Source: a virus. Taken from it: 35,243 bases of DNA. The notes beneath the pieces are model-generated. The model searched no databases, was not told where the DNA came from, and saw nothing but the letters and a program-made list of their open reading frames with translations. A program made the position numbers and the translations under genes. This document shows, piece after piece, positions 1 through 35,243 of this stretch. The DNA is taken from the IMG/VR virus record IMGVR_UViG_3300044858_002368, positions 1 through 35,243 of that record; one strand, given 5' to 3'. Each line of letters starts with the position of its first letter. Position 1 is the first letter of the stretch.

Positions 1-127
1 GCGAAGCGGCGTCAACGCCAATACTCGCCAAAGCGTCAACGCACTTCTCGCCCTCAACGATCACCACGCAATCCGCAGCGTGCCACCGCTCTAATCCATA
101 CAGCGGGCGGGGAGATGGCATCCCGCC
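1..127. repeat. Left copy of 127-bp terminal repeat (circular join)
   Basis: These 127 bases recur exactly at 35117-35243. The repeat lies inside the primase-helicase reading frame, which continues in frame across the join. That indicates a circular or circularly permuted molecule written with an overlap, not a biological end. An overlap of exactly 127 is typical of the k-mer overlap left by de Bruijn assemblers, which is inference. True terminal redundancy cannot be excluded from sequence alone. Confidence 0.95.
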
Positions 128-646
128 CGGAACCGCGAAATTCTTTTTGCCATTACTCAGCCGATACCGGACCACCTCGCATATCTTGCGCCCTGCCTTG
201 TCCCTGTAGACATAGCGGGCATCTACCGTCCGCTCGGGCTCCGGCTCGACAGGCCTGGCGGCCTCGACCTCATGGCGAATGATCGCCCGCGGCGCCGGAG
301 AACCCCCAGCCCACGCATCGCACTCAGCCAGGATCTGGGCGAAATCCCGGGCGACATCCAGATTATGCGCCACGGCATAAAGCCCAAACACGTCCCCCCG
401 GTCACCCGTGGCGTGATCTATCCATTTCCCGGCCGTCTCGTCTGCCGTCAGGCTGATGGACAGGCTTAAGCCCTTGGACCCCGAAACATCCCCTATCCGG
501 GCATCCCGTGGACCCATCGTGGCGCGTGGATAGAGATACCGCACAAACTCGCGGACCCGTCCTTGCAGGGTTCGGTAGACCCGCTCCTTGCGCGCCATCG
601 CGTCCTCGAAGGGCTGCTGGCGTGCTGCGTCGTTGAAGTCGATCAT
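1..646 (-). CDS. Toprim primase-helicase, N-terminal part (gene crosses the circular join)
   Basis: N-terminal 215 codons of a 642-aa replication protein whose remainder lies at 33834-35116. The ATG at 646-644 overlaps the stop of the GIY-YIG gene (ATGA). The product begins MIDFNDAARQQPFEDAM. Residues about 70-100 (KWIDHATGDRGDVFGLYAV) resemble the N-terminal primase region that precedes Toprim in phage and plasmid primase-helicases, but no CHC2 zinc cysteines are seen. A Toprim domain then begins around VVIVEGEKCVDALAS. The family makes primers and unwinds DNA at the phage fork. With no phage polymerase found, host polymerase is presumably recruited. The frame and the 127-base repeat show that this is one intact gene split by the linear representation. 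Confidence 0.9.
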   Translation of the reverse strand, partial: MIDFNDAARQQPFEDAMARKERVYRTLQGRVREFVRYLYPRATMGPRDARIGDVSGSKGLSLSISLTADETAGKWIDHATGDRGDVFGLYAVAHNLDVARDFAQILAECDAWAGGSPAPRAIIRHEVEAARPVEPEPERTVDARYVYRDKAGRKICEVVRYRLSNGKKNFAVPGGMPSPRPLYGLERWHAADCVVIVEGEKCVDALASIGVDAAS

Positions 647-1386
647 GACATCGCTTCCATTTCAACTTTCCACTTTTCGACACGCATCCATAGAGAACTC
701 AATGGAGCTGAGGGGTTTTCACGATTTATTCCGCCATTCAGTTTCGGTCGCAGCAGACGAATAAAAAACCCTTCCCAGTTATCCAGTTCTTCTTTCTCGC
801 ATTTGAAAAACATCACCTCATTAAATGTCTTATTGTGGTCAGCCATATGCTGGCTTATGCGGCCAGCCATCATGACGGATTGACCGACGTAAACAATTTC
901 GCCTTTATCCTTCAAAAAATAAACGCCAGGCCCGGCCCATGTACCGACATAACCAGACGCTAGCCTTCCACTTTCTAACTTCAAGCATTGCAAAACTTCG
1001 TTTTTCAAAGCTTCAAGGTTTTCAATTGTCCACTTGTTGCGCTCTTCATTTATAGCAGCATGAAGAGCTTCACGTTCCTTTTCCAGCTTTGCGCGCTCTC
1101 TTTCCAAATTCTCGCGCTCTCTTTCCAGTACCGCATTCACTTTTTTAATCGCGATTGTTTCCAAATCAGACAAGCCGGCGTTTTCACCATTAACATAAGC
1201 AATTATGTCCTTGCCTCTGTACAACTTCTTATTGTGAGTTTGAAAAACAGGGTTAGGAGCAATTGGATCATTTCTTAATGCTTCAACAAGTTCCCTGTTT
1301 CGTCCTGTGCGAATTTTGCACAACTCTCCAACAGTGTAATCTTGCTCTGGATTGATATCATTAACAGTAACCCGACAACGCATCAT
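643..1386 (-). CDS. GIY-YIG endonuclease, probably homing type
   Basis: A 247-aa protein. The C-terminal half has the GIY-YIG signature: GVYFLKDKGEIVYVGQS, then GRISQHMADHNKTF, and WEGFFIRLLRPKLNGG where the conserved Glu and closing Pro/Asn are expected. A charged coiled coil (about 95-140, ERERENLERERAKLEKERE) links it to an N-terminal domain (DYTVGELCKIRTGRNRELVEAL) that may bind DNA. I chose the ATG at 1386 because it overlaps the upstream stop by ATGA and has AGGAGG at 1395-1400. Its own stop overlaps the primase start. The gene is visibly more AT-rich than its neighbours, suggesting recent acquisition. It could instead be a domesticated nuclease of replication or host DNA degradation. 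Confidence 0.85.
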   Translation of the reverse strand: MMRCRVTVNDINPEQDYTVGELCKIRTGRNRELVEALRNDPIAPNPVFQTHNKKLYRGKDIIAYVNGENAGLSDLETIAIKKVNAVLERERENLERERAKLEKEREALHAAINEERNKWTIENLEALKNEVLQCLKLESGRLASGYVGTWAGPGVYFLKDKGEIVYVGQSVMMAGRISQHMADHNKTFNEVMFFKCEKEELDNWEGFFIRLLRPKLNGGINRENPSAPLSSLWMRVEKWKVEMEAMS

Positions 1387-2111
1387 CCCCAGCACCTCCT
1401 GCGAAACGGACAATCCTTGCACGCCCAGAACTCCGCGTCATCCGTGCAGCGAGGGCGTAATGCGCCCGCACGGCTGTCAGCAATAATTTCAGCAGCCCGG
1501 TCTGACGCTGTCTGGGCGCGCTGCTTGTCGAACGGAACCAGCTCAAAATAGACTTCCATCGTATCCGCGCAGGTCGCCATAAAGAGCGCGGGGTTCGTCA
1601 GGTCCAGATACGCCTGGTAAAGCGCAACCTGGTCGGCATACTCCGGCTTGGCTTTGGCTAACCCGGATTTCTCAATGGCTTTCCAGCTCTTCTGACCCAA
1701 AGCCTTATGCTCCCAGATCAGCGGGTATTGGAGCCCATCAGGACCGCCCGTGATGACCCGGTCCACGTGACCGCGGAATGCCCCGCCCGCAACCGAGAAG
1801 CCAATGGGCGCCCCGTTCTTGCCCGTCTGTGTGAGCCGGTATCCGGCATCAGCAAGCCAGATGGCGGCCATGCTTTCCAGCTTATGCCCACGCTCAAAAA
1901 TGCGCATTGTACGGGCAGAATAACGCCATCCCTCGTCGTACGGCGCGCCCATGAAGTCATACTGCACGCGCCGCTCGCACGGGCCACCGATCGCCGAAGC
2001 TCCCACATATTCACGCCGCTTCTCTTCAGCTCGAGGAGCCTTCTCAAGCGCCTCGTGCAGCGAAATGATGGCAGCCGACCGCTGCATGGATGATGGGTTA
2101 AAGTCGATCAT
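1383..2111 (-). CDS. Cas4/RecB-like PD-(D/E)XK nuclease with Fe-S type cysteines
   Basis: A 242-aa protein with all core motifs of the RecB/Cas4 nuclease fold: GHKLES (motif I, about 75-80), GHVDRV (catalytic Asp 117), WEHKA (Glu134-x-Lys136) and QVALYQAYL (motif IV Gln161-Tyr165). Cys45 and the C-terminal CKDCPFRRRC (Cys231, 234, 240) match the one-plus-three cysteine layout that holds a 4Fe-4S cluster in Cas4 and AddB-type nucleases. There are no CRISPR genes or arrays nearby. The context (Sak4-like ATPase, putative SSB, RusA, primase) points to end-resection during phage recombination or replication, which is inference. Both ends overlap neighbours by ATGA. Confidence 0.88.
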   Translation of the reverse strand: MIDFNPSSMQRSAAIISLHEALEKAPRAEEKRREYVGASAIGGPCERRVQYDFMGAPYDEGWRYSARTMRIFERGHKLESMAAIWLADAGYRLTQTGKNGAPIGFSVAGGAFRGHVDRVITGGPDGLQYPLIWEHKALGQKSWKAIEKSGLAKAKPEYADQVALYQAYLDLTNPALFMATCADTMEVYFELVPFDKQRAQTASDRAAEIIADSRAGALRPRCTDDAEFWACKDCPFRRRCWG

Positions 2112-2374
2112 CGCCTGATAACCTCCTTGCGTGCGCGGCGCTCTTCGCGCTTCGGGTTCTCAATCACCGGCATCGCGCCCGTAACGCTGAACGCATGGCA
2201 ACGCTCGTGATAGCTTTCCCGCGCAGATCTGTAGTGCGGCGACGTCTCGCCCCGACACATGGGCCGGGGATGCCGGGCCAGCCAGAAACACCCCTCGCAG
2301 CTGACTTTGCGCGCAGCCAGCTCTGCCGCCGCGCGGCGGTTTTGCTCATCAATGTGCTTGTATCTTAAACTCAT
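2108..2374 (-). CDS. Small Cys/His protein of the replication operon, unknown function
   Basis: An 88-aa basic protein. It carries CEGCFWL, then MCRGE and ERCHAF, which could form a small zinc-binding knuckle. The C-terminal tail is strongly charged (KREERRARKEVIRR). Its ATG overlaps the upstream stop and its stop overlaps the start of the Cas4-like nuclease, both by ATGA, so it is almost certainly co-translated with that nuclease. I do not recognise the family. A nucleic-acid-binding accessory role is only a guess. Confidence 0.75.
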   Translation of the reverse strand: MSLRYKHIDEQNRRAAAELAARKVSCEGCFWLARHPRPMCRGETSPHYRSARESYHERCHAFSVTGAMPVIENPKREERRARKEVIRR

Positions 2375-2766
2375 GCGCCAATGTCCTCCGGGTTATCGCT
2401 GTCCTCCAGCGTATGCGTGCGCCTGGCTTCGATCGCCTCGTAAGCAATCGCAAACAACAAGCTGGCGTCGTCAGCCGTCCAGTCGCCCAGCGGCTTGCCC
2501 CACTCCAGCCCGCCGGCTTTCGTGGCGATCATGCCCAGAGCAGCCAGCGCAAACCCCTGCGTCATCGCATCAGGATCGCCGAAGGGAGGCGTCCCCCTTC
2601 TGACAGCCCAGTGATGCGTGCGATGCTTGATCCACTCACACACAATGCTCGAGGCGATAACTTCCGCCTCCTGCGCGGTGATGTGGTGTCCGCGATCTTT
2701 CAATATTAATTTCAACCGGGCTGCGGCCTCCACCGCGGCCCGGGTGTCCGGGTCGTTTCTCGACAT
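2371..2766 (-). CDS. Hypothetical protein of the replication operon
   Basis: A 131-aa mostly helical soluble protein beginning MSRNDPDTRAAVEAAARLKL, with no membrane segment and no recognised motif. An alternative ATG at 2778 would add MGFI, but that start lies against the hairpin at 2780-2801, so I prefer 2766. The ATGA overlap with the next gene and its position between the putative SSB and the nuclease suggest a role in DNA metabolism. Family not recognised. Confidence 0.75.
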   Translation of the reverse strand: MSRNDPDTRAAVEAAARLKLILKDRGHHITAQEAEVIASSIVCEWIKHRTHHWAVRRGTPPFGDPDAMTQGFALAALGMIATKAGGLEWGKPLGDWTADDASLLFAIAYEAIEARRTHTLEDSDNPEDIGA

Positions 2767-2779
2767 GATAAACCCCATG

Positions 2780-2801
2780 GGGGCCAGCCGAAGCTGGCCC
2801 C
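2780..2801 (-). terminator. Intercistronic hairpin with UUCG tetraloop
   Basis: On the minus strand, GGGGCCAGC and GCTGGCCCC form a perfect 9-bp stem around TTCG, closed by C-G: the extra-stable cUUCGg type. It starts 7 nt after the putative SSB stop (2809) and ends just before the next gene. There is no long U tract, only a weak TTTATC. It is therefore more likely a partial terminator or mRNA-stabilising element than a full stop. Confidence 0.6.
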
Positions 2802-2808
2802 GTTAAGA

Positions 2809-3387
2809 TCAGCCCCAGGCAGGGCGCGTTGACGCTTTGACACCAGCAGGCGGCTTGGGAATGCCCGCCGCCTTTGGCTTTGCCGGCTTGAAACCGGCGT
2901 AATCCGCCTCATCAACTCCCACGGCGGTCACCGTGTTTTTGGCCTTGCCTTTGACGGTCTCGCCCGACCGGGCGTCAACGTAATCCGAGCCCTCTTCAAC
3001 GCCAAAGCGGGCAACGAACGCGATGCCGTCCAGATCGTCCCAGTCCGCAATCTTGCGAGCGGCCATGGCTTCCGGGCTGTCATCCGTCGAGCGGACGCCG
3101 TATGCGCTTTCAAGCACACCCCTGATATGCGACCGCGTGATGGCGATCATTTTATTATGGCCATCGCTGCCAGTCCCCGTGATGCCGGCCCACTTCCAGG
3201 CTTTGCGCCCTTTGAAGGGACCTTCAAGGACCGTGTATTCCAGATCAAGCCCCTGAATGCGCGTGTCGCGAGCAGATGTTTTAAGCCCACGCAGATGCAG
3301 GATAACCGGCGCCACAGTGCCGTCGGGGATGGGCCCGCCACCGCTGGAACCAGAAACCTCGGCCGTGTTGAAATCAAATGCAGACAT
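2809..3387 (-). CDS. DUF669-like putative single-stranded DNA-binding protein
   Basis: A 192-aa protein beginning MSAFDFNTAEVSGSSGGG. Its central beta-rich part (DLEYTVLEGPFKGRKAWKW, later GIAFVARFGVEEGSDYVDA) resembles phage DUF669-type proteins found next to Sak4-like ATPases and thought to bind ssDNA. The C-terminus is a disordered Pro/Lys tail (KPAKPKAAGIPKPPAGVKA). The gene follows the Sak4-like gene by 10 bases with AAGGAG before its ATG. A pairing of recombinase with SSB-like partner is common in phages. Assignment rests on context plus resemblance; no diagnostic catalytic motif exists. Confidence 0.65.
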   Translation of the reverse strand: MSAFDFNTAEVSGSSGGGPIPDGTVAPVILHLRGLKTSARDTRIQGLDLEYTVLEGPFKGRKAWKWAGITGTGSDGHNKMIAITRSHIRGVLESAYGVRSTDDSPEAMAARKIADWDDLDGIAFVARFGVEEGSDYVDARSGETVKGKAKNTVTAVGVDEADYAGFKPAKPKAAGIPKPPAGVKASTRPAWG

Positions 3388-3397
3388 GTGTTTCTCC

Positions 3398-4186
3398 TTA
3401 ACCTAAAAGCTTGGCGAACAGCTCGCCCAAATGCGGTTTCTCCATAGGCGCAAGACGCCCGGAACGATCCTTCGCAGGGAAGCCCCATTCATTCTCCGGA
3501 TGCGTAATGAACGCCCTGTAGGGGTCGCCCTCATCAGGACGGATGATCGCAAAAGTAATCACCTCATCCACAATGCCGGGCATCTCACGCCCTGTCTTTG
3601 CGCCGTCGATCTGAATGCTCCAGGTCTTGCGGCCAAAATCGTCCTCGTCCTCATTAAGCAGGCAGACGAACACCACGTTACGGGTCCTTGCCTGCTGGAG
3701 CCTCTTGATCCACGCAATCATCTGCCGGCCAAGAAGACCGTACATTCCGCGCGTGTCTTTATCGCCCTTGGCAGTCATCGCCTCGGGCTGCGTCTCACAC
3801 CACGCCATGCAGAGCCTGGCGGCTTCGGTGATCGAGTCGATGAACACGGTCTGGTATTTATCCAGCGCGCTGGCATCGCCGAACTTCTCGCAAACAGCAT
3901 CGTAATGCTGCTGGCCGCAGAGATCGCCGGGCCGGACGTTGGTGTTCGGCCCCGCAAGAAAGCACGCCAGATCCCGACATTCCTGCCAGGTCTTGGGCCG
4001 CAGCTCGTCCACCGGAACATCCGAGACGGACAGATTGCCGGCCTCAAGGTCTATGAATAACACGGTCTCAGGATCGAGTGTCCGCAGTAGTGATGTCTTG
4101 CCAACGCCCGGTGGTCCAACGATCAGAAGCTTTACGCCCCTGGCCTCGGCCATGCGTTCGTCAGCCGTGATGATGGATAATCCCAT
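3398..4186 (-). CDS. Sak4-like RecA-family ATPase (single-strand annealing/recombination)
   Basis: A 262-aa P-loop ATPase. Walker A is GPPGVGKTS (24-32), Walker B is TVFIDS (113-118) followed by ITEAARL, and a later strand VVFVCLLNED resembles the RecA/AAA_24 core. Size and layout fit Sak4 and related phage ATPases, which assist annealing or strand exchange with a phage SSB. The DUF669-like SSB candidate lies immediately downstream. Its ATG is preceded by AAAGGAGCC. The 100-bp gap upstream, between it and RusA, contains no convincing gene. An alternative is a generic AAA ATPase of unknown DNA role. Confidence 0.85.
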   Translation of the reverse strand: MGLSIITADERMAEARGVKLLIVGPPGVGKTSLLRTLDPETVLFIDLEAGNLSVSDVPVDELRPKTWQECRDLACFLAGPNTNVRPGDLCGQQHYDAVCEKFGDASALDKYQTVFIDSITEAARLCMAWCETQPEAMTAKGDKDTRGMYGLLGRQMIAWIKRLQQARTRNVVFVCLLNEDEDDFGRKTWSIQIDGAKTGREMPGIVDEVITFAIIRPDEGDPYRAFITHPENEWGFPAKDRSGRLAPMEKPHLGELFAKLLG

Positions 4187-4286
4187 CTCAGGCTCCTTTA
4201 CTTTTCTGGCTTCTTACCCTTGCTCCCCATCCGAGAGGATGGCAGGCGGTGGAAGGTAAGGAGCCGTGCCCCTGCTTGTTCGCGCC

Positions 4287-4742
4287 CTAAGGCCTTAGTT
4301 CGCAGGCTTCCACCGCTTGCTCTTTTATTCCCATTGCTGGGAAAACCTGTACTTCGCAGCGCGCAAAATGCCCGAAAGCCTTGCTCGCCAGTAGAGTGAC
4401 GATCTGCTTGTCGTCCGCAAACGCCACACCATTGAGACCATCCAGAACGGCTTTGGCGATGTTGTCAACATCAAAACGCGATGGCGCTTCGGCTCCTTCA
4501 AGCGCAGCCGCGCGGCGCTTCTTGCTCCACGATTGCGGCACCGAGAAGTAAGCATTGACCTGCACAAACAACGGCCCCTCAATCGGGGTCACACCTGCCT
4601 GGCGTGCGGCCAGCTTGACAAGGTTTTCGTAAGCTGCGGTCGCGTTGTCCGTGTACGCCACCGCAAAACCGGCGCGTGAGCGTCCGAACCGCGGGCGGCC
4701 CTTGCCGCGTGGCTCACCGGGTATGGTAAATCTCAGCGCCAC
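4287..4742 (-). CDS. rusA: RusA-family Holliday junction resolvase
   Basis: A 151-aa protein. The RusA signature is clear: N-terminal FTIPGEPRGKGRPRF, then the acidic centre RFDVDNIAKAVLDGLNG (Asp91, Asp93, Lys97, Asp101) and VAFADDKQIV (Asp110-Asp111). These match the metal-binding aspartates and catalytic Lys of the family. It cuts four-way junctions formed during phage recombination or replication and resolves branches before packaging. The start overlaps the end of the HTH regulator by 10 bases, so it is the second gene of the replication operon. Confidence 0.92.
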   Translation of the reverse strand: MALRFTIPGEPRGKGRPRFGRSRAGFAVAYTDNATAAYENLVKLAARQAGVTPIEGPLFVQVNAYFSVPQSWSKKRRAAALEGAEAPSRFDVDNIAKAVLDGLNGVAFADDKQIVTLLASKAFGHFARCEVQVFPAMGIKEQAVEACELRP

Positions 4743-4915
4743 GTTTCCAGTCCCACAGCGCCCTTGCTCACCTTGGCGATCAGCAGCATCAATTCGTAAG
4801 ACGGCCGGTGCTTACCACGCCGCAACTTGCTGATGTGCGATCGGTCGCGTGCGAGAAGCTTCCCCGCCGCCGCATCATCAAGGCCCTGCTTTGTCATCCA
4901 GTCTGCAAATGTCAT
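4733..4915 (-). CDS. Small HTH (Cro/CI-type) regulator
   Basis: About 60 aa, almost entirely one helix-turn-helix: MTFADWMTKQGLDDAAAG, then LLARDRSHISKLRRGKHRPS as second and recognition helices. I place the start at 4915; an ATG at 4924 would add three residues, and neither has a strong ribosome site. There is no dimerisation or cleavage domain, so it resembles Cro or small phage repressors. It is the first gene of the replication operon and faces the plus-strand island. A palindromic site at 4985-5001, with a near-match at 9691-9707, is a candidate operator for it. Target and on/off sense are inferred. Confidence 0.8.
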   Translation of the reverse strand: MTFADWMTKQGLDDAAAGKLLARDRSHISKLRRGKHRPSYELMLLIAKVSKGAVGLETWR

Positions 4916-4927
4916 GAAGCCCATGTG

Positions 4928-4940
4928 CGGGCGACGCCCG
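4928..4940. promoter_or_regulatory. Perfect 13-bp inverted repeat upstream of the HTH gene
   Basis: CGGGCG-A-CGCCCG lies 13 bases upstream of the preferred HTH gene start, in its leader. It could be an operator or an mRNA hairpin masking translation. A TTGACT hexamer on the minus strand just upstream could be a -35 element, but no good -10 follows. Confidence 0.35.
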
Positions 4941-4984
4941 ATAAAGTCAAGCACAAATATCTGCGCTCTCCCCTCTTGCCAAAC

Positions 4985-5001
4985 TGTGCGCGATATGCAC
5001 G
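4985..5001. promoter_or_regulatory. Candidate operator, TGTGCR-N5-TGCACR type
   Basis: TGTGCG-CGATA-TGCACG lies between the divergent HTH gene and the plus-strand operon. It has the same half-sites and 5-bp spacing as the perfect palindrome TGTGCA-TATCT-TGCACA at 9691-9707. It sits 27-43 bases upstream of the plus-strand ATG at 5028, where a bound regulator would affect initiation. Identity as the HTH protein's site is inference. Confidence 0.5.
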
Positions 5002-5027
5002 CTACACACACAGCACAGGAGAGCGCC

Positions 5028-5210
5028 ATGGACGACCAAACCCTTTACCGCATCCCATCACATGAGCCGCCAGACTGCGAAATCATTTACGACGACTTCG
5101 CCGAACTCTGGCGCAAGAGCGAGGAGCACTATCAACGGATGCTTAACGATTGCGAGTATAGAGATGCCTTCAACGCCGCCACAAAGCGGTGGATGCAGGC
5201 CAAGTTTTAG
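5028..5210 (+). CDS. Hypothetical 60-aa protein, first gene of plus-strand island
   Basis: A 60-aa acidic protein starting MDDQTLYRIPSHEPPDCE. Its ATG at 5028 follows AGGAG with good spacing. It is soluble, probably helical in the second half (FAELWRKSEEHYQRMLNDCE), and has no recognised family. It is the first of six tightly packed plus-strand genes divergent from the HTH regulator. That position, with small size, is typical of early host-takeover genes, but the function is unknown. Confidence 0.75.
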   Translation: MDDQTLYRIPSHEPPDCEIIYDDFAELWRKSEEHYQRMLNDCEYRDAFNAATKRWMQAKF

Positions 5211-5222
5211 GAGGAACCACCC

Positions 5223-5420
5223 ATGATCTTCACCCGCCAATTCAACCTCACCCGCCACCTGAAGCGCACAGAGGCAACGATATACCCCGGCCCGCCCCAC
5301 TGGCAGGAGCGGGTCAACGCGCCATCCGTGCGCGAGGCTTACTGCGACCTTGATGGCCTGGACGCCGCTGCGATCGAGCGGGCCAAAGTGATAGCGTTCC
5401 GCAAGGGGGGCCGGAAATGA
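5223..5420 (+). CDS. Hypothetical 65-aa protein
   Basis: A 65-aa basic protein starting MIFTRQFNLTRHLKRTEATI, preceded by a perfect AGGAGG at 5209-5214. The last residues (ERAKVIAFRKGGRK) are positively charged. The stop overlaps the next ATG by ATGA. Family not recognised. Confidence 0.7.
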   Translation: MIFTRQFNLTRHLKRTEATIYPGPPHWQERVNAPSVREAYCDLDGLDAAAIERAKVIAFRKGGRK

Positions 5421-5581
5421 GGTATCTTACAATACAGGAATGCCTGCGTGTCGGATACATGCCTTACGTGACGACGCGAGACGGGCGGGTGGAAAGCTTT
5501 ATTTGTTTGGGATTTGTGATTGACTACGGCAGCGATGATTATGCTGGTGTGGTGGAGCAGGTGGAGGAGGAGCGGACGTGA
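5417..5581 (+). CDS. Hypothetical 54-aa protein linked by ATGA and GTGA overlaps
   Basis: A short frame starting MRYLTIQECLRVGYMPYVTT and ending VVEQVEEERT. It is supported by a four-base overlap at each end: ATGA with the upstream gene and GTGA with the downstream one. It therefore fits the coupled arrangement of this island. Soluble; family not recognised. Confidence 0.65.
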   Translation: MRYLTIQECLRVGYMPYVTTRDGRVESFICLGFVIDYGSDDYAGVVEQVEEERT

Positions 5582-6240
5582 GTGATCTCTGGAAAATTGA
5601 GCGCCCCGGCGCTCGCCTCATTGCGGCGCTGGATAGTGACGTACTGATACGCGGTCAGTGGACCGACGGCCACGAGAGGGCTTGCGCGCTAGCGTGGATG
5701 TCGCGCGAGGTGCGGGACGCTGAAAGCGATGGAGCCTGCCCTGCATCGCTGATGCCGCAATGGGCTGCGGAGATAATACCGTGGATGGATGACGCTCCGT
5801 CCGCCGAGGCATGGCCCGGACTGATGCGGCGTCTCGGGCTGCTCATAGATCGTGCGACGCCTCAGACGTGGTCGCGGAGGCTGCAAGCGAAATGGTGCCG
5901 GATAGCGGTAGTCGAAGCATTGCAGCATACAACTGACGCTGCCGTGGTGGAGGTGTGTGAACGTGTCATCGCTCTGCTGGACCGCGCCATAGCTGTCGAC
6001 GAACCCAGCGCGGACGCGTGGAAAGCGGCGGCGGAGGCGGCGGCGAAGGCGGCGGCGAAGGCGGCGGCGTGGGCGGCGGCGTGGGCGGCGGAGGCGGCGG
6101 CGTGGGCGGCGGCGAAGGCGGCGAAGGCGGCGGCGTGGGCGGCGGAGGCGGCGGCGTGGGCGGCGGCAGACAGGATTGCCGCAGGTATGCTAGACGCGCT
6201 GGAGGAAGAGATTGCCCTCGACGCGCTGGAGCAGCCATGA
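5578..6240 (+). CDS. Phage protein with long Ala/Trp helical repeat tail
   Basis: A 220-aa protein with a GTG start that overlaps the preceding stop. Residues 1 to about 145 form a folded, Trp-rich region (CALAWMSREVRDAES; MPQWAAEIIPWMDD; LIDRATPQTWSRRLQAKW). From about 147 to 198 the sequence is a near-perfect repeat of AAA with W, E or K in each spacer, then a short acidic C-terminus. Proteins with such AAAWAAAEAAA tails recur in tailed phages with no known function. The repeat should form a long amphipathic or aromatic helix, perhaps for self-association or membrane contact (inference). The stop overlaps the next ATG (ATGA). Confidence 0.8.
   Translation: MSDLWKIERPGARLIAALDSDVLIRGQWTDGHERACALAWMSREVRDAESDGACPASLMPQWAAEIIPWMDDAPSAEAWPGLMRRLGLLIDRATPQTWSRRLQAKWCRIAVVEALQHTTDAAVVEVCERVIALLDRAIAVDEPSADAWKAAAEAAAKAAAKAAAWAAAWAAEAAAWAAAKAAKAAAWAAEAAAWAAADRIAAGMLDALEEEIALDALEQP
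6016..6172 (+). repeat. GCG-triplet microsatellite coding an Ala/Trp/Glu/Lys helix
   Basis: About 155 bases built almost only of gcg triplets interrupted by tgg, gag and aag. These arrange into imperfect repeats of about 9, 12 and 18 bases, so copy number could change in frame by slippage. The neighbouring frame would read as Gly/Val/Glu repeats, but it lacks gene context and is not called. Confidence 0.85.
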
Positions 6241-6332
6241 CCCGCCCCTGGCTCACCACCGCCGTGATGGCGATTGTCTGCGTGGCGCTGTGGTTCGTGG
6301 CGTTGGAAATATCAATGAGGATGACGCCATGA
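6237..6332 (+). CDS. 31-aa single-pass membrane peptide
   Basis: MTRPWLTTAVMAIVCVALWF begins a 31-residue peptide that is essentially one transmembrane helix with a short MRMTP tail. ATGA overlaps at both ends (with 6240 upstream and 6329 downstream) support it despite its size. It may insert in the inner membrane with the next gene's product. Function unknown. Confidence 0.6.
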   Translation: MTRPWLTTAVMAIVCVALWFVALEISMRMTP

Positions 6333-6601
6333 CCCGCCTGTCACTCGCCGCCCTTATCGTCGTCATGGTTTTCGTTTGGTGGGTCGGGGCGGTAACAATA
6401 GTTACGTTCCTAGTCGACCTTGCCGCCCCCAAACAGGCTCCTGACGCCGTTCCAAACTTTATTCAAGAACCAGCGGGTCGGGCTTGCGAAGAACAACACC
6501 GTTATGATCGCTGCGAGGTAAGTTACCAGATCCACGCCGAAGAAGTTCATTTGTCGCTCCCGCAAAAAGTAATCCACGCCGCATCTGCGGCCACTACGTA
6601 G
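6329..6601 (+). CDS. Small membrane protein, convergently overlapping the lysis operon
   Basis: A 90-aa frame starting MTRLSLAALIVVMVFVWWVG, with one or two membrane segments in residues 4-30. It is coupled to the previous peptide by ATGA. From about residue 28 on it lies antisense to the 46-aa lysis-operon peptide (6410-6550) and the o-spanin end. That part looks compositionally like an antisense frame. The N-terminal membrane part is credible; whether translation truly runs to 6601 is uncertain. Confidence 0.5.
   Translation: MTRLSLAALIVVMVFVWWVGAVTIVTFLVDLAAPKQAPDAVPNFIQEPAGRACEEQHRYDRCEVSYQIHAEEVHLSLPQKVIHAASAATT
6410..6550 (-). CDS. 46-aa membrane peptide at the end of the lysis operon
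   Basis: The product starts MNFFGVDLVTYLAAIITVLF and has one transmembrane helix and a basic tail (TRWFLNKVWNGVRSLFGGG). Its ATG overlaps the o-spanin stop by ATGA, which strongly supports translation. It is the last gene of the lysis cluster. Small size, one helix and position suit a holin, antiholin or lysis modulator (inference). It is antisense to the end of the plus-strand gene 6329-6601. Confidence 0.65.
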   Translation of the reverse strand: MNFFGVDLVTYLAAIITVLFFASPTRWFLNKVWNGVRSLFGGGKVD

Positions 6602-6792
6602 TTAACCAGCTCAACCGGCGAGGACCTGCTGATCTGCGCTGGCCGAAGCGCCCGGCAGGCATCGGCGCGGGTCACGAGATCCGCGTCTGCTATCATTCCG
6701 CTAGTCTGAGAAGATGCGGGCCGCGACGGATGGGTGCACGCCATCAGGGCCAGACACAGGAGGAACAGCGTCACGGGCAGCAATAGCTTCAT
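6547..6792 (-). CDS. Outer-membrane spanin (Rz1-like lipoprotein)
   Basis: An 81-aa protein starting MKLLLPVTLFLLCLALMACT: a signal peptide ending in a lipobox (ALMAC) with the lipidated Cys at 19. The mature part is short and begins THPSRPASSQTS. It starts inside the i-spanin gene in another reading frame, the nested Rz/Rz1 layout. O-spanins sit in the outer membrane and, with the i-spanin, fuse the membranes in the last step of Gram-negative lysis. It carries two later cysteines (ACRAL, FCGSDK), unusual but compatible with disulphide-linked spanins. Confidence 0.82.
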   Translation of the reverse strand: MKLLLPVTLFLLCLALMACTHPSRPASSQTSGMIADADLVTRADACRALRPAQISRSSPVELVNYVVAADAAWITFCGSDK

Positions 6793-7006
6793 CGGCCGAA
6801 GCTCTTGATCCCTGCTCCACGTTACGAATTGCTTGGACAGTTTCAAGCTCTGCTTCCTTCTCCCGAGCCGCGGCGCGTTCGCGTTCCTCGCGGCGAACTT
6901 TATCTTTCTCGCGTTCCACATACCATTTGCCGGCCAGAATGCCCAGCGCCAAAACAATGAGCCAGTCAGGGACTTTACGAAACCACTCAAAGAATTTGTC
7001 AATCAT
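6701..7006 (-). CDS. Inner-membrane spanin (Rz-like)
   Basis: A 101-aa protein from MIDKFFEWFRKVPDWLIVLA. It has one N-terminal transmembrane helix, then a highly charged periplasmic coiled coil (YVEREKDKVRREERERAAAR). I chose the ATG at 7006 because it overlaps the endolysin stop by ATGA; an upstream start would not begin near the membrane helix. The o-spanin gene starts inside its 3' half. Together they form the two-component spanin that links inner and outer membranes. Confidence 0.82.
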   Translation of the reverse strand: MIDKFFEWFRKVPDWLIVLALGILAGKWYVEREKDKVRREERERAAAREKEAELETVQAIRNVEQGSRASADEAIAARDAVPPVSGPDGVHPSVAARIFSD

Positions 7007-8031
7007 TTCAGCGGCCTCGTCGCCTTGACTTGTCCCCACTTTTGCAGCGCCTCGCCGATACACATGACGATAAAGCCGGTCATCAGCTCGGCGACGATGG
7101 GATCAGATGCCCCGCTGAGGAGCGCATTGCTCCCCGTCCAGGTTAGCGCCAGGCGGCCCGAGATAATCAGGAACAAGCCCCAGAACCTGCGCGAGAGGAG
7201 CATGGACTTCGCCCCGCTCCACGCCGCGTCTGGGCCGTAGGATGCGGCGTTGACGGCTTTCTGCTGCACCTCAACAGGGGGCGGCGCCGGTGGGGGTGGC
7301 GGGGGTGGGGGCGGAGCCGGTGGGGGCGCTGGAGGCGCAGGAGGCGGCGCCACAACCTTGACGATCGGCGGCGGCTCAACAATGGCCGTCGGCGGCGCAG
7401 ACGGAATAATCGGCGGAGCCTCGGGGATGCCGGCCCGGATCTGCGTCGTGGTCAGATCCTGACGCGCCCGCTGCAACACCTCCTCCAGCGTCGTCGTCTT
7501 GGCGAAATCAATATAGCCCTTGTCATCCGCCGTTAGCTGGATCAAATGCGGCGCTGTCGCTCCCTCCCACGGCAGGCCAGACCAGAGGCACGCCTCAGCC
7601 AGGCGGCGGCGATAAAGCCCGCGCAGGGGCTTGCCGCCGGCACGGCAGGCGCGGGGGAACTCCAGCAACGCGGCGCCGTAATCCTTCTCGCGAAGCTTGG
7701 CGAGGAGCGTCTCGAGGATGCGCCCGAGGTTGTAAACGTAGCTCACCAGCGCATCGAATTGGCCCTGAGTTAAGGGGGTATCAGGTATGTCACGCCGCAC
7801 GATCATGGCGTGTTCTTCCAGCTCGGCCTTCAGGCGCTTGTTCGCCTCGGCAATGCTGATCGTATCGCCCGGCTTGACGCCCGTCGTGAAACCATAGCCA
7901 ATCGTCCAGATCCCCGCCGGGCATTGGTAGGCGACCGGGCGGAACGCCTCGAAATGCCGGACCAGCCTGTCGCACTCCTCGGACACGAGTAGGTTACCCG
8001 GCAGCCTAGCCCTTGGAATTTCAATTGCCAT
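7003..8031 (-). CDS. GH24 endolysin with poly-Pro linker and C-terminal membrane domain
   Basis: A 342-aa protein. Residues about 15-165 are a T4/P21-type muramidase. The catalytic pattern Glu28-x8-Cys37-x5-Thr43 sits in EAFRPVAYQCPAGIWTIGYG, with Cys replacing the T4 Asp as in P21-like enzymes. It hydrolyses the N-acetylmuramic acid-N-acetylglucosamine bond. A long Pro-rich linker (about 200-255) leads to two hydrophobic helices (FWGLFLIISGRLALTW; IVAELMTGFIVMCIGEAL). No N-terminal SAR segment is seen, so the C-terminal helices may anchor the enzyme to the membrane. The start overlaps the upstream gene by 11 bases. A fused holin-like function is possible but unproven. Confidence 0.88.
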   Translation of the reverse strand: MAIEIPRARLPGNLLVSEECDRLVRHFEAFRPVAYQCPAGIWTIGYGFTTGVKPGDTISIAEANKRLKAELEEHAMIVRRDIPDTPLTQGQFDALVSYVYNLGRILETLLAKLREKDYGAALLEFPRACRAGGKPLRGLYRRRLAEACLWSGLPWEGATAPHLIQLTADDKGYIDFAKTTTLEEVLQRARQDLTTTQIRAGIPEAPPIIPSAPPTAIVEPPPIVKVVAPPPAPPAPPPAPPPPPPPPPAPPPVEVQQKAVNAASYGPDAAWSGAKSMLLSRRFWGLFLIISGRLALTWTGSNALLSGASDPIVAELMTGFIVMCIGEALQKWGQVKATRPLK

Positions 8032-9010
8032 CGCTGCCGTCTCCGTCCGGTTTCACGTTCGTCTTCTGCTGCGCCTCTGCGGCGTAAGTTATCAAGCGCC
8101 TCATCTTTGCTTTGGCAGACGCCCTGCCGCCCTGCGCTCCGACTTCTTGTGCTTTAATTCGCTTGCTCATGGCAATCTGCACGCTGAGCAAAGCCTGCGC
8201 GCCGACCGATCCGCACAGCTCAAGCAGAAGGACCCAAAACAGCGCAAACGCATCGCGGAAAGCTATGCCATCCCAGCCGGGCACGTACCTGTCCGGGAAG
8301 CGGAACACCGCCGGCAATCCCGGATCGCCAACAGCCTCAGCCGTGGCGGTCGTCCGAGCGTTAAGGCGCTCGCCTTCAATCGCGGCGATCTGCTCGTCCA
8401 GAGCGCTTAACTTCTGCCGGGCGTCGTCCTCATAAGCGGCAATCTGGCCCTCGAACTCGCGGAGATTGTCATTGCCGGCGATCCCGTCTGACAGCACGAG
8501 CCGCATACTCTCACGGGCGCCGGCCACCAGCCGGTCACGGTCGGCCCTGATCGCGTCTTTCTCTTTGTCGATGCGGGCAAGGCGCGTGTCGGCGCTTTCG
8601 ACCGTCACCGTTTCTGTCTGCTGCACGCTGGCGGTCTTGCGGTAATGGTAGTCGGACCCCTCGGTAACGAAGCCCAGCGCCGCGACACAGCACGCCAGGA
8701 ACGCCATCGCCCAGATCCCGCGCAGCGTGGCGGTTGCGGTGTGGGGCAGTTTCTGGGCTTTCATCCAGACAATCGCGAGACCCCCGAAGATCACAAATGT
8801 GCGGAAGACGATCCCTGCGCTCTGAAATGTCAGCTCCATTCCCGGCGGCGCCAAGCCACGGTAAAACGCGGCGTCCCATATGTAGAGCGTCCCGCACGCC
8901 ATGAAGATCGCCCCCCACAGCGCCGTCAGCGCAATGGTTGATATCGTAAACGCCGGCATATGGTCCCGCACCCACCGGCCAGCAGTTATAAGGTCATCGC
9001 GAATGCTCAT
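8021..9010 (-). CDS. Multi-pass membrane protein with coiled coil, lysis operon
   Basis: A 329-aa protein starting MSIRDDLITAGRWVRDHMPA; the ATG at 9010 overlaps the upstream stop (ATGA). It has about three N-terminal membrane segments (FTISTIALTALWGAIFMACG; IVFRTFVIFGGLAIVW; GIWAMAFLACCVAALGFV). A long charged coiled coil follows (about 125-235), then another hydrophobic segment (FALFWVLLLELCGSVGAQAL) and a basic tail. I do not recognise the family. Its place before the endolysin suggests holin-linked or envelope-sensing work, but it is far larger than ordinary holins. Confidence 0.75.
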   Translation of the reverse strand: MSIRDDLITAGRWVRDHMPAFTISTIALTALWGAIFMACGTLYIWDAAFYRGLAPPGMELTFQSAGIVFRTFVIFGGLAIVWMKAQKLPHTATATLRGIWAMAFLACCVAALGFVTEGSDYHYRKTASVQQTETVTVESADTRLARIDKEKDAIRADRDRLVAGARESMRLVLSDGIAGNDNLREFEGQIAAYEDDARQKLSALDEQIAAIEGERLNARTTATAEAVGDPGLPAVFRFPDRYVPGWDGIAFRDAFALFWVLLLELCGSVGAQALLSVQIAMSKRIKAQEVGAQGGRASAKAKMRRLITYAAEAQQKTNVKPDGDGSDGN

Positions 9011-9366
9011 GCGCCTAACACCCATCCAATGAGGTCAGGGCTTTTGACTGCCAAAGCTCCCAACGCCACGCCGCCAGCAAGAAGCAAGTGCGGCGGGAAG
9101 CGGGACAAGCCACCGTTGCGCGCCGCGGGCACTCCGGCCTGCTGGGCCACCACATCGCTTAAAGCCTTAAGCGCCCGCTCGACATCGCCGATCGACGCCT
9201 GCACCGCCCTGTAGCGGTCCATGGCGCTCATGTGCTCGTTGGATATTACAGTGGCCAAATGGGTCACATCGCTCCTGTCGGCCTTGTCCCTGAGGTCCTG
9301 GCGCAAGAGATCAAGCTCGCGGAGCGAGGCTTTTTGGTCGAGTTGTAGACGTATGATTTCATCCAC
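9007..9366 (-). CDS. Small protein with coiled coil and C-terminal membrane helix
   Basis: With a GTG start at 9366 it is 119 aa; an ATG at 9468 would extend it to 153 aa but runs into the repeat array, and neither has a clear ribosome site. It starts VDEIIRLQLDQKASLRELDL and is helical and charged through about residue 80. The C-terminus carries one membrane helix (HLLLAGGVALGALAV). It is first in the lysis operon. It could be a tail-anchored holin-type or regulatory membrane protein; the family is not recognised. Confidence 0.65.
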   Translation of the reverse strand: MDEIIRLQLDQKASLRELDLLRQDLRDKADRSDVTHLATVISNEHMSAMDRYRAVQASIGDVERALKALSDVVAQQAGVPAARNGGLSRFPPHLLLAGGVALGALAVKSPDLIGWVLGA

Positions 9367-9448
9367 CGCGCAGCCCCAGACCAGCCGAAAAACCCTTACC
9401 GTAATGCGCCCGTAGCGTCTACCTGACCCGTTGGCGCTTGGTATTGGC

Positions 9449-9493
9449 GCGCCAAAATATGCGCCCATAGCGCCAAAATATGCGCCAAAATAT
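9449..9493. repeat. Three direct repeats of GCGCCAAAATAT
   Basis: Exact 12-base copies begin at 9449, 9470 and 9482 (spacing 21 and 12). On the lysis-operon strand each reads ATATTTTGGCGC. They lie just upstream of the first lysis gene and beside a second repeat family, an iteron- or operator-like arrangement. A binding protein is not identified. Confidence 0.75.
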
Positions 9494-9509
9494 ACCCCCC
9501 CCTCTTCCT

Positions 9510-9557
9510 ATTTATGCCCCCCCATTTATGCACCCCATTTATGCGCCCTATTTATGC
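9510..9557. repeat. Four direct repeats of ATTTATGC
   Basis: Copies begin at 9510, 9524, 9537 and 9550, spaced 14, 13 and 13 bases and separated by C-rich spacers (CCCC to CGCCCT). On the minus strand each reads GCATAAAT. The near-helical-turn-and-a-quarter spacing and AT cores in a GC-rich genome suggest protein binding or an origin-like region. Confidence 0.75.
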
Positions 9558-9656
9558 GCCCCTGCGCCAAAGCGGGCTGTCCGATTTTGCCCCGCAGCGC
9601 CCAAATCATCGAAAAAAGCAACACGCTCACGAAAAAGTTATCATAATAGTAGACGG

Positions 9657-9686
9657 ATAGTATTCGGTTAGCGTTTACTTAATCAA
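9657..9686 (-). promoter_or_regulatory. Candidate promoter for the lysis operon
   Basis: On the minus strand, TTGATT (9686-9681) and TACTAT (9662-9657) are separated by 18 bases, a fair sigma70-type match. It would produce a leader of about 180-290 nt containing both repeat families before the first lysis gene. The palindrome at 9690-9708 lies immediately upstream of its -35. Confidence 0.4.
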
Positions 9687-9689
9687 TCC

Positions 9690-9708
9690 ATGTGCATATC
9701 TTGCACAT
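9690..9708. promoter_or_regulatory. Perfect palindromic operator candidate
   Basis: ATGTGCA-TATCT-TGCACAT has two perfect 7-bp arms around a 5-bp spacer. It lies between the minus-strand lysis promoter candidate and the plus-strand ribozyme transcript. A degenerate copy with identical spacing is at 4985-5001 beside the HTH gene. No U tract follows, so it is unlikely to be a terminator. Confidence 0.6.
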
Positions 9709-9744
9709 ATAGATGCATGACTACAGATGTTTGACATTGCAGGT

Positions 9745-9750
9745 TATACT
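9745..9750 (+). promoter_or_regulatory. Candidate -10 box for the ribozyme/membrane-gene transcript
   Basis: TATACT is a good -10 hexamer and would start transcription near 9757, just before the ribozyme. A TTGACA hexamer at 9731 is only 8 bases away, too close to pair with it; the properly spaced -35 position (TACAGA) is poor. The promoter may need an activator, or may lie slightly elsewhere. Confidence 0.35.
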
Positions 9751-9760
9751 ACTCGAAAGA

Positions 9761-9832
9761 GCCGAAACCTAGCCCCGCCCAGCGGGGCGACGGTCTGCCG
9801 GACCTGACCGCCCGGCACTGATGAAGGCAGGT
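9761..9832 (+). ncRNA. Type II hammerhead ribozyme candidate
   Basis: All core parts occur in circularly permuted type II order. The stem II 5' strand is GCC (9761-9763) and GAAA follows (9764-9767). Stem III pairs ACC (9767-9769) with GGT (9792-9794) and is capped by a perfect 7-bp hairpin (9772-9788). The cleavage-site C is 9795, as in GUC. Stem I is TGCCGG/CCGGCA (9796-9801/9812-9817) with a 10-nt loop, directly followed by CTGATGA (9818-9824). Stem II closes with GGC (9826-9828), leaving A9825 bulged. Loop I ACCT (9802-9805) can pair with AGGT (9829-9832) as a pseudoknot. Cleavage is predicted between 9795 and 9796. Weak points are the 3-bp stem II and the extra A. Confidence 0.72.
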
Positions 9833-9907
9833 CACCCCACTAACAACACGGCCGCCGGCAAGGTCAACACCCCTGCCAGCGGCCACACTGAGAAGGACCC
9901 TCAGCTC

Positions 9908-10384
9908 ATGTACGATACTCAAACTCGTGCGCTTCTTGCAAGCAATGTTTTGATGTGGCTTGCAATCGGCTTCGGCGCTCTGCCCTGGTGGCTTGATGCC
10001 ACCTCGAGCAACGCAACGGTGGACTGGATCGTCGCCGGCGGCCTCAGCCTCGCGCTGATCTCCGTAAGCCTGATCCTCTCGGGATGCGTAACCCGCTTCG
10101 CCGAGGCTAAAGAAAAGGGCCACCTGACTACCGCCGCCCTGACTATCGCCCTCGGCCTTGTGCTGGTGGCGATCGAGGCCGGGATGACCCACGCCGGGCT
10201 TGCCTGGCTGGACGCCCGGAAGGATCTCGGGCCTGACGCCGCCCTCTGGGCCGTGTCGTTTGGTCTCTCTGCTTTCAATGTCTTCTCGCTTTACGCCTTC
10301 GCGCGTGACCTGAAGAAGACGCAGAAACCCGAGACAAGCGCCGGTAAGCTCCTCGCTTTCAAGCGCTGGAACAAGGTTGCCTGA
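9908..10384 (+). CDS. Four-helix membrane protein, lone plus-strand gene
   Basis: A 158-aa protein starting MYDTQTRALLASNVLMWLAI. An ATG at 9821 is in frame but lies inside the ribozyme core, so I choose 9908, preceded by AAGGA. About four membrane helices are visible (ASNVLMWLAIGFGALPWW; WIVAGGLSLALISVSLILSG; AALTIALGLVLVAIEAG; LWAVSFGLSAFNVFSLYAF). The tail is basic (KLLAFKRWNKVA). It stands alone between a candidate promoter plus ribozyme and a strong terminator, opposite to all surrounding genes: a moron-like unit. Superinfection exclusion or envelope change is a guess; the family is not recognised. Confidence 0.75.
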   Translation: MYDTQTRALLASNVLMWLAIGFGALPWWLDATSSNATVDWIVAGGLSLALISVSLILSGCVTRFAEAKEKGHLTTAALTIALGLVLVAIEAGMTHAGLAWLDARKDLGPDAALWAVSFGLSAFNVFSLYAFARDLKKTQKPETSAGKLLAFKRWNKVA

Positions 10385-10390
10385 TAAGAA

Positions 10391-10420
10391 ACCCCGCCCT
10401 AACACGGCGGGGTTTTTTTT
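10391..10420 (+). terminator. Rho-independent terminator, possibly bidirectional
   Basis: ACCCCGCC (10391-10398) and GGCGGGGT (10406-10413) form an 8-bp stem with a 7-nt loop, followed by a run of eight T (10413-10420). It ends the lone membrane gene. The T run overlaps the stop of the convergent virion operon. On the minus strand the same stem is followed by TTTCTTAT, so it may end both transcripts. Confidence 0.9.
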
Positions 10421-10931
10421 ATCCCTTGATAATCGTCGTCACTTCATCACCCGCAGCCAGCCCGCTCGTGAAGGTGATGCTGCTGCTACTCGTCTCGGTA
10501 TAGTCAGCCGTGATTTGCATCAGCAAACCGTTCAGAAACACCTGCAAGTCATTCGTGCCCGGATTGTAGCCGGCCGACAGGTTAAACAGCGTCTGCCCGG
10601 CGGTTGCCGTTATCGTCTGCGTCTGGGCAAAGCCAGGCGCGGAGAAGTTCAGATCGCTGAAAACCAGAGCGCCGGTCTTGTCCTTGATAAGGATGGAGTA
10701 GGGCGACTGGGAAGCAATGATATTGGACGGGCTGCCATTGCGTGACGGATACCCCGCCAGCGTGCGGATCGGCTGCGCCGCCGTGGTGGTGAGACTTGCG
10801 TCCCAGTAGACGGTGATCGGGTTCGTCTCGGGGTTCGTGCCCGGCGAACCAATGTAAATATATCCATTCTCGAGCGGCTCGCCGGCGCGATCGTAGAAGA
10901 GCAGGAAGGGCTGTGTGACGATAACGCTCAT
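10419..10931 (-). CDS. P22 tailspike-like head-binding adaptor / short fibre
   Basis: A 170-aa protein starting MSVIVTQPFLLFYDRAGEPL. Residues 1 to about 105 resemble the head-binding domain of P22-type tailspikes (ENGYIYIGSPGTNPETNPIT, VYWD, then PSNIIASQSPYSILIKDKTG). The C-terminal part (TATAGQTLFNLSAGYNPGTN; FLNGLLMQITADYTETSS) is a small beta domain common in phage tail fibres. There is no beta-helix or enzyme domain, so it probably acts as an adaptor that docks another fibre. Its position after the ejection genes matches that of the P22 tailspike gene. It is coupled to the upstream gene by ATGA. Confidence 0.75.
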   Translation of the reverse strand: MSVIVTQPFLLFYDRAGEPLENGYIYIGSPGTNPETNPITVYWDASLTTTAAQPIRTLAGYPSRNGSPSNIIASQSPYSILIKDKTGALVFSDLNFSAPGFAQTQTITATAGQTLFNLSAGYNPGTNDLQVFLNGLLMQITADYTETSSSSITFTSGLAAGDEVTTIIKG

Positions 10932-13159
10932 TCTGTGGCCTCACGTCCGCGGCGGGGTTGGATCATTGACTGACGCTGGCCGGCGCTGATGGCCGTATAA
11001 GCGCCAATGGCGGCAGGGGTGGTCACGGCTTTGGCAATAATGTTCGCCTGCGTCTCGTTAAGCGCCCTGCCAGCTTTGGCCTGCTGTATCAGGTTCAGCG
11101 CATCCTTGGCGCTCTGGCCCTGAACGCGGGTCAGGAGCGTAGCGATATCATCATAAATGCCCATGCGCCGGGCGGCGTCCGCTTCCGGTGTTTTGCCGGT
11201 GATGCTCTGTACAATCATCCTTGACGCATTGACCGGCTCACCGCGAAGCACTGTTCCAAGGATGCCCGGCGATGCGACTTCCTCAACCGCACGCCCAACC
11301 CCAAGGCGTTGCGCTGTCTTGGAGTTCGCCGCAACGGCAGCTGCCAGCTCAATGCCCGTCGCCTGCTCGTCCAGCACTTTGTAAAACTCTTCAGCATCAG
11401 CATCGCCAAGCAGGGCGCGAACCTTGGCTTTATTGTTCCGGCTTCGAAGAGCCGACAGCCCGGCCATCAGCTCCTTGATTTCCGTGTTGGGGTTGGCCGC
11501 CGACACTTTCAAGTTGCCAAGCGTATGATCCAGCCCGGAGCGCAGCCCCAGCTTCATGGATTGCTGCACAGCCGGGCTTTGACCCGACAGCATATCCCTG
11601 ACTTCCTTGACGGTCGTTGCGCCGGAAAGCAGGTCGAAGCCAAGCTCTGCCGCCTTGACTTCCTCGATCGTCTCGCGCGCCAGGCCAAGGGCAGCCCGGT
11701 ATTCCGGCACCTGGTCCATAACCAGCTTGCGGATCTCGCGGGCGTTCTTTGCGGCCAGCGATTGCACCTCGCTTTTGCCGCCCATGACGCCGGCAGGGGT
11801 TCCATAGGCAATCTCGTTCAGCCCGCGTGTAATCAGGTCCCACTGTTCGACGTTCGGGAGTTCCTCAAACGTGATGGTGCCGTCAGGGTTCTGCCTGAAC
11901 AGGATCTGCGGCGCCCGCGCGCTGGGGTCCATGGACCGGATCTTGTTGGCGAAGTTCAACGCCTCTGGCGGAATGAGCCGCTGCCAGTTTTCCAGCTCGC
12001 GTCCGGCGAGCGTGGAATAGTCGATCGGGCGCGAATAAGCGGCATCGTAAAGTTGCTGGCGTTGCGCGGCTGTGGCCTGGCGGATATTGCCCTGCACATC
12101 CACAATGTCTTGCGGCTGTCCAAGGAAACGATTGAAAGCCCCGCGCATCTCCTGTTCACCACGCAGGTTACGGGCAAGCAGGGCTTTCTGGGCCGCATCC
12201 CCGCCGGACCCGAACGTAATCGCCGCATCCAGAAGGTTCTTTGTGTTGGGCGTCACCTCGGCCAGCATGGACGAACTGCCGGCGCGCTGAAGGGCGGCCT
12301 GGGCGGTCGGAAAATCGCCGTCCTGAATAGACGCAACAATAACCTTGGCGGCGTCATTGGAAATGCCGAACTGTTTAGCAAAGTCCCTGATCGGTTTATT
12401 GCCAAAAGCCTGCAATGCATTCCTGACGCCAACCTCAACAGGGGCCGCAAGAGCGCCAAGCGCACCGCCAAGCATCCCGCCAATGGTGGCGCCCGTAACA
12501 GCGCCGCCCATGCGCTGCTCGGCGGTTCCCTCGCCAGCGCCGAACCCCGCAACGGCGCCCTCAGCTGCGCCAAGTCCTACACCGGCGCCAAGACCGCCAA
12601 GCACGGCGCGGCCAAGTGTCGGGGCGGCTTGGAGCGCACGGCCGGCGGCTTGGAGCGGAACCAGCGGCAGGGTTGCGGCGGTTCCAAGGGCGGCCTGAAG
12701 TCCGAAAGTTTCAGCCGGCTTCTGCTCCTGCATGGCGGCCTGATATTCGCGGATCGCCTGCGTATAGCGCGGATCGCTCGTCATCATGCCCACGGCTTCG
12801 TCAAAATACTCCCCGACGAAAGGAACGCCCTTGATGGCTGACAGCGCCCCGGCGCGAAGCGGCTCTTGTGCAATCATTTCCTGCTGCGTGGCGGCCCGGC
12901 GCGCTGCGGTAGGCGCTTCGCCTTGCATCATGCGCTGGATCTCGGCCTGATCGCTCGTGGCGTAATCCGGGCTCGTGAAGGTCAATTGCCCGTCAGGTTT
13001 GCGGTAGATCTTCCCACCGCCTGCCGTTTCCTGCACAAGCTCAAAGCCCTGTGGAACCCGACCGGCGCTCTGGGCATCCAGCTTGGCCTGCGCGGCCAGC
13101 ATCCGGCGCAGAAGCTTGGCTGCCTCGCGGTCTTCGTCGGTAAGTTCCTGTGGAGGCAT
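10928..13159 (-). CDS. Internal virion/ejection protein (P22 gp16-like position)
   Basis: A 743-aa Ala/Gln-rich, mostly helical protein starting MPPQELTDEDREAAKLLRRM. Residues about 155-250 contain long Gly/Ala hydrophobic stretches (ALGTAATLPLVPLQAAGRAL; TGATIGGMLGGALGALAAP) suited to membrane penetration. The rest is coiled and charged. It is the third of three consecutive ejection-type genes, as gp7-gp20-gp16 in P22. Such proteins leave the capsid with the DNA and build a channel across the envelope. Assignment rests on order, size and composition; no lysozyme-type motif was seen. Confidence 0.72.
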   Translation of the reverse strand: MPPQELTDEDREAAKLLRRMLAAQAKLDAQSAGRVPQGFELVQETAGGGKIYRKPDGQLTFTSPDYATSDQAEIQRMMQGEAPTAARRAATQQEMIAQEPLRAGALSAIKGVPFVGEYFDEAVGMMTSDPRYTQAIREYQAAMQEQKPAETFGLQAALGTAATLPLVPLQAAGRALQAAPTLGRAVLGGLGAGVGLGAAEGAVAGFGAGEGTAEQRMGGAVTGATIGGMLGGALGALAAPVEVGVRNALQAFGNKPIRDFAKQFGISNDAAKVIVASIQDGDFPTAQAALQRAGSSSMLAEVTPNTKNLLDAAITFGSGGDAAQKALLARNLRGEQEMRGAFNRFLGQPQDIVDVQGNIRQATAAQRQQLYDAAYSRPIDYSTLAGRELENWQRLIPPEALNFANKIRSMDPSARAPQILFRQNPDGTITFEELPNVEQWDLITRGLNEIAYGTPAGVMGGKSEVQSLAAKNAREIRKLVMDQVPEYRAALGLARETIEEVKAAELGFDLLSGATTVKEVRDMLSGQSPAVQQSMKLGLRSGLDHTLGNLKVSAANPNTEIKELMAGLSALRSRNNKAKVRALLGDADAEEFYKVLDEQATGIELAAAVAANSKTAQRLGVGRAVEEVASPGILGTVLRGEPVNASRMIVQSITGKTPEADAARRMGIYDDIATLLTRVQGQSAKDALNLIQQAKAGRALNETQANIIAKAVTTPAAIGAYTAISAGQRQSMIQPRRGREATE

Positions 13160-14554
13160 TTACAGACCCCGCCTGTCAAGTTCGTCGGTAAGGGCTTTGC
13201 GCTGTGCTGGCGTCAATTTTGTGATGTCCTGCCGTAGCAGCGTGCGGTCATCCATTGAATTGAAATCAACGCCAGGCGCAAATTCTGGCCCTTTGCCGGC
13301 AACGGCATCCTCAAAGTCTGACAGGCGCGGTGCTTTGTACTTGAAGCCCTGAAGCGTGCCGTTGGCCTCGTAATAATCAACGGCGGCCTGCGTGTCGGAG
13401 TTGGCGCGGTCGATCTGGCCAAGCAGGCGCTCAACCCGCTTGATGTTTTCTGGAACGCCAAGCGCAGGATCAAAGGCGCGGGCAATAAGCGCCTCGCCTT
13501 CCTTGGCGGTAAAGGCGGCGCCAAGAACAGCCCGCAGATTGCGCTGGACAACTTCCTGAATGGTTTGCTTGACGGCCAGGGCTTCCGGCGCCGCAAACGA
13601 TTGTATGACTTCCGGCATAACCCCGATCAGTGGCCCGGTAAGCTGTTTATTGGCACGCAGCTGGCTAAGGGCGTCTTTCAATTGTGTCGCCTGCTTGGCC
13701 GCGTCAGATGCCCCGCCCGTGACGAAAGCGGCGTAAGTTTCAGCGAAAGTCTCATCAACCTTTTTCTGCCCGGCCGTCAGCGGGCGCCCTTCGGGTCCGA
13801 TATTGACCTGAACAGCAGCCGCAGGCGGCGGCAGAAGCTTCTGGCGGAATGCCTGCATATATTCCGGCGATCCCGGCGGCCCGAATGTGGCGGCATATGT
13901 CCGCGCCGTGCGGACGGTTTCGGTTTCCTTCTCCCCGCCCATGGCGCTGATGCTGGCCCACTGATCCTGAAACGCTTTCTGGTCAATCTGCATAGCGCCG
14001 CGGGCAAGGGCGGCCTGAACGAACTTGGGACCGTCTGGCGTGTCCAGCTGCCTCAGATATCCGTCAATAACGGTCGCAGCCTGTTCATCGCCAGAGTTGC
14101 GAGCGGCATCGCGCTGAATTTCAAGGTTCTTCTTTGCCGACTCAACGTCGCCCATGGCAAGCGCGGCGGTCGGCTGCATCAGGTTATTGAAATCGTTTAG
14201 CTTCTGTTCTGCGCTTCTTTGCGCCAGCGTTTCAGCGCCGAATGTTCCCAGCTTCTCGTCAACCGCCATGACTTTGGCGATCAGCTTGTTATCCAGCGTG
14301 TTGTTTTCAATGGCGTCGTAAAACTCAGCGTAAACAGCCTCGCGCTCTCTGGCGGCTGCTATCTGCTCTTGCACCTGCGCGGCTTTCGCCCTCGCCTCCT
14401 CCATCTGAAGCGCAAACAGCTGGCTTTGCTGCTCTTCCTGCCTTGCCTGCTGGGCGGCGGATCGCTCCTGTTGAAGGATCTGCGCCCCGGCGCCGTAGCC
14501 CTGAAGGGCGGCTTGGAAAGGATTGATGACGTCGAACTGGTAATTTATCGCCAT
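13160..14554 (-). CDS. Internal virion/ejection protein (P22 gp20-like position)
   Basis: A 464-aa helical protein starting MAINYQFDVINPFQAALQGY. A Gln/Ala/Glu-rich coiled coil (about 27-70, ERSAAQQARQEEQQSQLFAL) is followed by a mixed helical body. The length is close to P22 gp20 (471 aa). It lies directly between the gp7-like and gp16-like genes with no gap to the latter. Role inferred: part of the DNA ejection apparatus packaged in the head. Confidence 0.72.
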   Translation of the reverse strand: MAINYQFDVINPFQAALQGYGAGAQILQQERSAAQQARQEEQQSQLFALQMEEARAKAAQVQEQIAAAREREAVYAEFYDAIENNTLDNKLIAKVMAVDEKLGTFGAETLAQRSAEQKLNDFNNLMQPTAALAMGDVESAKKNLEIQRDAARNSGDEQAATVIDGYLRQLDTPDGPKFVQAALARGAMQIDQKAFQDQWASISAMGGEKETETVRTARTYAATFGPPGSPEYMQAFRQKLLPPPAAAVQVNIGPEGRPLTAGQKKVDETFAETYAAFVTGGASDAAKQATQLKDALSQLRANKQLTGPLIGVMPEVIQSFAAPEALAVKQTIQEVVQRNLRAVLGAAFTAKEGEALIARAFDPALGVPENIKRVERLLGQIDRANSDTQAAVDYYEANGTLQGFKYKAPRLSDFEDAVAGKGPEFAPGVDFNSMDDRTLLRQDITKLTPAQRKALTDELDRRGL

Positions 14555-14555
14555 G

Positions 14556-15395
14556 TCAGATGCCTCCTCCCGGCCTCACGGGAACGCCGGGGTAAGCAAA
14601 CGCCGATGCATCCGTGCCCGGCCCCATATACGCCAGCAGCGAGGGGTCATAGACCGACTGCGTGGCGCCGGCCATGTTGCTCGAGCCGCCAAGCCCACCA
14701 AACAGCCCGCGGCCGGCGGCGAACCCGATCGACCCGGCAATGTTGCCCCACATGTTTGCATTGGCCTGGCCTCTCGCCAGCGCCAGGTTGGCGGCGATGT
14801 CGCCACGGTTCATCGCGCCGGCTGCGAGCGCCGCGCCCTGCTGGCCGTAAAGCTGGCCCGCCTGTTGGCCGAAAGCCTGAGCCCCTGCGGCTTGTCCGGC
14901 AGCCGACGCCTGGCCAATTGCCGTCAGGCCTCCTAGGCGCTGGTATTGCTGGCTGATAAGGCTGGACAAGACTTCTGGGCGGAACTTGGCGAGCGCCGTC
15001 TGGACGTTCCCGCCCCTCAGTCCACCCGTGGCGGCTGCTGACTGAAGAATGGCCTCCTCGCCCTGCCGGGTCAGGGCTGCGAACTCAGGGCCCATTTCAA
15101 TCTGCCGGACAGCCGCCTGTTGCGCCTCGGGGCCATTGACGCCCGTCAGGTCCAGCTGCCGGGCAAGGGCGCCGCCGCCAGCCTCGACGTAGGGGCGGAA
15201 AAGCTTCTGGATCGTATCAAACTGCCGGCGCTGCTCCTCCATGGCGAGCCGTGTCGCCTCGAGCTGGGCTTGCGTGGCCTGCTCGGTAGATTGCGTCTGG
15301 GCGGCGGCTGCGGTCTTGGCGGCTGATTTCTGGGCCTTGGAGGCCATCGCCCCGCCGATTATGCTAGACCCTACTAGGGCAAGAAGATCCCACAT
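14556..15395 (-). CDS. DNA transfer/ejection protein (P22 gp7-like)
   Basis: A 279-aa protein starting MWDLLALVGSSIIGGAMASK. A short hydrophobic N-terminus precedes a helical Ala/Gln region (QTQSTEQATQAQLEATRLAM), then Gly/Ala-rich repeats (QASAAGQAAGAQAFGQQAGQ) and a Gly-rich tail. The pattern fits the gp7-like DNA transfer proteins of P22-type podoviruses. It begins the three-gene ejection block. The ATG overlaps the previous stop by one base (TGATG). Confidence 0.75.
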   Translation of the reverse strand: MWDLLALVGSSIIGGAMASKAQKSAAKTAAAAQTQSTEQATQAQLEATRLAMEEQRRQFDTIQKLFRPYVEAGGGALARQLDLTGVNGPEAQQAAVRQIEMGPEFAALTRQGEEAILQSAAATGGLRGGNVQTALAKFRPEVLSSLISQQYQRLGGLTAIGQASAAGQAAGAQAFGQQAGQLYGQQGAALAAGAMNRGDIAANLALARGQANANMWGNIAGSIGFAAGRGLFGGLGGSSNMAGATQSVYDPSLLAYMGPGTDASAFAYPGVPVRPGGGI

Positions 15396-15793
15396 CAGTC
15401 ATACCCCTCTTCCATCTCAACTTCTTCCCAGCTCTTACAGACCCTTGCCGCCCCGCAGGCGAACTGATGCTCTTCGCAATATCCCCGCGGGCCGCCGGCT
15501 TCGTCGTAGGGCGTCACTCGGATCGCCTCGAGCATGGCTTGCGTCTCGGTGCAGTTCTTCCAATACTCGCAGTTAGCGCACATCCGCCGCCGGGCTTCGT
15601 CCGGCTCGATGCTCCAGGCACGGGCTATCTGATCGTAAAAGGGTCTGTTAGAGCCCTTCGCCAAACTGGGCGCTTCGGGGCCGTAGGACCATTCTTCAAT
15701 GGTCATTTGCCTGTTGAGATCATGCTCCCGCTGCGTCAACTCGGGTTCCGGGATGCCGCCCATGAGGCCGAAAGTAAAATCCTCATACTTCAT
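15395..15793 (-). CDS. Cys-rich small virion-operon protein
   Basis: A 132-aa acidic protein starting MKYEDFTFGLMGGIPEPELT. Six cysteines in the second half (CANCEYWKNC, CEEHQFACGAARVC; Cys72, 75, 81, 106, 113, 119) suggest a zinc or iron-sulphur site. TGATG overlaps occur at both ends. The position just before the ejection genes points to a virion accessory or assembly factor. The family is not recognised with certainty. Confidence 0.7.
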   Translation of the reverse strand: MKYEDFTFGLMGGIPEPELTQREHDLNRQMTIEEWSYGPEAPSLAKGSNRPFYDQIARAWSIEPDEARRRMCANCEYWKNCTETQAMLEAIRVTPYDEAGGPRGYCEEHQFACGAARVCKSWEEVEMEEGYD

Positions 15794-16128
15794 CAGGAAA
15801 TCTCCCGGCCCGACACTCGAAGCGTTAACGTAGTTGCAGCAGACGCGATAGTGGAAATGAAGCTTCCGGCCTCGAGAACCTGCCCGACCAGCTCGGGGCA
15901 GAGGTAGGTCTCGTCGGGGACAACCGTTTTGGTGTCGATGACCAAATTCGAATTGCCAGCCGATCCGCTCACCGTGACGAGGTTGACGCTGAAAGTAGCG
16001 TTACTGGCGCCCGTGTTGGTCACCGTCGCCTTGTCGATTATGGCCTTGACCGCCGTGGCCGTGTACTGAGCCGTTTGAGTGTTTTCAAGTTGTTTCGGAG
16101 GGACGAGGACTTTAGCAATCACGGCCAT
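15793..16128 (-). CDS. Small beta-rich structural protein
   Basis: A 111-aa protein starting MAVIAKVLVPPKQLENTQTA. It is rich in Thr, Val and Ser with alternating hydrophobic pattern (TVTNTGASNATFSVNLVTVS), suggesting an Ig-like or jelly-roll beta fold. It lies 3 bases after the C1q-like gene and overlaps the Cys-rich gene by TGATG. It is probably a minor virion protein or fibre accessory; not assigned to a named family. Confidence 0.65.
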   Translation of the reverse strand: MAVIAKVLVPPKQLENTQTAQYTATAVKAIIDKATVTNTGASNATFSVNLVTVSGSAGNSNLVIDTKTVVPDETYLCPELVGQVLEAGSFISTIASAATTLTLRVSGREIS

Positions 16129-16131
16129 GGC

Positions 16132-16929
16132 TTAACCCTTGATATTGTTAGTGACGGTGACGATTGCGCTAGGCGTAGCAGGAGCCGGGGCGGCCGTCGC
16201 GAAGCTTTTGATTTGCACGCCCGTATCATCAACGCTCCATTTATACTCAACGTAATCGCCAGCTTTGAGATTAAATATAAAATTCCACGCAGCGACGTTC
16301 TCTGAGTTATTTCCTTCCAGCCTCAACCGCGTTGCGCTTTCGGCCACGGTTATTCCGTTCTTGGCGTACCACAGGTAAAATAGCCCCTTGCCGCCGGTTG
16401 TTTTGTCAATCTGGATTGAATGTTGAAAATTGTATACGCCAGCCTGGTCAACCGTAATTTGCGTGGCCGGGCTGCCCGCCAGATAGACGCCGAAGCTCAG
16501 GTCCGTATTCGAGAAACTGACCGTGTATTCAGTATTGATGACGGCCGCGTTTTGCGTGTTCAGGTCGTAAAAGCTGCCATATGAAAACCGCTTCGGCGGG
16601 TCACGCGGCGGCGCGAGCGCTAGCAGATCCACCACGTCCCCTATCTTGGACAAACTGGCCAGCGCCGACTGCGCCAGAGCCGTGGCGGCGTCAGCCTGAA
16701 CAACCCGCTGACCCAGCTCCCTGGCGATGGCGGCCAGTATCTCTGCCTGATCCTGAGCTGCACCCAGCGCCAGCGTATTGGCCTCAATGGATGCGCTTAA
16801 CGTTGCTATGTCAGATGGCGTCAGCTCACCCGCAACCCGGAACAGCCGTTCAATCGCCCTTATCGCCTCGGGGTCATCACCGACGAAGGCGGCGATCTGG
16901 TTGCGGGTTAAGGGCTTCGGATCTGCCAT
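16132..16929 (-). CDS. Tail-fibre type protein with C1q/TNF-like beta domain
   Basis: A 265-aa protein (MADPKPLTRNQIAAFVGDDP) using the ATG at 16929, which overlaps the upstream stop by TGATG; a GTG at 16932 is possible. The N-terminal 100 residues are helical with a heptad pattern, probably a trimeric stalk. The C-terminal domain (AGVYNFQHSIQIDKT; LKAGDYVEYKWSVDDTGVQI) has the layout of C1q/TNF-like jelly rolls seen at phage fibre tips. Receptor binding is the likely role (inference). Confidence 0.65.
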   Translation of the reverse strand: MADPKPLTRNQIAAFVGDDPEAIRAIERLFRVAGELTPSDIATLSASIEANTLALGAAQDQAEILAAIARELGQRVVQADAATALAQSALASLSKIGDVVDLLALAPPRDPPKRFSYGSFYDLNTQNAAVINTEYTVSFSNTDLSFGVYLAGSPATQITVDQAGVYNFQHSIQIDKTTGGKGLFYLWYAKNGITVAESATRLRLEGNNSENVAAWNFIFNLKAGDYVEYKWSVDDTGVQIKSFATAAPAPATPSAIVTVTNNIKG

Positions 16930-18332
16930 CACCAGGCCAGCGGCTCGAGCCGCGCCTCCAGACGGGCGAAGCTCAGGAAAGCATCGCTGTCACCCGTAAA
17001 GCGCTGAACCCGCCAGTTTCTGAAAGAACCCTGCTGCATCCACAAAAGTCGTTTGTTGCGCTGCCCTATAGCTCCGGCTTTGATGAACTTTTGCTGGCTG
17101 TATGTTACGCCATCATCGCTGTATTGCGTGGAAATCGTAGGATCTAGCCCAAGCGCAACCCGACCCGTCAGGGCGACCAGCTCGAGGTCATGAATGATAA
17201 CGCCGCGCCCCTCATTGTAGATGATCTGCGTCGAAAAGTTCCATCCGACCTTGGCGCCCCAGTGGGTCGATATGTTGTCAACCAGATAACCTATTAACGG
17301 AGATTGCGTGTCGCAGGTATTCCAGCGCCCGTAGGCATAAACCAGCTTGCTGGATCGATACTGACCAACACCAGTCAGACTGGATGTCAGCACATACCAG
17401 ACCGGCTGCCCGAGCGCTGCGGTTGTCACCGCGTCATAGACAAGGGTCTTGTCCGGCAGATGGATAAGAAGCTGGCGGTGGTCCCTGTCGGTGCGGGTCT
17501 CCATGAACGCCAGCGCCAGCTGCGCCTCGGTGTACTCAGACAGAAGAATATCAATCTCGCGCGTGCTGATCTTGACCGAATTGCCATTGACCCCCAGCCA
17601 GACCGCAATCCCCTCGCCCATGCCGCCGCCAATAAACGCGATCTGGTCGATAAAGGCGCAGTTGGCGTTGACGCCCACAGACCCCCGCGTGATCTGGGCG
17701 CCTTGTATCCGCTCAAAGGGAAAGCCAGTGGTTCCTACGTTCTGAAAGACTTCGATCGTGTGGCGGTTGACCGCGTAAACTTCGTTCCGAAGCTTGATAA
17801 GCCCCACCACCGGGTCAGGGTCGATCTCTGAAGAGCCGTACTTGAGCGGGTCCACAGCGAACGGGTTGTTCAGCTCGGTGATGACGAGAAACTCGCCATC
17901 GGTCGTCATGAAATACCCGTCAACCCACACCACATCTACCACGGTCCCGAGGTCAGGGTCGGTTACCTGCGTGAGCGTCGCTCCATCATACAGATACAGC
18001 TTTCCGTCACCGGCTATCGCCAGATAGTCAAAACTGTAGACCATGATAACGCGGTCACTTCCGGTAATGGTTCCAATCGTCGTCACCACGCCGGTTGCGC
18101 TGATGCTAACCAGGCTTGTGCCCATGACGCGGTAAAGAATGTTATTCCACTCAATGCCGCCGCGATCGAGGCCCGGCCCGGTGCCCTGCTGCACGATCCC
18201 ATCCGCCGGCCGCAAGTAACCCGAGCTGATCCCCTGCGGCTGGGCCACGGGAACCATATTGACGGGGTAGCTGACACGAAAGTCAGCATTCCCGTCACTG
18301 TAGGCGCCCGAGAGGATGGGGATTTGGGTCAT
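16929..18332 (-). CDS. Packaged-DNA stabilisation / tail hub protein (P22 gp10-like)
   Basis: A 467-aa protein, close to the 472 aa of P22 gp10, starting MTQIPILSGAYSDGNADFRV. The NPVNM-like opening (SYPVNMVPVAQPQGISSGYL) and the repeated short beta blades (DYLAIAGDGKLYLYDG; GYFMTTDGEFLVITELN) are typical of this beta-propeller family. In P22 it forms the hexameric hub under gp4 that seals the packaged head and carries the needle and spikes. No obvious needle (gp26) gene follows. Confidence 0.85.
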   Translation of the reverse strand: MTQIPILSGAYSDGNADFRVSYPVNMVPVAQPQGISSGYLRPADGIVQQGTGPGLDRGGIEWNNILYRVMGTSLVSISATGVVTTIGTITGSDRVIMVYSFDYLAIAGDGKLYLYDGATLTQVTDPDLGTVVDVVWVDGYFMTTDGEFLVITELNNPFAVDPLKYGSSEIDPDPVVGLIKLRNEVYAVNRHTIEVFQNVGTTGFPFERIQGAQITRGSVGVNANCAFIDQIAFIGGGMGEGIAVWLGVNGNSVKISTREIDILLSEYTEAQLALAFMETRTDRDHRQLLIHLPDKTLVYDAVTTAALGQPVWYVLTSSLTGVGQYRSSKLVYAYGRWNTCDTQSPLIGYLVDNISTHWGAKVGWNFSTQIIYNEGRGVIIHDLELVALTGRVALGLDPTISTQYSDDGVTYSQQKFIKAGAIGQRNKRLLWMQQGSFRNWRVQRFTGDSDAFLSFARLEARLEPLAW

Positions 18333-18335
18333 TCT

Positions 18336-20219
18336 TTAGAACGAAACACCTAAATTGCTGACGATTATTTCCGCCCGGCCATCGCTGAGTATCCGCTTGA
18401 CGTGGCCAACAGCACGCAGCTTGTCTTCAATAGTCGCCGCGCTGCGTTGAATAACCTGTCCTTCAATCCCCCCGCTGGCGGTGCGCGCAGGAACAATGCA
18501 ATCGCCTGGCGAAGCGCCATAGACATTCACAGGCACCTTTCCGCAATAGGCTATGCGATCAACGCGCTGGCGGCGCTCTTCCGACTTTGCAAGGCGCTCC
18601 TGCTCGCTGGCGCGATGCAAAGCCATCGCGGCGTTATAGACTTCCATTTCACGCGCATGGCGATCTTGGTCAGCCTGCCATTCACGCAATTCGCGCTGAT
18701 ATGTGGCGTCTATCGTCGCCATCAGCTCGTTACGCTCCTGATGCGCTTTTGCTTCCAGAACGCTTATTTCTGAAACCGTCTTACCTTCAGCTTTCCAGGC
18801 TGCGCGCATCGCCTCCAATTCATCATCCGTAAGCGTTGCGTCGCGGATGGTGTTGGCGCGTACCGGATGCGGCAAGGGATCATTTGGCGCGACAGGCGGG
18901 TCATTTGGAACCCCACCAGCATCCCAATTGTCACCGCCTACATAGCTTGGGTTTGTTGATTTGACGGCAAATGAAATCGCCTCGTCATACTTATCTGTCA
19001 GAAGCCCGTTGGCATCAAAGCCGACAATGTCGCCCTTGGCGAAAATTCCGCAGGTATCAGACTTTGTTTCGTATTCCGCGTAATCCGTGCCGCTGGCGTT
19101 AATGGTTCCGCCCGCGTTGATGGATCGTGAGGTTGAGCTGTTCTTGTTGACGCGAATGGCGGCCCCAGCGGTGTTGCCAAGATCGGCCCCTGAAGTTGTA
19201 TAAAAAACAACAGACTGCTCGCCGCCCGCTTTTCTTGGGACAAAAAACTGCACGTTTTCTGTGGAGGTTGGAGCAGTTACATAAAGCGTATCGCCAGGGT
19301 TGATGAAGAAATTGTTAGACGTGTCTCCAAACATGGCAACTGGATTGCTGGTTCCGTTTGACCATTTTGCCACTTGCGCCCGGTTGAGCAGAACCGCTGC
19401 GTTGGAAAAAGACCCCTGACTAAGATCCAAACCTGTAGAGCACGACGCGCCGGACAAAGCGCCGAATAACGTGCCGCCAGACGCGACGCTTTTGATAAGA
19501 ACGCCATTGCTCCATGTTCCGGCTGTGCCAGCCGCCTCAATCTGAATAGCCGCGCCGACACTTGTGGCGTGAAACACGTTCAGGAATATTCCGCCGCCGG
19601 TGCCCGACGAGGTGGACGTTGTGGAATACTGAACGTCAAATTCAGCACCGACAGCTTTCACATTTGTCAGCGTTCCGGGAGCAAGGGCAATGCCGTTGTA
19701 GGCAAAAACCGTTCGTCCATTTGTATTGGCGCGAGCAATCGCCATGTTCGCGACAATATCGGTGTTCGATCCGTTGTTGATTGCGTAATCCAAACCCGCA
19801 ACGGATGGGCTCAGATTGGAAACGGATACCGGCGTGTTAGCTGCCGTAAATTCTTTTACCCGAGCGTTTCCAAAGTAGACTTTTTCGCTCCAGAGACCGC
19901 CAAGTTCTGTCACGTCCAGAACATCAGACGCTTGCCGGGCGAACTCAACAGCGGCCACAGACGCCGTGGTGGCCGTTGCCTGGCGCTGCTCCCATTCAAT
20001 CACCGCGCCGTTTAGCGCGCCCGTCCAAGTTGCGCCTTTGTGAGCGTAAACGCGCAGGCCGGGCACAGACAGAGTTCCAAAAGCATAGGAACCTGGCGGG
20101 ATGATTAGCGGCTTGTTGTTGGCAAGACAGAAAGCTGCCGCAGCAGCGGGCGTTGCCGCAGCCGTTACATCAAAGCCCAGCGAATTAAGTAACTGGACGT
20201 TCTCGCGGGCTTTGCTCAT
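18336..20219 (-). CDS. Tailspike/fibre with C-terminal Peptidase_G2-like domain and helical insertion
   Basis: A 627-aa protein. The N-terminus (MSKARENVQLLNSLGFDVTA, then PLIIPPGSYAF) resembles the opening of pectate-lyase-type tailspikes. The middle is a Ser/Thr/Gly-rich beta region. From about residue 375 a module runs DYAEYETKSD, GDIVGFDANG, AVKSTNPSYVGGDNWDAG and, about 110 residues later, RIAYCGKVPVNVYGASPGDC. This resembles the Peptidase_G2 intramolecular chaperone domain, including its SxNPSxxGxxxW motif. The stretch between is a charged coiled coil (MRAAWKAEGKTVSEISVLEA to EERRQRV). It likely aids trimer folding; whether it self-cleaves is unknown. Confidence 0.72.
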   Translation of the reverse strand: MSKARENVQLLNSLGFDVTAAATPAAAAAFCLANNKPLIIPPGSYAFGTLSVPGLRVYAHKGATWTGALNGAVIEWEQRQATATTASVAAVEFARQASDVLDVTELGGLWSEKVYFGNARVKEFTAANTPVSVSNLSPSVAGLDYAINNGSNTDIVANMAIARANTNGRTVFAYNGIALAPGTLTNVKAVGAEFDVQYSTTSTSSGTGGGIFLNVFHATSVGAAIQIEAAGTAGTWSNGVLIKSVASGGTLFGALSGASCSTGLDLSQGSFSNAAVLLNRAQVAKWSNGTSNPVAMFGDTSNNFFINPGDTLYVTAPTSTENVQFFVPRKAGGEQSVVFYTTSGADLGNTAGAAIRVNKNSSTSRSINAGGTINASGTDYAEYETKSDTCGIFAKGDIVGFDANGLLTDKYDEAISFAVKSTNPSYVGGDNWDAGGVPNDPPVAPNDPLPHPVRANTIRDATLTDDELEAMRAAWKAEGKTVSEISVLEAKAHQERNELMATIDATYQRELREWQADQDRHAREMEVYNAAMALHRASEQERLAKSEERRQRVDRIAYCGKVPVNVYGASPGDCIVPARTASGGIEGQVIQRSAATIEDKLRAVGHVKRILSDGRAEIIVSNLGVSF

Positions 20220-20221
20220 CG

Positions 20222-20377
20222 TTATTCCTGCTCTTCTTTGGGCTTGGCCGCTGCCTTCACCGCCTGCATCAAGCCGGCAACGTCATCCTCAAACGCGCGG
20301 ATGCCGACTTGCTTGATGGCCACGTCAAGCAGCCCGACAAGCGCCTGGAATTGCGCGGGTGTGAGGTGAAGGGTCAT
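20222..20377 (-). CDS. 51-aa helical protein of the tail-fibre block
   Basis: The frame starts MTLHLTPAQFQALVGLLDVA and ends AVKAAAKPKEEQE. Its ATG overlaps the upstream TAA by one base and it ends 2 bases before the tailspike ATG. Amphipathic helix, no membrane segment. Short genes in this place are often fibre assembly factors or virion accessories; family not recognised. Confidence 0.7.
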   Translation of the reverse strand: MTLHLTPAQFQALVGLLDVAIKQVGIRAFEDDVAGLMQAVKAAAKPKEEQE

Positions 20378-20577
20378 TAGGCTGGCTCCGTGGCAGGCAG
20401 GCTGGCGTTAAAAGCATCGCAAGCAGCCTGAATGCCGTCCTCCTTGGAAGCGGCGTTGTACTGGGATTGATAGCTCTCTGCCGCGCGATTGAGGATGAAA
20501 GCTAGGTACTGCTCTTTCGTGAGCGGTCCGGTGGGTTGGGGGTAGACGCCGGGGGTGATGTTGATGGTGTAGGTCAT
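20377..20577 (-). CDS. 66-aa hypothetical protein of the tail-fibre block
   Basis: Starts MTYTINITPGVYPQPTGPLT and continues with a helix (EQYLAFILNRAAESYQSQYN). It is coupled to the next gene by TAATG. Soluble; function unknown, probably an accessory to the neighbouring fibres. Confidence 0.68.
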   Translation of the reverse strand: MTYTINITPGVYPQPTGPLTKEQYLAFILNRAAESYQSQYNAASKEDGIQAACDAFNASLPATEPA

Positions 20578-20592
20578 GAATGTGTTTCCTTA

Positions 20593-21219
20593 TTATGTGT
20601 CGGTAACAATGGTTTTGATGGTGCCGTCACCGAAAATAATCTTGAGGTCACCGTCAGCGGTATCAACGTAAATCTTCGCCAGTCCTGCTGTTGCCGATGG
20701 AGCCGTTACACCGTCCGCCAAAATGTATGCCGTACCAGCGTAAAAGTTTCTGACGGCATTGCTTGCGCTTCCAACGTCGTTTCCATTGTTGGCATTCGGG
20801 ATAAACTGCCCGCCCCCATCAAAACGCCAAACATCAAAACTGGAAATATTGAATTGAATTATTGAACCGACAACATTGACCTGTCTGAAACTGCCAGTTC
20901 CGGCCTTTTGCACACCCAATGTCAAAGCGTTTCCAGACCACGACATAACGCCGCGCTCATAGTTCGACGCATCCGTGTATGTGTTGTAAACACGAAAAAC
21001 CTGCGCGTTTGTGCTGTTGCGAACTTCAAGGACGTTAGAAAGTCCTGTGATACTGCCAGTTTTTGAAATGCTGAACTGGCTAGTGCTTCCCACCTGCAAA
21101 TCCAGCAACAGCGAGCCTGCGGCGGAGGCGGTGTCGGTGACTGAAAGTCCGATGCCCGTAAAGGTCGTACCTGCGGAGTTCCAGGTATCAACCATCGAGA
21201 AAATGTTCTGCGTGGTCAT
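20593..21219 (-). CDS. Tail fibre protein
   Basis: A 208-aa beta-rich protein starting MTTQNIFSMVDTWNSAGTTF. Ser/Thr/Gly-rich repeats such as SQFSISKTGSITGLSNVLEV and FDGGGQFIPNANNGNDVGSA are typical of trimeric tail fibres, as is the C-terminal YVDTADGDLKIIFGDGTIK. No catalytic site. It follows the HNH gene with an ATGA overlap. Confidence 0.72.
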   Translation of the reverse strand: MTTQNIFSMVDTWNSAGTTFTGIGLSVTDTASAAGSLLLDLQVGSTSQFSISKTGSITGLSNVLEVRNSTNAQVFRVYNTYTDASNYERGVMSWSGNALTLGVQKAGTGSFRQVNVVGSIIQFNISSFDVWRFDGGGQFIPNANNGNDVGSASNAVRNFYAGTAYILADGVTAPSATAGLAKIYVDTADGDLKIIFGDGTIKTIVTDT

Positions 21220-21773
21220 GACGGCATTCCTGAAGAGCGACCGTGATTAGCGTGAAAACCGTTTTCGGCTTCAGCAACTCTGCGAGCACGAATTGCTTCA
21301 TCTAGCGTATCGAACACGCCAACATGGCGGCTCAATCCATCGTAATGGATGCGCGCGACCCATCGTCCGGTTCGCTTGTCTTGCGTGACGCCGTTATAGG
21401 GCGCTGTCGTCTTTCTTTTGCGAGCAATGTTGCGATGGTTCAGAACCTCAGGAACGTCTCGCAAATTCTCAATGCGATTGTTCTCTCTGTTTCCGTCAAT
21501 GTGGTCGATTTGGTGTTGCGGCCATTCGCCGTTTACGAAGGCCCAAACAGCGCGATGGGCCAGTATCTGACGATTGAGAATTGTGCCCTTTAGGTATCCG
21601 GCTTCCATTTTGGCGGTTAACGCCTGCTGCCCCGCAAATCTCATATTCCAACGATGCTGAGAACACTTGCAAGTAAACATGCTGACGGGACGCGGAAGCC
21701 AATAAAGAAAACCTGTTTCGGGTTCGTAGCGAAGAAGCTTTCTTAATTCCAAGGCGTCAAATGGCGTACTCAT
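21216..21773 (-). CDS. HNH homing endonuclease with AP2 DNA-binding domain
   Basis: A 185-aa protein. The HNH core is AHRAVWAFVNGEWPQHQIDH followed by IDGNRENNRIENLRDV, with the central His/Asn pair and metal-binding ends. The C-terminal third (APYNGVTQDKRTGRWVARIH; GVFDTLDEAIRARRVAE) is an AP2/ERF-type DNA-binding domain. It is free-standing between tail-fibre genes with ATGA overlaps on both sides and is more AT-rich than its surroundings, so probably a mobile gene. Function: site-specific nicking or cutting that spreads the gene. Confidence 0.88.
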   Translation of the reverse strand: MSTPFDALELRKLLRYEPETGFLYWLPRPVSMFTCKCSQHRWNMRFAGQQALTAKMEAGYLKGTILNRQILAHRAVWAFVNGEWPQHQIDHIDGNRENNRIENLRDVPEVLNHRNIARKRKTTAPYNGVTQDKRTGRWVARIHYDGLSRHVGVFDTLDEAIRARRVAEAENGFHANHGRSSGMPS

Positions 21774-21913
21774 CCCGGAACCCTCGCAATCACAAGAGAC
21801 CCGTCGCGGGTCTGGATATAGTCACCCGAGCGCGTCAGGATTTCGCGCTGAAGCGTTATGCCGGTGGAGCTGGCCCGCATCCGGCTGCGAAAACGTGAGC
21901 GCCCGAGCTGCAT
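21770..21913 (-). CDS. 47-aa small virion-operon protein
   Basis: The frame starts MQLGRSRFRSRMRASSTGIT and ends DGSLVIARVPG. Its ATG overlaps the upstream stop by TGATG, and its stop overlaps the HNH ATG by ATGA. A basic N-terminus and a short beta C-terminus are visible. Probably a small connector or fibre accessory; family not recognised. Confidence 0.68.
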   Translation of the reverse strand: MQLGRSRFRSRMRASSTGITLQREILTRSGDYIQTRDGSLVIARVPG

Positions 21914-22215
21914 CAGATCCCCTCGCCCTGAATGATGTGAAGGGACGTACTATCACCAGCGCCGCAGACAGCCGCAAACTTGTCGTCATCGTAGTTCTTA
22001 GACAAAGAAACCTGCGAGAGCGGAAGGACCGGGTAATCCGCAGCCGTGGCGGTCAGCGTTCCGTTGCCCGTGCGAACATAACAGACATCCGCGCCAAGGT
22101 TCGTAAGCGTCAGCGCCCAGTTGTTCTTGCCGAACGTGACTTCCTGGCTGGTCGCGGTGACGCTCAGCGTCTGCCCGGAGCCGTACTTAGGCCCAAATGT
22201 GCGGTCGAGTTCCAT
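21913..22215 (-). CDS. 100-aa beta-rich structural protein
   Basis: Starts MELDRTFGPKYGSGQTLSVT and alternates Thr/Ser/Val strands (ATSQEVTFGKNNWALTLTNL; VCYVRTGNGTLTATAADYPV). It looks like a small beta-sandwich virion protein, comparable in style to the 111-aa product at 15793-16128. No catalytic motif; likely a head-tail or fibre component. Confidence 0.65.
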   Translation of the reverse strand: MELDRTFGPKYGSGQTLSVTATSQEVTFGKNNWALTLTNLGADVCYVRTGNGTLTATAADYPVLPLSQVSLSKNYDDDKFAAVCGAGDSTSLHIIQGEGI

Positions 22216-22218
22216 TGC

Positions 22219-22722
22219 TTACCCCTGCAACCATGTTTGAAATTTGGGATGCTCCAGCGCTTGCAGACGCAGAAGCTGTTCTTCGTTCATTGGGATGTGA
22301 CCAACCAGCATATTCCGCAGGCTGGCGAACTCAGCCAAAAGCCTTGCCTTCAGCTCAACCAACCCCTCATCCGGATGGGCTTCCGCCATCACCTCTGGCG
22401 GCGGCATGGACGGGTCAGGCTCAGGCGCCGGGGTCAGCTGACGGACCAGATCCTCGAGCTGGGCGATGCGCTGGCGAAGCATGTCTGCCTCTGAGGAGAC
22501 GGGAGCCGGCGCAGGCTCTGGCTCCGGGACAGGCTCTGGCTCAACCACAGGAACCGGGCTGCCGGCGATCCGCGCCAGATCGTGCGCCAGGCTGATCGGA
22601 TCGGCGCGGGTTCCGCCGTGCGACTGGCCGTTGTAAGTGCCGCCGATCGTCCAGAAGCTTGGCCCCTGCTCAACGCGGAGGCTCTCCCAGTCGGCCAGTA
22701 TTGCTTTGACTTCTTCCATCAT
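22219..22722 (-). CDS. Hypothetical protein with Pro/Glu linker and coiled coil
   Basis: A 167-aa protein starting MMEEVKAILADWESLRVEQG. An N-terminal domain ends at a PEPEPVPEPEPAPAPV-type linker (about 60-75). A short coiled coil (SEADMLRQRIAQLEDLVRQL) and a helical C-terminus with EEQLLRLQALEHPKFQTWLQ follow. The start overlaps the upstream fibre stop. It could link fibre parts or act in assembly; not recognised. Confidence 0.65.
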   Translation of the reverse strand: MMEEVKAILADWESLRVEQGPSFWTIGGTYNGQSHGGTRADPISLAHDLARIAGSPVPVVEPEPVPEPEPAPAPVSSEADMLRQRIAQLEDLVRQLTPAPEPDPSMPPPEVMAEAHPDEGLVELKARLLAEFASLRNMLVGHIPMNEEQLLRLQALEHPKFQTWLQG

Positions 22723-23804
22723 GATGCCAGCAGCCCCAGATTTTTCAGCGCCTTGACGATGTCGGATATGCGGTAAGCGGTCGAGCCGACATTGCCGGTA
22801 AAGGTGGATGCATCCGTGACGGTCGTTCCACCGCCCGCCGTGAAGCCAACCGTCTCGCCCGTGCCGGCCTGCTGAATGACTGGCGTGGCGTTGTAAAAGC
22901 CGATTTTCTGGCCCGTGGCCGTGCCGATCTTTGTCCCGGTGGTTGTGTTGAGGACGATATTGCCGGCGTCTGCAATCGTCAGCCCGGCGAATGTCGGGCT
23001 ATCCCCCGTACCCACGCCAAGCGTTGTCCGCTGCGCCGCGGCTGAGGCGTCATCCACCAGCGCTCTGCCCGCGGCTGTAAAGCTGGTGGTGGCGAACGTG
23101 TCAACGCCGGTCGAGTAGACCAGCTGGTCAGATGCGGTTGTGACAGCCGAGATGCCGGCAAGCGTGGCGTCAAGCGTGAGCGTCGGGTTGCCGGAGACGC
23201 CATCGCCATTGGTCACTGTCAGCCCCGTGGAGCCCGTCACCGTCCGTGCCGCAGCCGTGCCCGCGCCCGTGCGAGCCAGCAAACCAGACGATGACACGCC
23301 GGCCAGCGCGGCAAGGTCAGGATCAAGGTCTTCGTCCAGGCGATACCAGATGCCGCCCAGCGCGTTAAACTTGAAGCGGAAACCCCCATTAGCCGATACG
23401 TAAGCCGGCGCCCCGATGACGGTTGCGCCATTGCCATTGATCGTCAGCGCGGCGACGGCCTGCGTTGAGACAATCAATATCTCCTGGTTATCCACCACAT
23501 TTGCGAGCGCCGGAAAAACAATCGTTCCCGCCGCATACCCGGCCAGCGGGGTCAGGATCAGCCAACGGTTGTCGCTGTTGCTGGTCAGAGTGACTGTGAA
23601 CCCCGTAGCAACCGGGCTGGCGTATTGAGGAACGAACTGGCTAACACCGGCCGCAACGCTCGGGAAAGTGAGATTGTTCTGCATGTAGGCTTGCAGGACG
23701 CTGATAGCGGCCTTGCGGGTGTCGCCATTGTTTGTTTTCCAGATCGGGAGCAAATCGCCCGCGTTCAGGGTATCGACGGCACTTAACTGGTTGATATCCG
23801 CCAC
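22719..23804 (-). CDS. Tail fibre protein
   Basis: A 361-aa protein. The N-terminus (MADINQLSAVDTLNAGDLLP IWKTNNGDTRKAA) is a common phage fibre opening. A beta domain follows (VTLTSNSDNRWLILTPLAGY), then a stalk with repeats of the style ARTVTGSTGLTVTNGDGVSG and LVYSTGVDTFATTSFTAAGR. The C-terminus (SDIVKALKNLGLLAS) is short. Its gene lies right after the gp4-like connector gene. Adsorption role inferred; receptor unknown. Confidence 0.78.
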   Translation of the reverse strand: MADINQLSAVDTLNAGDLLPIWKTNNGDTRKAAISVLQAYMQNNLTFPSVAAGVSQFVPQYASPVATGFTVTLTSNSDNRWLILTPLAGYAAGTIVFPALANVVDNQEILIVSTQAVAALTINGNGATVIGAPAYVSANGGFRFKFNALGGIWYRLDEDLDPDLAALAGVSSSGLLARTGAGTAAARTVTGSTGLTVTNGDGVSGNPTLTLDATLAGISAVTTASDQLVYSTGVDTFATTSFTAAGRALVDDASAAAQRTTLGVGTGDSPTFAGLTIADAGNIVLNTTTGTKIGTATGQKIGFYNATPVIQQAGTGETVGFTAGGGTTVTDASTFTGNVGSTAYRISDIVKALKNLGLLAS

Positions 23805-23807
23805 GGG

Positions 23808-24296
23808 TCAGCTCTCCAGATTGATGATGTCATCAGGGCCGGTTGTAAGGCCGCGATCGCCCTGCGCCAAGAAGGGGTCAGAGTTAAAGCGCCAGTACTT
23901 GCCGCCCTGACCGGCCGGGATGGCGTTCACGTCAATGCGCTTCTCAAGCGTGTTCGTGCGGCGGTTCAGAAGCGCCATGTAAGCCGAACGGGCTGTCACT
24001 TTTGTGTCCGGCGAGACGGACTTGCCAAACAGCGGCGCCAACCGGACAGCCAGGCCAGACACCATCGCCTCAATTGCTTCGTCCGTGACGCCGGTTTCCT
24101 GGTCAAGGTCCGAGCTGCCGGGGCTGTCGGGAAGCGGATAGCCAAGGCGCAGGCCACGACTGTTCCAGGTCGCCATCATGTTGTCGAGCCGCCTCAGTCC
24201 GGCCTGAAGCTGTTCGGGCTGCAGGTCAAACACGTAGTTCGCCAGCCCGATCTCCTCAAAGGCATTGGTGACGACTTCCCGCTTCGTCCAGCTCAC
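23808..24296 (-). CDS. Tail accessory / head-completion protein (P22 gp4-like)
   Basis: A 162-aa protein, near the 166 aa of P22 gp4, with a GTG start overlapping the previous stop (GTGA). It starts MSWTKREVVTNAFEEIGLAN and continues LQAGLRRLDNMMATWNSRGL, the typical helical core of the gp4 family that binds under the portal after packaging. The position downstream of portal and coat agrees. P22 gp4 also has muramidase activity; no clear catalytic site is evident here. Confidence 0.85.
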   Translation of the reverse strand: MSWTKREVVTNAFEEIGLANYVFDLQPEQLQAGLRRLDNMMATWNSRGLRLGYPLPDSPGSSDLDQETGVTDEAIEAMVSGLAVRLAPLFGKSVSPDTKVTARSAYMALLNRRTNTLEKRIDVNAIPAGQGGKYWRFNSDPFLAQGDRGLTTGPDDIINLES

Positions 24297-24631
24297 CGCA
24301 TCGCCTCCAGTATCTTGGCCGCCAGTGTTTTATCCGACCAGCGCTTGTCAATCTGAATGCCCAATTCGCCCGCTTTGGCAATCATTTCCTCGCGGGTTGG
24401 CGGGGCCTCATCGGCAAATGTCTCGCCCTCTTCCACCGCAGCCAGCACGCGGGCCGGCTGGGGTTTCTCCACCAGCCCGAAAGCTTCGGCCTGCGTCGGA
24501 TGCCAGCCATCGGCAAGGGCCCGGTTGTACTCCTCGAGCGTATTGACGCCCTTGGATGACCACGGCCCCCACTTCGAGAAGTGTTTGTCCTTCCCGCCCT
24601 TCCTGTAAACGATGGTAGGAACCCGGACCAT
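24293..24631 (-). CDS. Hypothetical virion-operon protein with SAP-like C-terminus
   Basis: A 112-aa protein starting MVRVPTIVYRKGGKDKHFSK. An aromatic, basic N-terminal half (WSSKGVNTLEEYNRALADGW) is followed by an acidic linker and a short helical end (EEMIAKAGELGIQIDKRWSD to LAAKILEAM) resembling SAP/HeH-type DNA-binding helices. Such proteins are frequent beside P22-like coat genes. Coupled to the next gene by GTGA. Confidence 0.65.
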   Translation of the reverse strand: MVRVPTIVYRKGGKDKHFSKWGPWSSKGVNTLEEYNRALADGWHPTQAEAFGLVEKPQPARVLAAVEEGETFADEAPPTREEMIAKAGELGIQIDKRWSDKTLAAKILEAMR

Positions 24632-24798
24632 TACTTCTTCCTTGCAGGAGCCTTGCCAGGCTTGCCGGCTTTCATGGCTGCTTCGCGAGCCGTGTTGAGC
24701 GCTATGGCGACGGCTTGCTTCTGCGGCTTGCCGGCTTTCATCTCGGTGCGGATGTTCGAGGACACCGCTTTCTTAGAGTAACCCTTCTTCAGTGGCAT
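24631..24798 (-). CDS. 55-aa basic helical phage protein
   Basis: Starts MPLKKGYSKKAVSSNIRTEM and contains KAGKPQKQAVAIALNTAREA. This motif recurs in many podovirus structural clusters. GGAGAGAG precedes the ATG. Strongly basic, so it may bind DNA or other virion parts; no experimental role is known to me. Its stop overlaps the next ATG (TAATG). Confidence 0.78.
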   Translation of the reverse strand: MPLKKGYSKKAVSSNIRTEMKAGKPQKQAVAIALNTAREAAMKAGKPGKAPARKK

Positions 24799-24816
24799 AT
24801 CTCTCTCCAAAGTATT

Positions 24817-24839
24817 GGGGCGGGCTTGTGACCCGCCCC
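24817..24839 (-). terminator. Intercistronic hairpin downstream of the 320-aa virion gene
   Basis: GGGGCGGG (24817-24824) and CCCGCCCC (24832-24839) pair perfectly across a 7-nt loop. On the minus strand it directly follows the 320-aa gene stop and is trailed by a weak AATACTTT before the next ribosome site. Likely a partial terminator or 3'-end protector that lowers downstream expression. Confidence 0.6.
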
Positions 24840-24845
24840 GTTAGC

Positions 24846-25808
24846 TTACCGCTCCTGAGCGGCGTAAATGTAGTCAACCGTCAGGTAATCATTCCCGGCA
24901 GCGCCGTTCTGGATCGCCATGAAGACGGCCAGTTCTTCGTCGTCGCACAGGTTGGTGGTGACGGAAGTAGCGACGTAGGTGCCGTTCAGATAGATGTCGA
25001 TGCCCGACACGCCATCGTAATAGTAGGCCACGTCAAGGAATGTATCATCCGAGACAGTGCCAACGTTTGTGGATGTCGCCGTGCTGTTCTTCGACACTTT
25101 CAGGGTCAGCGTTGCCGAGCCCTCGGTCAGCTGGAACCAGGTTCCATCGGTCGGAGCCGTGCCGGCCGGATCGGTAGCGGTCGAGATGACAAGCCCTATG
25201 AAAGCATCCACGTCATCAGCATCCGACACCAGGAACCGCGTGCGGAACCAGAGCTTTTTGCCGACCGTGAACTTGAACGCCTCGCCTTTCTTGCTGACGA
25301 CGATGCGGTCATTGTCGTTGCCGTCATTCGTGAACTTCACCAGACCGCCGAGCCCATCGATCAGCGCGCAGGCAGCTTCACCGCCTCCGGCTTCAAGAAT
25401 GGTGAACTCCCAGTCAATCGTGTCGGTGCAGTCCGTCGAAAGACCCTGAGCGCTGAAGAAGTCATTAAAGTATTCAGCGACAACGCCAACCTGAGCCGGC
25501 GGGAAGAACGGCGCCACGATGGGAGCCGCAGCACCCGAGGCTGCAATGCCGGTTCCGGCCGAGTAATAGACAGGGTCAGACCCGGCCTCAATGCGGAGTT
25601 CCGCACCGCCGGAATAGGGACCGACAGTAGCGGACGCGGTTGCATCGCCCTGAGCGATCAGGGACCAGGTGTTAGGGTAGTTGGGGTATCCGACCTGGCG
25701 GTAGACTTTGTAAAAACCCTCGCCAGTGGTGGAAAGCGTAAGGCTGCCATTGGCGGCGAGCGTTACAAGGTCTTCCCCGTAAGGATAGACGGTAAGCTGT
25801 TGGGGCAT
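24846..25808 (-). CDS. Abundant-type virion protein with lectin-like beta domain
   Basis: A 320-aa protein starting MPQQLTVYPYGEDLVTLAAN. The N-terminal about 95 residues form one beta domain. The remainder (EYFNDFFSAQGLSTDCTDTI; KLWFRTRFLVSDADDVDAFI; DVAYYYDGVSGIDIYLNGTY) has the pattern of a concanavalin-like jelly roll. It lies directly after the coat gene and is flanked by hairpins on both sides, suggesting high, separately tuned expression. A head decoration or surface-binding protein is likely (inference). Confidence 0.68.
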   Translation of the reverse strand: MPQQLTVYPYGEDLVTLAANGSLTLSTTGEGFYKVYRQVGYPNYPNTWSLIAQGDATASATVGPYSGGAELRIEAGSDPVYYSAGTGIAASGAAAPIVAPFFPPAQVGVVAEYFNDFFSAQGLSTDCTDTIDWEFTILEAGGGEAACALIDGLGGLVKFTNDGNDNDRIVVSKKGEAFKFTVGKKLWFRTRFLVSDADDVDAFIGLVISTATDPAGTAPTDGTWFQLTEGSATLTLKVSKNSTATSTNVGTVSDDTFLDVAYYYDGVSGIDIYLNGTYVATSVTTNLCDDEELAVFMAIQNGAAGNDYLTVDYIYAAQER

Positions 25809-25829
25809 CTCTTATTCTCCAAAAGGATA

Positions 25830-25853
25830 AGCCCGGCCCCGAAGGACCGGGCT
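25830..25853 (-). terminator. Hairpin with UUCG tetraloop downstream of the coat gene
   Basis: On the minus strand AGCCCGGTCC-TTCG-GGGCCGGGCT forms a 10-bp stem with one G-U pair and a cUUCGg tetraloop, followed by TATCCTTTT. It lies between the coat protein stop and the next gene's GGAG site. Placement fits partial termination after the most abundant product. Confidence 0.7.
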
Positions 25854-25861
25854 ATCTCTCA

Positions 25862-27139
25862 TTAAGTGACCTGGTTGAACAGGAGGACGCCCGACATTTC
25901 GGGGTTCTTGTTCACCACGCCGAACAGCGTATCGAGACGATAGAAAGTCTTCATCGTCTTGATGTCATACTGCTTGGTCATGACCAGCTCGATGCCCTGA
26001 TCGGTCGTCGCCCGCATGACAGCCGCGCCGGCGTCATTCGGAACCGCATAGCGGCCCGGAAGGATTTCAAGCGCATCTTTCTGCCAGAAACAATTGATCT
26101 GCGTCGGGTCGATGTTGAGCCAGGTGATCGTGGCCGTTGCGGACTTGGCCGTAACAGCGACGTTCTGGTACTGGGCCGCAGCATCGTTAGCGACCTGGTT
26201 GGAGATGATCGGCGGGGTAATGACGAGGGTCGTTCCGCCAGCCGGCACCGAGACAACGCGGAAAGTCTTGAGCTGTCCGGTGTTGACTTTGGTGATGTGG
26301 TGAACAGCGAACACGTTCGCGATCGTGAAGCAATCGCCGGCAACGACGTTGGCGGAGGAAGAGACCGTCACCGTCTGGAAGCGGTTGTCAACGTTCGAGA
26401 CTTCGCCCGTGCCGGCCGTCGAAGTGGCGACCGGGTTGTAGTAGTTAAGGCCAGCGTCCTCGGTCGAGATCGTGATGGCGCCGCCGGCAGCCGCAAGGAT
26501 GCGGTTGGCGTAATCCATCTTGTAAGTCTCGAACCCGGCAACGGGTCCGACATAAGACCGCTCATAAGCGCGGTCAGACTTCGGGTTGCCGAACGAACGC
26601 GAGATGCCCGAGAGGTCAGCCGCCAGGCCGTTATAATCGCGGCTCGAAAGCGCGAAATAGCGGTCATTGGACGGCACGCCCTGTTCGTTCATGATCGTGT
26701 CAGCAAGGGCGATGTGGTCGTACTTGCCCGGCGCAGCCGAGATCGGAACAACCAGCGAGCCCTGAGCGGAGGCGACGTTCATGATGGCGACGTTGATGTC
26801 TGAAGCAAGCTTCTGACGGGCGCCGTCAGCCAGGCGGCCTTCCTGCAAAGCGTCACGCAGTTCTGTTGCCGTCATTGCCCACGGGACGGACTTGTTAAAG
26901 CCGATCGTCGCCGGCACCGCGAGCTGCGTGCGGTCCTTGAAGTTCGACGTCATGTCGGTCCCGGTGTATGAGACCATGATGTAGGGCTGGGGGCGCCAGA
27001 TGATGTTGTTCGTGCGCTCCATCATCTGCTGGTCAGTCTGATAGAGACTGACATTGCGGGACATCACCAGCGCATCTTGGAAGCCTTCGAGGATGTCCTC
27101 GAAGGCCACTTTTTCTTCTTTACTAAAGCCGTTAGCCAT
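25862..27139 (-). CDS. Major capsid protein (P22 coat gp5-like)
   Basis: A 425-aa protein, near P22 coat length (430). It starts MANGFSKEEKVAFEDILEGF and continues MSRNVSLYQTDQQMMERTNN and IIWRPQPYIMVSYTG, the characteristic P22 coat N-terminal arm. An inserted beta-rich stretch (VDNRFQTVTVSSSANVVAGD) and the C-terminal QYDIKTMKTFYRLDTLFGVV also fit. It forms the HK97-fold icosahedral shell, assembled on the scaffold encoded upstream. An EndoVII-type gene interrupts the usual scaffold-coat adjacency. Confidence 0.9.
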   Translation of the reverse strand: MANGFSKEEKVAFEDILEGFQDALVMSRNVSLYQTDQQMMERTNNIIWRPQPYIMVSYTGTDMTSNFKDRTQLAVPATIGFNKSVPWAMTATELRDALQEGRLADGARQKLASDINVAIMNVASAQGSLVVPISAAPGKYDHIALADTIMNEQGVPSNDRYFALSSRDYNGLAADLSGISRSFGNPKSDRAYERSYVGPVAGFETYKMDYANRILAAAGGAITISTEDAGLNYYNPVATSTAGTGEVSNVDNRFQTVTVSSSANVVAGDCFTIANVFAVHHITKVNTGQLKTFRVVSVPAGGTTLVITPPIISNQVANDAAAQYQNVAVTAKSATATITWLNIDPTQINCFWQKDALEILPGRYAVPNDAGAAVMRATTDQGIELVMTKQYDIKTMKTFYRLDTLFGVVNKNPEMSGVLLFNQVT

Positions 27140-27144
27140 TGTTT

Positions 27145-27861
27145 CTATTCCACTTTTTCAATTTTGCCGTAAAATCCGCGTGCTTGCAGATAATTTGCGG
27201 CTGCCAATAAGATAGATGGGTTGTCCTGAAGCGATCCAATTCCATGATTACAACCGCGGCAGAGGAGACCGCGAACTTCTCTCGTTTTGTGGTTGTGATC
27301 GATCGCCGCGGAGTTTTTGGATCTTCCTCGCGGCTGCAACTTTATCTGACAGATGGCGCAACAGCCATTCTGACTTTCCCACATCGCGTTAAAATCGAAT
27401 GCGGTAATATTGTAAGTCTTGAAGCGTCGTTTTGTGCGGCTCACAAAATAGCCTTCCGTTTGGACATAGCCTTTCATGTACTCAGCACTATAGGCCCTGA
27501 CTGCGTCAATGTTCTTTTCGCGCCATTGCCTTTGATAGTTTTGAACATGGCCGGATTTTCTTGCCTTCCATGCTTTCTGCGTCTGCTTTTTGCGTACTTT
27601 GTATTCTGGTTTGTTTTCAGATATGCGCTTTTGTTCGCGTATCTTTGCAAGCTTTTCAGGGTCAGCGCGCCTTCTCGCTTGCAGTTCACGCTTACGAGCG
27701 CGCTCCTTCTCAATATACTCAGGATCGTTACGCATAGCTTCCCATTTGGCGCGCGATCTTTCCCGTGCCTTGGCGCGTTCCCGCTCCAAGAACTCCGGGT
27801 CTTCCTGCATTTTACGCCTGCGCCACTCTTTCATGTACGCAGACGAGCTCTGGGAGGCCAT
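27145..27861 (-). CDS. Endonuclease VII-family (HNH-type) nuclease, probably mobile
   Basis: A 238-aa protein. The C-terminal half carries the Endonuclease VII signature: CCAICQIKLQPRG, IDHNHKTREVRGLLCRGCNH and then GSLQDNPSILLAAANYL, with two CxxC zinc knuckles and the catalytic DHNH. The N-terminal half is a long basic/acidic helix with loose repeats (DPEFLERERAKARERSRAKW; DPEYIEKERARKRELQARRR). In T4 the family resolves branched DNA before packaging. Here, an AT-rich gene wedged between scaffold and coat suggests a homing-type insertion. RusA already supplies a resolvase. Confidence 0.87.
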   Translation of the reverse strand: MASQSSSAYMKEWRRRKMQEDPEFLERERAKARERSRAKWEAMRNDPEYIEKERARKRELQARRRADPEKLAKIREQKRISENKPEYKVRKKQTQKAWKARKSGHVQNYQRQWREKNIDAVRAYSAEYMKGYVQTEGYFVSRTKRRFKTYNITAFDFNAMWESQNGCCAICQIKLQPRGRSKNSAAIDHNHKTREVRGLLCRGCNHGIGSLQDNPSILLAAANYLQARGFYGKIEKVE

Positions 27862-27871
27862 TGCTCTTACC

Positions 27872-28699
27872 CTAGGCCCGCTGCTTCAACTGCCGTTTGT
27901 AGGCCATGACTTTTGAGTAGTCGCCCGTACGGTCAGCTTCAGCGCGAAGCCGATCCAATTGATTATCGACAGCTCCGGACTTCGCCGCGTTCCCGCTGAC
28001 GATCTGCTCCGGCGCAGCCGATGGTTTGCGTTGTTGAACTTTCAAATTACCCTCCAGGCGCGCAACCGCGAAAGCGAATTGCACCGGGTCTTTAATCGCC
28101 GCCAGCTCGGCGGCTTTCTTCGGGTTGCGCCCGAGTGCGTAGATCAGGAGCGCGGGCTTTTCAGCGCCGGCCAGTATCATTCCCTGTTGCGCCACCGACA
28201 GGGTGTCGGCCACAACAGCTTCTGCGTCCTCGAAGTCGCGGGCTTTCAGGGTTGCCTTCTCAGTGGTGTAACCGGCGAGCTTCGCCTGCCACTGGCTCTG
28301 GGCTTCCTGTTCAGCCTGTCTCCTCAATTCCGCCTCGCGCTCATGCGCGGCTTTAGCTTTGTACCACTCATCCAGGCGCTTGTCATACGCTTCCGTGTCA
28401 TAGTCCACGTCAGCCAGCGTTGGCTTCTTTGGCGGGGCGGTGACTGTCTCACCCCGCGGTGCCTCGGCCTGGCGTTCGCGGTCCAGCTGACGGACCCGCT
28501 TTTCAAGTTCCCGGTTCTTCCGGCGCAGTTCCTTCACCCATTCCGGGGCGCCCGTCGGCGCTTCGGCTTGTGGTTCGGGCTCCTCGCCGGCAATACTGAC
28601 TACCAGCTCTTCCTGTTCTGCTTCCGGCTGCGTCTCGCTGTCCGGGTTGGCAGCCTCAACCGTCTCGGTTTCTGGCTCAGGCGTCTGTTCGTCGTTCAT
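27872..28699 (-). CDS. Scaffolding protein (P22 gp8-like)
   Basis: A 275-aa highly charged protein starting MNDEQTPEPETETVEAANPD. An acidic disordered N-terminus is followed by coiled coil (KELRRKNRELEKRVRQLDRE) and a helical, basic C-terminus (DRLRAEADRTGDYSKVMAYK RQLKQRA), the part that binds coat in P22. Size, order between portal and coat, and composition all fit. It guides procapsid assembly and is later released. Confidence 0.82.
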   Translation of the reverse strand: MNDEQTPEPETETVEAANPDSETQPEAEQEELVVSIAGEEPEPQAEAPTGAPEWVKELRRKNRELEKRVRQLDRERQAEAPRGETVTAPPKKPTLADVDYDTEAYDKRLDEWYKAKAAHEREAELRRQAEQEAQSQWQAKLAGYTTEKATLKARDFEDAEAVVADTLSVAQQGMILAGAEKPALLIYALGRNPKKAAELAAIKDPVQFAFAVARLEGNLKVQQRKPSAAPEQIVSGNAAKSGAVDNQLDRLRAEADRTGDYSKVMAYKRQLKQRA

Positions 28700-30777
28700 T
28701 GCGTTAGTCCTCGTGTCTCAGCCATTGGAACCGGCTGGCTGGCCTGCCGTATCTCCTGCGCCGCGCCGAGAACGGCTGCCCGCTCCTGGTCGCTGACGTT
28801 CGTGAGGATCTCGATGGTCTTGGCGCGCGTCTCTTCGGCGCGGGCAAGCGCATATTCCGTGTCGGCTTCGGCCTTGGCGGCCTTGGCGCGGGCCTCGAGC
28901 CCGAGGCTCTGGGCCAGCTCGGCTTGCGGGTCGGGCTGTTGCTGTAGCGCGGCGATCTCTTCCTGCATCGCCGCGGCCTCTTCCTCGTTCGGCTCCAGAA
29001 CGCCCTGCTTCAGAAGGCGCTTGCGGAAATAGTTCTGCACCTCGCCAAGCCCCTCGCCTTCCATGTTCATCATGGCCATGGATGACAGGATCGTCAGCGT
29101 CTCGGGGTCCTGCGTGATGGTCATCATGCCAGTGAGCGCGCGGACAACCGCGGCGCGCTTGCTCGAGGAGTTCGGGCCCACGTCCACCGTCACGTCGAAC
29201 TTGGCCTGCGTCAGATCGTTCTGGTACTCGATCGCGCTGGTCTCTTTGTTGAGAATGGGCTTAACCAGCTCAATCGATCGCGGCTGGCCCGTCTTGCCCA
29301 GGCCCTTCATCTTGCGGTTCGGCTCAACGTAAATCTCCCGCGCCATCGACAGCCAGATCTCGCCGCAGCGCTTCACGGCCTTGGCGAAGTTCGACATGTA
29401 GATAAACGTCTGCATGTCCAGCTTGTTCTGGATCAGCTCAACGGCTTTGCCGCTCATGTTGGGCTGTAGCTGTTCGCCGGCCTGCTGGTTGCCGAGCAGT
29501 TCTTTGATGTCGCCATCGGTAATCTGCAAGAGCGCCGCCATGGCAGGCGGGATCTCCGGCGCCCGCGTATAGTCGAGCGGGCCCTGAGCCTGTTCGGCTC
29601 CATCCGCATTCGTCACGGGGTTAACCAAGAGATACGGATACTGTTTGACGTTATCTTCCGCCCACATCAGCTCATGGCCGGCCACCTGCTCGGCCGTCAT
29701 GATGGGCTTCTGGATCGTGCCGTAAGCGGAGATCTCGCCCAGCTTGGTTAACTGCATGTTCTTGAGCCGCTGGGCGTCTTTCGCCAGCCTGACATGCCCC
29801 TGGCAGCGCTCGATGCTATCGACGAACCAGCGCTTGCCATAGACCGGAACAATCGGGATCTCGGACCCGGCAATCAGCCCGTGATCCTCAAGGATGCCGC
29901 CGCCGGACAGCAGGTATTTGTGCACCTTCTGCCGCTTGATGCGCCGCTTGCGCTCCTCAATCTCGACATGGCCGGTGGCAAGCAACATCTGCTCGAGCTC
30001 GGGGTCAGCCTCAAAGTCGCGCTCCGAGTGCTTGACCTCCTCGCCATCCAGCGAGCGGAAGTAACGCAGCGCCTCGGACACCTGCTCCTTGACGTAATAT
30101 TCCGCCACGTAAACGATATCCGGCGTCTGCCAGTCAAATTCCTTGAGCTGCACGTCCTGCGGCCAGGTCGAAGGGTCATCCTCGAACCGCCGCCGGTAGC
30201 TATCGCGGGTCATCGCGCTAAGGACGAAACAGCACCGCGCGTCCTTCTTGTCCTGCCGCTTGGCGTCCAGGTCGAAGAAGACCGAAGCGTCCGCATCAAA
30301 GATCGGCTGAAACACGATGCGTTGCTGTTCGTTCTCGGGATCGCCCTCGTCTTCGTATTGGTTCGTCAGACGCCACGCCCCGAACCCGCCGCCAACCGCC
30401 TCCTCGAAAGCGTTGTCATAGGCCTCCTGCGCCCCGCTGTCCTCTTCATCGGCCCGGTAAAGCTCATCGCACGTGTCGGCCAGCTGGGAGTTGGAACTCC
30501 CGTCCTTGGGGATAAAATCAACCGTGATCCGGTTGTTCCGGTACTCGGAAATGATCCGCATCACGCTAAGGGCAACCTTATTGACCTCAAATCGCGGCCG
30601 GTTCGCGTACTGTTCGGTCAGGCTGCCTTCCCACTGGGCGCCGGCAATGCTGTAGAAGCGCCGGTCCTCAAGACATTGAATGCGCTCGTCTTTCATCGTC
30701 GCCTGAATGCGGGCGAACTCGGCCACCGCCTCGGCGTGAACGTCTCGGTAACGCTGTTCTTTGGTTTGTCGCGCCAA
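28696..30777 (-). CDS. Portal protein (P22 gp1-like)
   Basis: A 693-aa protein (P22 portal 725 aa). I take the TTG at 30777, preceded by AGAGGG seven bases away, giving MARQTKEQRYRDVHAEAVAE; the next internal ATG would lose 27 residues. Typical pieces are RRFYSIAGAQWEGSL, RPRFEVNKVALSVMRIISEY, and LGNQQAGEQLQPNMSGKAVE, with a C-terminal Gln/Ala-rich helical barrel. It forms the dodecameric ring for DNA packaging and tail attachment. The stop overlaps the scaffold ATG. Confidence 0.9.
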   Translation of the reverse strand: MARQTKEQRYRDVHAEAVAEFARIQATMKDERIQCLEDRRFYSIAGAQWEGSLTEQYANRPRFEVNKVALSVMRIISEYRNNRITVDFIPKDGSSNSQLADTCDELYRADEEDSGAQEAYDNAFEEAVGGGFGAWRLTNQYEDEGDPENEQQRIVFQPIFDADASVFFDLDAKRQDKKDARCCFVLSAMTRDSYRRRFEDDPSTWPQDVQLKEFDWQTPDIVYVAEYYVKEQVSEALRYFRSLDGEEVKHSERDFEADPELEQMLLATGHVEIEERKRRIKRQKVHKYLLSGGGILEDHGLIAGSEIPIVPVYGKRWFVDSIERCQGHVRLAKDAQRLKNMQLTKLGEISAYGTIQKPIMTAEQVAGHELMWAEDNVKQYPYLLVNPVTNADGAEQAQGPLDYTRAPEIPPAMAALLQITDGDIKELLGNQQAGEQLQPNMSGKAVELIQNKLDMQTFIYMSNFAKAVKRCGEIWLSMAREIYVEPNRKMKGLGKTGQPRSIELVKPILNKETSAIEYQNDLTQAKFDVTVDVGPNSSSKRAAVVRALTGMMTITQDPETLTILSSMAMMNMEGEGLGEVQNYFRKRLLKQGVLEPNEEEAAAMQEEIAALQQQPDPQAELAQSLGLEARAKAAKAEADTEYALARAEETRAKTIEILTNVSDQERAAVLGAAQEIRQASQPVPMAETRGLTQ

Positions 30778-30808
30778 CGCAGAACCCTCTTGACTTTTGC
30801 GGTCTAAC

Positions 30809-32155
30809 CTATCTCGCCAGCGGTGTCACGATGGGAACAGGTTTAGTTATTCGCTGGCTGACTGGGCGGCCGACCATGGCCGGGAACAGGTCCGTCATCG
30901 CCCAGACCAGCGCGTCAACCCGGTCGGGGCTGCCGTCGCCCTCATAGCCGAACGTGGTCATCTGCGTCATTTGCGTCTCAAGCGCCGGGAAGCTGCCGAC
31001 ATGATGCACCCTGCCCTGCTCATACATGGAAGCGATTGGCTCGGCCCGGATGTGCTTGCCGCGGGTCGCCCGGACTTCCTTGATCCGCACGTTATTCCTC
31101 ACGCTTCGCAGGGTCTGGGCGACCATGTCGCCGCCCTGGTTGACCTCAATGACGATCGCGTCGGCCTGATACTGGTCGTAAAGGTTCACTGCCCGGCGCG
31201 CCCATTGCATCGGGGTTCCGCCCATGGATGCGTCCTCGAGGACATAGGCTTCCTGCGTTCTGGCATGGATGCCGGCGACAATGATACCGTGATCGTCGCT
31301 GTTCTCGGTATTGCTGACGGCGGGGTCGATCGCCACCACGATCCGGCCCAGCGGGTCATGGGTCCGAACCCGGCTGGCCTCAATCTGGCCATAGGTCCAG
31401 AGCGCATTCGGGATGTCGCCAAGGATCTCTCCGCGCAGTTCCTGCCGGCCAAGGCGCGTCCCTTCGTAGCGAAGCTGGATGCGCTCGAGGAACTTGGCCG
31501 CCAGGTTGGACTTGTTGTCCATTGTCGCGCCGCGGGTGATGTGAACCTTGCCTTCGGTCCCGGCGACGATGGCTTTGACCAGCTCCACCGGCCGGGGCGT
31601 CGTGGTCACCAGCACGCGAGGGTGATCGCCAAGGCGCAGGCCGAAGGACAGCTGATCCCACGTCTCGCGGGCGTAACGCCACTTTGCCAATTCATCACAC
31701 CACGCAAGGTCAAACTGCGGACCCCGGAGCTGGTCCGGCTCGGTGGCGTTGAATGTCGTGGCGATGGCGCCGTTCGGCCAGGTCAGGCGGCGCTTGGACG
31801 GCTCGTAAAGCGGGCGCTCGGCTTCGGGATAGACCGACAGGATGCCGGACACGCCCTCAACCATGACGTCGCGGGCGTCGGCTGCTGTCTCCCCGATCAG
31901 GGCAATCCGCCTGTAGCCCTTGGCCACCTGTTCCTTGACCCATTCGGCCCCGGTGCGGGTCTTGCCCCAGCCCCGGCCCGACATGATCAGCCAGATATCC
32001 CAGTCACCGTCTGGGGTTATCTGCTCAGGCCGCGCCAGAAACTCGCGCCAGTCATACAGCAGGGCTTCCTGTTCCTCGGGCGACAGCTGGTCAATGATGG
32101 CGTTACGCTGGTCACGCGGCAGGGCTGCCAGGCGCTCGGCGGTGCTGGCGGTCAT
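30809..32155 (-). CDS. terL: Terminase large subunit
   Basis: A 448-aa protein with Walker A MSGRGWGKTRTG (58-69), Walker B FDLAWCDE (148-155, catalytic Glu155), and the coupling region VTTTPRP (183-189). The C-terminal RNase H-like nuclease begins at VVAIDPAVSNTENSDDHG (Asp277). It pumps DNA into the procapsid and cuts the concatemer, docked at the portal. The start overlaps the upstream small gene by ATGA. Whether packaging is headful or cos-type cannot be read here; the circular assembly fits permuted headful ends. Confidence 0.93.
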   Translation of the reverse strand: MTASTAERLAALPRDQRNAIIDQLSPEEQEALLYDWREFLARPEQITPDGDWDIWLIMSGRGWGKTRTGAEWVKEQVAKGYRRIALIGETAADARDVMVEGVSGILSVYPEAERPLYEPSKRRLTWPNGAIATTFNATEPDQLRGPQFDLAWCDELAKWRYARETWDQLSFGLRLGDHPRVLVTTTPRPVELVKAIVAGTEGKVHITRGATMDNKSNLAAKFLERIQLRYEGTRLGRQELRGEILGDIPNALWTYGQIEASRVRTHDPLGRIVVAIDPAVSNTENSDDHGIIVAGIHARTQEAYVLEDASMGGTPMQWARRAVNLYDQYQADAIVIEVNQGGDMVAQTLRSVRNNVRIKEVRATRGKHIRAEPIASMYEQGRVHHVGSFPALETQMTQMTTFGYEGDGSPDRVDALVWAMTDLFPAMVGRPVSQRITKPVPIVTPLAR

Positions 32156-32439
32156 TTGGTGGCGATCTGTTCCAGCAGCGACTTGACGCGCTGGCCGGCA
32201 ATGCCGTGCTCGATCCTGACCGGAGGCTTGGTGTCATCGCCGCTATGGTGGACCTGAAGCGGCGCCAACTTGGGGAAGATCCCGTTGTAGAAAGCGTCAG
32301 GGTTCGTCTTCGCCCACTCAATCAAACCATTGACCCCGCCAAGCTCGGAAAAAGCAATCTCCACGGCTTCCTTGAAAGCCTTGGTTGACTTGTTCGGCGT
32401 TCCCTTCGTCCTGCCGCCTGTCTTGACGCCCTTGGCCAT
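32152..32439 (-). CDS. Putative terminase small subunit
   Basis: A 95-aa protein starting MAKGVKTGGRTKGTPNKSTK. The AT-hook-like basic N-terminus is followed by a helical segment (AFKEAVEIAFSELGGVNGLI) and ends with AGQRVKSLLEQIATK. It sits directly before the large terminase with an ATGA overlap, where the small subunit is normally found, and the DNA-binding look agrees. Shorter than classic TerS proteins, so the assignment is positional. Confidence 0.65.
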   Translation of the reverse strand: MAKGVKTGGRTKGTPNKSTKAFKEAVEIAFSELGGVNGLIEWAKTNPDAFYNGIFPKLAPLQVHHSGDDTKPPVRIEHGIAGQRVKSLLEQIATK

Positions 32440-32470
32440 CTAAACGTTTCTACTTTAGAACGGTTCTCAA

Positions 32471-32728
32471 CTAACACTTCCACCGCCGCATGGAGGCCTT
32501 GGCCCGCTCGGCGTTCTTGGACTTCGCCACCACACCGCCCATCCTGGCGCAGAAGCTGGCCTTGCGCGCCTTGTCTGCCTTGGTCTTCGGGTTCGGCGCC
32601 GGCGCTTTCAGGTTCGACCCTGTCTCCCGGTTCAGCTTGGCCCTGCCCTTGGCTGTCAGGCCAGCGCCCCGGCTGACAGGCAGCTTCTCGCCGCGCCCGA
32701 CTGACAGTGACGTGCTCTTGCGAGCCAT
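32471..32728 (-). CDS. Basic small protein (DUF6321-like)
   Basis: An 85-aa strongly basic protein starting MARKSTSLSVGRGEKLPVSR; the ATG at 32728 overlaps the upstream stop by TGATG, and a GTG at 32731 is possible. The end SFCARMGGVVAKSKNAERAK followed by RRWKC is a motif frequent in small phage proteins near terminase genes. It may bind DNA during packaging; no activity is established. Confidence 0.72.
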   Translation of the reverse strand: MARKSTSLSVGRGEKLPVSRGAGLTAKGRAKLNRETGSNLKAPAPNPKTKADKARKASFCARMGGVVAKSKNAERAKASMRRWKC

Positions 32729-32886
32729 CACTTCCCCCGCTTTTTCGCGGTCTTGGCCGAAGCCCTGAACGCCGCAGCGGTCGGAGCGCCTTTAGCCCCC
32801 GGCTTACGCATGGTCTCTCCAGAACCAGCTGCAATCCTGCGTTGCTTGGCCCTGATATTAGCGTAAAGACCCGGCTTACTCGCCAT
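32728..32886 (-). CDS. 52-aa basic phage protein (KPGLYANI family)
   Basis: Starts MASKPGLYANIRAKQRRIAA and continues GSGETMRKPGAKGAPTAAAF. This compact Lys/Arg-rich sequence recurs in many tailed-phage packaging regions. Its ATG overlaps the end of the upstream gene by 11 bases, and the stop is coupled to the next small gene. Function unknown; nucleic-acid or virion binding is plausible. Confidence 0.78.
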   Translation of the reverse strand: MASKPGLYANIRAKQRRIAAGSGETMRKPGAKGAPTAAAFRASAKTAKKRGK

Positions 32887-33226
32887 CCAGCACAATCTCC
32901 ACGGGCTCAGGCAACTCGGCCTGCTGATAGTCCTGCCCGATCCACACCTCCAGCACAACTCGCCGGGGATTGTCAAGCAGTATCGCGGTCGCCCGCGGCC
33001 AGCTGCGGGTTGGCTTGTACCGCCGGCCCGGAAACGCCGCCGTCCACATTTCACAGACGGCCTGGCAGGCGATGTCCTCGATCAACTGCTGCGCCGCCCG
33101 CCTGCGTCGCGGCAGCTCAACCGCCCGCACGCTCTCGGCCACGTGGGCCATGACGGTATCCAAAAACGCATCATCGATGATATGGGGAAAAAACATGGCC
33201 TGTATGAGCCCAGCTTTGCCGTGCAT
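32876..33226 (-). CDS. Hypothetical 116-aa protein
   Basis: Starts MHGKAGLIQAMFFPHIIDDA, with GAGGTGA before the ATG. The middle is helical (ELPRRRRAAQQLIEDIACQA) and the end is beta-like and acidic (RRVVLEVWIGQDYQQAELPE). No recognised family. It is the second gene of the leftward virion operon, just after two GC-rich hairpins. Confidence 0.7.
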   Translation of the reverse strand: MHGKAGLIQAMFFPHIIDDAFLDTVMAHVAESVRAVELPRRRRAAQQLIEDIACQAVCEMWTAAFPGRRYKPTRSWPRATAILLDNPRRVVLEVWIGQDYQQAELPEPVEIVLDGE

Positions 33227-33257
33227 TGAGATTTCACCTCGGGGCTAGGGTAGGGTA

Positions 33258-33324
33258 GCGCCCGCGGCGGGTGCAGACAGGAGACACCGCGGGCGCCGCC
33301 AGACGGCCTTAGGGGGGCGCCGTC
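33258..33324 (-). terminator. Two consecutive GC-rich hairpins between small genes
   Basis: First, GCGCCCGCGG (33258-33267) pairs perfectly with CCGCGGGCGC (33287-33296) around a 19-nt loop. Second, GACGGC (33302-33307) pairs with GCCGTC (33319-33324), extendable by CC/GG. Neither has a U tract on the minus strand. They fill the gap between the 85-aa and 116-aa genes and may pause or process the virion transcript, or act as a packaging or binding site. Confidence 0.5.
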
Positions 33325-33327
33325 CGG

Positions 33328-33585
33328 CTAAGAGAGTTGATCGGGCCACGCCCCACGGGAAGCGTCAATATCCGCCGGGGGCGGCGGAGCCGGCTCTTCG
33401 GCATGGCGAAGCGCCTCATCCGCAGCCGCCAGCCTGTCCTGAGCAGCCGTTAGATTTTCTGTGGCCTTGGCGTACGCGGTGTCCGCCAGGATCTGACCCA
33501 TCCTCGCATCGTGATGCGCGGCATAGGCGCGCCGGACTGCGGCGCTGGCTTCGCGGAACTCGGCGACGGCTTCGGTGTGGGTCAT
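33328..33585 (-). CDS. Small helical protein, first gene of the virion operon
   Basis: An 85-aa protein starting MTHTEAVAEFREASAAVRRA; the ATG at 33585 follows AGGAG, while a TTG at 33588 is possible. A single Ala-rich coiled coil (about 5-63) leads to a Pro-rich tail (EEPAPPPPADIDASRGAWPD). Family not recognised. It opens the leftward block of packaging genes. Confidence 0.7.
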   Translation of the reverse strand: MTHTEAVAEFREASAAVRRAYAAHHDARMGQILADTAYAKATENLTAAQDRLAAADEALRHAEEPAPPPPADIDASRGAWPDQLS

Positions 33586-33713
33586 CAATCAATCTCCTGC
33601 TGCGCGAACATCCCTGCCGCAACTCGCGCCAGGCGTCAAGCCGCAGACGATCGGCAAGCCTGACATTTTTGGAAAAGAAAATTCTTCCCTTTGCCCTGTT
33701 GCCCCCGGATCGG

Positions 33714-33869
33714 GTGTTGCTTCGGGGCCCATCTCCGATGGCCCCCGGAGCTAGCAACACCACTCCCGGTATCCGCAACACAACACACAACATGTTGCCA
33801 ACACATCCAACACCCACCCTTAAACCATTGTTTTCATTGCTGTTGAGGTGTTGCCTCGGTTTCCAACAC
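33714..33869. repeat. Cluster of CAACAC/GTGTTG repeats
   Basis: CAACAC occurs at 33755, 33776, 33781, 33799, 33808 and 33864, and its complement GTGTTG at 33714 and 33848. A palindrome CAACATGTTG lies at 33788-33797. Most fall in the gap between the primase-helicase stop and the first virion-operon gene. Such density suggests binding sites: origin iterons, a packaging site or operators. No partner is identified. Confidence 0.65.
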
Positions 33870-35243
33870 ATACCACAATTTCGCGTTTTCAACGTCTTTA
33901 GCATAAACTTTCTTGGCAACACTCAATTCTGAAAGGATCAACTGCACAGTGGGCCTTTTCAAGCCAGTTTCTTCCGCAAGCTCTTTTACGAATTTCGGCC
34001 CCTCGAAGAGCATCGCCAGAATGGTCCGAGCTGATTTTGAGAGCGGCTTGGCGCCCGCTTCGCCATCCTTTTCTGGCGGCTTGACCCACTCCACCACGCA
34101 GGTCGTGATGGGCTTGCCATTGGGTTTCGTGCCGATCCGAACTTCGATCAGGGCGTAGTCCGAGAGGACGAAATCAGACGGCCCATCCTTTACTTTTTCT
34201 ATAAAGATCGACCGCCGTTTGATGCTTCCGTCGCCCTCGTTTTTCTCTGTTCTGAGCTCAATAAAAGTATCGCTCTCGGACTTGTAGGCGAACGATCCGA
34301 CCATTCCCTTCGTGGTGTCTTTGCCCGTGTGGCCGACCACAAGCACCAGGCATTGCATGTCCATGGCGAGCCGTTTCAGCTGGCGCATGGCTTTGGTCAC
34401 CTCGGCCTGAGAGTTGGCGTCAATGCCGGCGTAAGCGGCTGTGAGGGTATCCACCACGATGATCCCGAGCCCGAAACCTGTCTGCTCGAGGCGCTCCCTT
34501 GCCGCAACGATATGGGCCCTTAAGCCGGCCCAGTCGTCCGCATCCGAGAGGGTCCACGGGGCGTCCACCAGCTCAAGCGCCACGGGCCCGTAGCCCTTTT
34601 CCTGCTTGATGCCGGAGATCCTCTTGCGGATGCCGTAATACCCCTCAAAGGCGAAATACAGCACGCCCACGGGTTCGGTATCCCGTCCGAACAGCTGCCG
34701 TCCCGTGGCGATCGACGCCATCCAGTCCAGCGCGACAAAGGTCTTGCCGGCCGTCGAGGGGCCATAAATCGTGCCCAACCCGACCCGCGGAAACAGGTCC
34801 TCAACCAGCTCCGGTTCGTAAACAAAAGAGATGTCCGGCCATAGTTCGTGCAGGATTGCCGAGGAGGTTTCCGGCTCCCGCAGGAACCCCGCCACGTCAA
34901 AACCCTCCGCAATGGCGTCTGCTGCATCCCAGCCATCAGCCTTGCCCGCGGGGATGCCCAATACCCGCACCGAGCAGCCAATGGCCCTCAGCGGCCCTTC
35001 CAGCCCCGCCATCAGCTTCCGGCCAGGCTCATCGGCATCCGGCCACAACACCACCTTCTTGCCGGCCAGCGGCGTCAGATCTGCCTTGTCCAGCGAGGTG
35101 TTGGCCCCTCCCATCAGCGAAGCGGCGTCAACGCCAATACTCGCCAAAGCGTCAACGCACTTCTCGCCCTCAACGATCACCACGCAATCCGCAGCGTGCC
35201 ACCGCTCTAATCCATACAGCGGGCGGGGAGATGGCATCCCGCC
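33834..35243 (-). CDS. Toprim primase-helicase, C-terminal part (gene crosses the circular join)
   Basis: Main body of the 642-aa primase-helicase. It holds the rest of the Toprim domain (acidic VVIVEGEK, then WPDADEPGRK), followed by a RepA/RecA-like helicase core. That core has the P-loop GPSTAGKTF, a Walker B-like IIVVDTLTAAY and a VVGHTGKD segment. The C-terminus (SARTILAMLFEGPKFVKELA onward) looks like a winged helix with a TGLKRPTVQLILSEL recognition helix, probably DNA binding. It acts at the replication fork. The stop at 33834 is followed on the minus strand by a CAACAC-rich intergenic region and then the virion operon. Domain order matches the AAA_25/RepA-type phage primase-helicases; origin specificity is unknown. 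Confidence 0.9.
   Translation of the reverse strand, partial: GGMPSPRPLYGLERWHAADCVVIVEGEKCVDALASIGVDAASLMGGANTSLDKADLTPLAGKKVVLWPDADEPGRKLMAGLEGPLRAIGCSVRVLGIPAGKADGWDAADAIAEGFDVAGFLREPETSSAILHELWPDISFVYEPELVEDLFPRVGLGTIYGPSTAGKTFVALDWMASIATGRQLFGRDTEPVGVLYFAFEGYYGIRKRISGIKQEKGYGPVALELVDAPWTLSDADDWAGLRAHIVAARERLEQTGFGLGIIVVDTLTAAYAGIDANSQAEVTKAMRQLKRLAMDMQCLVLVVGHTGKDTTKGMVGSFAYKSESDTFIELRTEKNEGDGSIKRRSIFIEKVKDGPSDFVLSDYALIEVRIGTKPNGKPITTCVVEWVKPPEKDGEAGAKPLSKSARTILAMLFEGPKFVKELAEETGLKRPTVQLILSELSVAKKVYAKDVENAKLWYVLETEATPQQQ
35117..35243. repeat. Right copy of 127-bp terminal repeat (circular join)
   Basis: Identical to bases 1-127. Joining the two copies gives a unique circle of 35,116 bp and restores a 642-codon primase-helicase gene. 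No tRNA, att-like core or integrase accompanies the repeat, so it is not read as a prophage attachment duplication. Confidence 0.95.

Follow-up and report, generated by a model that had tools for sequence, protein, structure and literature searches.

A predicted type II hammerhead before a lone phage membrane-protein gene, at a leader slot that some relatives fill with other elements

The stretch of DNA analysed here in full (the window; 35,243 nucleotides of IMG/VR record IMGVR_UViG_3300044858_002368) almost certainly carries a genuine type II hammerhead ribozyme at positions 9760-9836 of the plus strand, as judged from its sequence and from those of its relatives. We regard as probable, taken as a whole, the explanation that this hammerhead stands in the 5′ untranslated region (5′UTR) of a lone, moron-like gene, where its most likely role would be to trim the mRNA to a protected and insulated 5′ end. 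The window element adds to a known type; the novelty lies in the comparison of the leader slot across relatives. The parts of the leader and of its gene are the following, with the evidence for each in brackets.

9752-9764, plus strand: CTCGAAAGAGCCG, probable relic of the 5′ end of an HDV-like ribozyme, with P1 and P2 strands (13-mer identical in relatives)
9760-9836, plus strand: type II hammerhead, whole match to RF02276 (32.7 bits; fold)
9761-9763, plus strand: 5′ strand of stem II, GCC, pairing with 9826-9828 (100% paired in six relatives; invariant, no covariation)
9764-9767, plus strand: core GAAA, of which A 9767 forms with T 9794 the closing pair of stem III (sequence, RF02276 match)
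9767-9794, plus strand: stem III, made of ACC 9767-9769 with GGT 9792-9794, an internal loop and a distal hairpin (four distal covarying pairs)
9795-9796, plus strand: predicted self-cleavage site, C 9795/T 9796, following GUC with C17 at 9795 (family anatomy)
9796-9817, plus strand: stem I, TGCCGG 9796-9801 with CCGGCA 9812-9817, and its loop 9802-9811 (one compensatory pair)
9805-9834, plus strand: pseudoknot of loop I TGACC 9805-9809 with GGTCA 9830-9834 (100% paired, one compensatory pair)
9818-9824, plus strand: core CTGATGA (sequence, RF02276 match)
9825-9828, plus strand: bulged A 9825 and 3′ strand of stem II, GGC 9826-9828 (relatives have this bulge too, as A or T)
9850-9884, plus strand: second 5′UTR hairpin, GGCCGC...GCGGCC, between ribozyme and ribosome-binding site (fold)
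9888-9904, plus strand: hairpin CTGAG-AAGGACC-CTCAG with the Shine-Dalgarno sequence in its loop (paired stem changes, fold)
9908-10384, plus strand: gene of a 158-residue membrane-type protein without known family (17-18 IMG/VR relatives)
10391-10421, plus strand: intrinsic terminator, ACCCCGCC...GGCGGGGT and a T run (sequence)

A preliminary description of this DNA had proposed a type II hammerhead and called for a search with the Rfam covariance models. In a permissive scan of positions 9600-10000 with Rfam release 15, RF02276 (Hammerhead_II) indeed matched end to end, over model positions 1-66 of 66, albeit with a score under the curated cut-off. The E-value was 6e-5 for these 401 nucleotides against all families, 1.3e-6 for the whole record against RF02276 alone and 0.0099 in a third scan; searching the record with RF02276 alone gave no second match elsewhere. 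The score of 32.7 bits lies below the RF02276 gathering score of 37 bits, and 0 matches were obtained for the window at the curated Rfam release 15 thresholds. A score below gathering does not by itself exclude family membership, since this limit is a curator's score line and not a structural feature. At the same locus, the equivalent module scores 43.7 bits in relative L006 and 42.4 bits in L011, above the cut-off, and 36.7 bits in L007, barely below it. The proposed identity is thus backed by the covariance model, by relatives at the same locus and by the covariation described below.

The core elements that had been claimed were all found in place. CUGANGA (9818-9824), GAA(A) (9764-9767) and the NUH triplet (9793-9795) are present letter for letter, and the model match, the fold and the pairing in relatives agree on three stems in type II order, open at stem II. 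The predicted cut between 9795 and 9796 follows from the established anatomy of the hammerhead family. For the trimmed element, energy minimization yields the nested hammerhead three-way junction (-30.8 kcal/mol). A longer piece (whole leader, 96 nt) folds otherwise, without the hammerhead, and for L006, L007 and L011 the nested hammerhead, computed without its pseudoknot, is surpassed by a competing fold that is 1.4-3.3 kcal/mol more stable.

Covariation was counted on six sequences, five of them distinct, a small set in which the counts are not independent events. Overall, 99.1% of the cells are paired, 6 of the 23 pairs are changed on both sides, and none of the slid pairing registers comes near the hammerhead register. 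Four of these changes fall in the distal hairpin of stem III (7 bp, 9772-9778/9782-9788) and one, from G-C to A-U, in stem I; stem II and inner stem III are invariant and therefore uninformative on covariation. The pairing of loop I with the tail following stem II, also part of the preliminary description, does exist, but its register had to be corrected from ACCT/AGGT, which loses two pairs in 2 of the 5 distinct relatives, to TGACC/GGTCA, whose 5 pairs are intact in all 5, one of them with a compensatory change. The comparison of compensatory changes that had been suggested thus gives helices and a pseudoknot that covary across the six relatives. Homologues that keep the gene while breaking the core had been named as evidence that would speak against a hammerhead; no relative with a decayed hammerhead core was seen. 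Some homologues do have the gene but no hammerhead, and in these another element replaces the whole leader.

The 3-bp stem II with its bulged base had been considered unusual, a view that did not hold. It recurs in 18 of 97 non-redundant examples among the matches listed, mostly as GCC/NGGC with a single base bulged before stem II, and the bulged examples include elements of L122 with scores up to 66 bits. Elements with a bulged stem II form a recurring sub-type. GUC occupies the cleavage position in 95 of these 97 related elements, again among the matches listed.

The location in the leader of a single membrane-protein gene was correctly described: the element lies in the 5′UTR of a gene that stands alone and has a terminator of its own. 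This gene is on the plus strand and the flanking tail genes and endolysin are on the minus strand; this layout, together with the terminator, suggests a moron-like arrangement. Two weak Rfam matches at 10336-10423, rnk_pseudo and NsiR1, correspond simply to the terminator hairpin. Relatives of the protein were found in 17-18 other IMG/VR records. Neither the DNA nor the protein was matched in phage records (GenBank/INPHARED), a single scan of GTDB genomes returned no relative of the protein, and no PHROG or Pfam family matched it over cut-off. Its AlphaFold model has a mean pLDDT of 59, too low for a structure search, and contains helices only. The protein start, MYDTQ or MNYLTQ, is kept in relatives and the upstream reading frame is not; we therefore place the start at ATG 9908, which leaves the ribozyme wholly within the 5′UTR. 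For the same reason, ATG 9821, inside CTGATGA, was rejected as gene start.

Two further hairpins separate the ribozyme from the start codon. The one at 9850-9884 is common to the window and to L014, a relative without ribozyme. The stem of the Shine-Dalgarno hairpin shows paired changes in L004, L005, L015, L017, L018 and L139; across the family, the window included, it reads CTGAG/CTCAG, CTCAG/CTGAG, CTTAG/CTAAG, GCGGG/CCCGC, ATGAG/CTCAT and CCAGA/TCTGG. This hairpin is present in the leaders of all relatives, whichever ribozyme, or none, precedes it. A scan for sigma-70 promoters found none. Ahead of the leader, the intergenic DNA at 9485-9562 of the window holds five degenerate copies of CCTATTTATGCCCCCC.

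Among relatives, the same slot before the gene is filled in five ways. A hammerhead precedes the gene in the window and in L002, L003, L006, L007 and L011. It stands alone in the window and in L003. In L005, an HDV-like ribozyme stands alone and the leader shows no upstream gene. In L006, L007 and L011, an HDV-like ribozyme is followed by a small gene, then by the hammerhead and the membrane-protein gene; L002 has a small gene and the hammerhead, and its contig ends on the upstream side. A GC-rich hairpin is found in L004, L015, L017, L018 and L139, with a related hairpin in L014. Finally, the leaders of L008, L009, L010 and L013 are plain, without these elements.

The HDV-like ribozymes of L005, L006, L007 and L011 were recognized as full-length matches to HDV-F-prausnitzii (RF02682) of 40.0-42.1 bits, for a cut-off of 44, with E-values of 2e-4 to 6e-4 (64 kb, all families) and of 1.6e-8 to 5.3e-8 per record. 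In these leaders the nested double pseudoknot P1-P2-P3-P1.1-P4 is found, with CNAA before P2′; read by eye, the P2 strands are AGAGC/GCTCT and the CNAA motif is CCAA or CTAA. In the window's own record RF02682 gave no match up to E 10. The GC-hairpin leaders gave no Rfam match to a ribozyme. Their hairpin, GGGGCGGG-CACGG-loop-CCGTG-bulge-CCCGCCCC, stands shortly before the gene, at the presumed mRNA start, in L004, L015, L017, L018 and L139 and belongs to no Rfam family. Upstream, L008, L009, L010 and L013 show direct repeats TGTAAC...TGTAAC and a small palindrome, then TTTGACAATCA, possibly a promoter and operator common to the family.

The small genes differ between phages, that of L006 from that of L007 and L011 and from that of L002. 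The L011 gene encodes 45 residues; no other relative of the L002 gene was found; the L006 gene has relatives elsewhere, and the one checked has no ribozymes beside it. A 71-residue gene without assigned family (L143:3339-3554, minus strand; L137:151-366, minus strand) is transcribed away from the ribozyme leader. It is present only with the HDV-like and hammerhead cassette and might be its regulator. The literature searched, mostly without subscription papers, contained no report of a hammerhead, an HDV-like ribozyme and a hairpin interchanging before one gene.

The breakpoints between these leaders fall at module edges. Between the window and L002, 93% homology extends over 9761-10982 and begins at the first paired base of the hammerhead. 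Between the window and L003, the leader is identical from 9464 to about 9900, the gene about 74% so, and the change occurs at the start codon. The proteins of L011 and L013 share 138 of 140 residues, one behind a ribozyme leader and the other behind a non-ribozyme leader; at the DNA level, homology breaks off 600 nt upstream and is found again from the hammerhead's last bases onward (L143:4009). The window also keeps what may be a sign of an earlier state. The 13-mer CTCGAAAGAGCCG is identical at the head of the HDV-like ribozymes of L005, L006, L007 and L011, and identity with HDV-like leaders is 84-85% over 9716-9764 or 9725-9764, including the promoter-side stretch before the 13-mer. Sequence identity of this extent suggests that 9752-9764 is the scar of a deletion leading from an HDV-like ribozyme to the hammerhead. 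Because the protein-family tree has few well-supported forks, we claim no count of independent leader swaps.

A wider sample was drawn from viral contigs scanned for one stem I spelling, giving at least 114 stretches that do not form an unbiased sample. Over 1.18 Mb of loci, these stretches and others that had been fetched, a structure-based motif finder located 107 type II hammerheads, 97 of them non-redundant, among the matches listed; the count of 107 is enriched, most loci having been fetched by the stem I pattern. The reversed sequences of the same loci, a fair control, gave 0. Among the matches listed, a Shine-Dalgarno sequence and a start codon follow 91 of the 97 elements, at a median of 28 nt past CUGAUGA, as compared to 44% of random positions with both within 160 nt under the same loose rule. 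On the antisense side, such a start was found for only 22 of the 97 listed. Similarly, the stop codon of an open reading frame (ORF) precedes 77 of the 97 listed, at a median of 3 nt ahead of GAAA; an ORF stop lies within 120 nt of 26% of random positions.

Arrays of such elements were also observed. Record IMGVR_UViG_3300033551_000003 has 20 RF02276 matches at E <= 0.01 (weakest 0.006) and 2 RF02682 matches, its array lying at 42.6-58.7 kb and including the stretch L082. In L082, nearly every gap between small genes holds a ribozyme, HDV-like in two gaps. Hammerheads and HDV-like ribozymes are there equally spaced with respect to stop and start codons, the distance to the start codon being 16 nt for the HDV-like ribozymes and 11-21 for the hammerheads. 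On the phage contigs L122 and L117, several hammerheads are accompanied by twister-P1 and RAGATH-28 RNAs.

The cut of a type II hammerhead falls at the junction of stems III and I and leaves a downstream product that is flush with stem I and has a 5′-OH; that of an HDV-like ribozyme falls at the first base of the ribozyme itself. In the window, the transcript would fold during its synthesis and cut itself between 9795 and 9796, and the leader portion nearest the promoter would be discarded. The mRNA would be left with a 5′-OH end flush with the stem I hairpin and locked by the pseudoknot, followed by the second hairpin and by the hairpin displaying the Shine-Dalgarno sequence. Such a uniform and protected end would be shielded from decay that depends on the 5′ end, and the gene would be insulated from whatever promoter or upstream gene recombination places in front of it. 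An HDV-like ribozyme in the same slot would likewise leave a flush, structured 5′-OH end, and the GC hairpin, which does not cut, would bring a stem close to the 5′ end. The shared outcome of these leader kinds would be a structured 5′ end before the ribosome-binding site. Fold identity, covariation, position, replacement among relatives and breakpoints at module edges are established by the comparisons above; the functional part, namely cleavage, 5′-end protection and insulation, we hold tentatively, at slightly less than an even chance.

That the element is a chance or dead look-alike is very remote: the window score is under the RF02276 cut-off, but the match is end to end (E 1.3e-6 in the record), relatives exceed the cut-off, reversed controls gave 0 and the stems covary. 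A rather unlikely alternative gives type II hammerheads the ancestral, general task of cutting long phage transcripts into single-gene mRNAs, the window holding a harmless remnant whose upstream gene was lost. The order of ribozymes and genes in L006, L007, L011 and L002 fits it, as do the ORF stop closely ahead of 77 of the 97 elements among the matches listed and the apparent start of a lost HDV-like ribozyme retained at 9752-9764; moreover, a processing role was proposed, and array cleavage seen in E. coli, by Perreault et al. 2011 (PMC3088659). A remnant is harder to reconcile with a core, stems and pseudoknot that are intact, no decayed copy being seen among relatives, with the lone HDV-like ribozyme of L005, whose leader has no visible upstream gene, and with the window leader moved intact onto a divergent allele in L003. 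Trimming with protection and insulation is favored, with modest confidence, over simple gene separation, because the leader kinds share a structured 5′ end and because RiboJ, of the same build, raises mRNA and protein. Nevertheless, a structured 5′ element is not essential, since L008-L010 and L013 do without any.

The ribozyme DNA could also serve as a short homology for swapping small gene cassettes, cleavage being secondary. We consider this improbable: breakpoints do fall on ribozyme edges, unrelated small genes lie between the same ribozymes (L006 vs L007/L011 vs L002) and arrays repeat near-identical hammerheads, but covariation indicates that RNA pairing is kept rather than DNA sequence, and HDV-like ribozyme and hammerhead swap although, a few bases apart, they have no useful homology in common. 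Control of cleavage by a ligand or protein, which would make the leader a regulatory device switched by a signal, is highly improbable. It has a precedent in glmS, and some relatives have alternative pairings that compete with the hammerhead; this pairing is however not conserved in the window, no conserved extra domain lies beside the minimal hammerhead, and the ribozymes and hairpins that replace one another are unrelated, with no common ligand site. For other hammerheads, the idea was raised in Perreault 2011 (PMC3088659).

We further propose, as a possibility that we still find somewhat doubtful, that phages carry interchangeable 5′-end modules. One and the same leader slot of a gene would accept a hammerhead, an HDV-like ribozyme or a GC hairpin, small accessory genes would be traded in ribozyme-bounded cassettes, and the ribozymes would act as natural insulators that free the mRNA of each cassette with a capped 5′-OH end, whatever lies upstream. 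The relatives offer a natural experiment in which the leader varies before almost the same protein, L011 having two ribozymes and L013 none, and their natural leaders are parts comparable with the RiboJ insulator.

Concerning known systems, pseudoknotted type II hammerheads had been given in the preliminary description as reported from bacteria and phages, in agreement with Perreault et al. 2011 (PMC3088659), who described type II hammerheads with a pseudoknot, clustered around phage genes, and put forward the transcript-processing idea. The window shares with these elements (RF02276, PMC3088659) the core, the permutation, the short stem II, the pseudoknot and the phage location, and intergenic clusters around phage genes count among the likenesses. 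It differs by the bulged base before a 3-bp GCC/GGC stem II, by its place ahead of a lone gene, in a leader that no other gene precedes, and by its replacement by other elements in relatives. HDV-like ribozymes (RF02682) occupy the same leader slot in L005, L006, L007 and L011, as well as two L082 gaps, but have an unrelated fold, and only a 13-nt probable relic is left in the window. The HDV-like (theta) ribozymes described in phages adjoin tRNA genes (PMC10879173), whereas those of the relatives stand in protein-gene leaders. RiboJ, an engineered 5′UTR hammerhead with a hairpin, increases mRNA roughly twofold and protein by a factor of two to ten, for which its authors suggest a gain in stability (PMC6206723). 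Its layout resembles that of the window, with promoter, hammerhead, hairpin, ribosome-binding site and single gene in this order and a 5′-OH hairpin end to be expected; RiboJ derives however from a plant satellite-RNA hammerhead, whereas the window element is natural, type II and pseudoknotted, so that the analogy is functional only. Finally, pistol, hatchet and twister sister were found near hammerhead and twister (PMC4604425, PMC10085705). Ribozyme classes co-locate near phage genes (PMC10085705, PMC4604425), for a reason stated to be unknown in 2023, and why thousands of small self-cleaving ribozymes lie there is still an open question (PMC10085705). In those bacterial neighbourhoods, different classes adjoin each other and phage genes, as they do in the phages studied here; in our case, by contrast, the classes exchange at one orthologous slot, and the breakpoints are visible.
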